Positions 1 through 34,466 of a stretch of DNA of 34,466 nt are shown one piece after another (positions within the stretch are counted from its first letter, which is position 1; each line of letters opens with the position of its first letter). This DNA comes from Chelativorans sp. (lineage in GTDB: Bacteria; Pseudomonadota; Alphaproteobacteria; Rhizobiales; Rhizobiaceae): contig NZ_JAPSLH010000038.1 in assembly GCF_031180965.1 (NCBI RefSeq), positions 1 to 34,466 on the forward strand. Direction: 5' to 3'. A program made the position numbers and the translations under genes. The notes under the pieces are model-generated. The model ran no database searches. It had not been told where the DNA came from and worked only from the letters and a program-made list of their open reading frames with translations.

Positions 1-2
1 TC

Positions 3-116
3 GGAAACAACTTCAAGGTCGGCCTCGGCTACAATTTCGGCTCCTTCTCCGACGACCTCAGAGACCTTACCCTCGACGACCAGGGCGTCTTCCTCAATGT
101 CGTCGGAAAATTCTGA
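3..116 (+). CDS. C-terminal fragment of an outer-membrane beta-barrel protein (5' end outside window)
   Basis: Only the last 37 codons are visible, in a frame open from the window edge to a TGA. The peptide alternates polar and hydrophobic/aromatic residues (GLGYNFGSF near its start) and ends VVGKF with a terminal phenylalanine, the usual BAM-recognised signature of an outer-membrane barrel strand. This is seen directly; the protein class is inferred. It would be a surface-exposed host protein, transcribed toward the tRNA-Pro gene. Exact family cannot be named from so short a tail. Confidence 0.55.
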   Translation, partial: GNNFKVGLGYNFGSFSDDLRDLTLDDQGVFLNVVGKF

Positions 117-235
117 CCGCATCTGCCGATCCGTGCGCCAGGATCCTGCAAAGCATGTGCCGGCCTCTCCATATCAGGGGGCGGACAGTTTTGGCTTGCG
201 CCGCAACAGCCAAAAATATAGGGCTTTCAGCGCCT

Positions 236-312
<77 letters not shown>

Positions 313-379
313 GGGATTGTCGGCCGATGCAACGCTGCCGTAGCCGGTGCGTTTGACGACAGAGAACAAGAGGTGGGTC

Positions 380-685
380 GTGACCGCGCGTATCTACAGC
401 CCTTCCAGAACCGCTATGCAGTCGGGCAACGCCAAGACCGGCCAATGGGTGCTGGAATTCGAACCCGAGGCGCCGCTGAAGATCGATCCCCTGATGGGCT
501 ATACGAGCTCCTCCGATACGCGCCGCCAGGTGCGCCTAAGCTTCGCCACTAAGGAGGAGGCGATCGCCTATGCCGAGCGGAACGGCATCGCCTATCAGGT
601 TGAGCCGGAGAAGCTGCCGAAGCGGCGCCAGGTTTCCTATGCGGAGAATTTCCGCTATGACCGCAAGATCCCGTGGACGCACTGA
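380..685 (+). CDS. NDUFS4-like accessory subunit of respiratory complex I (ETC complex I subunit)
   Basis: A 101-residue protein beginning TARIYSPSRTAMQSGNAKT, the conserved opening of the NDUFS4 (18 kDa IP) family found in mitochondria and alphaproteobacteria. The segments WVLEFEPEAP and SFATKEEAIAYAERNGI, and a C-terminal YAENFRYDRKIPWTH, are also typical of the family. It stabilises the peripheral arm of NADH:ubiquinone oxidoreductase near the NADH module on the cytoplasmic side. The GTG at 380 is chosen because the family begins here and an AAGAGG-like ribosome site lies just upstream; a longer GTG start at 347 has no family support. Host housekeeping gene between two tRNAs. Confidence 0.9.
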   Translation: MTARIYSPSRTAMQSGNAKTGQWVLEFEPEAPLKIDPLMGYTSSSDTRRQVRLSFATKEEAIAYAERNGIAYQVEPEKLPKRRQVSYAENFRYDRKIPWTH

Positions 686-702
686 GACTCTCGTCCGCGC
701 CT

Positions 703-779
703 GGCCCCGTAGCTCAGCCGGATAGAGCACCGGCCTTCTAAGCCGATGGTCGCAGGTTCGAGTCCTGCCGGGGTCGCCA
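703..779 (+). tRNA. tRNA-Arg (anticodon UCU)
   Basis: Acceptor stem GGCCCCG (703-709) pairs CGGGGTC (769-775, one G-T pair), followed by discriminator G and encoded CCA (777-779). The anticodon loop CTTCTAA at 735-741 gives anticodon TCT at 737-739. The T-arm GCAGGTTCGAGTCCTGC is canonical; the outermost anticodon-stem pair is a C-A mismatch. It is the last clear host gene before the accessory DNA, which makes its 3' half a plausible phage attachment site. Confidence 0.95.
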
Positions 780-824
780 CAATTCCAATATCTTAGAAAG
801 GTCGGTGCAACTGCGGCCGGGAAG

Positions 825-849
825 AAAGTTGGAACAGTTCCAACTTTTT
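825..849 (+). terminator. putative intrinsic terminator after tRNA-Arg
   Basis: A perfect 11-bp inverted repeat AAAGTTGGAAC / GTTCCAACTTT around one base, running into five T residues (845-849). It can fold as an 8-bp stem with a 7-base loop followed by the T run, about 45 bases after the tRNA. The stem is weaker (A/T-rich) than typical terminators; a dyad protein-binding site is the alternative reading. Confidence 0.5.
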
Positions 850-937
850 GTTCTCGGAACGTCCTTCGAGACGGAGAGGCCAAGCCGCTTACGAGCATGA
901 CGGCGACATACGTCGCTCCCTCGCCCAGTTTGCGCCC

Positions 938-1621
938 CTATTTGGTAGGGGCAGGCTTTGTCTCAACCGGCTTACGATGATCGGGATGGATCCAGCCCGC
1001 TGGCGGATCATACTCGCGAGGTCGCCTTCCATGCGGCATGTTGGTCCCCAGCACCGTAGCGGGGAACACGCTGCGCTCTAGATGCTCGCGAGAAAGCGCA
1101 ATCCGCCCGGCGGCAAACCGCTCGATGTTGGCCGAAAAGTTTCGCCCCGGAGGTGCGACCGTTATCAGAGATTTCTTAGGGAAACTTTCGTGTAGGAACC
1201 GAGCGGTTGCAGTCTGATCGGAATCGGCCGTTAGCAAGTATGCTCTATCGAAAACGTCGTTCCAAGCATCGGTAATGAGCGAAAGGCCAAGATTTAGGTC
1301 CGAAGCCTTTTCGGTGGGCTTCTGCCACGGTGACGAGCACTCGCGGCAGACCCATTCTTCGTGAATATAGTGGCCGAGGACGCATTCGACCCCAGCTATG
1401 TGCAGTGCGTTCATGAGCTGATCGTGACGCCAACGCTTCGCTTGGTCGCCGGGATAATATGCGCTGCAAAAGACCACCTTAACCAGCTTTTCCGACTTCG
1501 ATGGGATGATAATTTCACCCAACCGCCACAGATTGCACCACTTCAGAAATGGCTCATTTAGGTCCTTCACGGCGTGGTAGAGGTTAAAGCCATCTACATA
1601 TAGTGCTGACCGAATTGTCAC
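938..1621 (-). CDS. NYN domain protein (PIN-like ribonuclease family)
   Basis: 227 residues. The N-terminus carries YVDGFNLY (D10, N13), the signature opening of the NYN (LabA/DUF88) branch of PIN-like nucleases. Further acidic residues expected in the metal site are visible in KASDLNLGL (D108), ITDAW (D118), VFDRAYLLTADSD (D125, D133, D135). Family members are predicted Mg-dependent RNases; no specific substrate can be read here. A lone CxxC lies near residue 92. The start is GTG at 1621 with a weak AAGAG upstream. The last 45 residues are proline- and basic-rich and look like a flexible tail. The gene is A/T-richer than the phage genes to its right, stands alone, and looks like horizontally acquired cargo. 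Confidence 0.85.
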   Translation of the reverse strand: MTIRSALYVDGFNLYHAVKDLNEPFLKWCNLWRLGEIIIPSKSEKLVKVVFCSAYYPGDQAKRWRHDQLMNALHIAGVECVLGHYIHEEWVCRECSSPWQKPTEKASDLNLGLSLITDAWNDVFDRAYLLTADSDQTATARFLHESFPKKSLITVAPPGRNFSANIERFAAGRIALSREHLERSVFPATVLGTNMPHGRRPREYDPPAGWIHPDHRKPVETKPAPTK

Positions 1622-1801
1622 GTGAATCTCTTGACTTTTGACCGCGATTCGACCATATACGGCCCATCAACGCGATGGGATACGTCCCTAGCACGCCCCA
1701 GGCTCCGGCTTGGGGTTTCGCGTTTTAAGACCAATTTTTTCATAAATCGATATAGCGGCTGGTCGGGTTGCTGGCATCGGCCAGTAACTGCTATAAGTGT
1801 G

Positions 1802-1842
1802 CCCGCCGGGGCACCGTGGCTACGCCACGTCATTCCGGCGGG
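1802..1842. repeat. nested hairpin (41 bases)
   Basis: Outer arms CCCGCCGG (1802-1809) and CCGGCGGG (1835-1842) are perfectly complementary; an inner 6-bp stem CGTGGC/GCCACG (1815-1820/1824-1829) closes a 3-base loop. There is no adjacent T run. It may be a termination or processing structure, or a REP-like element; copies elsewhere cannot be checked here. Confidence 0.5.
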
Positions 1843-1904
1843 ACTCTGCTAGTCCAATAACACCATAGGCTTCGCGGCCCTTACCGCCTCCCTGCTTGTG
1901 GTTC

Positions 1905-1940
1905 CGTGTCACGCTTGGCCGGCAAGCTTGTCGTGACACG
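1905..1940 (-). terminator. hairpin just past the 3' end of the 1964-2794 gene
   Basis: Arms CGTGTCACG (1905-1913) and CGTGACACG (1932-1940) form a perfect 9-bp stem, extended by CTTG/CAAG inside. It begins 23 bases after the stop codon of the minus-strand gene, the usual place for a terminator, but lacks a U tract. Confidence 0.45.
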
Positions 1941-1963
1941 CTCGATCTACGAGGCGACGCTTC

Positions 1964-2794
1964 CTAGTTGGCAGCGTCGCCTTTGTACGTTTTGATCTCC
2001 ACTGCGATGATCTGTCCCTCCTCGCCTTCGTAGATCATGTCGAAGGCGTTCGCGGCCAGCCGCAGCCACTTGACCCGAGTAGAGTGCTTCATTTCGGAAC
2101 CGGGGGCTGGAAGCTCCTTCAGCAGACCTACGATGAACGGATGGAGATTGTCGCCGCCTCCACTACCGCTGCCCTTGCTGCCTCTTCTATCCTCGCCATC
2201 GTCCTCCGCTGGCCGGTCTCCCGGTTCGTCTTCGTCCACTCGCTTCGTGGGCAACTCCGCCTTGGGCCGGACAAGGCGATCGTCGCCGCTCTCGAAGAAA
2301 CCAGCTTGGCCCGCTGACCGCTCGAACGCTTGGCGAGCCTTGTCTGTCTGCTTGCTGGATACCCCCAGCTTCTGCATCTCGCGTTCCAGTGCCTTCATCG
2401 GGGGAAGCAAATGGCCCCGATAACTCTCGTAAATCGCCGCATACAACGGCACCCGGAGGAAAGCCTCGGCTCGCGCTGCGCGTTCTGTGTCCGGCGAAAC
2501 AATCTGCCGCCCGAGTTCCGTTAGTCTGATGCCGCTCTTTCCCTCGCGTTCAATAAGTCCAAAGATTCGAGCGGTGCCTGTCTTCAAGCGAAAGGCACCG
2601 CTAACGACCTGCTTCATCTCCGCCGCCAGTTCATCGATGCTGCATGCACCAAGACCGCTACGATTGTAGATCGCCTGCGCAACATCAATGGCGGCTTCCA
2701 GGTCGAGATAGGGAAATGCGATGGTGGATTGCTCGCGCCTCCCGTCCGCCGAGCCTTCATCTGCCCTTTCAAACTGTATCGTTTCGCCTGACAT
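1964..2794 (-). CDS. uncharacterised protein with winged-helix-like N-terminal domain
   Basis: 276 residues, no named family recognised. After about 25 polar residues comes a helical block (PYLDLEAAIDVAQAIYNRSG, then SIDELAAEM...SGAFRLKTGTARIFGLIE, then GIRLTELGRQIV) that looks like a winged-helix DNA-binding fold. A second helical block follows (FLRVPLYAAIYESYRGHLLPP ... KARQAFERSAGQAGFF). A low-complexity acidic and Gly/Ser linker leads to a short conserved-looking tail (LHPFIVGLLKELPAPGSEM..VKWLRLAANAFDMIY). ATG at 2794 is chosen over an ATG at 2824 because GGGAG lies 7 bases upstream of it. No TM segments. Stand-alone gene beside the integrase, hence possibly phage or island cargo; its role is unknown. 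Confidence 0.75.
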   Translation of the reverse strand: MSGETIQFERADEGSADGRREQSTIAFPYLDLEAAIDVAQAIYNRSGLGACSIDELAAEMKQVVSGAFRLKTGTARIFGLIEREGKSGIRLTELGRQIVSPDTERAARAEAFLRVPLYAAIYESYRGHLLPPMKALEREMQKLGVSSKQTDKARQAFERSAGQAGFFESGDDRLVRPKAELPTKRVDEDEPGDRPAEDDGEDRRGSKGSGSGGGDNLHPFIVGLLKELPAPGSEMKHSTRVKWLRLAANAFDMIYEGEEGQIIAVEIKTYKGDAAN

Positions 2795-2824
2795 GGAGGC
2801 ACTCCCTGCCCTGAAAGTAGGCAT

Positions 2825-3168
2825 AACAAATGCGCCTTTCGCGCGAGACTGTCAAACATGAAATGCGGAAGTCGGAATACGTCCCGAATTTTTCCTGCTG
2901 CCGTCCCAATCCTGCCTTCTACCTTGTTGATGGTCAGAAGCGACGCTTAGAAAACGACATAAAATCAATAAGTTAGGTGACAAATTCCCGCGCATTGACC
3001 TTCTATAGACAGAAGGCAGTAAAGGGACGGAGGCAGGCAAGAGTGGAAAAGGTAGGGTGAAGCCGATGCTGGGTGGCCAAGAAAAGCGTCACCAACGGTG
3101 CGCGCAGTACTACCGAATCTGAGGTTCGTTTTCCCCATGTGGCCGCCTTCTGCTGGCTGCCGTATTGC
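2825..3168. other. gene-free interval next to integrase (candidate attachment/regulatory region)
   Basis: About 340 bases with no credible gene. It contains the 30-base inverted repeat annotated at 2891-3040 and a possible minus-strand promoter (TTGTCA, 16-base gap, TATGTC at 2956-2983) for the gene starting at 2794. Lying immediately downstream of the integrase 3' end, it is one place where attL could be; no direct repeat partner is present in the window to confirm this. Confidence 0.5.
2891..3040. repeat. 150-bp unit bounded by ~30-bp imperfect inverted repeats
   Basis: Left arm 2891-2920 and the reverse complement of right arm 3011-3040 agree at 24 of 30 positions, including the blocks CCGTCCC (2901-2907 versus 3024-3030) and CTGCCTTCT (2912-2920 versus 3011-3019) with equal 4-base gaps. 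The arms enclose 90 bases of A/T-rich DNA. The shape resembles a small non-autonomous element (MITE) or a paired recombinase arm-site region. No clear target duplication was found at the ends. Confidence 0.6.
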
Positions 3169-4284
3169 TCAGGTAGTCTGGTTTCTCAGGCGCTGGCGAC
3201 CCCTCCGGCGCGCCTCATCTGCGAGCCGCACGGCCTCCAGGTCTACCGGCTGATAGGCGGCGTGGATCGCGTTCGAGGTGGCGATGGTGTTCGCCATCTT
3301 CGCGGCGAGCGTGGCGGGATCGGCGCCGCCGGCTCGCGCCTCGATCGCGCCGGAGCGGCGCATGTCCGCCAGGCTGCGCCTGTCGCCCGGAAAGAGCGTT
3401 TCGCAGACAGCGCGAAAATCATCCGGCAGCGTGAAGCGGGAATAGACCGCGCCGGAGCGGTTTCGGAGGATCGCGCCGGCCTCGATCGGCTCCAGCTCAA
3501 GATAGGCATCGAACAGCCGCAGGGTGCGCTTTGAAAGCGTCCCGAAGGCATCCTTGCCGGACTTGGCGCGGCCGATGTCGAAATAGCGGCCGTCACCTTC
3601 GCCCTTGAGCTTGTCCTTCGTGAGCTGGCGGAGATCGACCGGCGAAAACTGTGTGTCCCAGGCGATCGCGATCGCCACCGCCAGGCCGCGATATTTCAGG
3701 CGCCACGCCTGCTTTGCAAGCCGGACCGCGTCCCCCTCGCGCCACGTCGCATTGCGCGGGGCAGGGGCGCTGTTGCGTATCGCCAGAGCCGGATCCTTCT
3801 TGCCGCCGCAATAGCCCATCGCCGCGCAGACATTCCACAGCGCGCGCCAGACCTTGATGACGCGCCAGGCCTCCCGCAGGGAGACGGTGTTTGCGATAAG
3901 ACTGCGGAAGCGAGAGAGCGTTTCCAATGAAATGTCGGGACTAGTCGGCGGAAGGTCCCCGAAAACAGGCTCTATCCGCGCCCATGCCCGCTCCCATTCC
4001 TCGCGGGTGCGCGGCTTCTTGGCCATCCATTCGTCGGTCAATTTGAAGCGCGTGAAGGCCTCGCCGATGGACCCGGGCGGGAAGCGCGGCTTCTCGTCCT
4101 GCGCGCGGCCCTGGCGGTGCCTCTGCCAGCGCTCGTTCCACTCGGCGGCGATCCGCCAAGCTTCAGGACCGTCGAGGCCGCAGCGGACGGCGCTGAAGCC
4201 AGCCGCGCGCATGGTCTTGGTCGGCTGCCAATAGCCGTATTTGCCCTTCTTCACGACGTAGTAAGGGATATCCACCCTACCCAC
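3169..4284 (-). CDS. int: phage tyrosine recombinase (integrase)
   Basis: 371 residues, typical for a phage integrase. It would catalyse site-specific integration and, with an excisionase, excision. An N-terminal arm/core-binding part (to about residue 170, including GSIGEAFTRFKLTDEWMAKK) precedes the catalytic domain. Visible active-site positions: box I Arg in FSPVDLRQL (R219), the beta-hairpin Lys near RAKSGKDAFG (K241/K244), box II Arg in LADMRRSG (R309) and the nucleophile Tyr in AIHAAYQPVD (Y344). The usual His of the HxxR motif appears to be Ala (A306). The start is GTG at 4284, overlapping the end of the preceding excisionase-like gene by 8 bases. It is the last gene of the leftward operon, so it should be transcribed from the promoter near 6810 when the repressor is lifted. 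Confidence 0.93.
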   Translation of the reverse strand: MGRVDIPYYVVKKGKYGYWQPTKTMRAAGFSAVRCGLDGPEAWRIAAEWNERWQRHRQGRAQDEKPRFPPGSIGEAFTRFKLTDEWMAKKPRTREEWERAWARIEPVFGDLPPTSPDISLETLSRFRSLIANTVSLREAWRVIKVWRALWNVCAAMGYCGGKKDPALAIRNSAPAPRNATWREGDAVRLAKQAWRLKYRGLAVAIAIAWDTQFSPVDLRQLTKDKLKGEGDGRYFDIGRAKSGKDAFGTLSKRTLRLFDAYLELEPIEAGAILRNRSGAVYSRFTLPDDFRAVCETLFPGDRRSLADMRRSGAIEARAGGADPATLAAKMANTIATSNAIHAAYQPVDLEAVRLADEARRRGRQRLRNQTT

Positions 4285-4546
4285 CGAGCCGCTCCAGCCT
4301 TGACGCTACAAGGCCGGTAGAATGAGCAGGGTTTTGCATGCCCGGCAAGAGCCGGTTGTGGCGGGCGGCGCGCCACTCGTCGATCGCGTCGAGGTCGAAA
4401 TTGCCCGTGTCGGGATCGGAGGGCGGGAAGCCGCGGGATAATAGGCGCGGCAGCAATTCTTGAAAGCGGTCCAAGGTAAGGCCGAGCCGCCGCGCCGCTT
4501 TCTCCGGCGGAACGTCGCGCGGGTCCACCCTGAACCGGAGGGTCAT
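4277..4546 (-). CDS. small helix-turn-helix protein, probable excisionase/recombination directionality factor
   Basis: 89 residues, starting MTLRFRVDPRDVPPEKAARR. The block PPEKAARRLGLTLDRFQELL followed by a short wing-like segment (RGFPPSDPDTGNFDLDAIDEW) matches the MerR/AlpA-like fold of phage excisionases, where a helix-turn-helix is followed by a residue set that fixes an Asp-Trp helix. Function is inferred from fold and position: it lies directly upstream of the integrase and overlaps it by 8 bases, and its ATG overlaps the stop of the upstream gene (ATGA at 4543-4546). A longer upstream reading to 4603 is arginine-rich and lies inside the neighbouring gene, so it was not used. Confidence 0.78.
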   Translation of the reverse strand: MTLRFRVDPRDVPPEKAARRLGLTLDRFQELLPRLLSRGFPPSDPDTGNFDLDAIDEWRAARHNRLLPGMQNPAHSTGLVASRLERLGG

Positions 4547-5187
4547 TCGGCGGGCTCGTCGATGTTGCGGCGCTCGACTGTGAAGGCAATGGCCGCGACC
4601 CAAGGGTTAGCGTCCCAGCCAAGGCCTCGATGGGCGTTTAGGCTGTCCCAAAGATCACGGAATTGCTCGACAGGCGAGGGGTCCCACTCGTCTGGGAAAT
4701 CTGGATTAGGGCCAAGCCGGCCCGGGCAACCTTCGGCGACCGCATCCTGTTCGCTGACCTCCTGCAGCCGCTGCACGCGGACATCGGTCACGATCAGGGT
4801 AAGGCGAGAGACCCAGCGGGGCATGTGAATACCGGGGTGCCACGTTCCGGTGACGCGGAGCGGTCGCTTCCCAGCAACGGGATACTGTTCGCACATTGCG
4901 GTGTAGCCGTCGCCTTCGCTCGCTCGATAGAAGATGGTCGCGAGATCGCTAGCCCAGCCGTTGCAGCGCCAAGCCTCGCGCACCCAGAGCCGGTCGCCGG
5001 CGACGTACTTTCGCCGGAAGCGGTAGTTTCGTGCGGCTAGCCCCGAACCTCGCGTGATGACTATGTCGTCATCTCGCCGCAGGTGGGGAATATTGGTACT
5101 CTCGATCACGCGTCTTGTCTGCGTCTTCCTGCCGTCGAGCAGGGCGCGGACCATGGGCGCGGAGAAGAGGATGGGACGGTCGGTCAT
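4543..5187 (-). CDS. phage ASCH-like (PUA-fold) protein
   Basis: 214 residues. The opening MTDRPILFSAPMVRALLDGR followed by KTQTRRV is the hallmark of a common phage family related to the ASCH/PUA-like superfamily. The later segments YVAGDRLWVREAW and MPRWVSRLTLIVTDVRVQRL, and a C-terminal FRDLWDSLNAHRGLGWDANPWV with its recurring Trp pattern, also fit that family. ASCH domains are thought to bind RNA or modified bases; the phage role is not established. It overlaps both neighbours by 4 bases (ATGA), so it is translationally coupled in the leftward operon. Confidence 0.85.
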   Translation of the reverse strand: MTDRPILFSAPMVRALLDGRKTQTRRVIESTNIPHLRRDDDIVITRGSGLAARNYRFRRKYVAGDRLWVREAWRCNGWASDLATIFYRASEGDGYTAMCEQYPVAGKRPLRVTGTWHPGIHMPRWVSRLTLIVTDVRVQRLQEVSEQDAVAEGCPGRLGPNPDFPDEWDPSPVEQFRDLWDSLNAHRGLGWDANPWVAAIAFTVERRNIDEPAE

Positions 5188-5432
5188 TCCGGCACCTCGC
5201 CTACTTCCAGCATCACCGGCGGATGGGCTGTGCCGAGGATCCGAAGGATCACCGGCGCACCCGCCGCGACCCGCGCGATCTCATCCGGCGTGGGAAGCCA
5301 GGCGGTTTCCATGGCCGGAGTGCCGGGGCCGTTCACCGGGCAATTCACGCGCACGTCCCTCAACGGAAGGCCCAGATACCCCTGACTCTTGCCAAGCACG
5401 CGCGTGCAGCCCCGGATCATGCCGATCTGCAT
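5184..5432 (-). CDS. conserved hypothetical phage protein
   Basis: 82 residues with a recognisable but unnamed phage-protein pattern: GCTRVLGKSQGYLGLPLRD, then VNCPVNGPGTPAMETAWLPT, then APVILRILGTAHPPVMLEVG. The composition suggests a compact beta-rich domain. ATG at 5432 (TGATG junction with the upstream stop, GGGAGG five bases before) is preferred over GTG at 5435, which is too close to that site. Function unknown; it sits in the leftward operon. Confidence 0.8.
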   Translation of the reverse strand: MQIGMIRGCTRVLGKSQGYLGLPLRDVRVNCPVNGPGTPAMETAWLPTPDEIARVAAGAPVILRILGTAHPPVMLEVGEVPE

Positions 5433-5680
5433 CACGCCCTCCCGGCCGGTCCGGCGCGGCCCTCGAGCTGCGCGACCATCTCTTTGAGGGCCACGATCAT
5501 GTCGCGGCGATCCGCGTTGCTGATCCAGTTCATCCGGCCGGCTTCGACTTTGCCGAACTCGAACAGCAACAGCGCGAACCCAACCTTCTTCGGCCGAACC
5601 TCGCCGTTGAAGGAGCGATCGATGCCGCCGGCGATCTTGTTCAGCATCTCGCGATATTCAGGCGAAACGGGGTCGGTCAA
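5432..5680 (-). CDS. conserved hypothetical phage protein (TTG start)
   Basis: 82 residues: TDPVSPEYREMLNKIAGGID, then SFNGEVRPKKVGFALLLFEF, then AGRMNWISNADRRDMIVALK. This pattern (a short helix, a strand pair ending in a G/N-rich turn, then a helix beginning ADRRD) recurs in small proteins of alphaproteobacterial phages, but no function is known to me. The start is TTG at 5680, overlapping the previous stop as TTGA. A long upstream extension of this frame (to 6043) is an arginine/proline-rich shadow of the two genes upstream and was rejected. Confidence 0.8.
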   Translation of the reverse strand: MTDPVSPEYREMLNKIAGGIDRSFNGEVRPKKVGFALLLFEFGKVEAGRMNWISNADRRDMIVALKEMVAQLEGRAGPAGRA

Positions 5681-5961
5681 AACAGCCGCCCTTCGATGCT
5701 GCCGCGCGCGGCGCAGTCCGGACAGGTGTGGGTGTAAGGCTGCTGAGCGGCGCCCGCCGGGCGGGTGAGGCGGGGAGGGGCGCCGAACAGCTCGCCCGTG
5801 TCGCCGTCCGCCGCCGGCGGCTTCGCCTTGCGGATGATCCAGCCGGCCGTCTTGGCGTCGGCGATCATCACGCCGAAATCCTCGTCGGCATAGGTGTTCG
5901 GGTAGCTCGACGGGCAGGAATCGCAGCAGACCTGCTGCCGGTGTTCGTGACGCTCGATCAT
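5677..5961 (-). CDS. small zinc-ribbon-like phage protein
   Basis: 94 residues with two cysteine pairs, CCDSC near residue 13-16 and CPDC near residue 79-82, suggesting a split zinc ribbon. Between them lies FGVMIADAKTAGWIIRKA, a helix-strand element. No enzymatic motif is seen. ATG at 5961 overlaps the upstream stop (ATGA) and the stop overlaps the TTG of the next gene, so it is tightly coupled. Role unknown; zinc binding is inference from cysteine spacing. Confidence 0.75.
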   Translation of the reverse strand: MIERHEHRQQVCCDSCPSSYPNTYADEDFGVMIADAKTAGWIIRKAKPPAADGDTGELFGAPPRLTRPAGAAQQPYTHTCPDCAARGSIEGRLF

Positions 5962-6251
5962 AGCGGCGAAACCCCCGTCGCGTATACGGTTTCCTCGAGC
6001 TTCTCCAGGCGTCGGGTGAACGCGGCGGTGTCGAAGCGCTCATTGACGGCTCGAAGGATCAGGCACGCGATCGCGTGCACCTCTCCGTCGAGGCGTTCGC
6101 CATTCACGTCCACCGTGAGCACGTCGCGGCCGTCGGCGTCGACCAGCACGCCGGTATCCTCAAGGCTGAGGTTCAGCGGCAGGCGGACGCCGAGGCGCGC
6201 CAGCGCGGCGGCGAACTCCTCGGGAGTGTTCGGGATCTCGGGACCGGCCAT
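5958..6251 (-). CDS. hypothetical phage protein
   Basis: 97 residues, starting MAGPEIPNTPEEFAAALARL. It is acidic, with VLVDADGRDVLTVDVNGERL as a strand-rich core and a C-terminal helix (RRLEKLEETV). No family recognised. ATG at 6251 has GGGGAGG 8 bases upstream and overlaps the preceding stop by one base (TGATG), which fixes the start against a much longer arginine/proline-rich upstream reading. Confidence 0.72.
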   Translation of the reverse strand: MAGPEIPNTPEEFAAALARLGVRLPLNLSLEDTGVLVDADGRDVLTVDVNGERLDGEVHAIACLILRAVNERFDTAAFTRRLEKLEETVYATGVSPL

Positions 6252-6394
6252 CACACGCCTCCCCAATGGTCCTCGCGGGCGAGGAACTGATCGGCCGGGC
6301 GCCGGAAGCGGCGGCGCAGGTATAGCGCGTGGCCGGCGAGGAGAAGGATGCCGGCGGCAAAGCCGCAGGCGGCGGCGACGAGGCAGGACATCAT
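6251..6394 (-). CDS. 47-residue predicted membrane protein
   Basis: A very short gene with one hydrophobic segment, CLVAAACGFAAGILLLAGHA, directly after the start and a basic/polar tail (LYLRRRFRRPADQFLAREDH). This gives a predicted single-pass inner-membrane protein with the tail in the cytoplasm. It is accepted because it fits exactly between its neighbours: ATG at 6394 overlaps the upstream stop (ATGA) and its TGA overlaps the next ATG (TGATG). GGAGGG lies upstream. Function unknown. Confidence 0.65.
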   Translation of the reverse strand: MMSCLVAAACGFAAGILLLAGHALYLRRRFRRPADQFLAREDHWGGV

Positions 6395-6531
6395 CCCGAA
6401 AACCCTCCGGCGAGAAGGACAGCGCCCATGACGAAGGCGAGGGCGGAAAGGCCGGCAAGGGCATCGGTCGCAAGGCCGGCTAGGCTCGCCGGCTCGCAGG
6501 GGCGCGGGGCGTCGAACAAGGCGCGGCGCAT
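6391..6531 (-). CDS. 46-residue predicted membrane protein
   Basis: Starts MRRALFDAPRPCEPASLAGL and ends with a hydrophobic helix (ALAGLSALAFVMGAVLLAGG). The ATG at 6531 lies one base after the stop of the upstream gene and the stop overlaps the next gene's ATG. A start at 6582 would overlap the upstream gene heavily and was rejected. Small membrane proteins in leftward operons sometimes modify host envelope or exclude other phages, but nothing here shows that. Confidence 0.6.
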   Translation of the reverse strand: MRRALFDAPRPCEPASLAGLATDALAGLSALAFVMGAVLLAGGFSG

Positions 6532-6532
6532 C

Positions 6533-6769
6533 TCAGGCCACGCGGCCGGCGCGCTGCTGGCGAAGGCGGATGCGAGCGACATCGCGCGCGGCGCGCCAGT
6601 TCGCCTCGATCTCCTCCTCGGTCAGATCGGTCTGCTCGCCGATCGCCTCGGCCGTGACGGTGCGGCCCTGGAAGGAGAGCTCGAGCATCGCCGTGGCGAT
6701 GATCTCCTTCGGATCGGTTTCAAGGAAGGCATGCGACGGCGCCGCCGTCTGCTGTTCCGTGCGGATCAT
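6533..6769 (-). CDS. hypothetical phage protein, first gene of the leftward operon
   Basis: 78 residues, helical: DPKEIIATAMLELSFQGRTV, TAEAIGEQTDLTEEEIEANW, then a basic C-terminus. The middle part resembles a small helix-turn-helix (IGEQTDLTEEEIEANWRAA) but no family is recognised. GGAG lies about 10 bases before the ATG. It follows the operator/promoter block at 6807-6857 by about 40 bases, so it should be the first gene made from the left promoter when the repressor is inactive. Confidence 0.72.
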   Translation of the reverse strand: MIRTEQQTAAPSHAFLETDPKEIIATAMLELSFQGRTVTAEAIGEQTDLTEEEIEANWRAARDVARIRLRQQRAGRVA

Positions 6770-6806
6770 GATTTCATCTCCATCGCGCAGGTTGCGGATG
6801 GAGGGA

Positions 6807-6835
6807 AGGCTAATAAGGAATTATTTCCGCGTCAA
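6807..6835 (-). promoter_or_regulatory. predicted leftward early promoter (PL-like)
   Basis: On the minus strand, TTGACG (6830-6835) is followed after 17 bases by TAGCCT (6807-6812). The spacer contains a full operator (6817-6828), so repressor binding would block polymerase. The -10 is weak. It drives the operon ending in integrase. Confidence 0.5.
6817..6828. promoter_or_regulatory. repressor operator copy OL1 (GGAA-N4-TTCC)
   Basis: GGAATTATTTCC, one of five copies of the same 12-bp dyad, extended by CGC on the right. It lies inside the spacer of the predicted left promoter. Confidence 0.75.
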
Positions 6836-6845
6836 GCGGGTGTAG

Positions 6846-6857
6846 GGAAATTATTCC
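6846..6857. promoter_or_regulatory. repressor operator copy OL2 (GGAA-N4-TTCC)
   Basis: GGAAATTATTCC, 29 bases (centre to centre) from OL1 and just beyond the stop of the repressor gene. The near-integral number of helical turns would put both dimers close to the same face. Confidence 0.72.
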
Positions 6858-6863
6858 GTATCC

Positions 6864-7538
6864 CTAGACCCCGGCAACCTCGTTTCCGGATGCAATGCGG
6901 TGAATTCTGCGCACCTGATTCGCAGGGATATCGACGTCACCCGGGGGGTTCAGCTTGCCGATCCTCACGACCGGGCCGTTCAGTCTGAGGTGACCGATCA
7001 TAGCCTCGGGGCCGTGGTCAGGGTCGTGTTCGAATTCCACGACGACGGAATCTCCGATTTTCGGCTTCACATTCGGCGTGACGAAACGGATGTCGCCGGG
7101 CTTGTGTTCCGGGAACATGGAGTCGTTGATGATCACGATGGCGTAGACGCCTTTGTGTCGCCGGAGGCCGCGCGGTAGCGGAGCATGGCCGATCGAATTG
7201 TCGAAAAGCTGAAATGCCCCGGCGTAGGAGCCGGCAGCGACGGCCTTAATCTCAACCTCGTGGTCGGCGTAGATGAGTTCGCCGGGCACGCTCTGGGCCG
7301 CATCTGATTTGCTGCCGCCGTCCTCTCCCGTAAGCAGCCACTGCTCGGTGGTCTTGAGCGCCCTTGCCAGCCCAGCGAGATTGTTGCCGCGGGGGAGGCC
7401 GGCTCCAGGTTTCAGCATTTTGCCGACGGCCTCGGGGGACAGCCCAGCCTCCAAAGAGGCCGCTCGATAGGACAGGCCGAGCTCGGCAATGCGCGTTCTC
7501 ACGCGCATCTGAAAGTCGGAAGGGAGAGGCTGATCCAT
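6864..7538 (-). CDS. CI-like phage repressor, helix-turn-helix plus S24 (LexA-like) domain
   Basis: 224 residues. The N-terminal XRE-type helix-turn-helix covers about residues 10-70 (YRAASLEAGLSPEAVGKML). The C-terminal S24 domain has NDSMFPEHKPGD (Ser140 as nucleophile) and VKPKIGDSVVVEFEH. A LexA-like cleavage motif VAAG (102-103) is visible, but the position of the catalytic Lys (LexA VKRL) reads IGHL, with Gly at 182. It should maintain lysogeny by binding the GGAA-N4-TTCC operators. ATG at 7538 is chosen: the N-terminal domain starts here, and the start lies one base from the 18-bp operator palindrome with no ribosome site, so the mRNA is probably leaderless, as for lambda cI. An upstream reading to 7637 runs through the operators and is rejected. 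Confidence 0.92.
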   Translation of the reverse strand: MDQPLPSDFQMRVRTRIAELGLSYRAASLEAGLSPEAVGKMLKPGAGLPRGNNLAGLARALKTTEQWLLTGEDGGSKSDAAQSVPGELIYADHEVEIKAVAAGSYAGAFQLFDNSIGHAPLPRGLRRHKGVYAIVIINDSMFPEHKPGDIRFVTPNVKPKIGDSVVVEFEHDPDHGPEAMIGHLRLNGPVVRIGKLNPPGDVDIPANQVRRIHRIASGNEVAGV

Positions 7539-7539
7539 T

Positions 7540-7557
7540 CGCGGAATATATTCCGCG
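7540..7557. promoter_or_regulatory. repressor operator OR3-like, perfect 18-bp palindrome
   Basis: CGCGGAATATATTCCGCG is a perfect palindrome with the core GGAA-N4-TTCC at 7543-7554. It covers the -10 of the repressor's own promoter, so binding here would autoregulate the repressor. Confidence 0.82.
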
Positions 7558-7573
7558 ACCGGCCCGGTATGAA
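7545..7573 (-). promoter_or_regulatory. predicted repressor maintenance promoter (PRM-like)
   Basis: Minus strand TTCATA (7568-7573), 17 bases, TATATT (7545-7550). The predicted start of transcription falls at about 7538, the A of the repressor ATG, giving a leaderless message. Confidence 0.5.
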
Positions 7574-7576
7574 GAC

Positions 7577-7588
7577 GGAAAAAATTCC
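7577..7588. promoter_or_regulatory. repressor operator OR2-like (GGAA-N4-TTCC)
   Basis: GGAAAAAATTCC, placed between the repressor promoter and the rightward promoter, immediately upstream of the rightward -35. Confidence 0.72.
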
Positions 7589-7589
7589 C

Positions 7590-7618
7590 TTGACGATGTG
7601 GAAATTGTTCCGCATCTT
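7590..7618 (+). promoter_or_regulatory. predicted rightward early promoter (PR-like)
   Basis: TTGACG (7590-7595), 17 bases, CATCTT (7613-7618). As in the left promoter, the -35 is TTGACG and an operator (7600-7611) fills the spacer. The predicted start of transcription is within 2-3 bases of the next ATG (7627), which has no ribosome site. Confidence 0.55.
7600..7611. promoter_or_regulatory. repressor operator OR1-like (GGAA-N4-TTCC)
   Basis: GGAAATTGTTCC followed by GC, lying in the spacer of the rightward promoter. It is spaced 23 bases from the copy at 7577-7588. Confidence 0.75.
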
Positions 7619-7626
7619 CTGTCGCC

Positions 7627-7881
7627 ATGATGCTCAAACAACAGCTCCTTCTGGTCAGCGATGCCTATTCAGCTCTTGTCGGGCTGAGCCGATCGCGCGT
7701 CTCCACGATCGTCCTCAATCGCGGCTCGACACTGGACGCGATCGCGCAGGGGCGCGCCGACATAACAACCGGCACCTTCGAAAAGGCGATGCTCTGGTTC
7801 TCGGAGAACTGGCCCGACGATAGCGCATGGCCGGCTGGCGTGGAGCGCCCCTGCCGCACGGAAGAGGACGCCGCCGCATGA
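7627..7881 (+). CDS. Cro-like / small helix-turn-helix regulator, first rightward gene
   Basis: 84 residues. A helical DNA-binding pattern is visible in SALVGLSRSRVSTIVLNRG followed by DAIAQGRADITTGTFEKAML and WFSENWP, a layout seen in short phage regulators of alphaproteobacteria. Divergent from the repressor, the product is positioned to act as the Cro counterpart on the shared operators; that role is inferred. Tandem ATGs at 7627 and 7630 leave the exact start open. No ribosome site precedes them, consistent with a leaderless transcript from the promoter at 7590-7618. The stop overlaps the next gene (ATGA). Confidence 0.8.
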   Translation: MMLKQQLLLVSDAYSALVGLSRSRVSTIVLNRGSTLDAIAQGRADITTGTFEKAMLWFSENWPDDSAWPAGVERPCRTEEDAAA

Positions 7882-8285
7882 GCATTCTCCGTTCCTCCCG
7901 CGACCGCACCTCCTCTCCAGTCGGAGATGCGGGGCTTGCCGCGCCTTTCGGCTTTCCCCCGGCGGAAGGCGCGGCCATTTTCTTTCGGCCGCCCGTGCAG
8001 CTTTCCGACGAGGCACTGACGATGCTTGCCGTTGTCTGCGCGCATGACCGCATGTCGCCGGCCGATTTCCTCGCCCGCGCCATCTGCGCGCGGGCACAGG
8101 CGATCGGCCTGCCAGACCTTCTGCAGGGTAGGGAAGTGGCATCCCGCCTGGCTCATACCCAGGAAGCCGGCCGTTCGATTCGGCCCCCTGCAACCAGCAT
8201 AACCACCGAGCGACGCGACCAGGGCGGGGGCGGCCATCCGGCCGCTCCCGCATGCGCAAGCTCCCGTTGTGATGAAAGGAACTAA
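7878..8285 (+). CDS. hypothetical phage protein
   Basis: 135 residues, overlapping the Cro-like gene by ATGA. The central part (VQLSDEALTMLAVVCAHDRM, then SPADFLARAICARAQAIGLP) is helical and may be a ribbon-helix-helix-like or small helical domain. The first 35 and last 50 residues are low in complexity (Ser/Pro/Arg). No family recognised. Large opposite-strand frames across this region lack ribosome sites and family features and are treated as shadows. Confidence 0.6.
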   Translation: MSILRSSRDRTSSPVGDAGLAAPFGFPPAEGAAIFFRPPVQLSDEALTMLAVVCAHDRMSPADFLARAICARAQAIGLPDLLQGREVASRLAHTQEAGRSIRPPATSITTERRDQGGGGHPAAPACASSRCDERN

Positions 8286-8286
8286 C

Positions 8287-8532
8287 ATGCACGAGGTTTT
8301 GGGAACGAAGGTCCGCGATCGGATCACCGGATTCAGCGGCGTTGTGACTGGGCGCGTCGAATACCTTACCGGCTGCAACCAAGTGCTAGTATCTCCGCCC
8401 GCGAAGGAGGACGGCTCCCTCGTCGCTGCCGAATGGCTGGACGAGCAACGTCTCGAAGTGATCTCTGAAGACCGGATCCTCCTCGATAATGGCGCCAGCC
8501 CCGGTTGCGACCGGCCGGCGCCGAGGCGGTAG
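8287..8532 (+). CDS. conserved phage protein (beta-rich, about 80 residues)
   Basis: 81 residues beginning MHEVLGTKVRDRITGFSGVV, then TGRVEYLTGCNQVLVSPPAK and AAEWLDEQRLEVI. This is a widespread small phage protein with an SH3-like repeat look (G-T-K-V-x-D-x-x-T-G-F-x-G). No activity is known to me. AAAGGA lies 7 bases before ATG 8287, which decides against an upstream ATG at 8269. Confidence 0.85.
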   Translation: MHEVLGTKVRDRITGFSGVVTGRVEYLTGCNQVLVSPPAKEDGSLVAAEWLDEQRLEVISEDRILLDNGASPGCDRPAPRR

Positions 8533-8612
8533 CCCAATGCCCAATCATTTTCCATGTGGTCCCCCTGACCAACTGACCGCCGCACACTGAACCACCGCCA
8601 CCTTTCCCGCCA

Positions 8613-8637
8613 CGGGAAAACACGCCGGGTTTTCCCG
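8613..8637 (+). repeat. strong hairpin in the 8533-8668 intergenic gap
   Basis: CGGGAAAAC (8613-8621) and GTTTTCCCG (8629-8637) make a perfect 9-bp stem with a 7-base loop. No T run follows. The rest of this 136-base gap has no gene. It separates the immediate-early genes from the CII-like gene and could be a terminator, an antitermination site or an mRNA processing structure. Confidence 0.5.
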
Positions 8638-8668
8638 GCGCGAGGAAGCTTTTGCCGCGAGGAAACCG

Positions 8669-9166
8669 ATGATCCCCAACGCCAATGCCAACCACTTCCG
8701 CATCAAGGCCGCGCAGCGCGACTTGATCGCCGCTGCCGGCGGCATCGAGCGTGCGGCCGAGATCGCCTCCTACGGCAAGAGCACCGTGGGGCGATGGTTC
8801 AACGCCGACTCGCCGGAGATCATGCCGGTGGACGCGGCCCTGCGCCTGGAAGAGGAAACCGGGCGCTATGACTTTCTCACCGCGCTTGCCGCCGTGCGCG
8901 GCCGCAAGCTGGCGGACGGAGAGGGCAAGGGCGCCGAGACCGGCGACATCATGGCGCGGTTTTCCGACGTGATGCGCCAGGTGGGTGAGCTTTCGCAATC
9001 GGCGGCCGTGGCCTTCGCCGACGGCAAGATAACGCCGACCGAGGCGACGGCGATGATCGACAAGCCGGCATCGCTCCTAATCGAGGCGGCCAACGAACTG
9101 CGCCGCGCCGCCGCCACCGTGCGCGGGGCGGGTGGCTTCAGCGTCGTGACGGGCGGGGCAGGCTGA
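8669..9166 (+). CDS. CII-like phage regulatory protein
   Basis: 165 residues. The N-terminal half carries FRIKAAQRDLIAAAGGIERA, SYGKSTVGRWFNADSPEIMP and VDAALRLEEETG, a helix-turn-helix arrangement (sensing 'G-K-S-T-V-x-R-W') seen in CII-like and related regulators of alphaproteobacterial phages. The C-terminal half is a predicted helical hairpin, likely for oligomerisation. It probably binds DNA in the early region; the target is unknown. GAGGAAA lies upstream of the ATG; the stop overlaps the next ATG (TGATG). Confidence 0.72.
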   Translation: MIPNANANHFRIKAAQRDLIAAAGGIERAAEIASYGKSTVGRWFNADSPEIMPVDAALRLEEETGRYDFLTALAAVRGRKLADGEGKGAETGDIMARFSDVMRQVGELSQSAAVAFADGKITPTEATAMIDKPASLLIEAANELRRAAATVRGAGGFSVVTGGAG

Positions 9167-9735
9167 TGCGACCCGGCGAACAAGTCTGGTCGGAGCCGGA
9201 ACTGAGCCTCGCCGCCCGGCTGTGGAAGGCGGGCTTCAGCGGAGGGGACATTGCCCGGCGCCTCGCGCAGGACCTTAACGCTTCCCGCTCGCGCTCCGCC
9301 GTCATCGGCCTGGTGCATCGGCGCCCCGAGCTTTTCGGGGGTGAGGCGAAGAAGTCAAAGAAGGGGCGCGCCAAAGCCCGGAGCGAAGCGGCCCAGAAAC
9401 CCGCGCCCAAGAAAAGGCAGCACCTGAACGCCGCAAACATTGCCGGAAAGCGCGGAGCCCGAGCCTTCGACCCGGGATTTCAGGCGCCGATCGCGCCAAG
9501 TGAGGCGCGGGAATATGACGCCCGCAGCCGGCGTGTTCCCCTGACGCGTCTGGGAGTGGGCTGCAAGTTCCCCGTCAATGATGCGGCTGTGGGCGAGGAG
9601 CATCTGTTCTGCGGCCACCCGGCGAAGGCCGGCTCGCCCTACTGCGCCCACCATTCCCTGCGCGCCAGCGTCGGGCGGGTGCGGCTTCCGGAGATCGCGG
9701 AAGTCCACCGGGCCTTTGCCGGGAGGCGGAGATGA
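9166..9735 (+). CDS. GcrA-like cell-cycle regulator homologue
   Basis: 189 residues with the two-part layout of GcrA. The N-terminal helix-turn-helix (WSEPELSLAARLWKAGFSGG, DIARRL, SRSAVIGLVHR; about residues 8-52) is followed by a basic linker. The C-terminal segment is GVGCKFPVND ... LFCGHPAKAGSPYCAHH (C133, C149, C160, H162). In alphaproteobacteria GcrA binds the sigma-70 holoenzyme and methylated GANTC promoters to time cell-cycle genes. A phage copy could redirect host transcription to DNA replication or drive phage promoters; that role is inferred. It is larger than a minimal GcrA because of the Lys/Ala-rich linker. It overlaps its neighbours at both ends. Confidence 0.88.
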   Translation: MRPGEQVWSEPELSLAARLWKAGFSGGDIARRLAQDLNASRSRSAVIGLVHRRPELFGGEAKKSKKGRAKARSEAAQKPAPKKRQHLNAANIAGKRGARAFDPGFQAPIAPSEAREYDARSRRVPLTRLGVGCKFPVNDAAVGEEHLFCGHPAKAGSPYCAHHSLRASVGRVRLPEIAEVHRAFAGRRR

Positions 9736-10067
9736 GCGCGAAACCCGTTCCCATCACCATCTCCCTCCTGCCCAAGGCGCATCAGCGGCTTTTCGAGCTG
9801 GCCAAGGCGAAGGGCTACCGCCCCAGCGAGTATGCGCAGCTGCTGTTCGACGCCGCCTTCGCCGCGCGCGTGGGCCAGGAGCGGGGCATTCCCGCGAGCG
9901 ATGCCGAGCTCGACGAGCAGGTGCGTCTCGTCTTCGCCTGCGCCGGCCAGGGTTCCACGGCCGCGATCGCCAAGGCGACCGGGCTGCCGGAGGCGCGCGT
10001 CACCCGCGTGCTCGATGGATTGCGGGAACTGCGCCGGCGCTCCGGCGGACGGGGAGGGGCGGCATGA
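9732..10067 (+). CDS. hypothetical protein with C-terminal helix-turn-helix
   Basis: 111 residues. The N-terminus (VPITISLLPKAHQRLFELAK then YRPSEYAQLLFDAAF) looks like a ribbon-helix-helix domain. The C-terminus (STAAIAKATGLPEARVTRVL) is a recognisable helix-turn-helix. A two-domain DNA-binding protein is suggested; no family is named. ATGA overlap with the GcrA-like gene and with the next small gene. Confidence 0.75.
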   Translation: MSAKPVPITISLLPKAHQRLFELAKAKGYRPSEYAQLLFDAAFAARVGQERGIPASDAELDEQVRLVFACAGQGSTAAIAKATGLPEARVTRVLDGLRELRRRSGGRGGAA

Positions 10068-10165
10068 AGGGCCGGCCCGTGCACTCGCTCTTCGGAGCAT
10101 GCGCCGCAGGGCTCTTCATCGCCGCCCTCGCTCTGATGACGGCCTTTGCCGCAGGCGCCTTCTGA
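10064..10165 (+). CDS. 33-residue predicted membrane peptide
   Basis: The short basic start MKGRPVHSLFG is followed by one hydrophobic helix (ACAAGLFIAALALMTAFAAG). It is accepted because its ATG overlaps the upstream stop (ATGA at 10064-10067), GGGGAGGGG lies just upstream, and it fills the gap to the next gene. It is a single-pass inner-membrane peptide of unknown role. Confidence 0.55.
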   Translation: MKGRPVHSLFGACAAGLFIAALALMTAFAAGAF

Positions 10166-10194
10166 TGCCTCGCAAACCCAAAGGAGAAAAGGAC

Positions 10195-10881
10195 ATGCCG
10201 AACAGCGGAGAGAGCGGGAAGATCGTCGGCCGCAATACGGTGTCCGGGCGCCAGCTCATGGACTTCATCGAGCGGATCGAACGCATCCGCGAGGCGAAGA
10301 AGCAGCTAGCCGAGGATGAGAAGCTCGTTTTCGCCGAGCTTAAGGCCTCCGGCTTCAACGCGCCTACGGTGCGCAACGTGCTCAAGAGGCGCGCCGCCAA
10401 GCCGGCCGATGTTGAGGAGGCGGAGCAGATGCTTGACATGTATCTGCACGCCATCGGCATGGCGAACGAGGCGCCGCTCTTCCGCGCGATCGGCATGATG
10501 AGCGTCGACCTTTCGGCGCGCGAACAGGTGATCGAGGCGTTCAAGCAGCTCGTGCCCATCGAGGGCGAAATCATCGTGAAAATCGGCAAGCAGCCGGTGC
10601 GGCTCTGGCGCGACGAGAGCGGAACCGCGCAGGCCGAAGACGTGATCGAGAAGCCGAAGCCCGCAGCAAAGCCGGCGGCGAGCGGCCTGCCGGAACGGCC
10701 CAGGCGGGAGGTGCCCGATGTGGACGCGGCCGGAGCGCGTGAGCTGGGCGCTAAAGCCTATCGGGAGAATCAGCCGATCACCACCAATCCATTTCCTTGG
10801 GATGACAAACGGCGCGGCGAATTTGACGCGGGCTGGCGCGCAGCGAGCGGCACGGACGGCATGGGCCCGGAAGAAGACTGA
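10195..10881 (+). CDS. GapR-like (DUF2312) protein with C-terminal RMF/CrpP-like segment
   Basis: 228 residues. Residues about 17-88 match GapR/DUF2312: LMDFIERIERIREAKKQLAE, then VFAELKASGFNAPTVRNVLK, and a helix ending MLDMYLHAIGM. GapR is an alphaproteobacterial nucleoid protein that clamps overtwisted DNA and helps replication. An uncharacterised strand-rich middle (VPIEGEIIVKIGKQPVRLWR) follows. The last 45 residues (GARELGAKAYRENQ..NPFPWDDKRRGEFDAGWRAA) resemble the ribosome-modulation-factor/CrpP-like motif in which a G-x-x-A-Y helix is followed by NP(F/Y)...R..F..GW. ATG 10195 is preceded by AAAGGAG; an ATG at 10165 touching the prior stop is possible but has a poorer site. The three-part architecture is unusual. 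Confidence 0.85.
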   Translation: MPNSGESGKIVGRNTVSGRQLMDFIERIERIREAKKQLAEDEKLVFAELKASGFNAPTVRNVLKRRAAKPADVEEAEQMLDMYLHAIGMANEAPLFRAIGMMSVDLSAREQVIEAFKQLVPIEGEIIVKIGKQPVRLWRDESGTAQAEDVIEKPKPAAKPAASGLPERPRREVPDVDAAGARELGAKAYRENQPITTNPFPWDDKRRGEFDAGWRAASGTDGMGPEED

Positions 10882-11840
10882 TGCCGCACAGCGCCCACAA
10901 TCTGGCGAGCTTCGGCGAAGTGCTGATGCCGGAGGAAGCGCAGGAGCCGATCCTGGCGAAGCCTGTTCGCGCGGCCTTGCTCGAATGGCTCACCGAGCTT
11001 TGGGCGGCAGAGGATCTGCGCGAGGTAGGGCTGGAACCGCGCAAGCGCGCACTTTTCACCGGCGCACCAGGAACCGGCAAGACGACGCTGGCGCACCACC
11101 TTTCGGCGCGTCTCGGCCTGCCCATGCTGGTGGTGCGCCCGGAGAAGGTTGTCTCCCGCTATATCGGCGCGTCCTCCGAAATGATCGGTGCCTTGTTCGA
11201 CCTGCTTCAGGGCGAAGAGAACCCGGTGTTCCTCTTTTTCGACGAGTTTGATTCCGTCGCCGCTTCGCGCATGGACGACAGTCACAACCAGGTGGGCGTC
11301 CAGGAGCATAATCACATCGTCAACACGCTTCTGGCGGCGTTCGACCGCTATGATGGCTTCATCGTCGCCGCGACGAACTACGGCAAGCGGATCGACGAAG
11401 CGATCTGGCGGCGGTTCGAAATCCACATAACGCTCGACCTGCCGGGCGACCATGAGCGCAGGCGCATCCTCGAGCGCTATTTCGCGCCCTTTCTGTTGCC
11501 TGACGACGCGCTGCGGACGCTGTCCGAGGCACTGGAGACCGCGACGCCGGCGCTGATGCGGTCGCTAGCCGAAAACATCAAACGGCAGATCGTCGTCGGG
11601 CCGAAGGCCGGGTGGGAAATGGACCGTGACGCGGTCATCAGCCGCGTGATCCAGACCGTGCAGCCGCACCCGGATGTTGGAAAGCCGCGCCTGTGGTCGC
11701 ACGGCATCAAGGACAAGGCTCTCGCCCATTTCCCCTGGCCGCTGCAGCGCAGCCTTGCCGAGTATCCGAGCACTGGCCGGACCGTTCAACAGGTTCCAGG
11801 AGAGGGCGCCGCCGTGCTGCCTCTCAGGAGGCCGGGATGA
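10881..11840 (+). CDS. AAA-family ATPase
   Basis: 319 residues with a complete AAA core: Walker A GAPGTGKTT (61-69), a pore-region RYIGASSEMIG, Walker B VFLFFDEFDS (116-124), sensor 1 VAATN (162-166), and Arg fingers in IWRRFEIHITLDLPGD (R177/R178). There is no protease or nuclease domain. It resembles the ATPase unit of classical AAA unfoldases and should act as a hexameric remodeler, perhaps on replication proteins; the substrate is not visible. The C-terminal 40 residues are probably unstructured. It starts at the A of the preceding TGA (TGATG) and ends overlapping the methyltransferase gene (ATGA). Confidence 0.9.
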   Translation: MPHSAHNLASFGEVLMPEEAQEPILAKPVRAALLEWLTELWAAEDLREVGLEPRKRALFTGAPGTGKTTLAHHLSARLGLPMLVVRPEKVVSRYIGASSEMIGALFDLLQGEENPVFLFFDEFDSVAASRMDDSHNQVGVQEHNHIVNTLLAAFDRYDGFIVAATNYGKRIDEAIWRRFEIHITLDLPGDHERRRILERYFAPFLLPDDALRTLSEALETATPALMRSLAENIKRQIVVGPKAGWEMDRDAVISRVIQTVQPHPDVGKPRLWSHGIKDKALAHFPWPLQRSLAEYPSTGRTVQQVPGEGAAVLPLRRPG

Positions 11841-12517
11841 CGCAATCGGCGCGCGGGCTATTCAGAGCGACGGGCAAGAAGAGCAAGCCCGTGCTGCAAC
11901 TCGCCATCGACGGCTCGATCAAGCGTGCCGATGGGTTGGAGCGCGAGCGTGACGAGTTCTACCCGACTCCTCCAGAACCGACGCGCGCCCTGCTCAGCGC
12001 GGAAGGCGAACGGCTGCGCGAATTTCCACTGCTATGGGAGCCCGCCGCCGGCGATGGCGCGATGGTGCGCGAACTAGAAAGGGCCGGCATTTCGGTCACA
12101 GCAAGCGATCTCGTCGATCGCGGGTGCGGCGCGCAAATCCGTTCATTTTACGACTTTGCCTGCGCGCCGGCGCCAGCGATCGTGACGAACCCGCCCTTTG
12201 CGGAATGCAACTGGCGCGACGGGCGCGGGCGCTGGATTTACCACGCACTTGATGTGATTGGCGTCGAATACATGGCGCTCCTCATGAGCTGGAGCTGGCC
12301 CGGCGCGGGCGGCTTGGCACCTCTCTGGCAAAAGCACAGGCCGGCTCGCGTGTACTTAATGCGCTGGAAGATCGACTTCACAGGGCAGGGCGCCCCGCCA
12401 ATGCTGAACGGCTGGTTCGTGTGGGACCGGAAGCATGCCGGCGAGACCGTGCTGCGCATGCTCGACAGAACCGACCCGGCGCAAAGCGAGATGTTCGGGG
12501 AGGGGGATCGTGTATAG
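11837..12517 (+). CDS. SAM-dependent DNA N6-adenine methyltransferase-like protein
   Basis: 226 residues. FYPTPPEPTRALL (41-53) precedes motif I EPAAGDGAMV (68-77); ASDL (89-92) is motif II; and IVTNPPFAE (115-123) is the catalytic motif IV of N6-adenine/N4-cytosine DNA methyltransferases. The order I then IV is the gamma/beta-like layout. There is no obvious separate target-recognition domain and no restriction partner nearby, so it looks like an orphan phage methylase that protects or marks phage DNA. Specificity is unknown. A GANTC target would tie it to the GcrA-like gene upstream but cannot be read from the sequence. Confidence 0.85.
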   Translation: MTQSARGLFRATGKKSKPVLQLAIDGSIKRADGLERERDEFYPTPPEPTRALLSAEGERLREFPLLWEPAAGDGAMVRELERAGISVTASDLVDRGCGAQIRSFYDFACAPAPAIVTNPPFAECNWRDGRGRWIYHALDVIGVEYMALLMSWSWPGAGGLAPLWQKHRPARVYLMRWKIDFTGQGAPPMLNGWFVWDRKHAGETVLRMLDRTDPAQSEMFGEGDRV

Positions 12518-12773
12518 ATCACCGCGCCCTGAGTTCTCGCCGCCCATGCTCCGCTTCTTCCTGCGGGCGCGCGCTTTCGCAGCCGGGGAGAGTGCGGGCA
12601 TATTCTACGAATCGGTTCGCCGCATGGCCGGCTTGGACCGGGCGACCTTCAAATGCGCACTCCGGGGCACGCTCCGCAAGGCCGGACCGCGCGCGGCGCT
12701 CTGGGCCGTGCTCGGCCATTTTCCGGCTGATCACGGGATCACGCTCACCGACGACGGAGGGCAAGAGCCGTGA
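12510..12773 (+). CDS. hypothetical phage protein (GTG start)
   Basis: 87 residues: PMLRFFLRARAFAAGESAGI, then YESVRRMAGLDRATFKCALR and AALWAVLGHFPADHG. It is helical and basic, possibly nucleic-acid binding, with no family recognised. GTG at 12510 follows GGGGAGGGGG and overlaps the methylase stop; upstream extension to 12435 lies inside the methylase. It ends one base from the convergent end of brnA. Confidence 0.68.
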   Translation: MYRSPRPEFSPPMLRFFLRARAFAAGESAGIFYESVRRMAGLDRATFKCALRGTLRKAGPRAALWAVLGHFPADHGITLTDDGGQEP

Positions 12774-12774
12774 G

Positions 12775-13062
12775 CTACAGCCCCGCCGCCTTGCGCAGCG
12801 CCGCATTCATGCGCGACTGCCAGCCCGGCCCATCGGCCTTGAACCGCTCGATGACGTCCGGATCCAGCCGCAGCTTGACAGGCTGCTTGGCCTTTTCCAG
12901 CGGCGGCCGGCCGCGGCGGCGCAGAAGGTCATCCGCCGGCGGATTGTCGGGATCGCCCTGCGCGTCGGCCGTGATTGCCGCGTCCTCCTCATCGGTGATC
13001 TCTTCCAGGTTGCGCAGCGCCTTGCGGTGCGCCTCAGCCATTTTCTTCGATTTTGCGGACAT
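12775..13062 (-). CDS. brnA: BrnA-type antitoxin
   Basis: 95 residues. Charged N-terminal helices (KKMAEAHRKALRNLEEITDE) are followed by the BrnA signature RGRPPLEKAKQPVKLRLDPD, then VIERFKADGPGWQSRMNAAL, the ribbon-helix-helix and its following helix. BrnA neutralises BrnT and represses the operon. ATG at 13062 follows AGGAG and overlaps the 3' end of brnT by 29 bases, the usual toxin-then-antitoxin order. It lies on the minus strand inside the rightward early region. Confidence 0.92.
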   Translation of the reverse strand: MSAKSKKMAEAHRKALRNLEEITDEEDAAITADAQGDPDNPPADDLLRRRGRPPLEKAKQPVKLRLDPDVIERFKADGPGWQSRMNAALRKAAGL

Positions 13063-13327
13063 AGCTCCTGATCTCCCTCTTGTTGGCCTTGCGCAGCGAA
13101 ATGACATGGCAGGTCTCGCCGCGCATGGTGAAGACGAGGATGTGAAGGCGCGGGCCGATGAATCCCGCCGCGACCTTCCGCACCTCGCCATAATCCTTCC
13201 GGTCGTCAACCGCGACAACCGCCGTTTCGAACTCGAAAGCGTTCGCCGCCGAAAAGTCGATGCCGCGCTCGGCCACGTTGCGGGCGTTCTTGGCGGGATC
13301 GGAAGAGAAGCGGCTCGGCTTTTTCAT
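13034..13327 (-). CDS. brnT: BrnT-type toxin (RelE-fold ribonuclease)
   Basis: 97 residues with the BrnT pattern: DPAKNARNVAERGIDFSAAN, then VAVDDRKDYGEVRKVAAGFI, then ILVFTMRGETCHVISLRKAN and a C-terminal REIRSYV. BrnT cleaves mRNA in a ribosome-independent manner and is inhibited by BrnA. ATG 13327 is chosen from family length; the long arginine-rich extension upstream (to 14203) is a shadow of plus-strand genes. Predicted transcription starts close to the ATG, so a ribosome site is absent. The pair probably stabilises the prophage or limits competing phages. Confidence 0.92.
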   Translation of the reverse strand: MKKPSRFSSDPAKNARNVAERGIDFSAANAFEFETAVVAVDDRKDYGEVRKVAAGFIGPRLHILVFTMRGETCHVISLRKANKREIRSYVRKIEENG

Positions 13328-13333
13328 GCAATT

Positions 13334-13379
13334 TATGTACCCCCAATAAATGCGGATTGCAAGTATTATTTGGGGATAC
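13334..13379 (-). promoter_or_regulatory. brnTA promoter with overlapping operator dyad
   Basis: Minus strand TTGCAA (13357-13362), 17 bases, TACATA (13334-13339). An imperfect palindrome overlaps it: CCCCAATA (13341-13348) versus the complement of TATTTGGGG (13367-13374), extended by GTA/TAC. This is consistent with autorepression by the BrnA-BrnT complex. Confidence 0.55.
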
Positions 13380-13406
13380 GCAAAAGATTTCAGGCGGGGG
13401 CGGCGC

Positions 13407-13718
13407 ATGGCTGAGATCGACCGCGCCTCCTTTTCCGAAGCCGTGGTGCGCAAGCTGAGCGGGCTTGGCCTGACCTTCGGCGGGGCCGTCGAGAGATGGC
13501 CGATGCTGGACAAGGCCATGCTGCACCGCGCCTGCGTGGAGACGCCGCTTTCGGCCGGCAATTTCCTGCTGCTGTGCGAGGCATTGCAGCTGGACCCATA
13601 CGGCTTCCTGAAGCGCGAGAAGCGCAAGCAGGTGCGCCTGCGCGACATAGCGCGGCGGCTGGAAAAACAAGCCGTTACACAGAAAGAGCAACGTGAAACA
13701 TGGGAGCGAAGGCCGTGA
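13407..13718 (+). CDS. hypothetical protein, helix-turn-helix-like
   Basis: 103 residues starting MAEIDRASFSEAVVRKLSGL. A helix-turn-helix-like block is seen in MLHRACVETPLSAGNFLLLC followed by EALQLDPYGFL, resembling XRE-type domains. The C-terminus is strongly basic (KREKRKQVRLRDIARRLEKQ). An upstream ATG at 13350 would add 19 residues but overlaps the brnTA operator; ATG 13407 is preferred. It resumes the rightward gene series after the brnTA island. Confidence 0.72.
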   Translation: MAEIDRASFSEAVVRKLSGLGLTFGGAVERWPMLDKAMLHRACVETPLSAGNFLLLCEALQLDPYGFLKREKRKQVRLRDIARRLEKQAVTQKEQRETWERRP

Positions 13719-14005
13719 GCGACACGCTTCTTCCCATCATCCGTCAGATGCACGACGCGCGGTCCGACGAGGAGCGGGCGCGGCTTCTGCTCTGCGTTTC
13801 CGACGCCGTGCTGATGAAATACCGCGAGGTGTTCGAGCAGGCCTGCACCCGCGCCGGGTTCGATGTGGGGCTGCAGTTTATCAATGTGCGGCGCGCCGAA
13901 TGGCACGCCGTGCGCGGCCCCGACGGGCGGCACAAGAATGCGCTTTTTGAAGAGGCGCGCGAGAGCTTGGCCGGCTTCGCGGGGACGGACGGGGGCGCGC
14001 CATGA
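13715..14005 (+). CDS. hypothetical phage protein
   Basis: 96 residues, helical: LLPIIRQMHDARSDEERARL, LLCVSDAVLMKYREVFEQAC, then FDVGLQFINVRRAEWHAVRG. No family recognised. GTG 13715 gives the GTGA overlap seen throughout this operon and has GGGAG upstream; ATG 13700 is an alternative adding five residues. The next gene's ATG overlaps its stop. Confidence 0.7.
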   Translation: MSDTLLPIIRQMHDARSDEERARLLLCVSDAVLMKYREVFEQACTRAGFDVGLQFINVRRAEWHAVRGPDGRHKNALFEEARESLAGFAGTDGGAP

Positions 14006-14484
14006 CGAAGCCGCTGCAGGTCTCTTTCGTGGCGGAGGTGAGCGAGGCGATCCGCCGCGCCGCCGCCGAGCGAAAGCTGCGCCCGCAGGTGCTGACAGCA
14101 GCGCTGATGCGCGCCGTAGTGATGGACGGCGACCTGATCGAAAGCGTGCTCGACGGGGACAACCCGCGCCGGCTGGCGGGCGGGCACGCGCGGGACGCGA
14201 CAACCGGGCTGACGCTGCTGCAGGAAGGGATCGTCTACCTCGTCGGCCTCAATGCCGGGAAAGACGGGGCCTGCCGGCTTTCCATTTCCGGGTTCCACGC
14301 GCGGCTTGAAGGGGCGAGCTGGCACGGCGTGCAGACCGCACTCGGCGCGCTCTGCAGCAAGGGCCTGCTGCGGCGCGTGGGCACCGGCAGCCGCTATGTG
14401 CCGCAGCCCTACGCGCTGACAGCCGAGGGGCGGGCGCTCTACCGGCACCTCGCAGCGAGCGAGACGGATGGAGGCGAGGGGTGA
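14002..14484 (+). CDS. hypothetical DNA-binding-like protein
   Basis: 160 residues. The first 40 (PLQVSFVAEVSEAIRRAAAE then RPQVLTAALMRAVV) fit a ribbon-helix-helix domain. The C-terminal half (SISGFHARLEGASWHGVQTA, LGALCSKGLLRRVGTGSRYV, LTAEGRALYRHL) fits a winged helix, with the conserved-looking wing G-L-L-x-R. A two-domain regulator is inferred; no family named. It is the last plus-strand gene before the DUF982 island. Confidence 0.72.
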   Translation: MTKPLQVSFVAEVSEAIRRAAAERKLRPQVLTAALMRAVVMDGDLIESVLDGDNPRRLAGGHARDATTGLTLLQEGIVYLVGLNAGKDGACRLSISGFHARLEGASWHGVQTALGALCSKGLLRRVGTGSRYVPQPYALTAEGRALYRHLAASETDGGEG

Positions 14485-14642
14485 GGCACGCGGTGGGAAG
14501 GCCGAAGGTGCCATTTTCGCTCGGAGGGGCTCATCTGGGCAAGCGAGCTTCCATATGGGACGCACGGCATAGATTTCTGGACGTTCGAGCCGACACCCTC
14601 ACAAACTGTCGGAGCACCGGCTCAATTAGGATGCTTCGAGTT

Positions 14643-14897
14643 CTATTTAAGCCAGTTCTCGTTTCGCGCGGCACTTTTGAAGACAGTGCAGCCTGCCTTC
14701 AAGAGTTGCTCATTCCCCGTCTCCAGGGCCTGGAGCAGAAGTTCCTGCGCCTCCTTCCATGCGTCGCGGTCCCTGGCTCCGTAGGCGTGGGCGTTCTGTG
14801 CAAAGTCGACCGCCGATTCCGCAGTCTTGAGATACATCCAGGATCGGCCATTCACGAACAGTCGAAGGGGCTCCGGGAGGGGTGTCTGCTCTTCCAT
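14643..14897 (-). CDS. DUF982-like small protein (divergent copy)
   Basis: 84 residues: PLRLFVNGRSWMYLKTAESA, then WKEAQELLLQALETGNEQLL and FKSAARNENW. The layout (a short beta pair, a helix, then a helix ending in an A-A-R-x-x motif) fits DUF982, a small family largely confined to Rhizobiales with no known function. It is the most divergent of three copies here. ATG 14897 fits family length; a GTG at 14960 is possible. There is no strong ribosome site. Confidence 0.7.
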   Translation of the reverse strand: MEEQTPLPEPLRLFVNGRSWMYLKTAESAVDFAQNAHAYGARDRDAWKEAQELLLQALETGNEQLLKAGCTVFKSAARNENWLK

Positions 14898-15046
14898 AGG
14901 TTTCTCGCCAATCAATCTGCTGTCTGCAAGGTAGGCCGTGAGCGTCGCCACCACGGGCACCGATCCCCGGAACTATTCGACATAAGGCGCCGCATCGTCC
15001 AGACCTTTCGCAGAACGGGATCGTCGATAATATCCTATGTCGAGAG

Positions 15047-15081
15047 CGAGGCCACGGCTACCCTTGGTAGCCATGGCCTCG
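15047..15081. repeat. 15-bp stem-loop between DUF982 genes
   Basis: CGAGGCCACGGCTAC (15047-15061) and GTAGCCATGGCCTCG (15067-15081) pair at 14 of 15 positions with a 5-base loop, the strongest hairpin in the window. It is in the otherwise gene-free 14961-15215 interval, downstream of a minus-strand gene. No U run follows on either strand. Confidence 0.6.
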
Positions 15082-15215
15082 TGTCGCCTTCGGGCATCGA
15101 TCCTCTGGGGCAAGAGAACGCTATTTCGGCGATACCCTCGAACACGGGCGCTGGGGGGAGGAGTGCCAGCGTGGTCGTGCGTCCCGAACTCTGCGTGGCC
15201 GGCGATGTTCCCGAT

Positions 15216-15461
15216 CTATGCGAGAATGTCCGCCTCCTCGGCGGCGGCAATGAACGCCGCGCGCGCCGCCTCAATGTCCGGGTTTCCGTCCACCACGTCA
15301 AAGCATATGGCGAGGGCCTCCGCATGGAGGGCGCCGCCATGTACAGGCCATTGATGCACAAGCACCTGAATGGCTTCAAGCGCGCTGTCGACGTTGTCTG
15401 TCGCGCCGCCCGGTCCACCAATCCGAATGAGGACGGGCTCGCTCCAAGCACCGATTTGCAT
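15216..15461 (-). CDS. DUF982 family protein
   Basis: 81 residues from MQIGAWSEPVLIRIGGPGGA, with ALEAIQVLVHQWPVHGG and the diagnostic C-terminus EAARAAFIAAAEEADILA. DUF982 proteins are about 80 residues, so ATG 15461 is chosen; a GTG at 15509 would add 16 residues and neither start has a good ribosome site. Function unknown. Its C-terminal 12 residues are nearly the same as those of the neighbouring copy, pointing to local duplication or shared ancestry. Confidence 0.82.
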   Translation of the reverse strand: MQIGAWSEPVLIRIGGPGGATDNVDSALEAIQVLVHQWPVHGGALHAEALAICFDVVDGNPDIEAARAAFIAAAEEADILA

Positions 15462-15527
15462 GCCAGTGAACACCGAATGCAGCACTGTTTTCGCGCTTGG
15501 GTTGTACACTATTTTGAGCCCACGCGG

Positions 15528-15782
15528 CTACGGCGCGAGGATGTCTGCTTCTTCGGCCGCCCTGACGAACGCCTCACGCGCCGCGTCCGCGTCGCCCCTG
15601 CCCATGACAGCGTCGAGGCAGGCATTGCAGGCGGCGCGGTGTGCCGGCCCTGGCACGGCGTGCTTCGGCCAGTGGCGCGTCAGCACCTCCAGCGCCTTGG
15701 CCGGATCTCCGACGAGCCATCGCGTCGCGCCGTGACGGCCGGCGAAGACGGTGACGGGCTCTTTCCATGCTGGAATCGCCAT
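15528..15782 (-). CDS. DUF982 family protein
   Basis: 84 residues: MAIPAWKEPVTVFAGRHGAT, KALEVLTRHWPKHAVPGPAH, RAACNACLDAVMGRGDADAA and REAFVRAAEEADILAP, a full match to the DUF982 pattern (a W-P motif, an A-C-L-D-A helix and an A-R/A-F-x-x-A-A helix). GAGG lies 5 bases before ATG 15782. It is divergent from the replication gene 38 bases away. Confidence 0.87.
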   Translation of the reverse strand: MAIPAWKEPVTVFAGRHGATRWLVGDPAKALEVLTRHWPKHAVPGPAHRAACNACLDAVMGRGDADAAREAFVRAAEEADILAP

Positions 15783-15820
15783 GCGCCTCAACGCGGGCCG
15801 GCAGGGGAGGTTGCAGGGCC

Positions 15821-17083
15821 ATGAGCGCGCGCCTCCTCGGCCTGGGTTTCGGCTGCGACATGGGAACGCCGCACCGCAAGCTCGTGCTTCTGAAATTGAT
15901 CGACGCCTGCGAGGACGACGGGAGCCGCATCTTCCCGGCCGTGGCGACGATCGCGCGCGCGGCGCAATGTTCCGAACGGCAGGTGCAGCGAGAGCTCGCC
16001 ACGTTCGTTTCCGTCGGGCTGCTGGCGGTGGTGCGCGAGGGCGGCAAGGGGCGCGGCTCGACCCGCGAATACCGCCTGAACGTGACGATGCTGCGCGAGA
16101 TCGAAGATGCCGGCTGGAGCGCGGTGACGGCCGGCGCGGGACCGGAGCCCGACGAGGCTAAGGGTGACACCCAGTCACCCTTAGAGGGCGCGGCTAAGGG
16201 TGACAGCGGCGACACGCTTAGGGTGACAGCGGCGACGGTTAAGGGTGACAAGCTGAGTCACCCAACCCCTCCATACCCCTCCATAGACCCCTCCGAAGAG
16301 AGAGAGGCGCGCGCGAGCGAGCAGGAAGAACCCGAAAACCTGGACGGGGAGGAGCAGGGCGCTTCTGCCGACGACCCGGCGAAGTTCGAGAAACGGGTGA
16401 AGAAGATCGCCGCCGATAACGACTGGCCGGGCTGGGCGAACTCCTCCACGAGCTGGACCGTGGCGCAGTTCGCCAGGCTGACCGACGCCGAGCGGGCCGA
16501 GGCGGAGCGGCGGGCGCCGCACTACATCGCCCTGACCGGCAGAAAGGCGCTCTCGCTCGGGACCTATTTCGCCGACCGCAAATGGCGGGACTTGCCGGAG
16601 ACGGAGAAGGCAGCGCCCGCGGCGGTGGAGGCGGCGCCCTTCGGCAAGCTGTGGCAGGCGGCGCGCACGAAACACCTTCTGCTCGGGCCGACGCTGCGGG
16701 CGGACCTGACGGCCTTCCAGCGCAGGCTCATTCAGGAGAGACACGCCGACGAGGCGGAGCTGCGCCGGCAGCACCAGGCGAAGACCGGATGGCCGGGCAT
16801 CAACCGCCTGCACGAGCTCGCCTCCTACGGGAAGGGCGTGGTGGTGGCGCCGGAGCTGGAGCGGCTTGCGGAGCTGATGGAGCCGGTGCGCGTCAACTCC
16901 GAGCGGTGGGAAGAATGGCGGCTGGAGCACGAGCTGCGCGGCTGGCCCTGGCTGCCCGACCCCGGAAAGCACGAATGGGTCTACTTCCCGCGCGGCGGAC
17001 CGGCGGGGCTGACGGAATTCGAGGCGGCGGTGAAGGGCGAGGAAAAGGCGGATGATGGCGGTGGACGCAAAGCAGCTGAATGA
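15821..17083 (+). CDS. phage replication initiator-like protein (helix-turn-helix, O-like)
   Basis: 420 residues. Residues about 10-90 form a winged-helix DNA-binding domain like those of phage and plasmid replication initiators (PHRKLVLLKLIDACEDDGSR, FPAVATIARAAQCSERQVQR, ELATFVSVGLLAVVREGG). A low-complexity Gly/Asp/Thr stretch (about 115-165) is encoded by iteron-like repeats. The C-terminal half has Trp-rich helical segments (WPGWANSSTSWTVAQFARL ... YFADRKWRDLP ... GWPWLPDPGKHEW) common in replication-region proteins of these phages. It should bind the internal iterons and load the host replisome, by analogy with lambda O. ATG 15821 is chosen at the domain start after GGGGAGG; the stop overlaps the NusG-like gene by 32 bases. 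Confidence 0.8.
   Translation: MSARLLGLGFGCDMGTPHRKLVLLKLIDACEDDGSRIFPAVATIARAAQCSERQVQRELATFVSVGLLAVVREGGKGRGSTREYRLNVTMLREIEDAGWSAVTAGAGPEPDEAKGDTQSPLEGAAKGDSGDTLRVTAATVKGDKLSHPTPPYPSIDPSEEREARASEQEEPENLDGEEQGASADDPAKFEKRVKKIAADNDWPGWANSSTSWTVAQFARLTDAERAEAERRAPHYIALTGRKALSLGTYFADRKWRDLPETEKAAPAAVEAAPFGKLWQAARTKHLLLGPTLRADLTAFQRRLIQERHADEAELRRQHQAKTGWPGINRLHELASYGKGVVVAPELERLAELMEPVRVNSERWEEWRLEHELRGWPWLPDPGKHEWVYFPRGGPAGLTEFEAAVKGEEKADDGGGRKAAE
16159..16263. repeat. iteron array inside the replication gene (candidate phage origin)
   Basis: Core TAAGGGTGAC occurs directly at 16159, 16195, 16218 (one mismatch, TTAGGGTGAC) and 16240. Inverted copies are GTCACCCTTA (16174-16183) and GTCACCC (16257-16263). 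The first pair makes a perfect 11-bp dyad, CTAAGGGTGAC / GTCACCCTTAG. Three direct copies are spaced 23 and 22 bases apart, and two share the extended 19-base unit ending AGCGGCGAC. Confidence 0.72.
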
Positions 17084-17699
17084 AGCGAAGGCGATCAACC
17101 TCGACCGTGCGATCGAGGCCGGGCGCAAGGCGCAGGAGCAGGCGCGTCTTCAGGCAAGACGGCTCTCGGCGGCTGCAGGCAGCGAGAAGGGCGAGAAGCG
17201 CTGGTATGTGCTGCGCATCGCGCACCGCTCGGAAAGGGCTGTTGCGGCGGATCTCGACGCCGCCGGGCTCGAGGCGTGGGCACCGACGAAAACCATCTGG
17301 CGTGCTGTTTTCCACAGCAAAAAGCGCCGTCGGGCGGAGAATCCGATCTTCCGCGGATATGTCTTCGTCCGGTCCGTACCCTGTGATGAGGCATGGGTGG
17401 GGCTGCTGCGCGTGAAGGGTGTGGCGGCGATCCTCGGCAACGGCACGCGGCCGGTTCACGTGCCGGACGAAAAGATGAGCGCCCTCATGGGCTTGGTGGT
17501 CTCGGGAGCGTTCGACGAGAAGAAGAACGGCCGCCCTTACAAGATCGGCGAGAAGGTGTGGATCAAGGATGGTCCGTTTGCGAGCTTTCCCTGCGTCATC
17601 GAGGGTTACGTGAAATCGCGCGGGGTGAGGGTGCTCGCATCGCTGTTCGGGCGCCGCGTTCCGCTGGAGGTGACTCTTGCGCAGGTCGAGGGAGCATAG
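17052..17699 (+). CDS. NusG-like transcription factor (probable late antiterminator)
   Basis: 215 residues. A charged helical extension (1-48) leads to an NGN domain (KRWYVLRIAHRSERAVAADL at 49-68, then EAWAPT, KRRRAENPIFRGYVFVR at 91-107). A KOW domain follows (YKIGEKVWIKDGPFASFPCV at 163-182 and RVLASLFGRRVPLEVTLAQV). NusG proteins bind the RNA polymerase clamp; specialised paralogues act as operon-specific antiterminators. Position between replication and packaging genes suggests the Q role. It starts inside the end of the initiator gene; ATG at 17052 or 17055. It is larger and more basic at the N-terminus than housekeeping NusG. Confidence 0.9.
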   Translation: MMAVDAKQLNEAKAINLDRAIEAGRKAQEQARLQARRLSAAAGSEKGEKRWYVLRIAHRSERAVAADLDAAGLEAWAPTKTIWRAVFHSKKRRRAENPIFRGYVFVRSVPCDEAWVGLLRVKGVAAILGNGTRPVHVPDEKMSALMGLVVSGAFDEKKNGRPYKIGEKVWIKDGPFASFPCVIEGYVKSRGVRVLASLFGRRVPLEVTLAQVEGA

Positions 17700-17810
17700 T
17701 AGCAGTTTCGACTCAGGACGATCTGGTGATCCTTTTCGCACCGTTTGAGGCCGCATCACAGGATGATGCACGAGAGGGCGGAAGCCCCACGGCGAGCGAG
17801 GCCAGACCCA

Positions 17811-17831
17811 GGCGAAGCAGACAGCTTCGCC
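17811..17831 (+). repeat. hairpin in the 17700-17862 intergenic gap
   Basis: GGCGAAGC (17811-17818) and GCTTCGCC (17824-17831) form an 8-bp stem with loop AGACA. Flanking GACCCA / TGGGGTC can extend it around a GCGC bulge. No gene is seen in this 163-base gap. It follows the NusG-like gene and may be a terminator or an antitermination target. Confidence 0.45.
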
Positions 17832-17862
17832 GCGCTGGGGTCCTATTGCCGAAAGTCATTCA

Positions 17863-18330
17863 CTAGCGCTTAACTGAAAAGCCAGCTGCTACCCAGGCCA
17901 CTGCTATTCCGACTGCTAGGAGAGCGAGAGGCGGCAAGATCACGAATAGCGCGGTGCCCCGGATAAAGTCGGTCCGATACTGGCTCAATCGCCGATCACG
18001 CAGTGTTTGCTCAATCCCAACGATCCGGAACATTCGGTCAGCAACGGAGTCCCGGTCCAGTTCGGGATCGAGAAAAGCACTCACTCCGTCGAATCCGTCA
18101 ACCTCATACTCAGTCAGGCGCCCGCGCCCTTTTAATTCTACCAATGCGGCATGCACATCGGAAAACATGCTTACGGACGATGGTTGATCAGCCCCCTTCA
18201 TGTAGAAGTAGGCGACTGCCGGGTTATATGGGCCGCTATAGATGTTGTGGGCGACCAGCAGGCAACCAATCGCGTAGATCATCGAGACCACAACCCAGGC
18301 TCTGAAGAATCCCCTTCGCCAGCTGCGCAT
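17863..18330 (-). CDS. uncharacterised two-helix membrane protein (moron-like)
   Basis: 155 residues. A hydrophobic helix near the N-terminus (WVVVSMIYAIGCLLVAHN) and another near the C-terminus (FVILPPLALLAVGIAVAWVA) flank a polar, acidic region of about 85 residues, predicted to be periplasmic. No family recognised. GGAGGAG lies about 7 bases upstream of ATG 18330. It is alone on the minus strand between the NusG-like gene and the packaging module and visibly less GC-rich than its neighbours, so it looks like an independently expressed cargo gene of the prophage. Confidence 0.75.
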   Translation of the reverse strand: MRSWRRGFFRAWVVVSMIYAIGCLLVAHNIYSGPYNPAVAYFYMKGADQPSSVSMFSDVHAALVELKGRGRLTEYEVDGFDGVSAFLDPELDRDSVADRMFRIVGIEQTLRDRRLSQYRTDFIRGTALFVILPPLALLAVGIAVAWVAAGFSVKR

Positions 18331-18405
18331 TCCAGCGCTCCTCCATGCTCAGAAGAGTAGCGCCTGCTGTGCTGGCATGACAAGAGCTTAGCCGGTGAGC
18401 GAAAT

Positions 18406-18762
18406 ATGGCCCGTTTGCGCACAGTAGGTTGTCGCATCGGGCTGCTGCCCTCAAGGCTAGGGCTTCCAGGCCGTGATGAGAAGGCTCGTACAAAGCACCG
18501 CGATTCCACGCAGCCGTGGCGCGGGTGGTATAAGACGGCGCGATGGCAGAAGCTGCGTTGGTCCGTCCTGGTGCGCGACTTGTTCACCTGCCAGCGTTGC
18601 GGGAAGATCGAGGTGAACACGTCTCGCCTCGTCGCAGATCACAAGGTTCCTCATCATGGTGATGAGCGCCTCTTCTGGGATGACCAGAACCTTCAGTGCT
18701 TGTGCAAGCTCTGCCACGACAGCGTGAAGCAGAGCGAAGAACGCGGCGCGGCTGTTCGATAG
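18406..18762 (+). CDS. HNH endonuclease (packaging-associated)
   Basis: 118 residues, the usual size for HNH proteins next to terminase genes. The ββα-metal fold is marked by CQRC (C62, C65), ADHKVPHHGDERLF (D78, H79), NLQCLCKLCH (N95, C100, C103, H104). Such proteins assist HK97-type terminases in cleaving cos DNA; that role is known for relatives (HK97 gp74 type) and inferred here. The first 35 residues are poorly conserved in look and the true start could be downstream. No strong ribosome site. Confidence 0.92.
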   Translation: MARLRTVGCRIGLLPSRLGLPGRDEKARTKHRDSTQPWRGWYKTARWQKLRWSVLVRDLFTCQRCGKIEVNTSRLVADHKVPHHGDERLFWDDQNLQCLCKLCHDSVKQSEERGAAVR

Positions 18763-18764
18763 CA

Positions 18765-18837
18765 GGGGGGCGGGTCGAAAGTCTCCAACTTCCCGCCCTC
18801 TAGACCCGCGCCCCCCTCACGCGGAGATTTTTTTCCG
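18765..18837. other. candidate cos region
   Basis: A G6 run plus CGGGTC (18765-18776) can pair with GACCCGCGCCCCCC (18803-18816) apart from a GC bulge, and CACGCGGAGA with a T7 run follows directly (18818-18834). The block lies exactly between the HNH and small-terminase genes, where cos sits in HK97-like phages. Cut position cannot be read. Confidence 0.4.
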
Positions 18838-19323
18838 ATGGACAAGATTTTCGACCTATTCGGCCATCCCGTTCGGGAGGGTTTTGGGACGAGGGGCCGC
18901 CCTCCCTACGAGCCGACCGAAAAAGACCGCAATAAAGTCAAGCTGTTGCTCGCCCTCGGCTGGACGATCGGCCGCATCGCCAACGCGCTCGACGTCTCTC
19001 CGGCCACGCTGAAGCGCTATTTTAGAGCCGAGCTCAAGCAGAGGGACGCGATGCGGGACAGGCTCGACGCGCGGCGTTTGGAGATCGCGATGGAGCAGGC
19101 GAACGCCGGCAACGTCGCGGCCCTCAAGGAGCTCGGCAAGATGATCGAGCGGTCGGATCTCATGCTTGTCGATGCGAAGCTGCGCGAGGCTCAGGCGAAC
19201 GGCGGTGCCGACGCCAAGCCGAAGCTCGGGAAGAAGGAATCAGCCCGGGAGGCGGCCAAGACTGCCGGGCAGGGCAGCGATTGGGGCAACGATATCCTGC
19301 CCGGCATTCAAGGCGTGCACTGA
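18838..19323 (+). CDS. terminase small subunit-like protein
   Basis: 161 residues. Residues 19-63 (GRGRPPYEPT-like opening, KDRNKVKLLLALGWTIGRIA, LDVSPATLKRYFRAEL) form a helix-turn-helix. Residues 70-105 (MRDRLDARRLEIAMEQANAG then VAALKELGKMI) form the helical oligomerisation part expected of small terminases. It should recognise the packaging site and recruit the large subunit. It follows the candidate cos region and ends 2 bases before the large-terminase ATG. The assignment rests on fold and position rather than on a diagnostic motif. Confidence 0.82.
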   Translation: MDKIFDLFGHPVREGFGTRGRPPYEPTEKDRNKVKLLLALGWTIGRIANALDVSPATLKRYFRAELKQRDAMRDRLDARRLEIAMEQANAGNVAALKELGKMIERSDLMLVDAKLREAQANGGADAKPKLGKKESAREAAKTAGQGSDWGNDILPGIQGVH

Positions 19324-19325
19324 CG

Positions 19326-21038
19326 ATGGACACAGCCTGGGTTCCCGCCTCGGCTTGGTCGACGGCGGTGCCGGACTGGAAGGAGCGGATCCGGGAGAAG
19401 CGTTCGCTCATCCCGGATCTGCCTCTCTTCGACCCGGTCGCCGAAAAGGCCCTGCGCATCTTCAAGCGCCTCCGCGTGCCGGACATCATCGGCAACCCCA
19501 CCTATGGCGAGGTGTGCGGCGAGTGGGTGTTCGACCTCGTCCGCGTCATCTTCGGCAGCTACGACCCGGAGACGAAGCGCCGCGCGCTGCGCGAGTTCTT
19601 CCTCCTGGTTCCGAAGAAAAACGGCAAGTCCTCGATCGCCGCGGCCATCATCGTAACGGCCGCGCTGTTGAATGAGAGGCCCGAAGCAGAGCTGCTGTTG
19701 ATCGCGCCGACGAAGCAGATCGCGGACATCGCCTTCAAGCAGGCCGCGGGCATCATCCGCCTGGACGAGGCGCTTTCGGCGCTGTTCCAGGTCCAGGATC
19801 ACCTGAAGAAGATCACGCATCTCAATACGCTCGCGGCAATCCTGGTCAAGGCGGCCGCCGCGGATGTGATCACGGGATCGAAGGCGACATACATCCTGAT
19901 CGACGAGACGCATGTGTTTGCGTCCATGGCGAAGGCCGCGGACATCTTCGTGGAGATCCGAGGTTCACTTGCGGCGCGTCCGGACGGCTTCCTTCTGCAG
20001 ATCACGACACAATCGAAAACGCCGCCGGCCGGCGTATTCAAGGCGGAGCTGCAGAAGGCGAGGGACGTGCGGGATGGCAAGTTCGAGTTCCCGATGCTTG
20101 CGGTCCTCTACGAACTGCCTCCGGAAGATGCCGTCGACGGCGGATGGATGCGGCAGGAAACCTGGGGCCTGGTCAATCCGAACCTCAATCGATCCGTCGA
20201 CGAGAGCTACCTTGCCGGCGAGATCGCGACCGCGGAGAGGGAGGGGCCTGAGAAACTGGCACTGATCGCATCCCAGCACTTCAACGTGGAAATCGGCCTC
20301 GGCCTTCACGCGGACCGCTGGGCGGGCGCGCTGTATTGGGAAGGGGCGAAGCTGGACGGTATCACGCTCGACCGGCTCATCGGCGAGTGTGACGTAGCGG
20401 TCGTGGGGATAGACGGCGGCGGCCTTGACGATCTGATGGCTGTAGCAGTCATAGGCCGGCACAGGCAGACCCGGCATTGGTGGCATTGGGCGCGCGCCTG
20501 GGCGCACCAGGACGTGTTCGACCGCAGGAAGGAAATCGCTCCGCGGCTGCGCGACTTCCAGCGCGATGGCGACCTCGTGGTGTGCGAGGAAACCGACCAG
20601 GATGTGATCGAGATCGCCGACATATGCGAACGGCTCTTCCTGGCCGGGCTGCTTCCGGAGAAGGCCGGAATCGGACTTGATGCATATGGAGTCGCCACAC
20701 TCCTCGACGCGCTCGCGGAACGCGAGATGGCCGGCGATCTCACGATGGCCGTGGGCCAGGGCTGGAAACTGCAGTCGGCGGTGACGACCCTCCCGCGCAA
20801 GCTGAAGGACCGGACCCTGAGGCACGGGGGCCAACGCCTCATGGCCTGGGCCGCCGGCAATGCCAAGACGGAGCTCAGAGGCAGCAACTACATCGTGACG
20901 AAGCAGGCTGCCGGCGCGTCCAAAATCGACCCGCTCATGGCGACCTTCAACGCGGCAATTCTGATGTTCCTCAATCCGGAGCCTTCGTCGGCCGGAAATA
21001 TGGACGGCTTCTTCAAAACCTTGGCAGGTGCGGCGTGA
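19326..21038 (+). CDS. terL: terminase large subunit (packaging ATPase-nuclease)
   Basis: 570 residues. ATPase domain: Walker A-like FLLVPKKNGKSS (92-103), Walker B TYILIDETH (188-196) and a coupling motif near QITTQSK. RNase H-like nuclease domain: GIDGGGLDDLMAVAVI with the first metal-binding Asp, VVCEETDQD, and a C-terminal KIDPLMATFNA acidic site. This is the HK97/Terminase_1-type motor that translocates DNA into proheads and cuts it. ATG 19326 begins the conserved WVPASAW start; earlier in-frame ATG 19281 lies inside the small subunit gene. The stop overlaps the portal GTG. Confidence 0.96.
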   Translation: MDTAWVPASAWSTAVPDWKERIREKRSLIPDLPLFDPVAEKALRIFKRLRVPDIIGNPTYGEVCGEWVFDLVRVIFGSYDPETKRRALREFFLLVPKKNGKSSIAAAIIVTAALLNERPEAELLLIAPTKQIADIAFKQAAGIIRLDEALSALFQVQDHLKKITHLNTLAAILVKAAAADVITGSKATYILIDETHVFASMAKAADIFVEIRGSLAARPDGFLLQITTQSKTPPAGVFKAELQKARDVRDGKFEFPMLAVLYELPPEDAVDGGWMRQETWGLVNPNLNRSVDESYLAGEIATAEREGPEKLALIASQHFNVEIGLGLHADRWAGALYWEGAKLDGITLDRLIGECDVAVVGIDGGGLDDLMAVAVIGRHRQTRHWWHWARAWAHQDVFDRRKEIAPRLRDFQRDGDLVVCEETDQDVIEIADICERLFLAGLLPEKAGIGLDAYGVATLLDALAEREMAGDLTMAVGQGWKLQSAVTTLPRKLKDRTLRHGGQRLMAWAAGNAKTELRGSNYIVTKQAAGASKIDPLMATFNAAILMFLNPEPSSAGNMDGFFKTLAGAA

Positions 21039-22270
21039 ACCTATTGCGGAAGATGGCCGATACGGTCGCGCGCTATCTCACGCCGCGCGATCCGAAGGGA
21101 TGGTACCCTGAGGGGCAAATCGGGGATGCCGGAGAGACGGTAAGTGCAGAGACGGTCCTGGGGCTGTCTGCCGTGTGGGCATGCGTCAACCTGCTTGCTG
21201 GCACGATCGCCAGCCTGCCGCTGATGGTCTACCGCACTGGACCGGGCGGATCTCGGGATGTTGCGCCCGACCATCCGCTCTATCGCGTGCTGCACGACAG
21301 CCCGAACTTCGATCAGACGGCGGTCGATTTCTGGGAGTTTATGTGCGCCTCGGTCGAGCTTTGGGGCAACGCCTACGCATTGATCGAGCGTAGCGGCGGC
21401 AAGGTCGCGGCGCTGACGCCCATCCTGCCGGCGTGCATGTCAGTCACTCGCCTGCAGAACGGGACGATCCAGTACCGCTGGACGGACAACGGGAAGTCCT
21501 ACACCGAGACGGAACATCGGGTGCTGCACATCCGCGGCTTCGGCGGCAATCCGCTCGGAGGCATGTCCACGCTGCATTTTGGCAGGCACGCCTTCAGCCT
21601 GGCGAGGGCAATCGATCGCTCGGCCGGCGGAATGTTCAAGAACGGCTTGCGTCCTTCCGGCGTTCTCACCTTTGAGAAGTGGCTCTCGCCCGAGCAGCGT
21701 GAGCTTGCCGAGACCAAACTTACGGAGAAGTTCCTGGGTGCGGTGAACGCCGGCAAGCCCCTTGTGCTTGAGGGCGGCACGAAGTGGGAGCAGCTGACCA
21801 TCGATCCGGAAGACGCGCAGATGCTGGAATCGCGCGGCTTTTCGGTCGAGGAAATCTGCCGGTTTTTCGGTGTGCCGCCGTTCATGGTTGGGCACACCGA
21901 GAAGTCGACGAGCTGGGGCACCGGCTTGGAGCAGCAGACGCTCGGCTTCCAAAAGTTCACCTTGCGCCGCCGGCTGAAGCGTATCGAGCAGGCCTGCGAA
22001 AAGCAGCTCCTCACGCCTGAGGACCGCGCCGGCGGCATCACGATCGAGTTCAACCTGGAAGGCTTGCTGCGCGCCGACAGCACGGGCAGGGCGAGGTTCT
22101 ACCAGCAGATGACCGCCATCGGGGCCATGACCATCAATGAGGTCCGTGCGCTTGAAAATCTGCCGCCAGTCGAAGGCGGAGACGTGCCGCGCATGCAGAT
22201 GCAGAACGTGCCGATTACCGCCGCCGACGAGGACAACGTCCGGCGCCTGATAGCCGAAGAGCGAGGCTGA
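21035..22270 (+). CDS. portal protein, HK97 family
   Basis: 411 residues, standard length. Family segments: SAVWACVNLLAGTIASLPLM, LYRVLHDSPNFDQTAVDFWE, LWGNAYALIERSGGKVAALT, the clip-region FGVPPFMVGHTEKSTSWGTG and EQQTLGFQKFTLRRRLKRIE. The dodecameric portal forms the DNA channel at one capsid vertex and docks the terminase. GTG 21035 overlaps the terL stop (GTGA). Four bases separate it from the protease ATG. Confidence 0.97.
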   Translation: MNLLRKMADTVARYLTPRDPKGWYPEGQIGDAGETVSAETVLGLSAVWACVNLLAGTIASLPLMVYRTGPGGSRDVAPDHPLYRVLHDSPNFDQTAVDFWEFMCASVELWGNAYALIERSGGKVAALTPILPACMSVTRLQNGTIQYRWTDNGKSYTETEHRVLHIRGFGGNPLGGMSTLHFGRHAFSLARAIDRSAGGMFKNGLRPSGVLTFEKWLSPEQRELAETKLTEKFLGAVNAGKPLVLEGGTKWEQLTIDPEDAQMLESRGFSVEEICRFFGVPPFMVGHTEKSTSWGTGLEQQTLGFQKFTLRRRLKRIEQACEKQLLTPEDRAGGITIEFNLEGLLRADSTGRARFYQQMTAIGAMTINEVRALENLPPVEGGDVPRMQMQNVPITAADEDNVRRLIAEERG

Positions 22271-22274
22271 ATTC

Positions 22275-22940
22275 ATGAAAACCAAAGACTTCGCCCTGCA
22301 GGTCAAGGACCTGTCGGAAGACGGAACCTTTGAGGGCTACGGCTCGATCTTCGGGAACGTGGACTCCTACGGCGAGAAGGTGATGCCCGGTGCGTTCGCC
22401 GAGAGCCTGACGCGCCACCAGCGCGAGGGGACCAACGTCCTCATGCTCTGGCAGCACAATCCCAATGAGCCGATTGGCGTCTGGGAGGACCTGGCCGAGG
22501 ACGCGAAAGGGCTTTGGGGCAAGGGTAAGCTCATCCTCACGGTGCAGAGGGCTCGGGAGATTTATGAGCTGCTGAAGGCGAGGGCGATCCGCGGCCTCTC
22601 CATCGGCTACCGGGAAATTGAGACCGAGCCGGACGGGACTATCCGCCTGCTGAAGAAGCTCGACCTTTACGAGATCAGCCCCGTCTCCTTCCCGGCCAAT
22701 CGTCGGGCGCGAGTCGATGCCGTGAAATCCGAACGCATGGAAGAATTCGCCCGCCGATTGCGCGACGGCGATCCCATGCCAATCAAAGAATTCGAGGACA
22801 TCCTGCGTGAGGCAGGGGTTCCGAAAAGCATGGCCGTTGCGATCGCCTCGCACGGATATGCGAAAGCAGCTTTCCGGAGTGAGTCCGGGGGCAATCAGGC
22901 GAATGACGCCGTGGCGCTGCTGAACGCACTGCGCGGCTGA
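22275..22940 (+). CDS. HK97-type prohead maturation protease (S78/U35 family)
   Basis: 221 residues. Catalytic candidates are His61 in LWQHNPNEPIG, Ser109 in GLSIGYR and Glu133 in KLDLYEISPVSFPAN. The N-terminal FEGYGSIFGNVDSYGEKVMP and PGAFAESL are classic for the family. It cleaves the delta domain of the capsid protein during maturation and then itself. About 70 residues after the core form a helical tail that may target it to the capsid scaffold. Confidence 0.96.
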   Translation: MKTKDFALQVKDLSEDGTFEGYGSIFGNVDSYGEKVMPGAFAESLTRHQREGTNVLMLWQHNPNEPIGVWEDLAEDAKGLWGKGKLILTVQRAREIYELLKARAIRGLSIGYREIETEPDGTIRLLKKLDLYEISPVSFPANRRARVDAVKSERMEEFARRLRDGDPMPIKEFEDILREAGVPKSMAVAIASHGYAKAAFRSESGGNQANDAVALLNALRG

Positions 22941-22968
22941 TCCTCAACTCACTCCGAAAGGTAACCCC

Positions 22969-24402
22969 ATGAAACTGGGCATTACGTCGATGCTGGCGGT
23001 GGCGATGATCGCTGCCTTCGGCGTCTTTGCGGCTGGCAGCGCATATGCGGCGGCCGGCATCGTCAACCCGGCCGACCTCGCCAGCCTCGCACCTGTGGCG
23101 GCAATCGGTGCAGGTGGCATCGCGCGCCTCGCGGCCTCGAGCATCGGCCCCCGCATCTTCTTCGCTCCGCCCGATGATGGTGGCAGCGGAGGCGGAAACA
23201 ACAAATCGGTGGCGGAACTCGCCGCCGAGATCAAGGCTGAGCACCAGCGCGCTGTTGATGCGGTGAAGACCATCGCGGAAGAGGCGCTCGGTAAGGCGAA
23301 GGCCGGCGAAACGCTCGCCAGCTCTGTCAAGGAGCAGGCGGATGAAGCGCTGATCAAGATGAACACGCTTGGCGAGCAGCTGGCTCAGATCGAGCAGAAG
23401 CTCGCTCGAGGTGGCGGAGATGGCGACGAACGGCAGAAGACGGTCGGCCAGCAGTTTGTGGAGAACCAGGCCGTGAAGGCCTGGGCCGAGGGACGCCCCA
23501 CCCAAGGCAAGGCCGACGTGCGCTTCAAGGCCACGATCACGTCGGCGACGACGAATGCGGCCGGTTCCGCTGGTGCCGGCGTGGCTCCGACGCGGCTTCC
23601 GGGCGTACTGATGCTTCCGGACCGCCGACTGACCGTGCGAGACCTGATCTCTCCGGGGGAGATGGACGGCAATACGCTGGAGTACGTCCGCGAGACCGGC
23701 TTCACCAACAATGCCGGGCCGGTGGCGGAAACCGCAACCAAGCCGGAGTCGGACCTGAAATTCGACCTGGTCACGACATCCGCCAAGGTTATCGCGCACT
23801 GGATGAAGGCATCGAAGCAGATCCTCGACGACTTTGCCCAGCTCCGTTCGATCATCGACAACCGGCTGCTATACGGCCTTGCCTACAAGGAAGAGCTCCA
23901 GCTGTTGAACGGCGACGGCACGGGGCAGAATCTTCACGGTATTATCCCGCAGGCTTCCGCCTACGCCTTGCCGGCTGGTGCCACCGCTCCGGTGCCGTTC
24001 ACGGCCATCGACACGCTCCGCATTGCCATGCTGCAGGCGGCGCTCGCCGAGTATCCGGCCACAGGGCATGTGCTGCATCCGACGGACTGGGCGTCGATCG
24101 AGACCCTGAAGGATTCGACCGGTCGCTACATCATCGGCAACCCGCAGGGGACGATTGCTCCCACCATGTGGCGCCTTCCGGTCGTGGAGACCCAGGCGAT
24201 TGCGGTTGGCACCTTCCTTACGGGAGCGTTCCGTCTCGGCGCCCAGCTCTTCGATCGCTGGGACGCGCGGGTCGAAGTTGGTTTCGTCAACGACGATTTC
24301 ATCAAGAACCTGCTCACGATCCTCGCGGAAGAGCGCCTCGCGCTGGCGGTGTACCGCCCCGAGTCCTTCGTGACCGGTCCTCTTGCACCGGCCGCGCCGT
24401 AA
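22969..24402 (+). CDS. major capsid protein, HK97 fold, with signal-peptide-like N-terminus
   Basis: 477 residues. From about residue 165 it matches HK97-fold capsid proteins: ISPGEMDGNTLEYVRETGF, VAETATKPESDLKFDLVTTS, HWMKASKQILDDFAQLRSII, GLAYKEELQLLNGDGTGQNL and VEVGFVNDDFIKNLLTILAE. Residues 78-135 are a predicted coiled coil, the delta scaffolding domain removed by the protease. Oddly, residues 1-30 (MKLGITSMLAVAMIAAFGVF then AAGSAYA) look like a Sec signal peptide and 35-72 is a second apolar, Gly/Pro-ended stretch. AAAGG lies 8 bases before this ATG, and no better internal start was seen. Confidence 0.95.
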   Translation: MKLGITSMLAVAMIAAFGVFAAGSAYAAAGIVNPADLASLAPVAAIGAGGIARLAASSIGPRIFFAPPDDGGSGGGNNKSVAELAAEIKAEHQRAVDAVKTIAEEALGKAKAGETLASSVKEQADEALIKMNTLGEQLAQIEQKLARGGGDGDERQKTVGQQFVENQAVKAWAEGRPTQGKADVRFKATITSATTNAAGSAGAGVAPTRLPGVLMLPDRRLTVRDLISPGEMDGNTLEYVRETGFTNNAGPVAETATKPESDLKFDLVTTSAKVIAHWMKASKQILDDFAQLRSIIDNRLLYGLAYKEELQLLNGDGTGQNLHGIIPQASAYALPAGATAPVPFTAIDTLRIAMLQAALAEYPATGHVLHPTDWASIETLKDSTGRYIIGNPQGTIAPTMWRLPVVETQAIAVGTFLTGAFRLGAQLFDRWDARVEVGFVNDDFIKNLLTILAEERLALAVYRPESFVTGPLAPAAP

Positions 24403-24420
24403 GCTCCGGCTCATCACGGG

Positions 24421-24440
24421 GAGCGGCTTCCGAGCCGCTC
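24421..24440 (+). terminator. hairpin after the major capsid gene
   Basis: GAGCGGCT / AGCCGCTC form a perfect 8-bp GC-rich stem with loop TCCG, 18 bases after the capsid stop. The T content after it is low, so it may stabilise the capsid mRNA or partly terminate transcription. Confidence 0.5.
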
Positions 24441-24467
24441 TCTCCATGAACCGAAGGAGACCCTGCC

Positions 24468-24662
24468 ATGAAATTCCATGTTCTCCGCCAGCACTATGGC
24501 GACAAGCAGTACTTGCCCGGCGACACGCGCGAGGCGAGCGAGGGCGATGTGAAGCACCTCGTCGACAATGGGGTGCTCTCCAAAGAGGCACCCAAGGCAA
24601 AGGCCGAAGCGAAGCCCGCGAACAAGGCGGAAAGCGGCGCTCCGAGGAACAAGAGCGAGTAA
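24468..24662 (+). CDS. small head-region protein
   Basis: 64 residues: MKFHVLRQHYGDKQYLPGDT, REASEGDVKHLVDNGVLSK, then a Lys/Ala-rich tail. This type of protein, with the pattern G-D-x-x-Y-x-P-G-D-x-R-x-A then V-x-x-L-V-x-x-G-V-L, is regularly found between capsid and connector genes and may be a head fibre or decoration precursor. GAAGGAGA lies 9 bases upstream of the ATG. Confidence 0.8.
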   Translation: MKFHVLRQHYGDKQYLPGDTREASEGDVKHLVDNGVLSKEAPKAKAEAKPANKAESGAPRNKSE

Positions 24663-24668
24663 GGCTGA

Positions 24669-25250
24669 ATGCACCGTCCTGTCCTCGTCACGCCTCCTGC
24701 TATCCTGCCGATCTCGGTCGCAGAGGTGAAGCAGGCGTTGCACATTGATGCCGCCGATGATGACGTCGTCATCGAGCGAGAGATCCGTGCGGCAGTGGCG
24801 CATTACGAGGGCTGGACGGGCATCCTCGGCATTTGCCTGGTCGAGCAGACGTGGCGGCAGGACTTCGATAATTTCGATTGCCTGCGACTGCCGCTTGGCC
24901 CGGTGATCCCCCCGGTCGTGGCGGTGCGGTGGCGGAACACCGCCGGCCAGATCGCGACCATCAACGCGAGCGAATATTCGCTCCAGACTGACGGTGCCGG
25001 CCGCTCATTCCTTCGCTTCCGCAACGGCTACACGCGGCCGTCCGACCTTTACGAAACCGGTGCCGTCCAGGTCGAATACAAGGCCGGCTGGCCGGTCGTG
25101 GAGGGCGCCAGCACCGTGCCCGACGATATCCGCACCGCGATCATCTTCCGCGTGCAGCTCGCTTATGACGAGGCGGCGAAGACTGGTGGCGAGCACCTAG
25201 CGCGTGCCGAGAACGCACTGATCTCGAAATACCGCCGCTTCAGCATATGA
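24669..25250 (+). CDS. head-tail connector protein (gp6-like adaptor)
   Basis: 193 residues: ISVAEVKQALHIDAADDDVV, IEREIRAAVAHYEGWTGILG, LVEQTWRQDFDNF, LPLGPVIPPVVAVRW, and a C-terminal VPDDIRTAIIFRVQLAYDEA. These are the hallmarks of the HK97 gp6/SPP1 gp15-like adaptor that docks below the portal and forms the first ring of the connector. The gene begins 6 bases after the small head gene. Confidence 0.92.
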   Translation: MHRPVLVTPPAILPISVAEVKQALHIDAADDDVVIEREIRAAVAHYEGWTGILGICLVEQTWRQDFDNFDCLRLPLGPVIPPVVAVRWRNTAGQIATINASEYSLQTDGAGRSFLRFRNGYTRPSDLYETGAVQVEYKAGWPVVEGASTVPDDIRTAIIFRVQLAYDEAAKTGGEHLARAENALISKYRRFSI

Positions 25251-25322
25251 CCACGATCAAGCTCGGCGCGCGGTCGCGGTGAACGGTGCGGATCTGGTGA
25301 ATTGGCGGAAAGGATAGAGCTG

Positions 25323-25511
25323 ATGGCCCGCGTCAGGTTCAAGGAAGATTTTGACTACAGGCCGAACAGGCTGACGACCGTCGCGTACAAGGCCGGTATG
25401 GAGCTAACCGTGCGGCGGGAGTGCGCCGACGCGGCGGTTGCTGCCGGTAAGGCCATCGAGCTGCCCCCGCAACGCAAAGGCGAAAAGGAAGACGCCGATG
25501 CCGATAAATAG
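25323..25511 (+). CDS. small hypothetical head-tail region protein
   Basis: 62 residues: MARVRFKEDFDYRPNRLTTV, AYKAGMELTVRRECADAAVA, then a charged tail. This resembles short proteins in connector regions of Rhizobiales phages with the pattern F-x-x-D-F-x-Y-x-P. AAAGGA lies 9 bases before ATG 25323; a start at 25302 would begin ahead of that site. It overlaps the next gene by 14 bases. Confidence 0.78.
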   Translation: MARVRFKEDFDYRPNRLTTVAYKAGMELTVRRECADAAVAAGKAIELPPQRKGEKEDADADK

Positions 25512-25881
25512 GATCGGCGCCGGCGACCTCTACTACCGGGTCGGCTTCCTCAAGAAGGTGAAGATCTCGGATGGGCTCGGCAACACCAGGGTTGAGCGGC
25601 TCGAGGAGCAGTTTCAATGCCGGGCGGCCTATCGCCACCTGCGCGGGAATGAGAGCGTCATGGGCGAGCGGCTCCAGGGACGGCACGTGCAGCTCATCAT
25701 CGTGCGGGCTTCGTCGGCCACGCGGCAAGTCACCACCGACTGGGTCGTGCGGGATGTGAGGAGCTCGACCGAGATCGCGCCCGGCAGATATTCCGGCGAT
25801 ATCTTCAACATCCGCGACGTAACGCACGAGACCGATCGGCAGTGGATTTCGCTGCTTGTGGAGAAGGGCGTGGCTTACTGA
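25498..25881 (+). CDS. head closure / head-tail adaptor protein
   Basis: 127 residues: LYYRVGFLKKVKISDGLGNT, FQCRAAYRHLRGNESVMGER, LIIVRASSATRQVTTDWVVR, then a terminal IFNIRDVTHETDRQWISLLV. These are typical of the SPP1 gp16 / Phage_H_T_join beta-barrel family that closes the connector after packaging. ATG 25498 follows AAAAGGAA; the following gene overlaps the stop (TGATG). Confidence 0.92.
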   Translation: MPINRIGAGDLYYRVGFLKKVKISDGLGNTRVERLEEQFQCRAAYRHLRGNESVMGERLQGRHVQLIIVRASSATRQVTTDWVVRDVRSSTEIAPGRYSGDIFNIRDVTHETDRQWISLLVEKGVAY

Positions 25882-26345
25882 TGAAAATCCAGGGCAAGGA
25901 CAAGTTCCTGATGCAACTCGCATCGCTGCCGCGAATGATGCGCGAGGAAGCCCGGCGGAGCCTCGAGGTGTCGGCCGAGGAGACGACCGATCTCATGAAG
26001 CGGTTCGCGCCCAAGGACGAGCACAAGCTGGTCGTCAGCATTGGCTACACGTTCGACTTCGCGCCAGGCGGCGGCAACGAAGCCGTCGCCCAGGCACGGG
26101 CAGCGAAGGTGGAAACGGGGCTCGCGGTGACAATGTATGCCGGCGACGAGACCACCATGGTTACCAACAAGCGGGGCCAACGCTTCCAGAATGCGCGCAT
26201 TCAGGAGCACGGCCGGCGGACGAAAAGCGGCAAGATCATCAAGCATCCGTTCTTCTTCCCGGCCTATCGCCTGATGCACAAGCGAGCGCTCTCACGGCTG
26301 CGGCGCGCCTTGCGAACCGGTGCCAGGAAAGCATTCGGCAGATGA
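25881..26345 (+). CDS. HK97 gp10-like tail-component protein
   Basis: 154 residues. MREEARRSLEVSAEETTDLM, then AKVETGLAVTMYAGDETTMV, ARIQEHGRRTKSGKIIKHPF and FFPAYRLMHKRALSRLRRAL match the HK97 gp10/minor tail family: an N-terminal helix, a beta sandwich and the conserved E-H-G/H-P-F/P-A-x-R signature. Members join head and tail. ATG overlaps the previous stop; the next ATG overlaps its stop. Confidence 0.92.
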   Translation: MKIQGKDKFLMQLASLPRMMREEARRSLEVSAEETTDLMKRFAPKDEHKLVVSIGYTFDFAPGGGNEAVAQARAAKVETGLAVTMYAGDETTMVTNKRGQRFQNARIQEHGRRTKSGKIIKHPFFFPAYRLMHKRALSRLRRALRTGARKAFGR

Positions 26346-26755
26346 TCATCGGCACCCAGCTGCAGGCAGCAATTTTCGAGGCGCTCACGGCGTTTCCCGC
26401 GATCGCAGGCGGCCGGGTCTATGACGATGTGCCACCGGAGGATGACCGGGTTGCAGAGACCGGCGCGGCTGATCCGTACGTGACGATCGGTGACGACCAG
26501 GTGCTCGACGATGGGAACAGCTGCGACGACGGATGGGAAATCTTTGCCGATGTCGACATCTGGTCGCGCGCGGTCGGCTATGACGAGGTGAAGTCGATCG
26601 GCGTGGAGGTTGTCGAGCGCGTTCGGTCCATCACCTCCATCGCGGGATTTCAGGTCATCGCGGCCTCGCTAAGCAGGTATCAGCCGATGCGCGACCCTGA
26701 CGGGATCACCCGGCGCCTCGCCATCACGTTCCGCTTCCTTCTCAACCCGGCCTGA
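26342..26755 (+). CDS. tail completion protein (DUF3168 family)
   Basis: 137 residues: LQAAIFEALTAFPAIAGGRV, YDDVPPEDDRVAETGAADPY, VTIGDDQVLDD, and the terminal RRLAITFRFLL, the usual pattern of DUF3168/tail terminator proteins (gpU or gp17-like), which cap the tail tube and join it to the head. ATGA overlap upstream. Confidence 0.92.
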   Translation: MIIGTQLQAAIFEALTAFPAIAGGRVYDDVPPEDDRVAETGAADPYVTIGDDQVLDDGNSCDDGWEIFADVDIWSRAVGYDEVKSIGVEVVERVRSITSIAGFQVIAASLSRYQPMRDPDGITRRLAITFRFLLNPA

Positions 26756-26781
26756 TCAGCCGTCTTCACAGGAGAAAACCC

Positions 26782-27234
26782 ATGCCGCTGAAGCCCATGA
26801 ACGGGACGAGCTTGCTCATCCAGATTTCGGACGGAGGGTCGCCCGAAACCTTTGCCCATGACTGCCTGATCAACACCGAACGGGGAATTCAGTTCGCCTC
26901 GGAGACGAACCGTCAGGTCATTCCGGAGTGCGAGGGAGATCCCGATCAACCCGCATGGTCAGTTGTCAGCGTCGACGGCCTGTCCGCCACTATTCCCGGA
27001 TCGGGAATGCTCAACACCTCGTCGGTGCCCGAGTGGTTCGCCTGGTTCAGGTCCGGCGCGAGCAAAAACGTGCGCGTTCTTCTCAATGGCGTGCCGGCGG
27101 CAGATGGCGGCGGCCATTGGGCCGGTGCCTTCAAACTGACCGGCTGGGAGGTGACCGGTACGCGCAACGAAAAGGCGACGTCTTCCGTCACGCTGGAATC
27201 GGATGGCCCGGTGGCGTGGGTTGACGCCGTATGA
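26782..27234 (+). CDS. major tail tube protein
   Basis: 150 residues. MPLKPMNGTSLLIQISDGGS, then a beta-rich body including SGMLNTSSVPEWFAWFRSGA, GHWAGAFKLTGWEVTGTRNE and ATSSVTLESDGPVAWVD. This matches the TP901-1-like tube subunits of GTA-related siphoviruses that stack as hexameric rings. ACAGGAGA lies upstream of the ATG. The stop overlaps the next gene (ATGA). Confidence 0.92.
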   Translation: MPLKPMNGTSLLIQISDGGSPETFAHDCLINTERGIQFASETNRQVIPECEGDPDQPAWSVVSVDGLSATIPGSGMLNTSSVPEWFAWFRSGASKNVRVLLNGVPAADGGGHWAGAFKLTGWEVTGTRNEKATSSVTLESDGPVAWVDAV

Positions 27235-27662
27235 GGCAGCACGGAGCCATAGAACTCGCGTGGAACGGCGGCGAGCATACGTTCCGCCTCGGCCTCGCGG
27301 AGATCGAGGAGCTGGAGCGGGAATGCGAAATGTCCGTGTTCCTTCTCTACTCCGCCGTGTCGGACAAGGTTCCCTTCGCCCATCTGAAGCATTATTCGGC
27401 GGTGATCAGGCTGGGGTTGGTCGGCGGCGGCATGGCGCCCGTTGAAGCCAGGGCGGAAGTCAGGCGGAATGTGGATGAGCGCCCGCTGGTGGAAAGCGTT
27501 GTACTGGCGCAGGTCATCCTCCGCGCCGCCCTCGAGCGGGTCCATTCGAAGGAAATGGAGACCGCACCGGGGGAAGCGGAAGCGCCGAAGTCGGAGGATC
27601 CGAGCGGATCGACTTCGGCGCCCTCAGAGCAAACGCCGCTATCATCGGCATCCAGAACGTGA
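27231..27662 (+). CDS. tail assembly chaperone (GTA-type), upstream frame
   Basis: 143 residues: IELAWNGGEHTFRLGLAEIE, ELERECEMSVFLLYSAVSDK, AHLKHYSAVIRLGLVGGGMA, VESVVLAQVILRAALERVHS. This is the GTA-family/Phage_TAC pattern; such proteins coat the tape measure during tail assembly. From about residue 112 the frame is low complexity (Glu/Pro/Ser/Thr), while the -1 frame becomes protein-like, so this and the next gene are probably one frameshifted unit. Confidence 0.88.
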   Translation: MRQHGAIELAWNGGEHTFRLGLAEIEELERECEMSVFLLYSAVSDKVPFAHLKHYSAVIRLGLVGGGMAPVEARAEVRRNVDERPLVESVVLAQVILRAALERVHSKEMETAPGEAEAPKSEDPSGSTSAPSEQTPLSSASRT

Positions 27663-27796
27663 TGCGCCTTTCTCTGGGCGAATGGGCGGCGATCTACACG
27701 GTTTGGCAACGCCGGCACGACAAAAAGCCGAATGTTTCGCCGCCAAGCGAGGAGGAGTTCGATCTCGCCATCATGCGGGCCAGGGGCGTTGCTTAG
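27662..27796 (+). CDS. second part of tail assembly chaperone (T segment)
   Basis: 44 residues from ATG 27662 (TGATG junction): MRLSLGEWAAIYTVWQRRHD, KKPNVSPPSEEEFDLAIMRA. The pattern S-L-G-E-W...E-E-F-D-x-A-I-x-x-A-R-G is seen in small proteins between the chaperone and the tape measure gene. The same frame is open and protein-like upstream (ERIDFGALRANAAIIGIQNV just before the ATG), which suggests it is reached by -1 frameshifting in the previous gene rather than only by restart. Confidence 0.75.
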   Translation: MRLSLGEWAAIYTVWQRRHDKKPNVSPPSEEEFDLAIMRARGVA

Positions 27797-27797
27797 C

Positions 27798-28094
27798 CTA
27801 CTGTAACCTCACTGCCCATTCTCCACCCCGGTCCTCAAAGACATATGTGTAACGGTGGTGGTTGCATGTGACAGTGAACCGCCCCCTGTCTGCGGGGTCG
27901 GTCATCGAGGAAAAGCTGTCGCAGCGCCAGCCTCTCTCGCGGATGATCGCAACGGCTTGGTTCAGAAGGTCCTCGAATACTGGCGTTTTGATCAAGTTAG
28001 GCGCGTCTGGTTCAACGGGAACAACCGGATCCGCGGATACCCCGAGCGGCGCCAGCGCGCCGAGACAAACTAGCAATCCTGCAACTCTGTTCAT
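27798..28094 (-). CDS. small secreted protein (moron) on the opposite strand of the tail module
   Basis: 98 residues. MNRVAGLLVCLGALAPLGVS-ADP is a Sec signal peptide with probable cleavage after SADP-proximal Ala. The mature part (FEDLLNQAVAIIRERGWRCD, FTVTCNHHRYTYVFEDRGGE) is a small beta-rich domain with two cysteines that could form a disulfide. It is a periplasmic protein of unknown function. ATG 28094 is used; ATG 28109 would overlap the tape measure start. It is convergent with the chaperone end and divergent, 13 bases away, from the tape measure gene. Confidence 0.78.
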   Translation of the reverse strand: MNRVAGLLVCLGALAPLGVSADPVVPVEPDAPNLIKTPVFEDLLNQAVAIIRERGWRCDSFSSMTDPADRGRFTVTCNHHRYTYVFEDRGGEWAVRLQ

Positions 28095-28107
28095 CTGAGC
28101 ATTTCTC

Positions 28108-29916
28108 ATGGCCGTTGAAGCGGAACGACTTCTCGCGATCTTTGAAGCACGCTTTGCCAGCCTTGAGAAGGCTTTCGCGAAGGCGAGGACCGACGCCAGC
28201 AAGACGTTTACCGCGATAGAAGCGGGCGGCACCAAGGCCGAGAAGGCGCTTCAGGCGGTGGGGAGCAAAGGGATTCCCGGGGTGGACCGCATGAACGCGT
28301 CGCTGCGTACGACGCGCTTCGAAACCAGCAATGTTGCGGCGCAGCTGCAGGACATAAGCGTGCAGCTTGCTGCGGGCCAATCTCCCTTCCTGATAGCGAT
28401 CCAGCAGGGAAGCCAGCTCAACCAAGTCCTCGGACAGGCGGGGATGCGCGGAGCCCTCTCGACACTTGGCGGAGCGTTCACTTCCCTATTGAGCCCTGTT
28501 TCGTTGTTGACGGTGGGTATCATCGGATTGGGCGGCTACGCAGTCCAGTATTTTGCGTCTTTGCTCACGAATAGCAGCCGGTCCGAGGAGGCGATCCAAA
28601 AGCAAGTAGACTTGATCCGTCAGGTCGCGGAACGTTGGGGCGCCGCTGTTCCCGCTTTGCAGGAATACGTCGATAAACTCGACGAGGCGAAGCAACGGGC
28701 CGATGCAGCGGCGGCCGGAGAGAACCTGCGAGCACGGCTTTACGAGCCGCTTTTGCGCCAGGCGGATGACCTTGTTGTTGCCGCGTCCGACTTCGCGTCG
28801 ATCCTGCAAGATTATGGAGCCGAATCCACTCTCATCGATGAGCTGATGAATGCATTCCACAATCTGCGCAGTGCAATCCAGAACAACACCGCCACCACTA
28901 GTGACACGGACCGGGCGCAGGCTGCATTGAACGGCACCATGGCGCTTGGCGTGGGAGACGCTGCCAGTCTTGCCGACGGGCTCCAAGTGCTGGCTGGTCA
29001 ATTGGCGGCAGTCGCAGAAGATGCGGCCGAGGCCGATAGACAGATCGCCAAGGTAACCAGGCGCTCCTCTACGGGAGGAAGAGTCCGATATAACCCGAAT
29101 GCCGTGCAGCTTCCCGCGATCGGACCGATCCCGGACCGTCGGCCGAATGACATCGAGCGGCTAGATGCAGAAGCTGATCTGCGTGACCGGCAGGCGCGAT
29201 CTCGTACGTCCTCTGTTTCCGACATTGAACGCGAGCGCAAGGCGGTTGCTGATCTAATCTCCCAGCTCGAATTCGAGCGCAGCCTGATTGGGATGACCAA
29301 TGTCGAGCGCGAGCAGGCCAACGCGCTTCGCCGGGCCGGCGCTGCCGCCACGCCGGAACAGCGGGCGCGCATCGAGGAGCTGACCGCCACCATCTACAAC
29401 GAGACGGCGGCCCTCCAGCAGCAACAGCAAGCTTATGATCAGCTGCGCCAGATCGGCACGGACGCAATCAATGGCATCGCGACAGCATTCGCGGACGGAA
29501 AGATCGAAGCGCAGGAGATGATCCAGATCGTGCTCCGGCTGATCCAGCAGCTCATCACCATGAAGAGCATCGGCGGACTCTCGGCCGGGATCGGCGGCGG
29601 CTTTGGCAACTTCCTCGCGGACCTTGTTGGTATTCCGAGCTACGCGAGGGGCACCAACAATCACCCGGGCGGGCTTGCGTGGGTGGGTGAAAAGGGCCGC
29701 GAACTGGTCAACCTGCCGCGCGGTTCACAAGTGATCCCGAACCATGAGCTGGGGGGCGGCATGGTGTACTCGCCCAGCATTGTCATCGACGCGCGCGGCG
29801 CGGAGGCCGGCGTGGAGGCGAAGATTCGGCTGGCTCTGAAGGAGTACAGCCGACATGAGTTTCAGCGCTTCGCGAGCAATTATCAGGAAGGCCTGAAGCG
29901 GGGCGTGGTCAGGTAA
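28108..29916 (+). CDS. tail tape measure protein
   Basis: 602 residues, mostly helical. A coiled-coil start (LLAIFEARFASLEKAFAKAR) is followed by the prophage tape-measure core SNVAAQLQDISVQLAAGQSP, FLIAIQQGSQLNQVLGQAGM and one hydrophobic segment (LLSPVSLLTVGIIGLGGYAV). Further coiled coil comes before the C-terminal module GTNNHPGGLAWVGEKGRELV, NLPRGSQVIPNHE, which is diagnostic. It sets tail length; at about 1.5 angstrom per residue a tail near 90 nm would be expected. Only a weak GAG ribosome site precedes ATG 28108. The stop overlaps the next gene (TAATG). Confidence 0.94.
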   Translation: MAVEAERLLAIFEARFASLEKAFAKARTDASKTFTAIEAGGTKAEKALQAVGSKGIPGVDRMNASLRTTRFETSNVAAQLQDISVQLAAGQSPFLIAIQQGSQLNQVLGQAGMRGALSTLGGAFTSLLSPVSLLTVGIIGLGGYAVQYFASLLTNSSRSEEAIQKQVDLIRQVAERWGAAVPALQEYVDKLDEAKQRADAAAAGENLRARLYEPLLRQADDLVVAASDFASILQDYGAESTLIDELMNAFHNLRSAIQNNTATTSDTDRAQAALNGTMALGVGDAASLADGLQVLAGQLAAVAEDAAEADRQIAKVTRRSSTGGRVRYNPNAVQLPAIGPIPDRRPNDIERLDAEADLRDRQARSRTSSVSDIERERKAVADLISQLEFERSLIGMTNVEREQANALRRAGAAATPEQRARIEELTATIYNETAALQQQQQAYDQLRQIGTDAINGIATAFADGKIEAQEMIQIVLRLIQQLITMKSIGGLSAGIGGGFGNFLADLVGIPSYARGTNNHPGGLAWVGEKGRELVNLPRGSQVIPNHELGGGMVYSPSIVIDARGAEAGVEAKIRLALKEYSRHEFQRFASNYQEGLKRGVVR

Positions 29917-30533
29917 TGGCGTTTCCCTTCTCGCATCCGCACTTGCGCTTCAGGCATGCCCGCTTCGAGCTTTTGCGGCCGATCTCATCCGCTCCCTCCG
30001 GCGCCGGCCGCATGAACTACAGCGAGATCGACGATCCCACTTGGACGATCACCTTCCGCTCGGTTGGGCTGCTGGAGAGCGAGCTTGCCGAGCTAAAGGC
30101 GTGGTGGTCTTCGCTTCGTGGTGGCCTCAGATCGGCGCTGGTCACCCAGAACGTGACCTGCCGCCCCTTTGCGCATTCCAATCCGGCGAATGCAGCGCCC
30201 GCGCAGGATACCGGAACGCTCGGCGGCATCGCGAACGGCAATGTGCTGACCATCAACGGCGTCAGCGCGGGACTGATCTTGCGAGCCGGTGACCTCCTCG
30301 GCCTGGAGCAAGGGGCGTTTCGCGGGCTGCACCGCGTCGAAACCGTCGCCGGTGCCGGCACCACGCGCACGGTCACGGTGGAGCCGATTCCCCGCTCCTA
30401 TGTCGGCGTGGCGGGCGCGCTCGTGCGCTTCGAGATGCCGGAGCTGGTGATGCGGCCGGTCCCCGGCAGCTGGTCGGAAACGGAAGGACCGCGGGCCGAG
30501 GCTACCTTTTCATTCGTGGAGAGCTGGAAATGA
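29916..30533 (+). CDS. distal tail protein-like (hypothetical)
   Basis: 205 residues: PHLRFRHARFELLRPISSAP, YSEIDDPTWTITFRSVGLLE, ELAELKAWWSSLRGGLRSAL, then a strand-rich region ending PGSWSETEGPRAEATFSFVE. By position (between the tape measure and DUF2163 genes) it corresponds to the distal tail/hub protein of GTA-like siphoviruses; the sequence motif itself is not one I can name. ATGA overlap with the next gene. Confidence 0.78.
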   Translation: MAFPFSHPHLRFRHARFELLRPISSAPSGAGRMNYSEIDDPTWTITFRSVGLLESELAELKAWWSSLRGGLRSALVTQNVTCRPFAHSNPANAAPAQDTGTLGGIANGNVLTINGVSAGLILRAGDLLGLEQGAFRGLHRVETVAGAGTTRTVTVEPIPRSYVGVAGALVRFEMPELVMRPVPGSWSETEGPRAEATFSFVESWK

Positions 30534-31147
30534 GCCTCCCTCCTGGCGTTCTCGACCTTCTCGACCAAGGGAGGATCAGAATCCGAGGCCTGATGAAATT
30601 CGCCTTTGGCACCGGCACCTACGGCTTCGTCAAAGGCCAGCAGCCGTTCGCGTGGAATGGCCTGACCTATCAGCCTGGCGGCGTGATCGAGGTTTCCGAC
30701 TTCACGGCGGGCACCGGCACGGAGGCTCGCCAGTTTACAATCACGCTTGCCGCGTCGCCGGATGACGGTCTCACGCCGGCCGTCCTGCGCACCATCGAGC
30801 AGGAGGATTACCGGGACAGGCCGGTTACCATCTACGACGCGTATCAGCATCCAGAAACCGGGGCTCTGCTTCACGTCGAAGCGATCGAGCGCGGCTATAT
30901 CGACACGCTGCGGCACGAGGAGACGGAAGACGGCTACGTGCTCGTCGCCGATTGCGAGAGCCGCGCGCTCGATTATTCCCGCACCAATGGCCGCAAGCGG
31001 AACGACGCCGACCAGAAGCGGCGCGCGCCGAACGATGACTTCTACAGCAACGCGGCCATGCGGGGCCGCGAGGAGGTCTGGTGGGGCAGGGCCAAATCAG
31101 GCGGCGAGGCCAAGAAGATCTTCGGCTCCATACCGACGTGGCGATAG
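30530..31147 (+). CDS. DUF2163 tail hub protein
   Basis: 205 residues. The C-terminal half contains YVLVADCESRALDYSRTNGR and AMRGREEVWWG, and the N-terminal half contains LMKFAFGTGTYGFVKGQQPF and EVSDFTAGTGTEARQFTITL, the pattern of DUF2163 proteins (GTA gp13-like), which form part of the baseplate hub below the tape measure. It is shorter than the usual cellular GTA homologue. Confidence 0.88.
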   Translation: MSLPPGVLDLLDQGRIRIRGLMKFAFGTGTYGFVKGQQPFAWNGLTYQPGGVIEVSDFTAGTGTEARQFTITLAASPDDGLTPAVLRTIEQEDYRDRPVTIYDAYQHPETGALLHVEAIERGYIDTLRHEETEDGYVLVADCESRALDYSRTNGRKRNDADQKRRAPNDDFYSNAAMRGREEVWWGRAKSGGEAKKIFGSIPTWR

Positions 31148-31155
31148 GCAGCGAA

Positions 31156-31554
31156 ATGCGCGTTGACGGCTGGGAACAGCGCCTCGACGAGGTTGTCGGG
31201 CGCCATATGGCATTGCCCTCGCAGTTCGGCGTCTCGGACTGCTGGATGCTGCCGGCCGATGCGTTCAAGGCGATCACGGGCGAGGAGCTTTACGCTGGCG
31301 TGCGCTACCGCACCGAGGCCGGCGCGGCAAAGCAGCTCCGCAAGCGTGGCTTCAACACTGTTGAGGACGCCCTGCGCGCCCGCCTTCCGGAAACCGGCCG
31401 CCTGCTGGCGCAGCGCGGCGACCTCGGGGTGGTGGAGATCAATGGCGTGATCTCTGGCGGGTTCTTCACATCGATTGGCTTCATGACGCGGGGGCTGCGT
31501 CTGCCGGAGTTCCTGCCCGTGACCATCGTCAAGACCGCCTTCAGGGTCGAATAG
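31156..31554 (+). CDS. DUF6950/NlpC-P60-like tail protein
   Basis: 132 residues: DGWEQRLDEVVGRHMALPSQ, FGVSDCWMLPADAFKAITGE and ETGRLLAQRGDLGVVEING. The FG-x-S-D-C pattern with a following helix and A-D is that of DUF6950 proteins, which occupy the place of the GTA gp14 peptidoglycan hydrolase; the Cys (near residue 33) is in the position of a papain-like nucleophile. A matching His is not certain, so catalysis is unproven. ATG 31156 has AGGCAG upstream; the stop is directly followed by the tail-tip gene. Confidence 0.85.
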   Translation: MRVDGWEQRLDEVVGRHMALPSQFGVSDCWMLPADAFKAITGEELYAGVRYRTEAGAAKQLRKRGFNTVEDALRARLPETGRLLAQRGDLGVVEINGVISGGFFTSIGFMTRGLRLPEFLPVTIVKTAFRVE

Positions 31555-34466
31555 ATGCCTTTCATCGCCCCGATCGTCGGCGCCATAGCGGGGGCTATCG
31601 GCGCGGTCGGCTCATTCATCTCCGGCCTTGGGATCATCGGCAAGGTCGCGCTCGGCATTGGGCTTAACCTCGCCGCCAACGCCCTCATGCGGGGCAAGCA
31701 GCCGAAGCCGGAACCGGCCGGCGTCCAGTTCAACACGCAGTATGGCACGGACACGCCGCGTCAGGTTGCCTGCGGACTGGTGGGGATCGCCGGCCACGAC
31801 TGCCATGTGAATACCTATGGCGGCGACAACAAGTACCTGCAGTGGGTCTTCCAGCTCTCCGACTTTCCCAGCGACGGCCTCTCGCGCGTCGCGGTCAATG
31901 GCGAGTGGGTCGCGCTCGACCCCGCCGATCCCGATCCGGAAAAGGGCTGGAAGGTTACTTCGGGAGAATATTCGGGCAAGCTCTGGATCAAGTTCTATGA
32001 CGGCACCCAAACGGCGGCCGATCCGAACCTGGTCGAGGAAGCGAACCCGCCCGATCGCTGGACCGCAAATCATATCGGCGTCGGCATCACCTATGTCGTC
32101 GTTTCCGGCACCTATGACGCGGAAAAGTCGCTCGGCATGCCCGAGATGTTCTTCGAATTCCGCGGCGCCCGCCTTTATGACTGGCGCAAGGATTCAACGG
32201 TGGGCGGATCGGGTCCGCATCGCTGGGGGCAGTACAGCACCTACGAGTTCACCGAGAACCCCGCCGTCATGGACTACAACTACCGGCGCGGCTTCTCGTG
32301 GAACGGCGATATGTTCTGCGGCATGCAGATGGACCCCGCTGACCTGCCGCTCGACAAATACACCTTGGCAGCGAACATCTGCAGTGAGAGCGTGAATGGC
32401 GAGCCCCGCTACCGCTGCTCGATCATGCTCGACTGCATGGCGACCCACCGCGACAACATCGAGGCCCTGATGAAGTCGTGCGGCGGCACGGTGGTCAACG
32501 CCGTGGACGGCGCGTGGCCGATCGTGGGCGCGGCCCAGCCGGTCTTGGCGACCATCACCGATGACGATCTGGTGGTGGGCGAGCCGGTCGTATTCCAGAA
32601 ATTTCGTTCCATGGGCGAGCTCGCCAACTCGATCGCCGGCACGCATCCGGATCCGGAGCGCCTGTGGTCAATGGTCGGCTATGACACGGCGATCTCGCCT
32701 GCCGCCATCGTGGTCGACCGGCGCACTCGCGACGTGCCTATGGATTTTCCGACCGTGCGCTCCGCGCGCCAGGCGAAATACCTCGCCAGTATCTACCTGA
32801 AGGAAAACCGGCTGGAGGCGACGGGCGAGATCACGCTGCGGCCGCGCTGGCAGACGCTGAAGGCTGGCGACTGGATCAGATGGAACAGCGCCCGCTACGG
32901 CGACCGGACCTTCATCGCGGTCGAAACCACGCTCTATTCGCTCGACAGCAGAGGCCCGCGCAACAAGCGCCTGGTGCTGCAGGAGCGGAGCGCTTCGATT
33001 TATGACGGCGTCACGCCGCCCGCAATCGTCGTTCCATATCCGCCTGGCAAGCCGGTCTATCTGCACGAGGTGGAGAACTTCCAGCTCGCGCCGGTTACGG
33101 CGGGCAGCGGCGACAAGCTCATGCCAGCGATCCTCGCCACATGGAACACGATCACCGACGTGACCGTGATCGGGGTGGATATCCGCTATTGGCCTACGAA
33201 CGACCCCGCGAATATCATCCTGCATCCGACCACTCCCGCGGACGAGGAGAATGCGCTCCTGACTGCCGGTGTCGTGTCGAGCACCGAGTTTGCGGTCCAG
33301 ACGCGGCTTGTGACCAGCCCGGAGCGCCCCGTTTCGTGGTCCGCTCCCGAGACGATCACGACGCTGGACCAGCGGTACACGGACATCTACCCGATCGACA
33401 TCGGTCAGCTGCAGAACGACGTCAAAGACCTCCTTAACTGGCTTGGCGGCAACGACCGCACCATTTGGGACGAGATCGAGCGCCTCAATCAGCTCGTCTC
33501 CGATCAGAGCGCCCAGAATCTGGAGGACAAGCAGGACCTTCGCCTCGAGGCGGGAAATCTCTCCGCCAGCTTTACGGAGAAGATCACACTCACGGTCAGT
33601 GCTACTCAGGCCGTCGCCCAGCGCGTCGAAGTGCTGGAGGCGAAGGTCAACGACCCTGCCACGGGCCTTCAGGCGACGGCGACAGTTCTCAGTGCCGTCA
33701 CGGCAAGGGTTAGCACGGCCGAAGGGAATATAGTCGCGAACACCGAGGCGATCACTCGCCTCTCGAGTCAGGTAGGTGACGTTTCGGCCGATGCGCTCTT
33801 CAGGGCGGAGACCTACACCGACTGGGCGGGGGGATGGTCAAGCATCGGTCTTCAAACTCGTGTCAGCACCTCCCTCAGCTTTGCGCAGGCAGCGGTCCTG
33901 CTGCAGTCAAAATCGGATGGCACGGCTCGCGTCGCGCTAATCGCGCCGCAGATCGTTCTCGCCAATGACGTCAATGGCAGCATCGCCTTCGCGCCCTTCG
34001 TGTTCCAAGGCAACACGGCCTACATGCAGAACATCAAGGTTCAATGGGCCGACATCGTCAACGCGAACATCACATGGGCGCAAATCCAGAACGCGGTGAT
34101 CAACAATCTTCAAGTGACCAACGCGATGATCGCCAACCTTGCCGTGGACACGCTGAAGATCGCGGGCGACGCGATCCACGTCACGAACAATGCATACGCC
34201 GCCGAGACCGTCACTGTTCAGCAAACGGGATACTCTGACGTCATTTCCCTTTCCCTCACGGTGCCTGCAAGCTCATTGAACGTCCGCATAATATTCGCCT
34301 GCATTACCTCAAATGTGAATCTCGCGTTCCTTGTCGACGGCACGGAGATTACCAGGTTCAACGGGGTATCAGGGGGTGCGATAATCCCCGGAAACATCAG
34401 CAACGTCCAACTGGAATATGTTTGGCTTGCACCCACGGCGGGAGCCCACACCTTCACCATCAGGGC
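31555..34466 (+). CDS. J-like tail tip/host-specificity protein (3' end outside window)
   Basis: Open from ATG 31555, touching the previous stop, to the window edge (970 codons seen). The N-terminus has a hydrophobic Gly/Ala segment (APIVGAIAGAIGAVGSFISG) as in J proteins, which line the tail exit. The central part (FQLSDFPSDGLSRVAVNGEW, GEITLRPRWQTLKAGDWIRW, LVLQERSASIYD) fits the gp27/hub domains and a fibronectin-like region. From about residue 610 a coiled coil and repeated heptads (VLSAVTARVSTAEGNIVANT) lead to a DUF1983-type segment (IALIAPQIVLAND-like; YMQNIKVQWADIVNANITWA). The beginning of the receptor-binding part follows. It should mediate host recognition. Confidence 0.93.
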   Translation, partial: MPFIAPIVGAIAGAIGAVGSFISGLGIIGKVALGIGLNLAANALMRGKQPKPEPAGVQFNTQYGTDTPRQVACGLVGIAGHDCHVNTYGGDNKYLQWVFQLSDFPSDGLSRVAVNGEWVALDPADPDPEKGWKVTSGEYSGKLWIKFYDGTQTAADPNLVEEANPPDRWTANHIGVGITYVVVSGTYDAEKSLGMPEMFFEFRGARLYDWRKDSTVGGSGPHRWGQYSTYEFTENPAVMDYNYRRGFSWNGDMFCGMQMDPADLPLDKYTLAANICSESVNGEPRYRCSIMLDCMATHRDNIEALMKSCGGTVVNAVDGAWPIVGAAQPVLATITDDDLVVGEPVVFQKFRSMGELANSIAGTHPDPERLWSMVGYDTAISPAAIVVDRRTRDVPMDFPTVRSARQAKYLASIYLKENRLEATGEITLRPRWQTLKAGDWIRWNSARYGDRTFIAVETTLYSLDSRGPRNKRLVLQERSASIYDGVTPPAIVVPYPPGKPVYLHEVENFQLAPVTAGSGDKLMPAILATWNTITDVTVIGVDIRYWPTNDPANIILHPTTPADEENALLTAGVVSSTEFAVQTRLVTSPERPVSWSAPETITTLDQRYTDIYPIDIGQLQNDVKDLLNWLGGNDRTIWDEIERLNQLVSDQSAQNLEDKQDLRLEAGNLSASFTEKITLTVSATQAVAQRVEVLEAKVNDPATGLQATATVLSAVTARVSTAEGNIVANTEAITRLSSQVGDVSADALFRAETYTDWAGGWSSIGLQTRVSTSLSFAQAAVLLQSKSDGTARVALIAPQIVLANDVNGSIAFAPFVFQGNTAYMQNIKVQWADIVNANITWAQIQNAVINNLQVTNAMIANLAVDTLKIAGDAIHVTNNAYAAETVTVQQTGYSDVISLSLTVPASSLNVRIIFACITSNVNLAFLVDGTEITRFNGVSGGAIIPGNISNVQLEYVWLAPTAGAHTFTIR

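Follow-up and report, generated by a model that had tools for sequence, protein, structure and literature searches.

A phage early operon from Chelativorans sp. with GcrA-like, GapR-like, AAA+ ATPase and predicted adenine methyltransferase genes

In a 34,466-nucleotide stretch of Chelativorans sp. DNA (contig NZ_JAPSLH010000038.1; this whole stretch is called the window here), positions 9166-12517 encode a GcrA-like protein, a long GapR-like protein (GapR-long), an AAA+ ATPase and a methyltransferase, 3' of a CII-like gene (Table 1). The run lies in the early operon of a phage that is probably temperate, as judged from its repressor and CII; a scan of left-end ORFs revealed no integrase. We propose, with a probability of about 0.45, that this operon consists of two linked sub-modules which would bring both a writer and a reader of DNA methylation into the cell. 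In the regulatory block (CII-GcrA-orf3), the C-terminal half of the GcrA-like protein would bind host sigma-70 and steer RNA polymerase to promoters with methylated GANTC. In the replication block (GapR-long-AAA-methylase), GapR would clamp DNA that is overtwisted in front of phage forks and polymerases, the ATPase would load or remodel the GapR-DNA complex, and the methylase would restore GANTC methylation on fast-replicated phage DNA, which the cell-cycle-limited host CcrM could not keep methylated. With its own writer and reader, the phage would depend less on the cell-cycle stage of its host. The GANTC specificity of the enzyme, sigma-70 binding, the contact between GapR and the ATPase and the coupling of these functions are what we infer, whereas the identities, order and motifs of the genes, the GapR-AAA pairing and the methylase next to this pair in most relatives are observed.

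Gene content of the operon

Table 1. Features of the early region of the window (positions in the window; bit scores with cut-offs where given)
Feature	Position	Strand	Evidence
CII-like regulator, opens the run	8669..9166	+	PF06892 38.7 bits (cut-off 26); phrog_101 87 bits
GcrA-like protein, 189 aa, N-terminal DNA-binding half and C-terminal sigma-interacting half (C..C..C..H)	9166..9735	+	PF07750 68.7 bits (cut-off 26.9)
orf3, small protein	9732..10067	+	synteny in relatives
GapR-long: GapR DNA-binding domain, middle domain, RMF-like C-terminal tail	likely 10165..10881	+	PF10073 (GapR_DNA-bd) 74.3 bits (cut-off 22.6)
AAA+ ATPase, IetA-like, GapR-long partner	10881..11840	+	PF00004 86.8 bits (cut-off 21.2)
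Solitary DNA methyltransferase, 226 aa, NPPF, predicted GANTC m6A	11837..12517	+	phrog_799 (DNA methyltransferase) 173.6 bits
O-like replication initiation protein, downstream in the early region	15767..17083	+	phrog_270 122.6 bits
NusG/RfaH-like antiterminator, 5' of the terminase genes	17052..17699	+	phrog_6386 128.9 bits; TIGR00922 71.4 bits, under the cut-off of 135.7

Neighbouring ORFs of the run overlap by 1-4 bases, except for a gap of about 100 bases between orf3 and the GapR gene. As judged from Pfam and PHROG scores and from matches to solved structures, the gene identifications are well above chance, in agreement with an earlier sequence-only reading which took the four genes to be real and co-operonic. 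That reading mentioned neither the CII-like gene at the start of the run nor the extension of the GapR-like protein. For orf3, profile searches of Pfam, PHROG and NCBIfam gave no family above cut-off; in some relatives it sits between GcrA or CII and GapR or the methylase. The host genome has its own GcrA, GapR and CcrM-like methylase, the CcrM candidate (the C52 gene, 235.5 bits to PF01555) carrying DPPY.

The GapR-AAA pair and the adjoining methyltransferase

The GapR-like protein matches solved GapR chains with a best E of 2.3e-12. It misses the NCBIfam equivalog NF052541, a model of about 88 aa (51.6 vs 140 bits), and extends about 138 residues beyond it. The domain picture in Table 1 was derived from an alignment of 17 proteins. 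PF04957 (RMF) matches six of 11 GapR-long tails (best E 3.3e-4), the window's own tail not being among them, and a search of the tail against the PDB yielded no match at E<=10.

GapR-long and the ATPase are found together in all 15 distinct relatives examined. GapR-long lies upstream of the ATPase gene in 11 of 11 AAA-anchored loci, and the ATPase gene adjoins in 8 of 8 loci anchored on GapR-long; GapRs that are short or tail-less, in the Mesorhizobium phage vB_MseS-P1 (P1 in the following) and a Bradyrhizobium phage (L005), come without it. To our knowledge, cellular GapR has no known ATPase partner, and the pair offers a candidate for one.

The ATPase contains Walker A, Walker B and the second region of homology (WRRF), as do all of the 16 aligned sequences. 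Its listing among the cell-cycle regulator homologues in the sequence-only reading was rejected, since the protein is IetA-like and goes with GapR-long. As IetA models are its best named families (PADLOC IetA, 174.1 bits), it might be a decoy or relic of IetAS that acts against or instead of the host IetAS. We regard this as very improbable: the score to the IetA model NF042959 (148.2 bits) is below the cut-off of 510, with a match that starts at profile position 84, no IetS protease partner was matched among the ten neighbouring proteins scanned (the remainder of the window was scanned in part), and the ATPase is tied to GapR-long. GapR-long might also act in late transcription, as proposed for T4 DsbA, a GapR homologue which, according to the available part of PMC7824862, might recruit polymerase to late promoters. 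Such a role appears improbable, the gene being located in the early operon, upstream of the replication genes.

The methylase carries, besides NPPF, the SAM-binding motif EPAAGDGAM. NPP[FYW] is present in all of the 33 aligned phrog_799 methylases and motif I, in a loose pattern, in 30 of them. The enzyme matched no Pfam family at E<=0.1, PF01555 (N6_N4_Mtase, the CcrM family) included, and no PDB entry at E<=1; a separate target-recognition domain is not evident. It is 67.6% identical to the POI1126 enzyme, 72.6% to the AmM-1 enzyme (82% of its length) and 32.8% to the Phi2LM21 enzyme. In the available parts of the sources, GANTC activity is described for Phi2LM21_p21 and Phi3LM21_p21 and, earlier, for PhiLM21_p027 and three Paracoccus prophage enzymes (PMC5537653), and GANTC is attributed to the group that includes the AmM-1 and Pben1 enzymes (PMC6536676). 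The nearest enzymes, POI1126 and AmM-1, are not reported there as tested, GANTC having been tested on more distant members (PMC5537653). For the window enzyme the predicted specificity is GANTC, the site of CcrM.

A methylase gene adjoins the GapR-AAA pair in 11 of the 15 relatives, drawn from two unrelated catalytic families: MT-A70 in L012, L013, L016, L103, L195, L197 and L198, and phrog_799 in L014, L100, L194 and, upstream of the pair, L196. In this slot, MT-A70 and phrog_799 proteins have an N-terminal domain in common (57-68% identity). The MT-A70 relatives carry DPEW, DPPH or DPAW in place of the usual DPPW, and their activity is therefore only putative. Two catalytic domains in one slot suggest that either adenine methylation or the N-terminal domain, which some of the proteins share, is kept by selection.

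Many phages have a solitary methylase, often for protection, and the enzyme could be a shield against host restriction that is unrelated to the cell cycle and whose position reflects early expression only. The use of two unrelated families would fit this: ten of 39 terminase-anchored contigs have one family, five the other and none both, a mutual exclusion without overall significance (Fisher P 0.30), P being 0.045 among the 12 contigs with CII. However, relatives tested in the available part of PMC5537653 methylate the host's regulatory site, GANTC, which makes a mere shield doubtful in our opinion.

The GcrA-like protein, its co-occurrence and GANTC sites

The GcrA-like protein matches solved Caulobacter GcrA (7ye1, E 3.5e-7) over residues 8-165, both halves being present, and also aligns to the host's own GcrA (31% identity); a 5-residue insertion is located ahead of the RSAVIG stretch. 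Its score to the NCBIfam equivalog NF050816 is below cut-off (50.2 vs 280 bits), and we therefore consider it a GcrA homologue and not the cellular equivalog. A tblastn search of phage records gave no match at E<=1e-3.

Three syntenic phages (L014, L197 and P1) encode only the sigma-binding half of GcrA, without the DNA-binding half. These short GcrAs (L197, 62 aa, 25.9 bits; L014/L292, 18.9 bits; P1 gp15, 106 aa, 18.0 bits) all score under the Pfam cut-off and have inferred start codons. Given these half-proteins, methylation reading is unlikely to be the sole selected function. In L015 and L196 Pfam recognises the C-terminal part of GcrA only, and C..C..C..H is present in 15 of 15 aligned GcrAs, including that of the window. 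All this would also suit a protein that appropriates sigma-70 without reading methylation, its C-terminal half binding region 2 and thereby displacing host GcrA or redirecting polymerase to phage promoters. We hold such a function to be possible, if rather unlikely, as the DNA-binding half is retained in the window's protein, in L008, L009 and others, and the short GcrAs are subject to the limits just given.

The four genes had been interpreted as a phage module that imitates or overrides the cell-cycle circuit. Imitation is plausible, given the GcrA, GapR and CcrM-like methylase of the host and an enzyme group with published GANTC specificity. A jointly inherited set of four was not borne out in relatives. 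GcrA, counted with Pfam or with profiles whose aligned members include P1 gp15, itself under the Pfam cut-off, is found near the locus in 5 of 15 relatives at E<=1e-3, only L015 and L101 being above the Pfam cut-off, and in 3 of 39 terminase-anchored contigs. A first iterated GcrA profile, which drifted into other HTH proteins, is not behind these counts. Methylase-anchored contigs contain GcrA in 9 of 50 cases (Pfam) or 14 of 80 (own profile); like for like, 14/80 vs 3/39 is not a significant association (Fisher P 0.18; 0.22 if Pfam counts are set against own-profile counts). Around GcrA-anchored loci, a methylase lies within 8 kb in 12 of 80, six of these being weak. As GcrA is facultative in relatives, one fixed, co-inherited module of four genes is rejected.

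CII-GcrA-orf3-GapR-AAA-methylase is again the gene order of L014/L292 and L197, and P1 has CII-GcrA-orf3-GapR-ParB-MT-A70. In terminase-anchored kin, the methylase joins CII on its own, with orf3 or with GapR, GcrA is mostly missing, and none of the 39 contigs has the AAA gene, as might be expected of independent accessory genes in a mosaic early-region hotspot that have no joint function. Against this explanation, which we find less than convincing, stand the GapR-AAA pairing, the recurring order in distant relatives, and the differing catalytic domains on a common N-terminal domain in one slot.

The window has fewer GANTC sites than expected (55 vs 88), which speaks against the proposal, and three of them are inside tRNA genes. 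Clustering of GANTC within genomes was rejected (best 1-kb cluster: window P 0.50, P1 0.49, AmM-1 0.92, yong2 0.98); for Pben1, P was 0.04. Just past the nusG-like gene, 11 sites were counted in 27 loci vs 1.56 expected, in a stretch (-4 to +40 of the nusG stop) picked after this first set was seen. A second set of 21 loci gave 13 vs 1.23; it comes from other contigs of related phages, with the near-identical L270/L271 and L273/L274 kept, whereas L204 and L209 were excluded as repeats. Some 100-160 bases further along, a paired RNA hairpin holds one more GANTC, and an RNA constraint may therefore account for part of the pattern. That alphaproteobacterial temperate phages carry a portable CcrM-GcrA epigenetic clock, in which a GANTC writer, a sigma-70 reader and a GapR-AAA replication complex would gate the early-to-late switch via methylated GANTC just past the nusG-like gene, is a quite improbable extension of our proposal.

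Meaning of the operon and comparison with known systems

As far as can be told from sequence, the phage could plausibly carry a methyl writer next to a reader. Should writer, reader and DNA-topology protein work jointly, such phages would represent a natural, transplantable alphaproteobacterial cell-cycle circuit and would provide a simple test of whether the sigma-70 function of GcrA is separable from methylation.

Phage GcrA and phage GANTC methylases have each been published, and the idea of CcrM mimicry by the latter has already been stated in the available parts of PMC5537653 and PMC6536676. The GcrA-methylase combination, the GapR-AAA pair, the methylase domain swap and the mini-GcrAs were not found in the literature searched. 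Like the window, phiCbK-like Caulobacter phages carry a PF07750 protein, a GcrA homologue proposed to alter the replication state of the host; unlike it, they have genomes of 205-280 kb, and the available part of PMC3556154 names no neighbouring GANTC methylase or GapR (DUF2312, 0 occurrences). PhiLM21, Phi2LM21, Phi3LM21 and Paracoccus prophages likewise have a solitary NPPF/Y/W m6A enzyme near a replication module (available parts of PMC5537653 and PMC6536676, in whose main text the word GcrA is absent), whereas the window methylase is nearer to the AmM-1 and POI1126 enzymes. The ATPase resembles IetA of IetAS, but with GapR as partner and no protease partner seen. Eleven Rhodobacter capsulatus phage records match both GapR-long and AAA; in RcKemmy, for example, AAA directly follows GapR-long with about 55% identity, whereas no GcrA was found and an MT-A70-like methylase is located another 2.4 kb downstream. 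The phage vB_MseS-P1 (PP232116; available part of PMC11409702, the word GcrA being absent from the main text) has the CII-GcrA-orf3-GapR order and the same early/late layout as the window, and differs in its C-terminal-half GcrA, its short GapR, ParB where AAA stands, and an MT-A70 methylase.

The four early genes and their host counterparts

The window is the entire contig C64 (34,466 bases) of a 4.37 Mb assembly in 64 contigs and, judged by its genes, this contig is a phage (see table). The host is probably an alphaproteobacterium, to judge by its GcrA, GapR and CcrM-like genes and by the relatives. The sequence-only reading had noted a GcrA-like, a GapR-like, an AAA ATPase and an adenine methylase gene in the early region, and this observation was right. 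The GcrA-like protein matches Pfam family PF07750 (68.7 bits) as well as the solved GcrA structure 7ye1, and shares 31% identity with the GcrA that the host itself encodes on contig C28. The GapR-long protein contains a GapR domain (PF10073, 74.3 bits) followed by a middle domain and a tail; the host has a GapR of its own on contig C42. Of the GapR-long tails of 11 relatives, six match the Pfam ribosome modulation factor family (E 3.3e-4 at best), but the window's own tail does not. The AAA protein matches PF00004, and its closest named family is IetA, but the score lies far under the IetA cut-off. The methylase belongs to phrog_799 (173.6 bits), while a Pfam search returned no family for it. 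The host methylase on contig C52, which we take to be CcrM-like, matches PF01555 with 235.5 bits. Of the three tRNA genes in the window, that for Met adjoins the operon within the early region.

Features of the phage contig, with the basis of each assignment
Feature	Position	Strand	Basis
tRNA-Pro	236-312		
tRNA-Arg	703-779		
Repressor	6864-7637	-	family searches
tRNA-Met	8122-8196		
CII	8669-9166		family searches
GcrA-like	9166-9735		PF07750
Replication protein	15767-17083		family searches
NusG-like	17052-17699		family searches
Small terminase, probable	18838-19323		position only
Large terminase	19281-21038		family searches
Portal, protease, head and tail genes			family searches

A mosaic locus in related phages

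The locus was compared in 15 relatives, 11 found via AAA (L003, L012-L016, L194-L198) and four via GapR-long only (L100-L103); the other matches of the GapR-long search (L097-L099, L104) were left out as repeats of L012, L013, L015 and L014. In all 15, GapR-long lies upstream of AAA on the same strand, directly or at most 0.9 kb away, the match in L014 covering two reading frames. When the loci found via GapR-long were tested for AAA instead, it was present in 4/4. Counter-examples are L005 (Bradyrhizobium phage ppBeUSDA76-1), whose GapR has the middle domain without tail or AAA, and Mesorhizobium phage vB_MseS-P1 (P1), with a short GapR and no AAA. At L166:11830-13956, the AAA gene apparently carries both an intein-like insertion within Walker A and a C-terminal tail resembling that of GapR-long.

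A methylase gene adjoins the pair, directly or with one small ORF between, in 11 of the 15 relatives. It is of the MT-A70 type in L012, L013, L103, L195 and L197 (Pfam 47-79 bits), in L198 (83% identical to L195) and in L016 (own profile, E 5e-154), and of the phrog_799 type in L014, L100, L194 (62.5% to L014) and, upstream of the pair, L196. In the remaining four no methylase adjoins the pair: DUF5131 comes next in L015 and GcrA in L101, the methylase of L003 lies 2.4 kb beyond, and the fourth is L102. Over residues 1 to 170-190, the MT-A70 proteins of L012, L013 and L197 are 57-68% identical to the phrog_799 protein of L014, whereas their catalytic parts belong to different families. A ParB-like N-terminus is found in the MT-A70 proteins of L103, L195, L198 and P1, and in the MT-A70 alignment (seven from these relatives plus that of P1, L016 left out) DPEW, DPPH or DPAW replaces DPPW. 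The window methylase lacks the N-terminal domain of this slot.

GcrA was sought in the 15 relatives by whole-record search and with PF07750 (cut-off 26.9 bits). Five have it near the locus at E<=1e-3, two of them above the cut-off (L015, 28.6 bits; L101, 32.3 bits) and three below it (L196, 25.0; L197, 25.9, 62 aa; L014, 18.9, E 3e-5). The order CII-GcrA-orf3-GapR-AAA-methylase in L014/L292 and L197 is that of the window, and GcrA consists there of the C-terminal half alone (starts inferred), as does gp15 of P1 (18.0 bits), labeled GcrA by its depositors. Among loci found via GcrA, L008 and L009 have CII-GcrA-orf3-methylase with no GapR or AAA in view, and L140, L162 and L166 have the GapR-AAA pair nearby. 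The data show a mosaic locus of a GapR-long-AAA pair, an adjoining methylase slot and an optional GcrA, which is sometimes cut down to its sigma-binding half.

In methylase-anchored loci, GcrA exceeded the Pfam cut-off in 9 of 50 contigs examined (80 fetched) and was found by its own profile in 14 of 80, two of them being repeats. Of 80 terminase-anchored control loci, 39, including some near repeats, had the early region in view and were counted by own profiles: GcrA occurred in three (including a weak match and one that scores 26.2 bits with Pfam), methylases of the phrog_799 type in ten (one weak) and of the MT-A70 type in five, both types in none, GapR in five and AAA in none. The excess of GcrA gave Fisher P values of 0.22 (9/50 vs 3/39, counted by unlike methods, Pfam and own profile) and 0.18 (14/80 vs 3/39), and the exclusion of the two methylase types 0.30 (n=39) or 0.045 (the 12 with CII). 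Among the best 80 of 252 viral stretches encoding GcrA relatives, the methylase lies within 8 kb in 12, six weakly. Class-wide, in 385 evenly drawn genomes, AAA was found at E<=1e-40 in one, the window's own, and the methylase at E<=1e-25 in three.

GANTC sites and the early-late junction

GANTC occurs 55 times in the window (88 expected from the highest-order, 174 from the first-order Markov model), and is also depleted in P1, AmM-1, Pben1 and yong2. From -4 to +40 of the nusG-like stop codon it ranks first in enrichment among 16 palindromic words. Set 1 (27 loci) contains 11 sites, spread over 10 of its loci, where 1.56 are expected, and set 2 (21 additional loci) contains 13, likewise spread over 10 loci, where 1.23 are expected; the P values of 8e-7 and 7e-10 both overstate the significance, since the set 1 stretch was picked post hoc and the phages are related. 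GANTC sites beside this stop codon lie at 17672 and 17710 in the window and at 15940, 15954 and 16069 in L199.

In 13 related phages (L208:8779-8838, L199:16040-16095 and 11 further loci), the nusG-like gene is followed by a conserved hairpin RNA of ~60 nt within a ~170-nt conserved stretch; the window does not match the hairpin model. The outer stem is 97.8% paired; covariation is modest, with double changes in four pairs (equaled by 82/500 shuffles) and a score equaled by 9/500. Among 71 loci, the model recovers its 13 seeds (E<=1e-16) and no other sequence with an E value under 0.03, and Rfam at gathering scores gave no hit at the hairpin in the six of 13 loci scanned. It is possibly an antitermination or late-leader element. 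A second conserved pattern (GATTTG, GCGGACC, then ACTCG with CCGG) follows the nusG-like stop, at the early-late junction, in L026, L030, L034, L045, L076, L079 and L080; the hairpin model does not match this pattern.

Predicted methylase target and known systems

The phage enzymes closest to the window methylase are those of POI1126 (67.6% identity) and AmM-1 (72.6%). GANTC is reported as the target of the viral group holding the AmM-1 and Pben1 enzymes (PMC6536676). In PMC5537653, Phi2LM21_p21 and Phi3LM21_p21 are reported to confer partial and full HinfI protection, respectively, and earlier work is cited in which PhiLM21_p027, as well as three enzymes from Paracoccus prophages, gave GANTC results. 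Since identity to the Phi2LM21 match is 32.8%, GANTC is a predicted target of the window enzyme. The idea of a CcrM/GcrA-like module in the phage, raised by the sequence-only reading, is plausible and has gained a concrete basis in the GANTC results published for related enzymes; the gene set itself, however, is a mosaic.

Among the titles listed in literature searches, with subscription papers largely outside their scope, none deals with the combination of these genes in a phage. Published singly are phage GcrA (PMC3556154, cited by PMC9437464), the homology of T4 DsbA to GapR (PMC7824862) and the two halves of GcrA (PMC7403470); a table on phiLM21-like prophages in PMC12429752 has an entry 'GcrA cell cycle regulator'. 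The gene layout of the window matches that of the inducible Mesorhizobium phage vB_MseS-P1 (PMC11409702).
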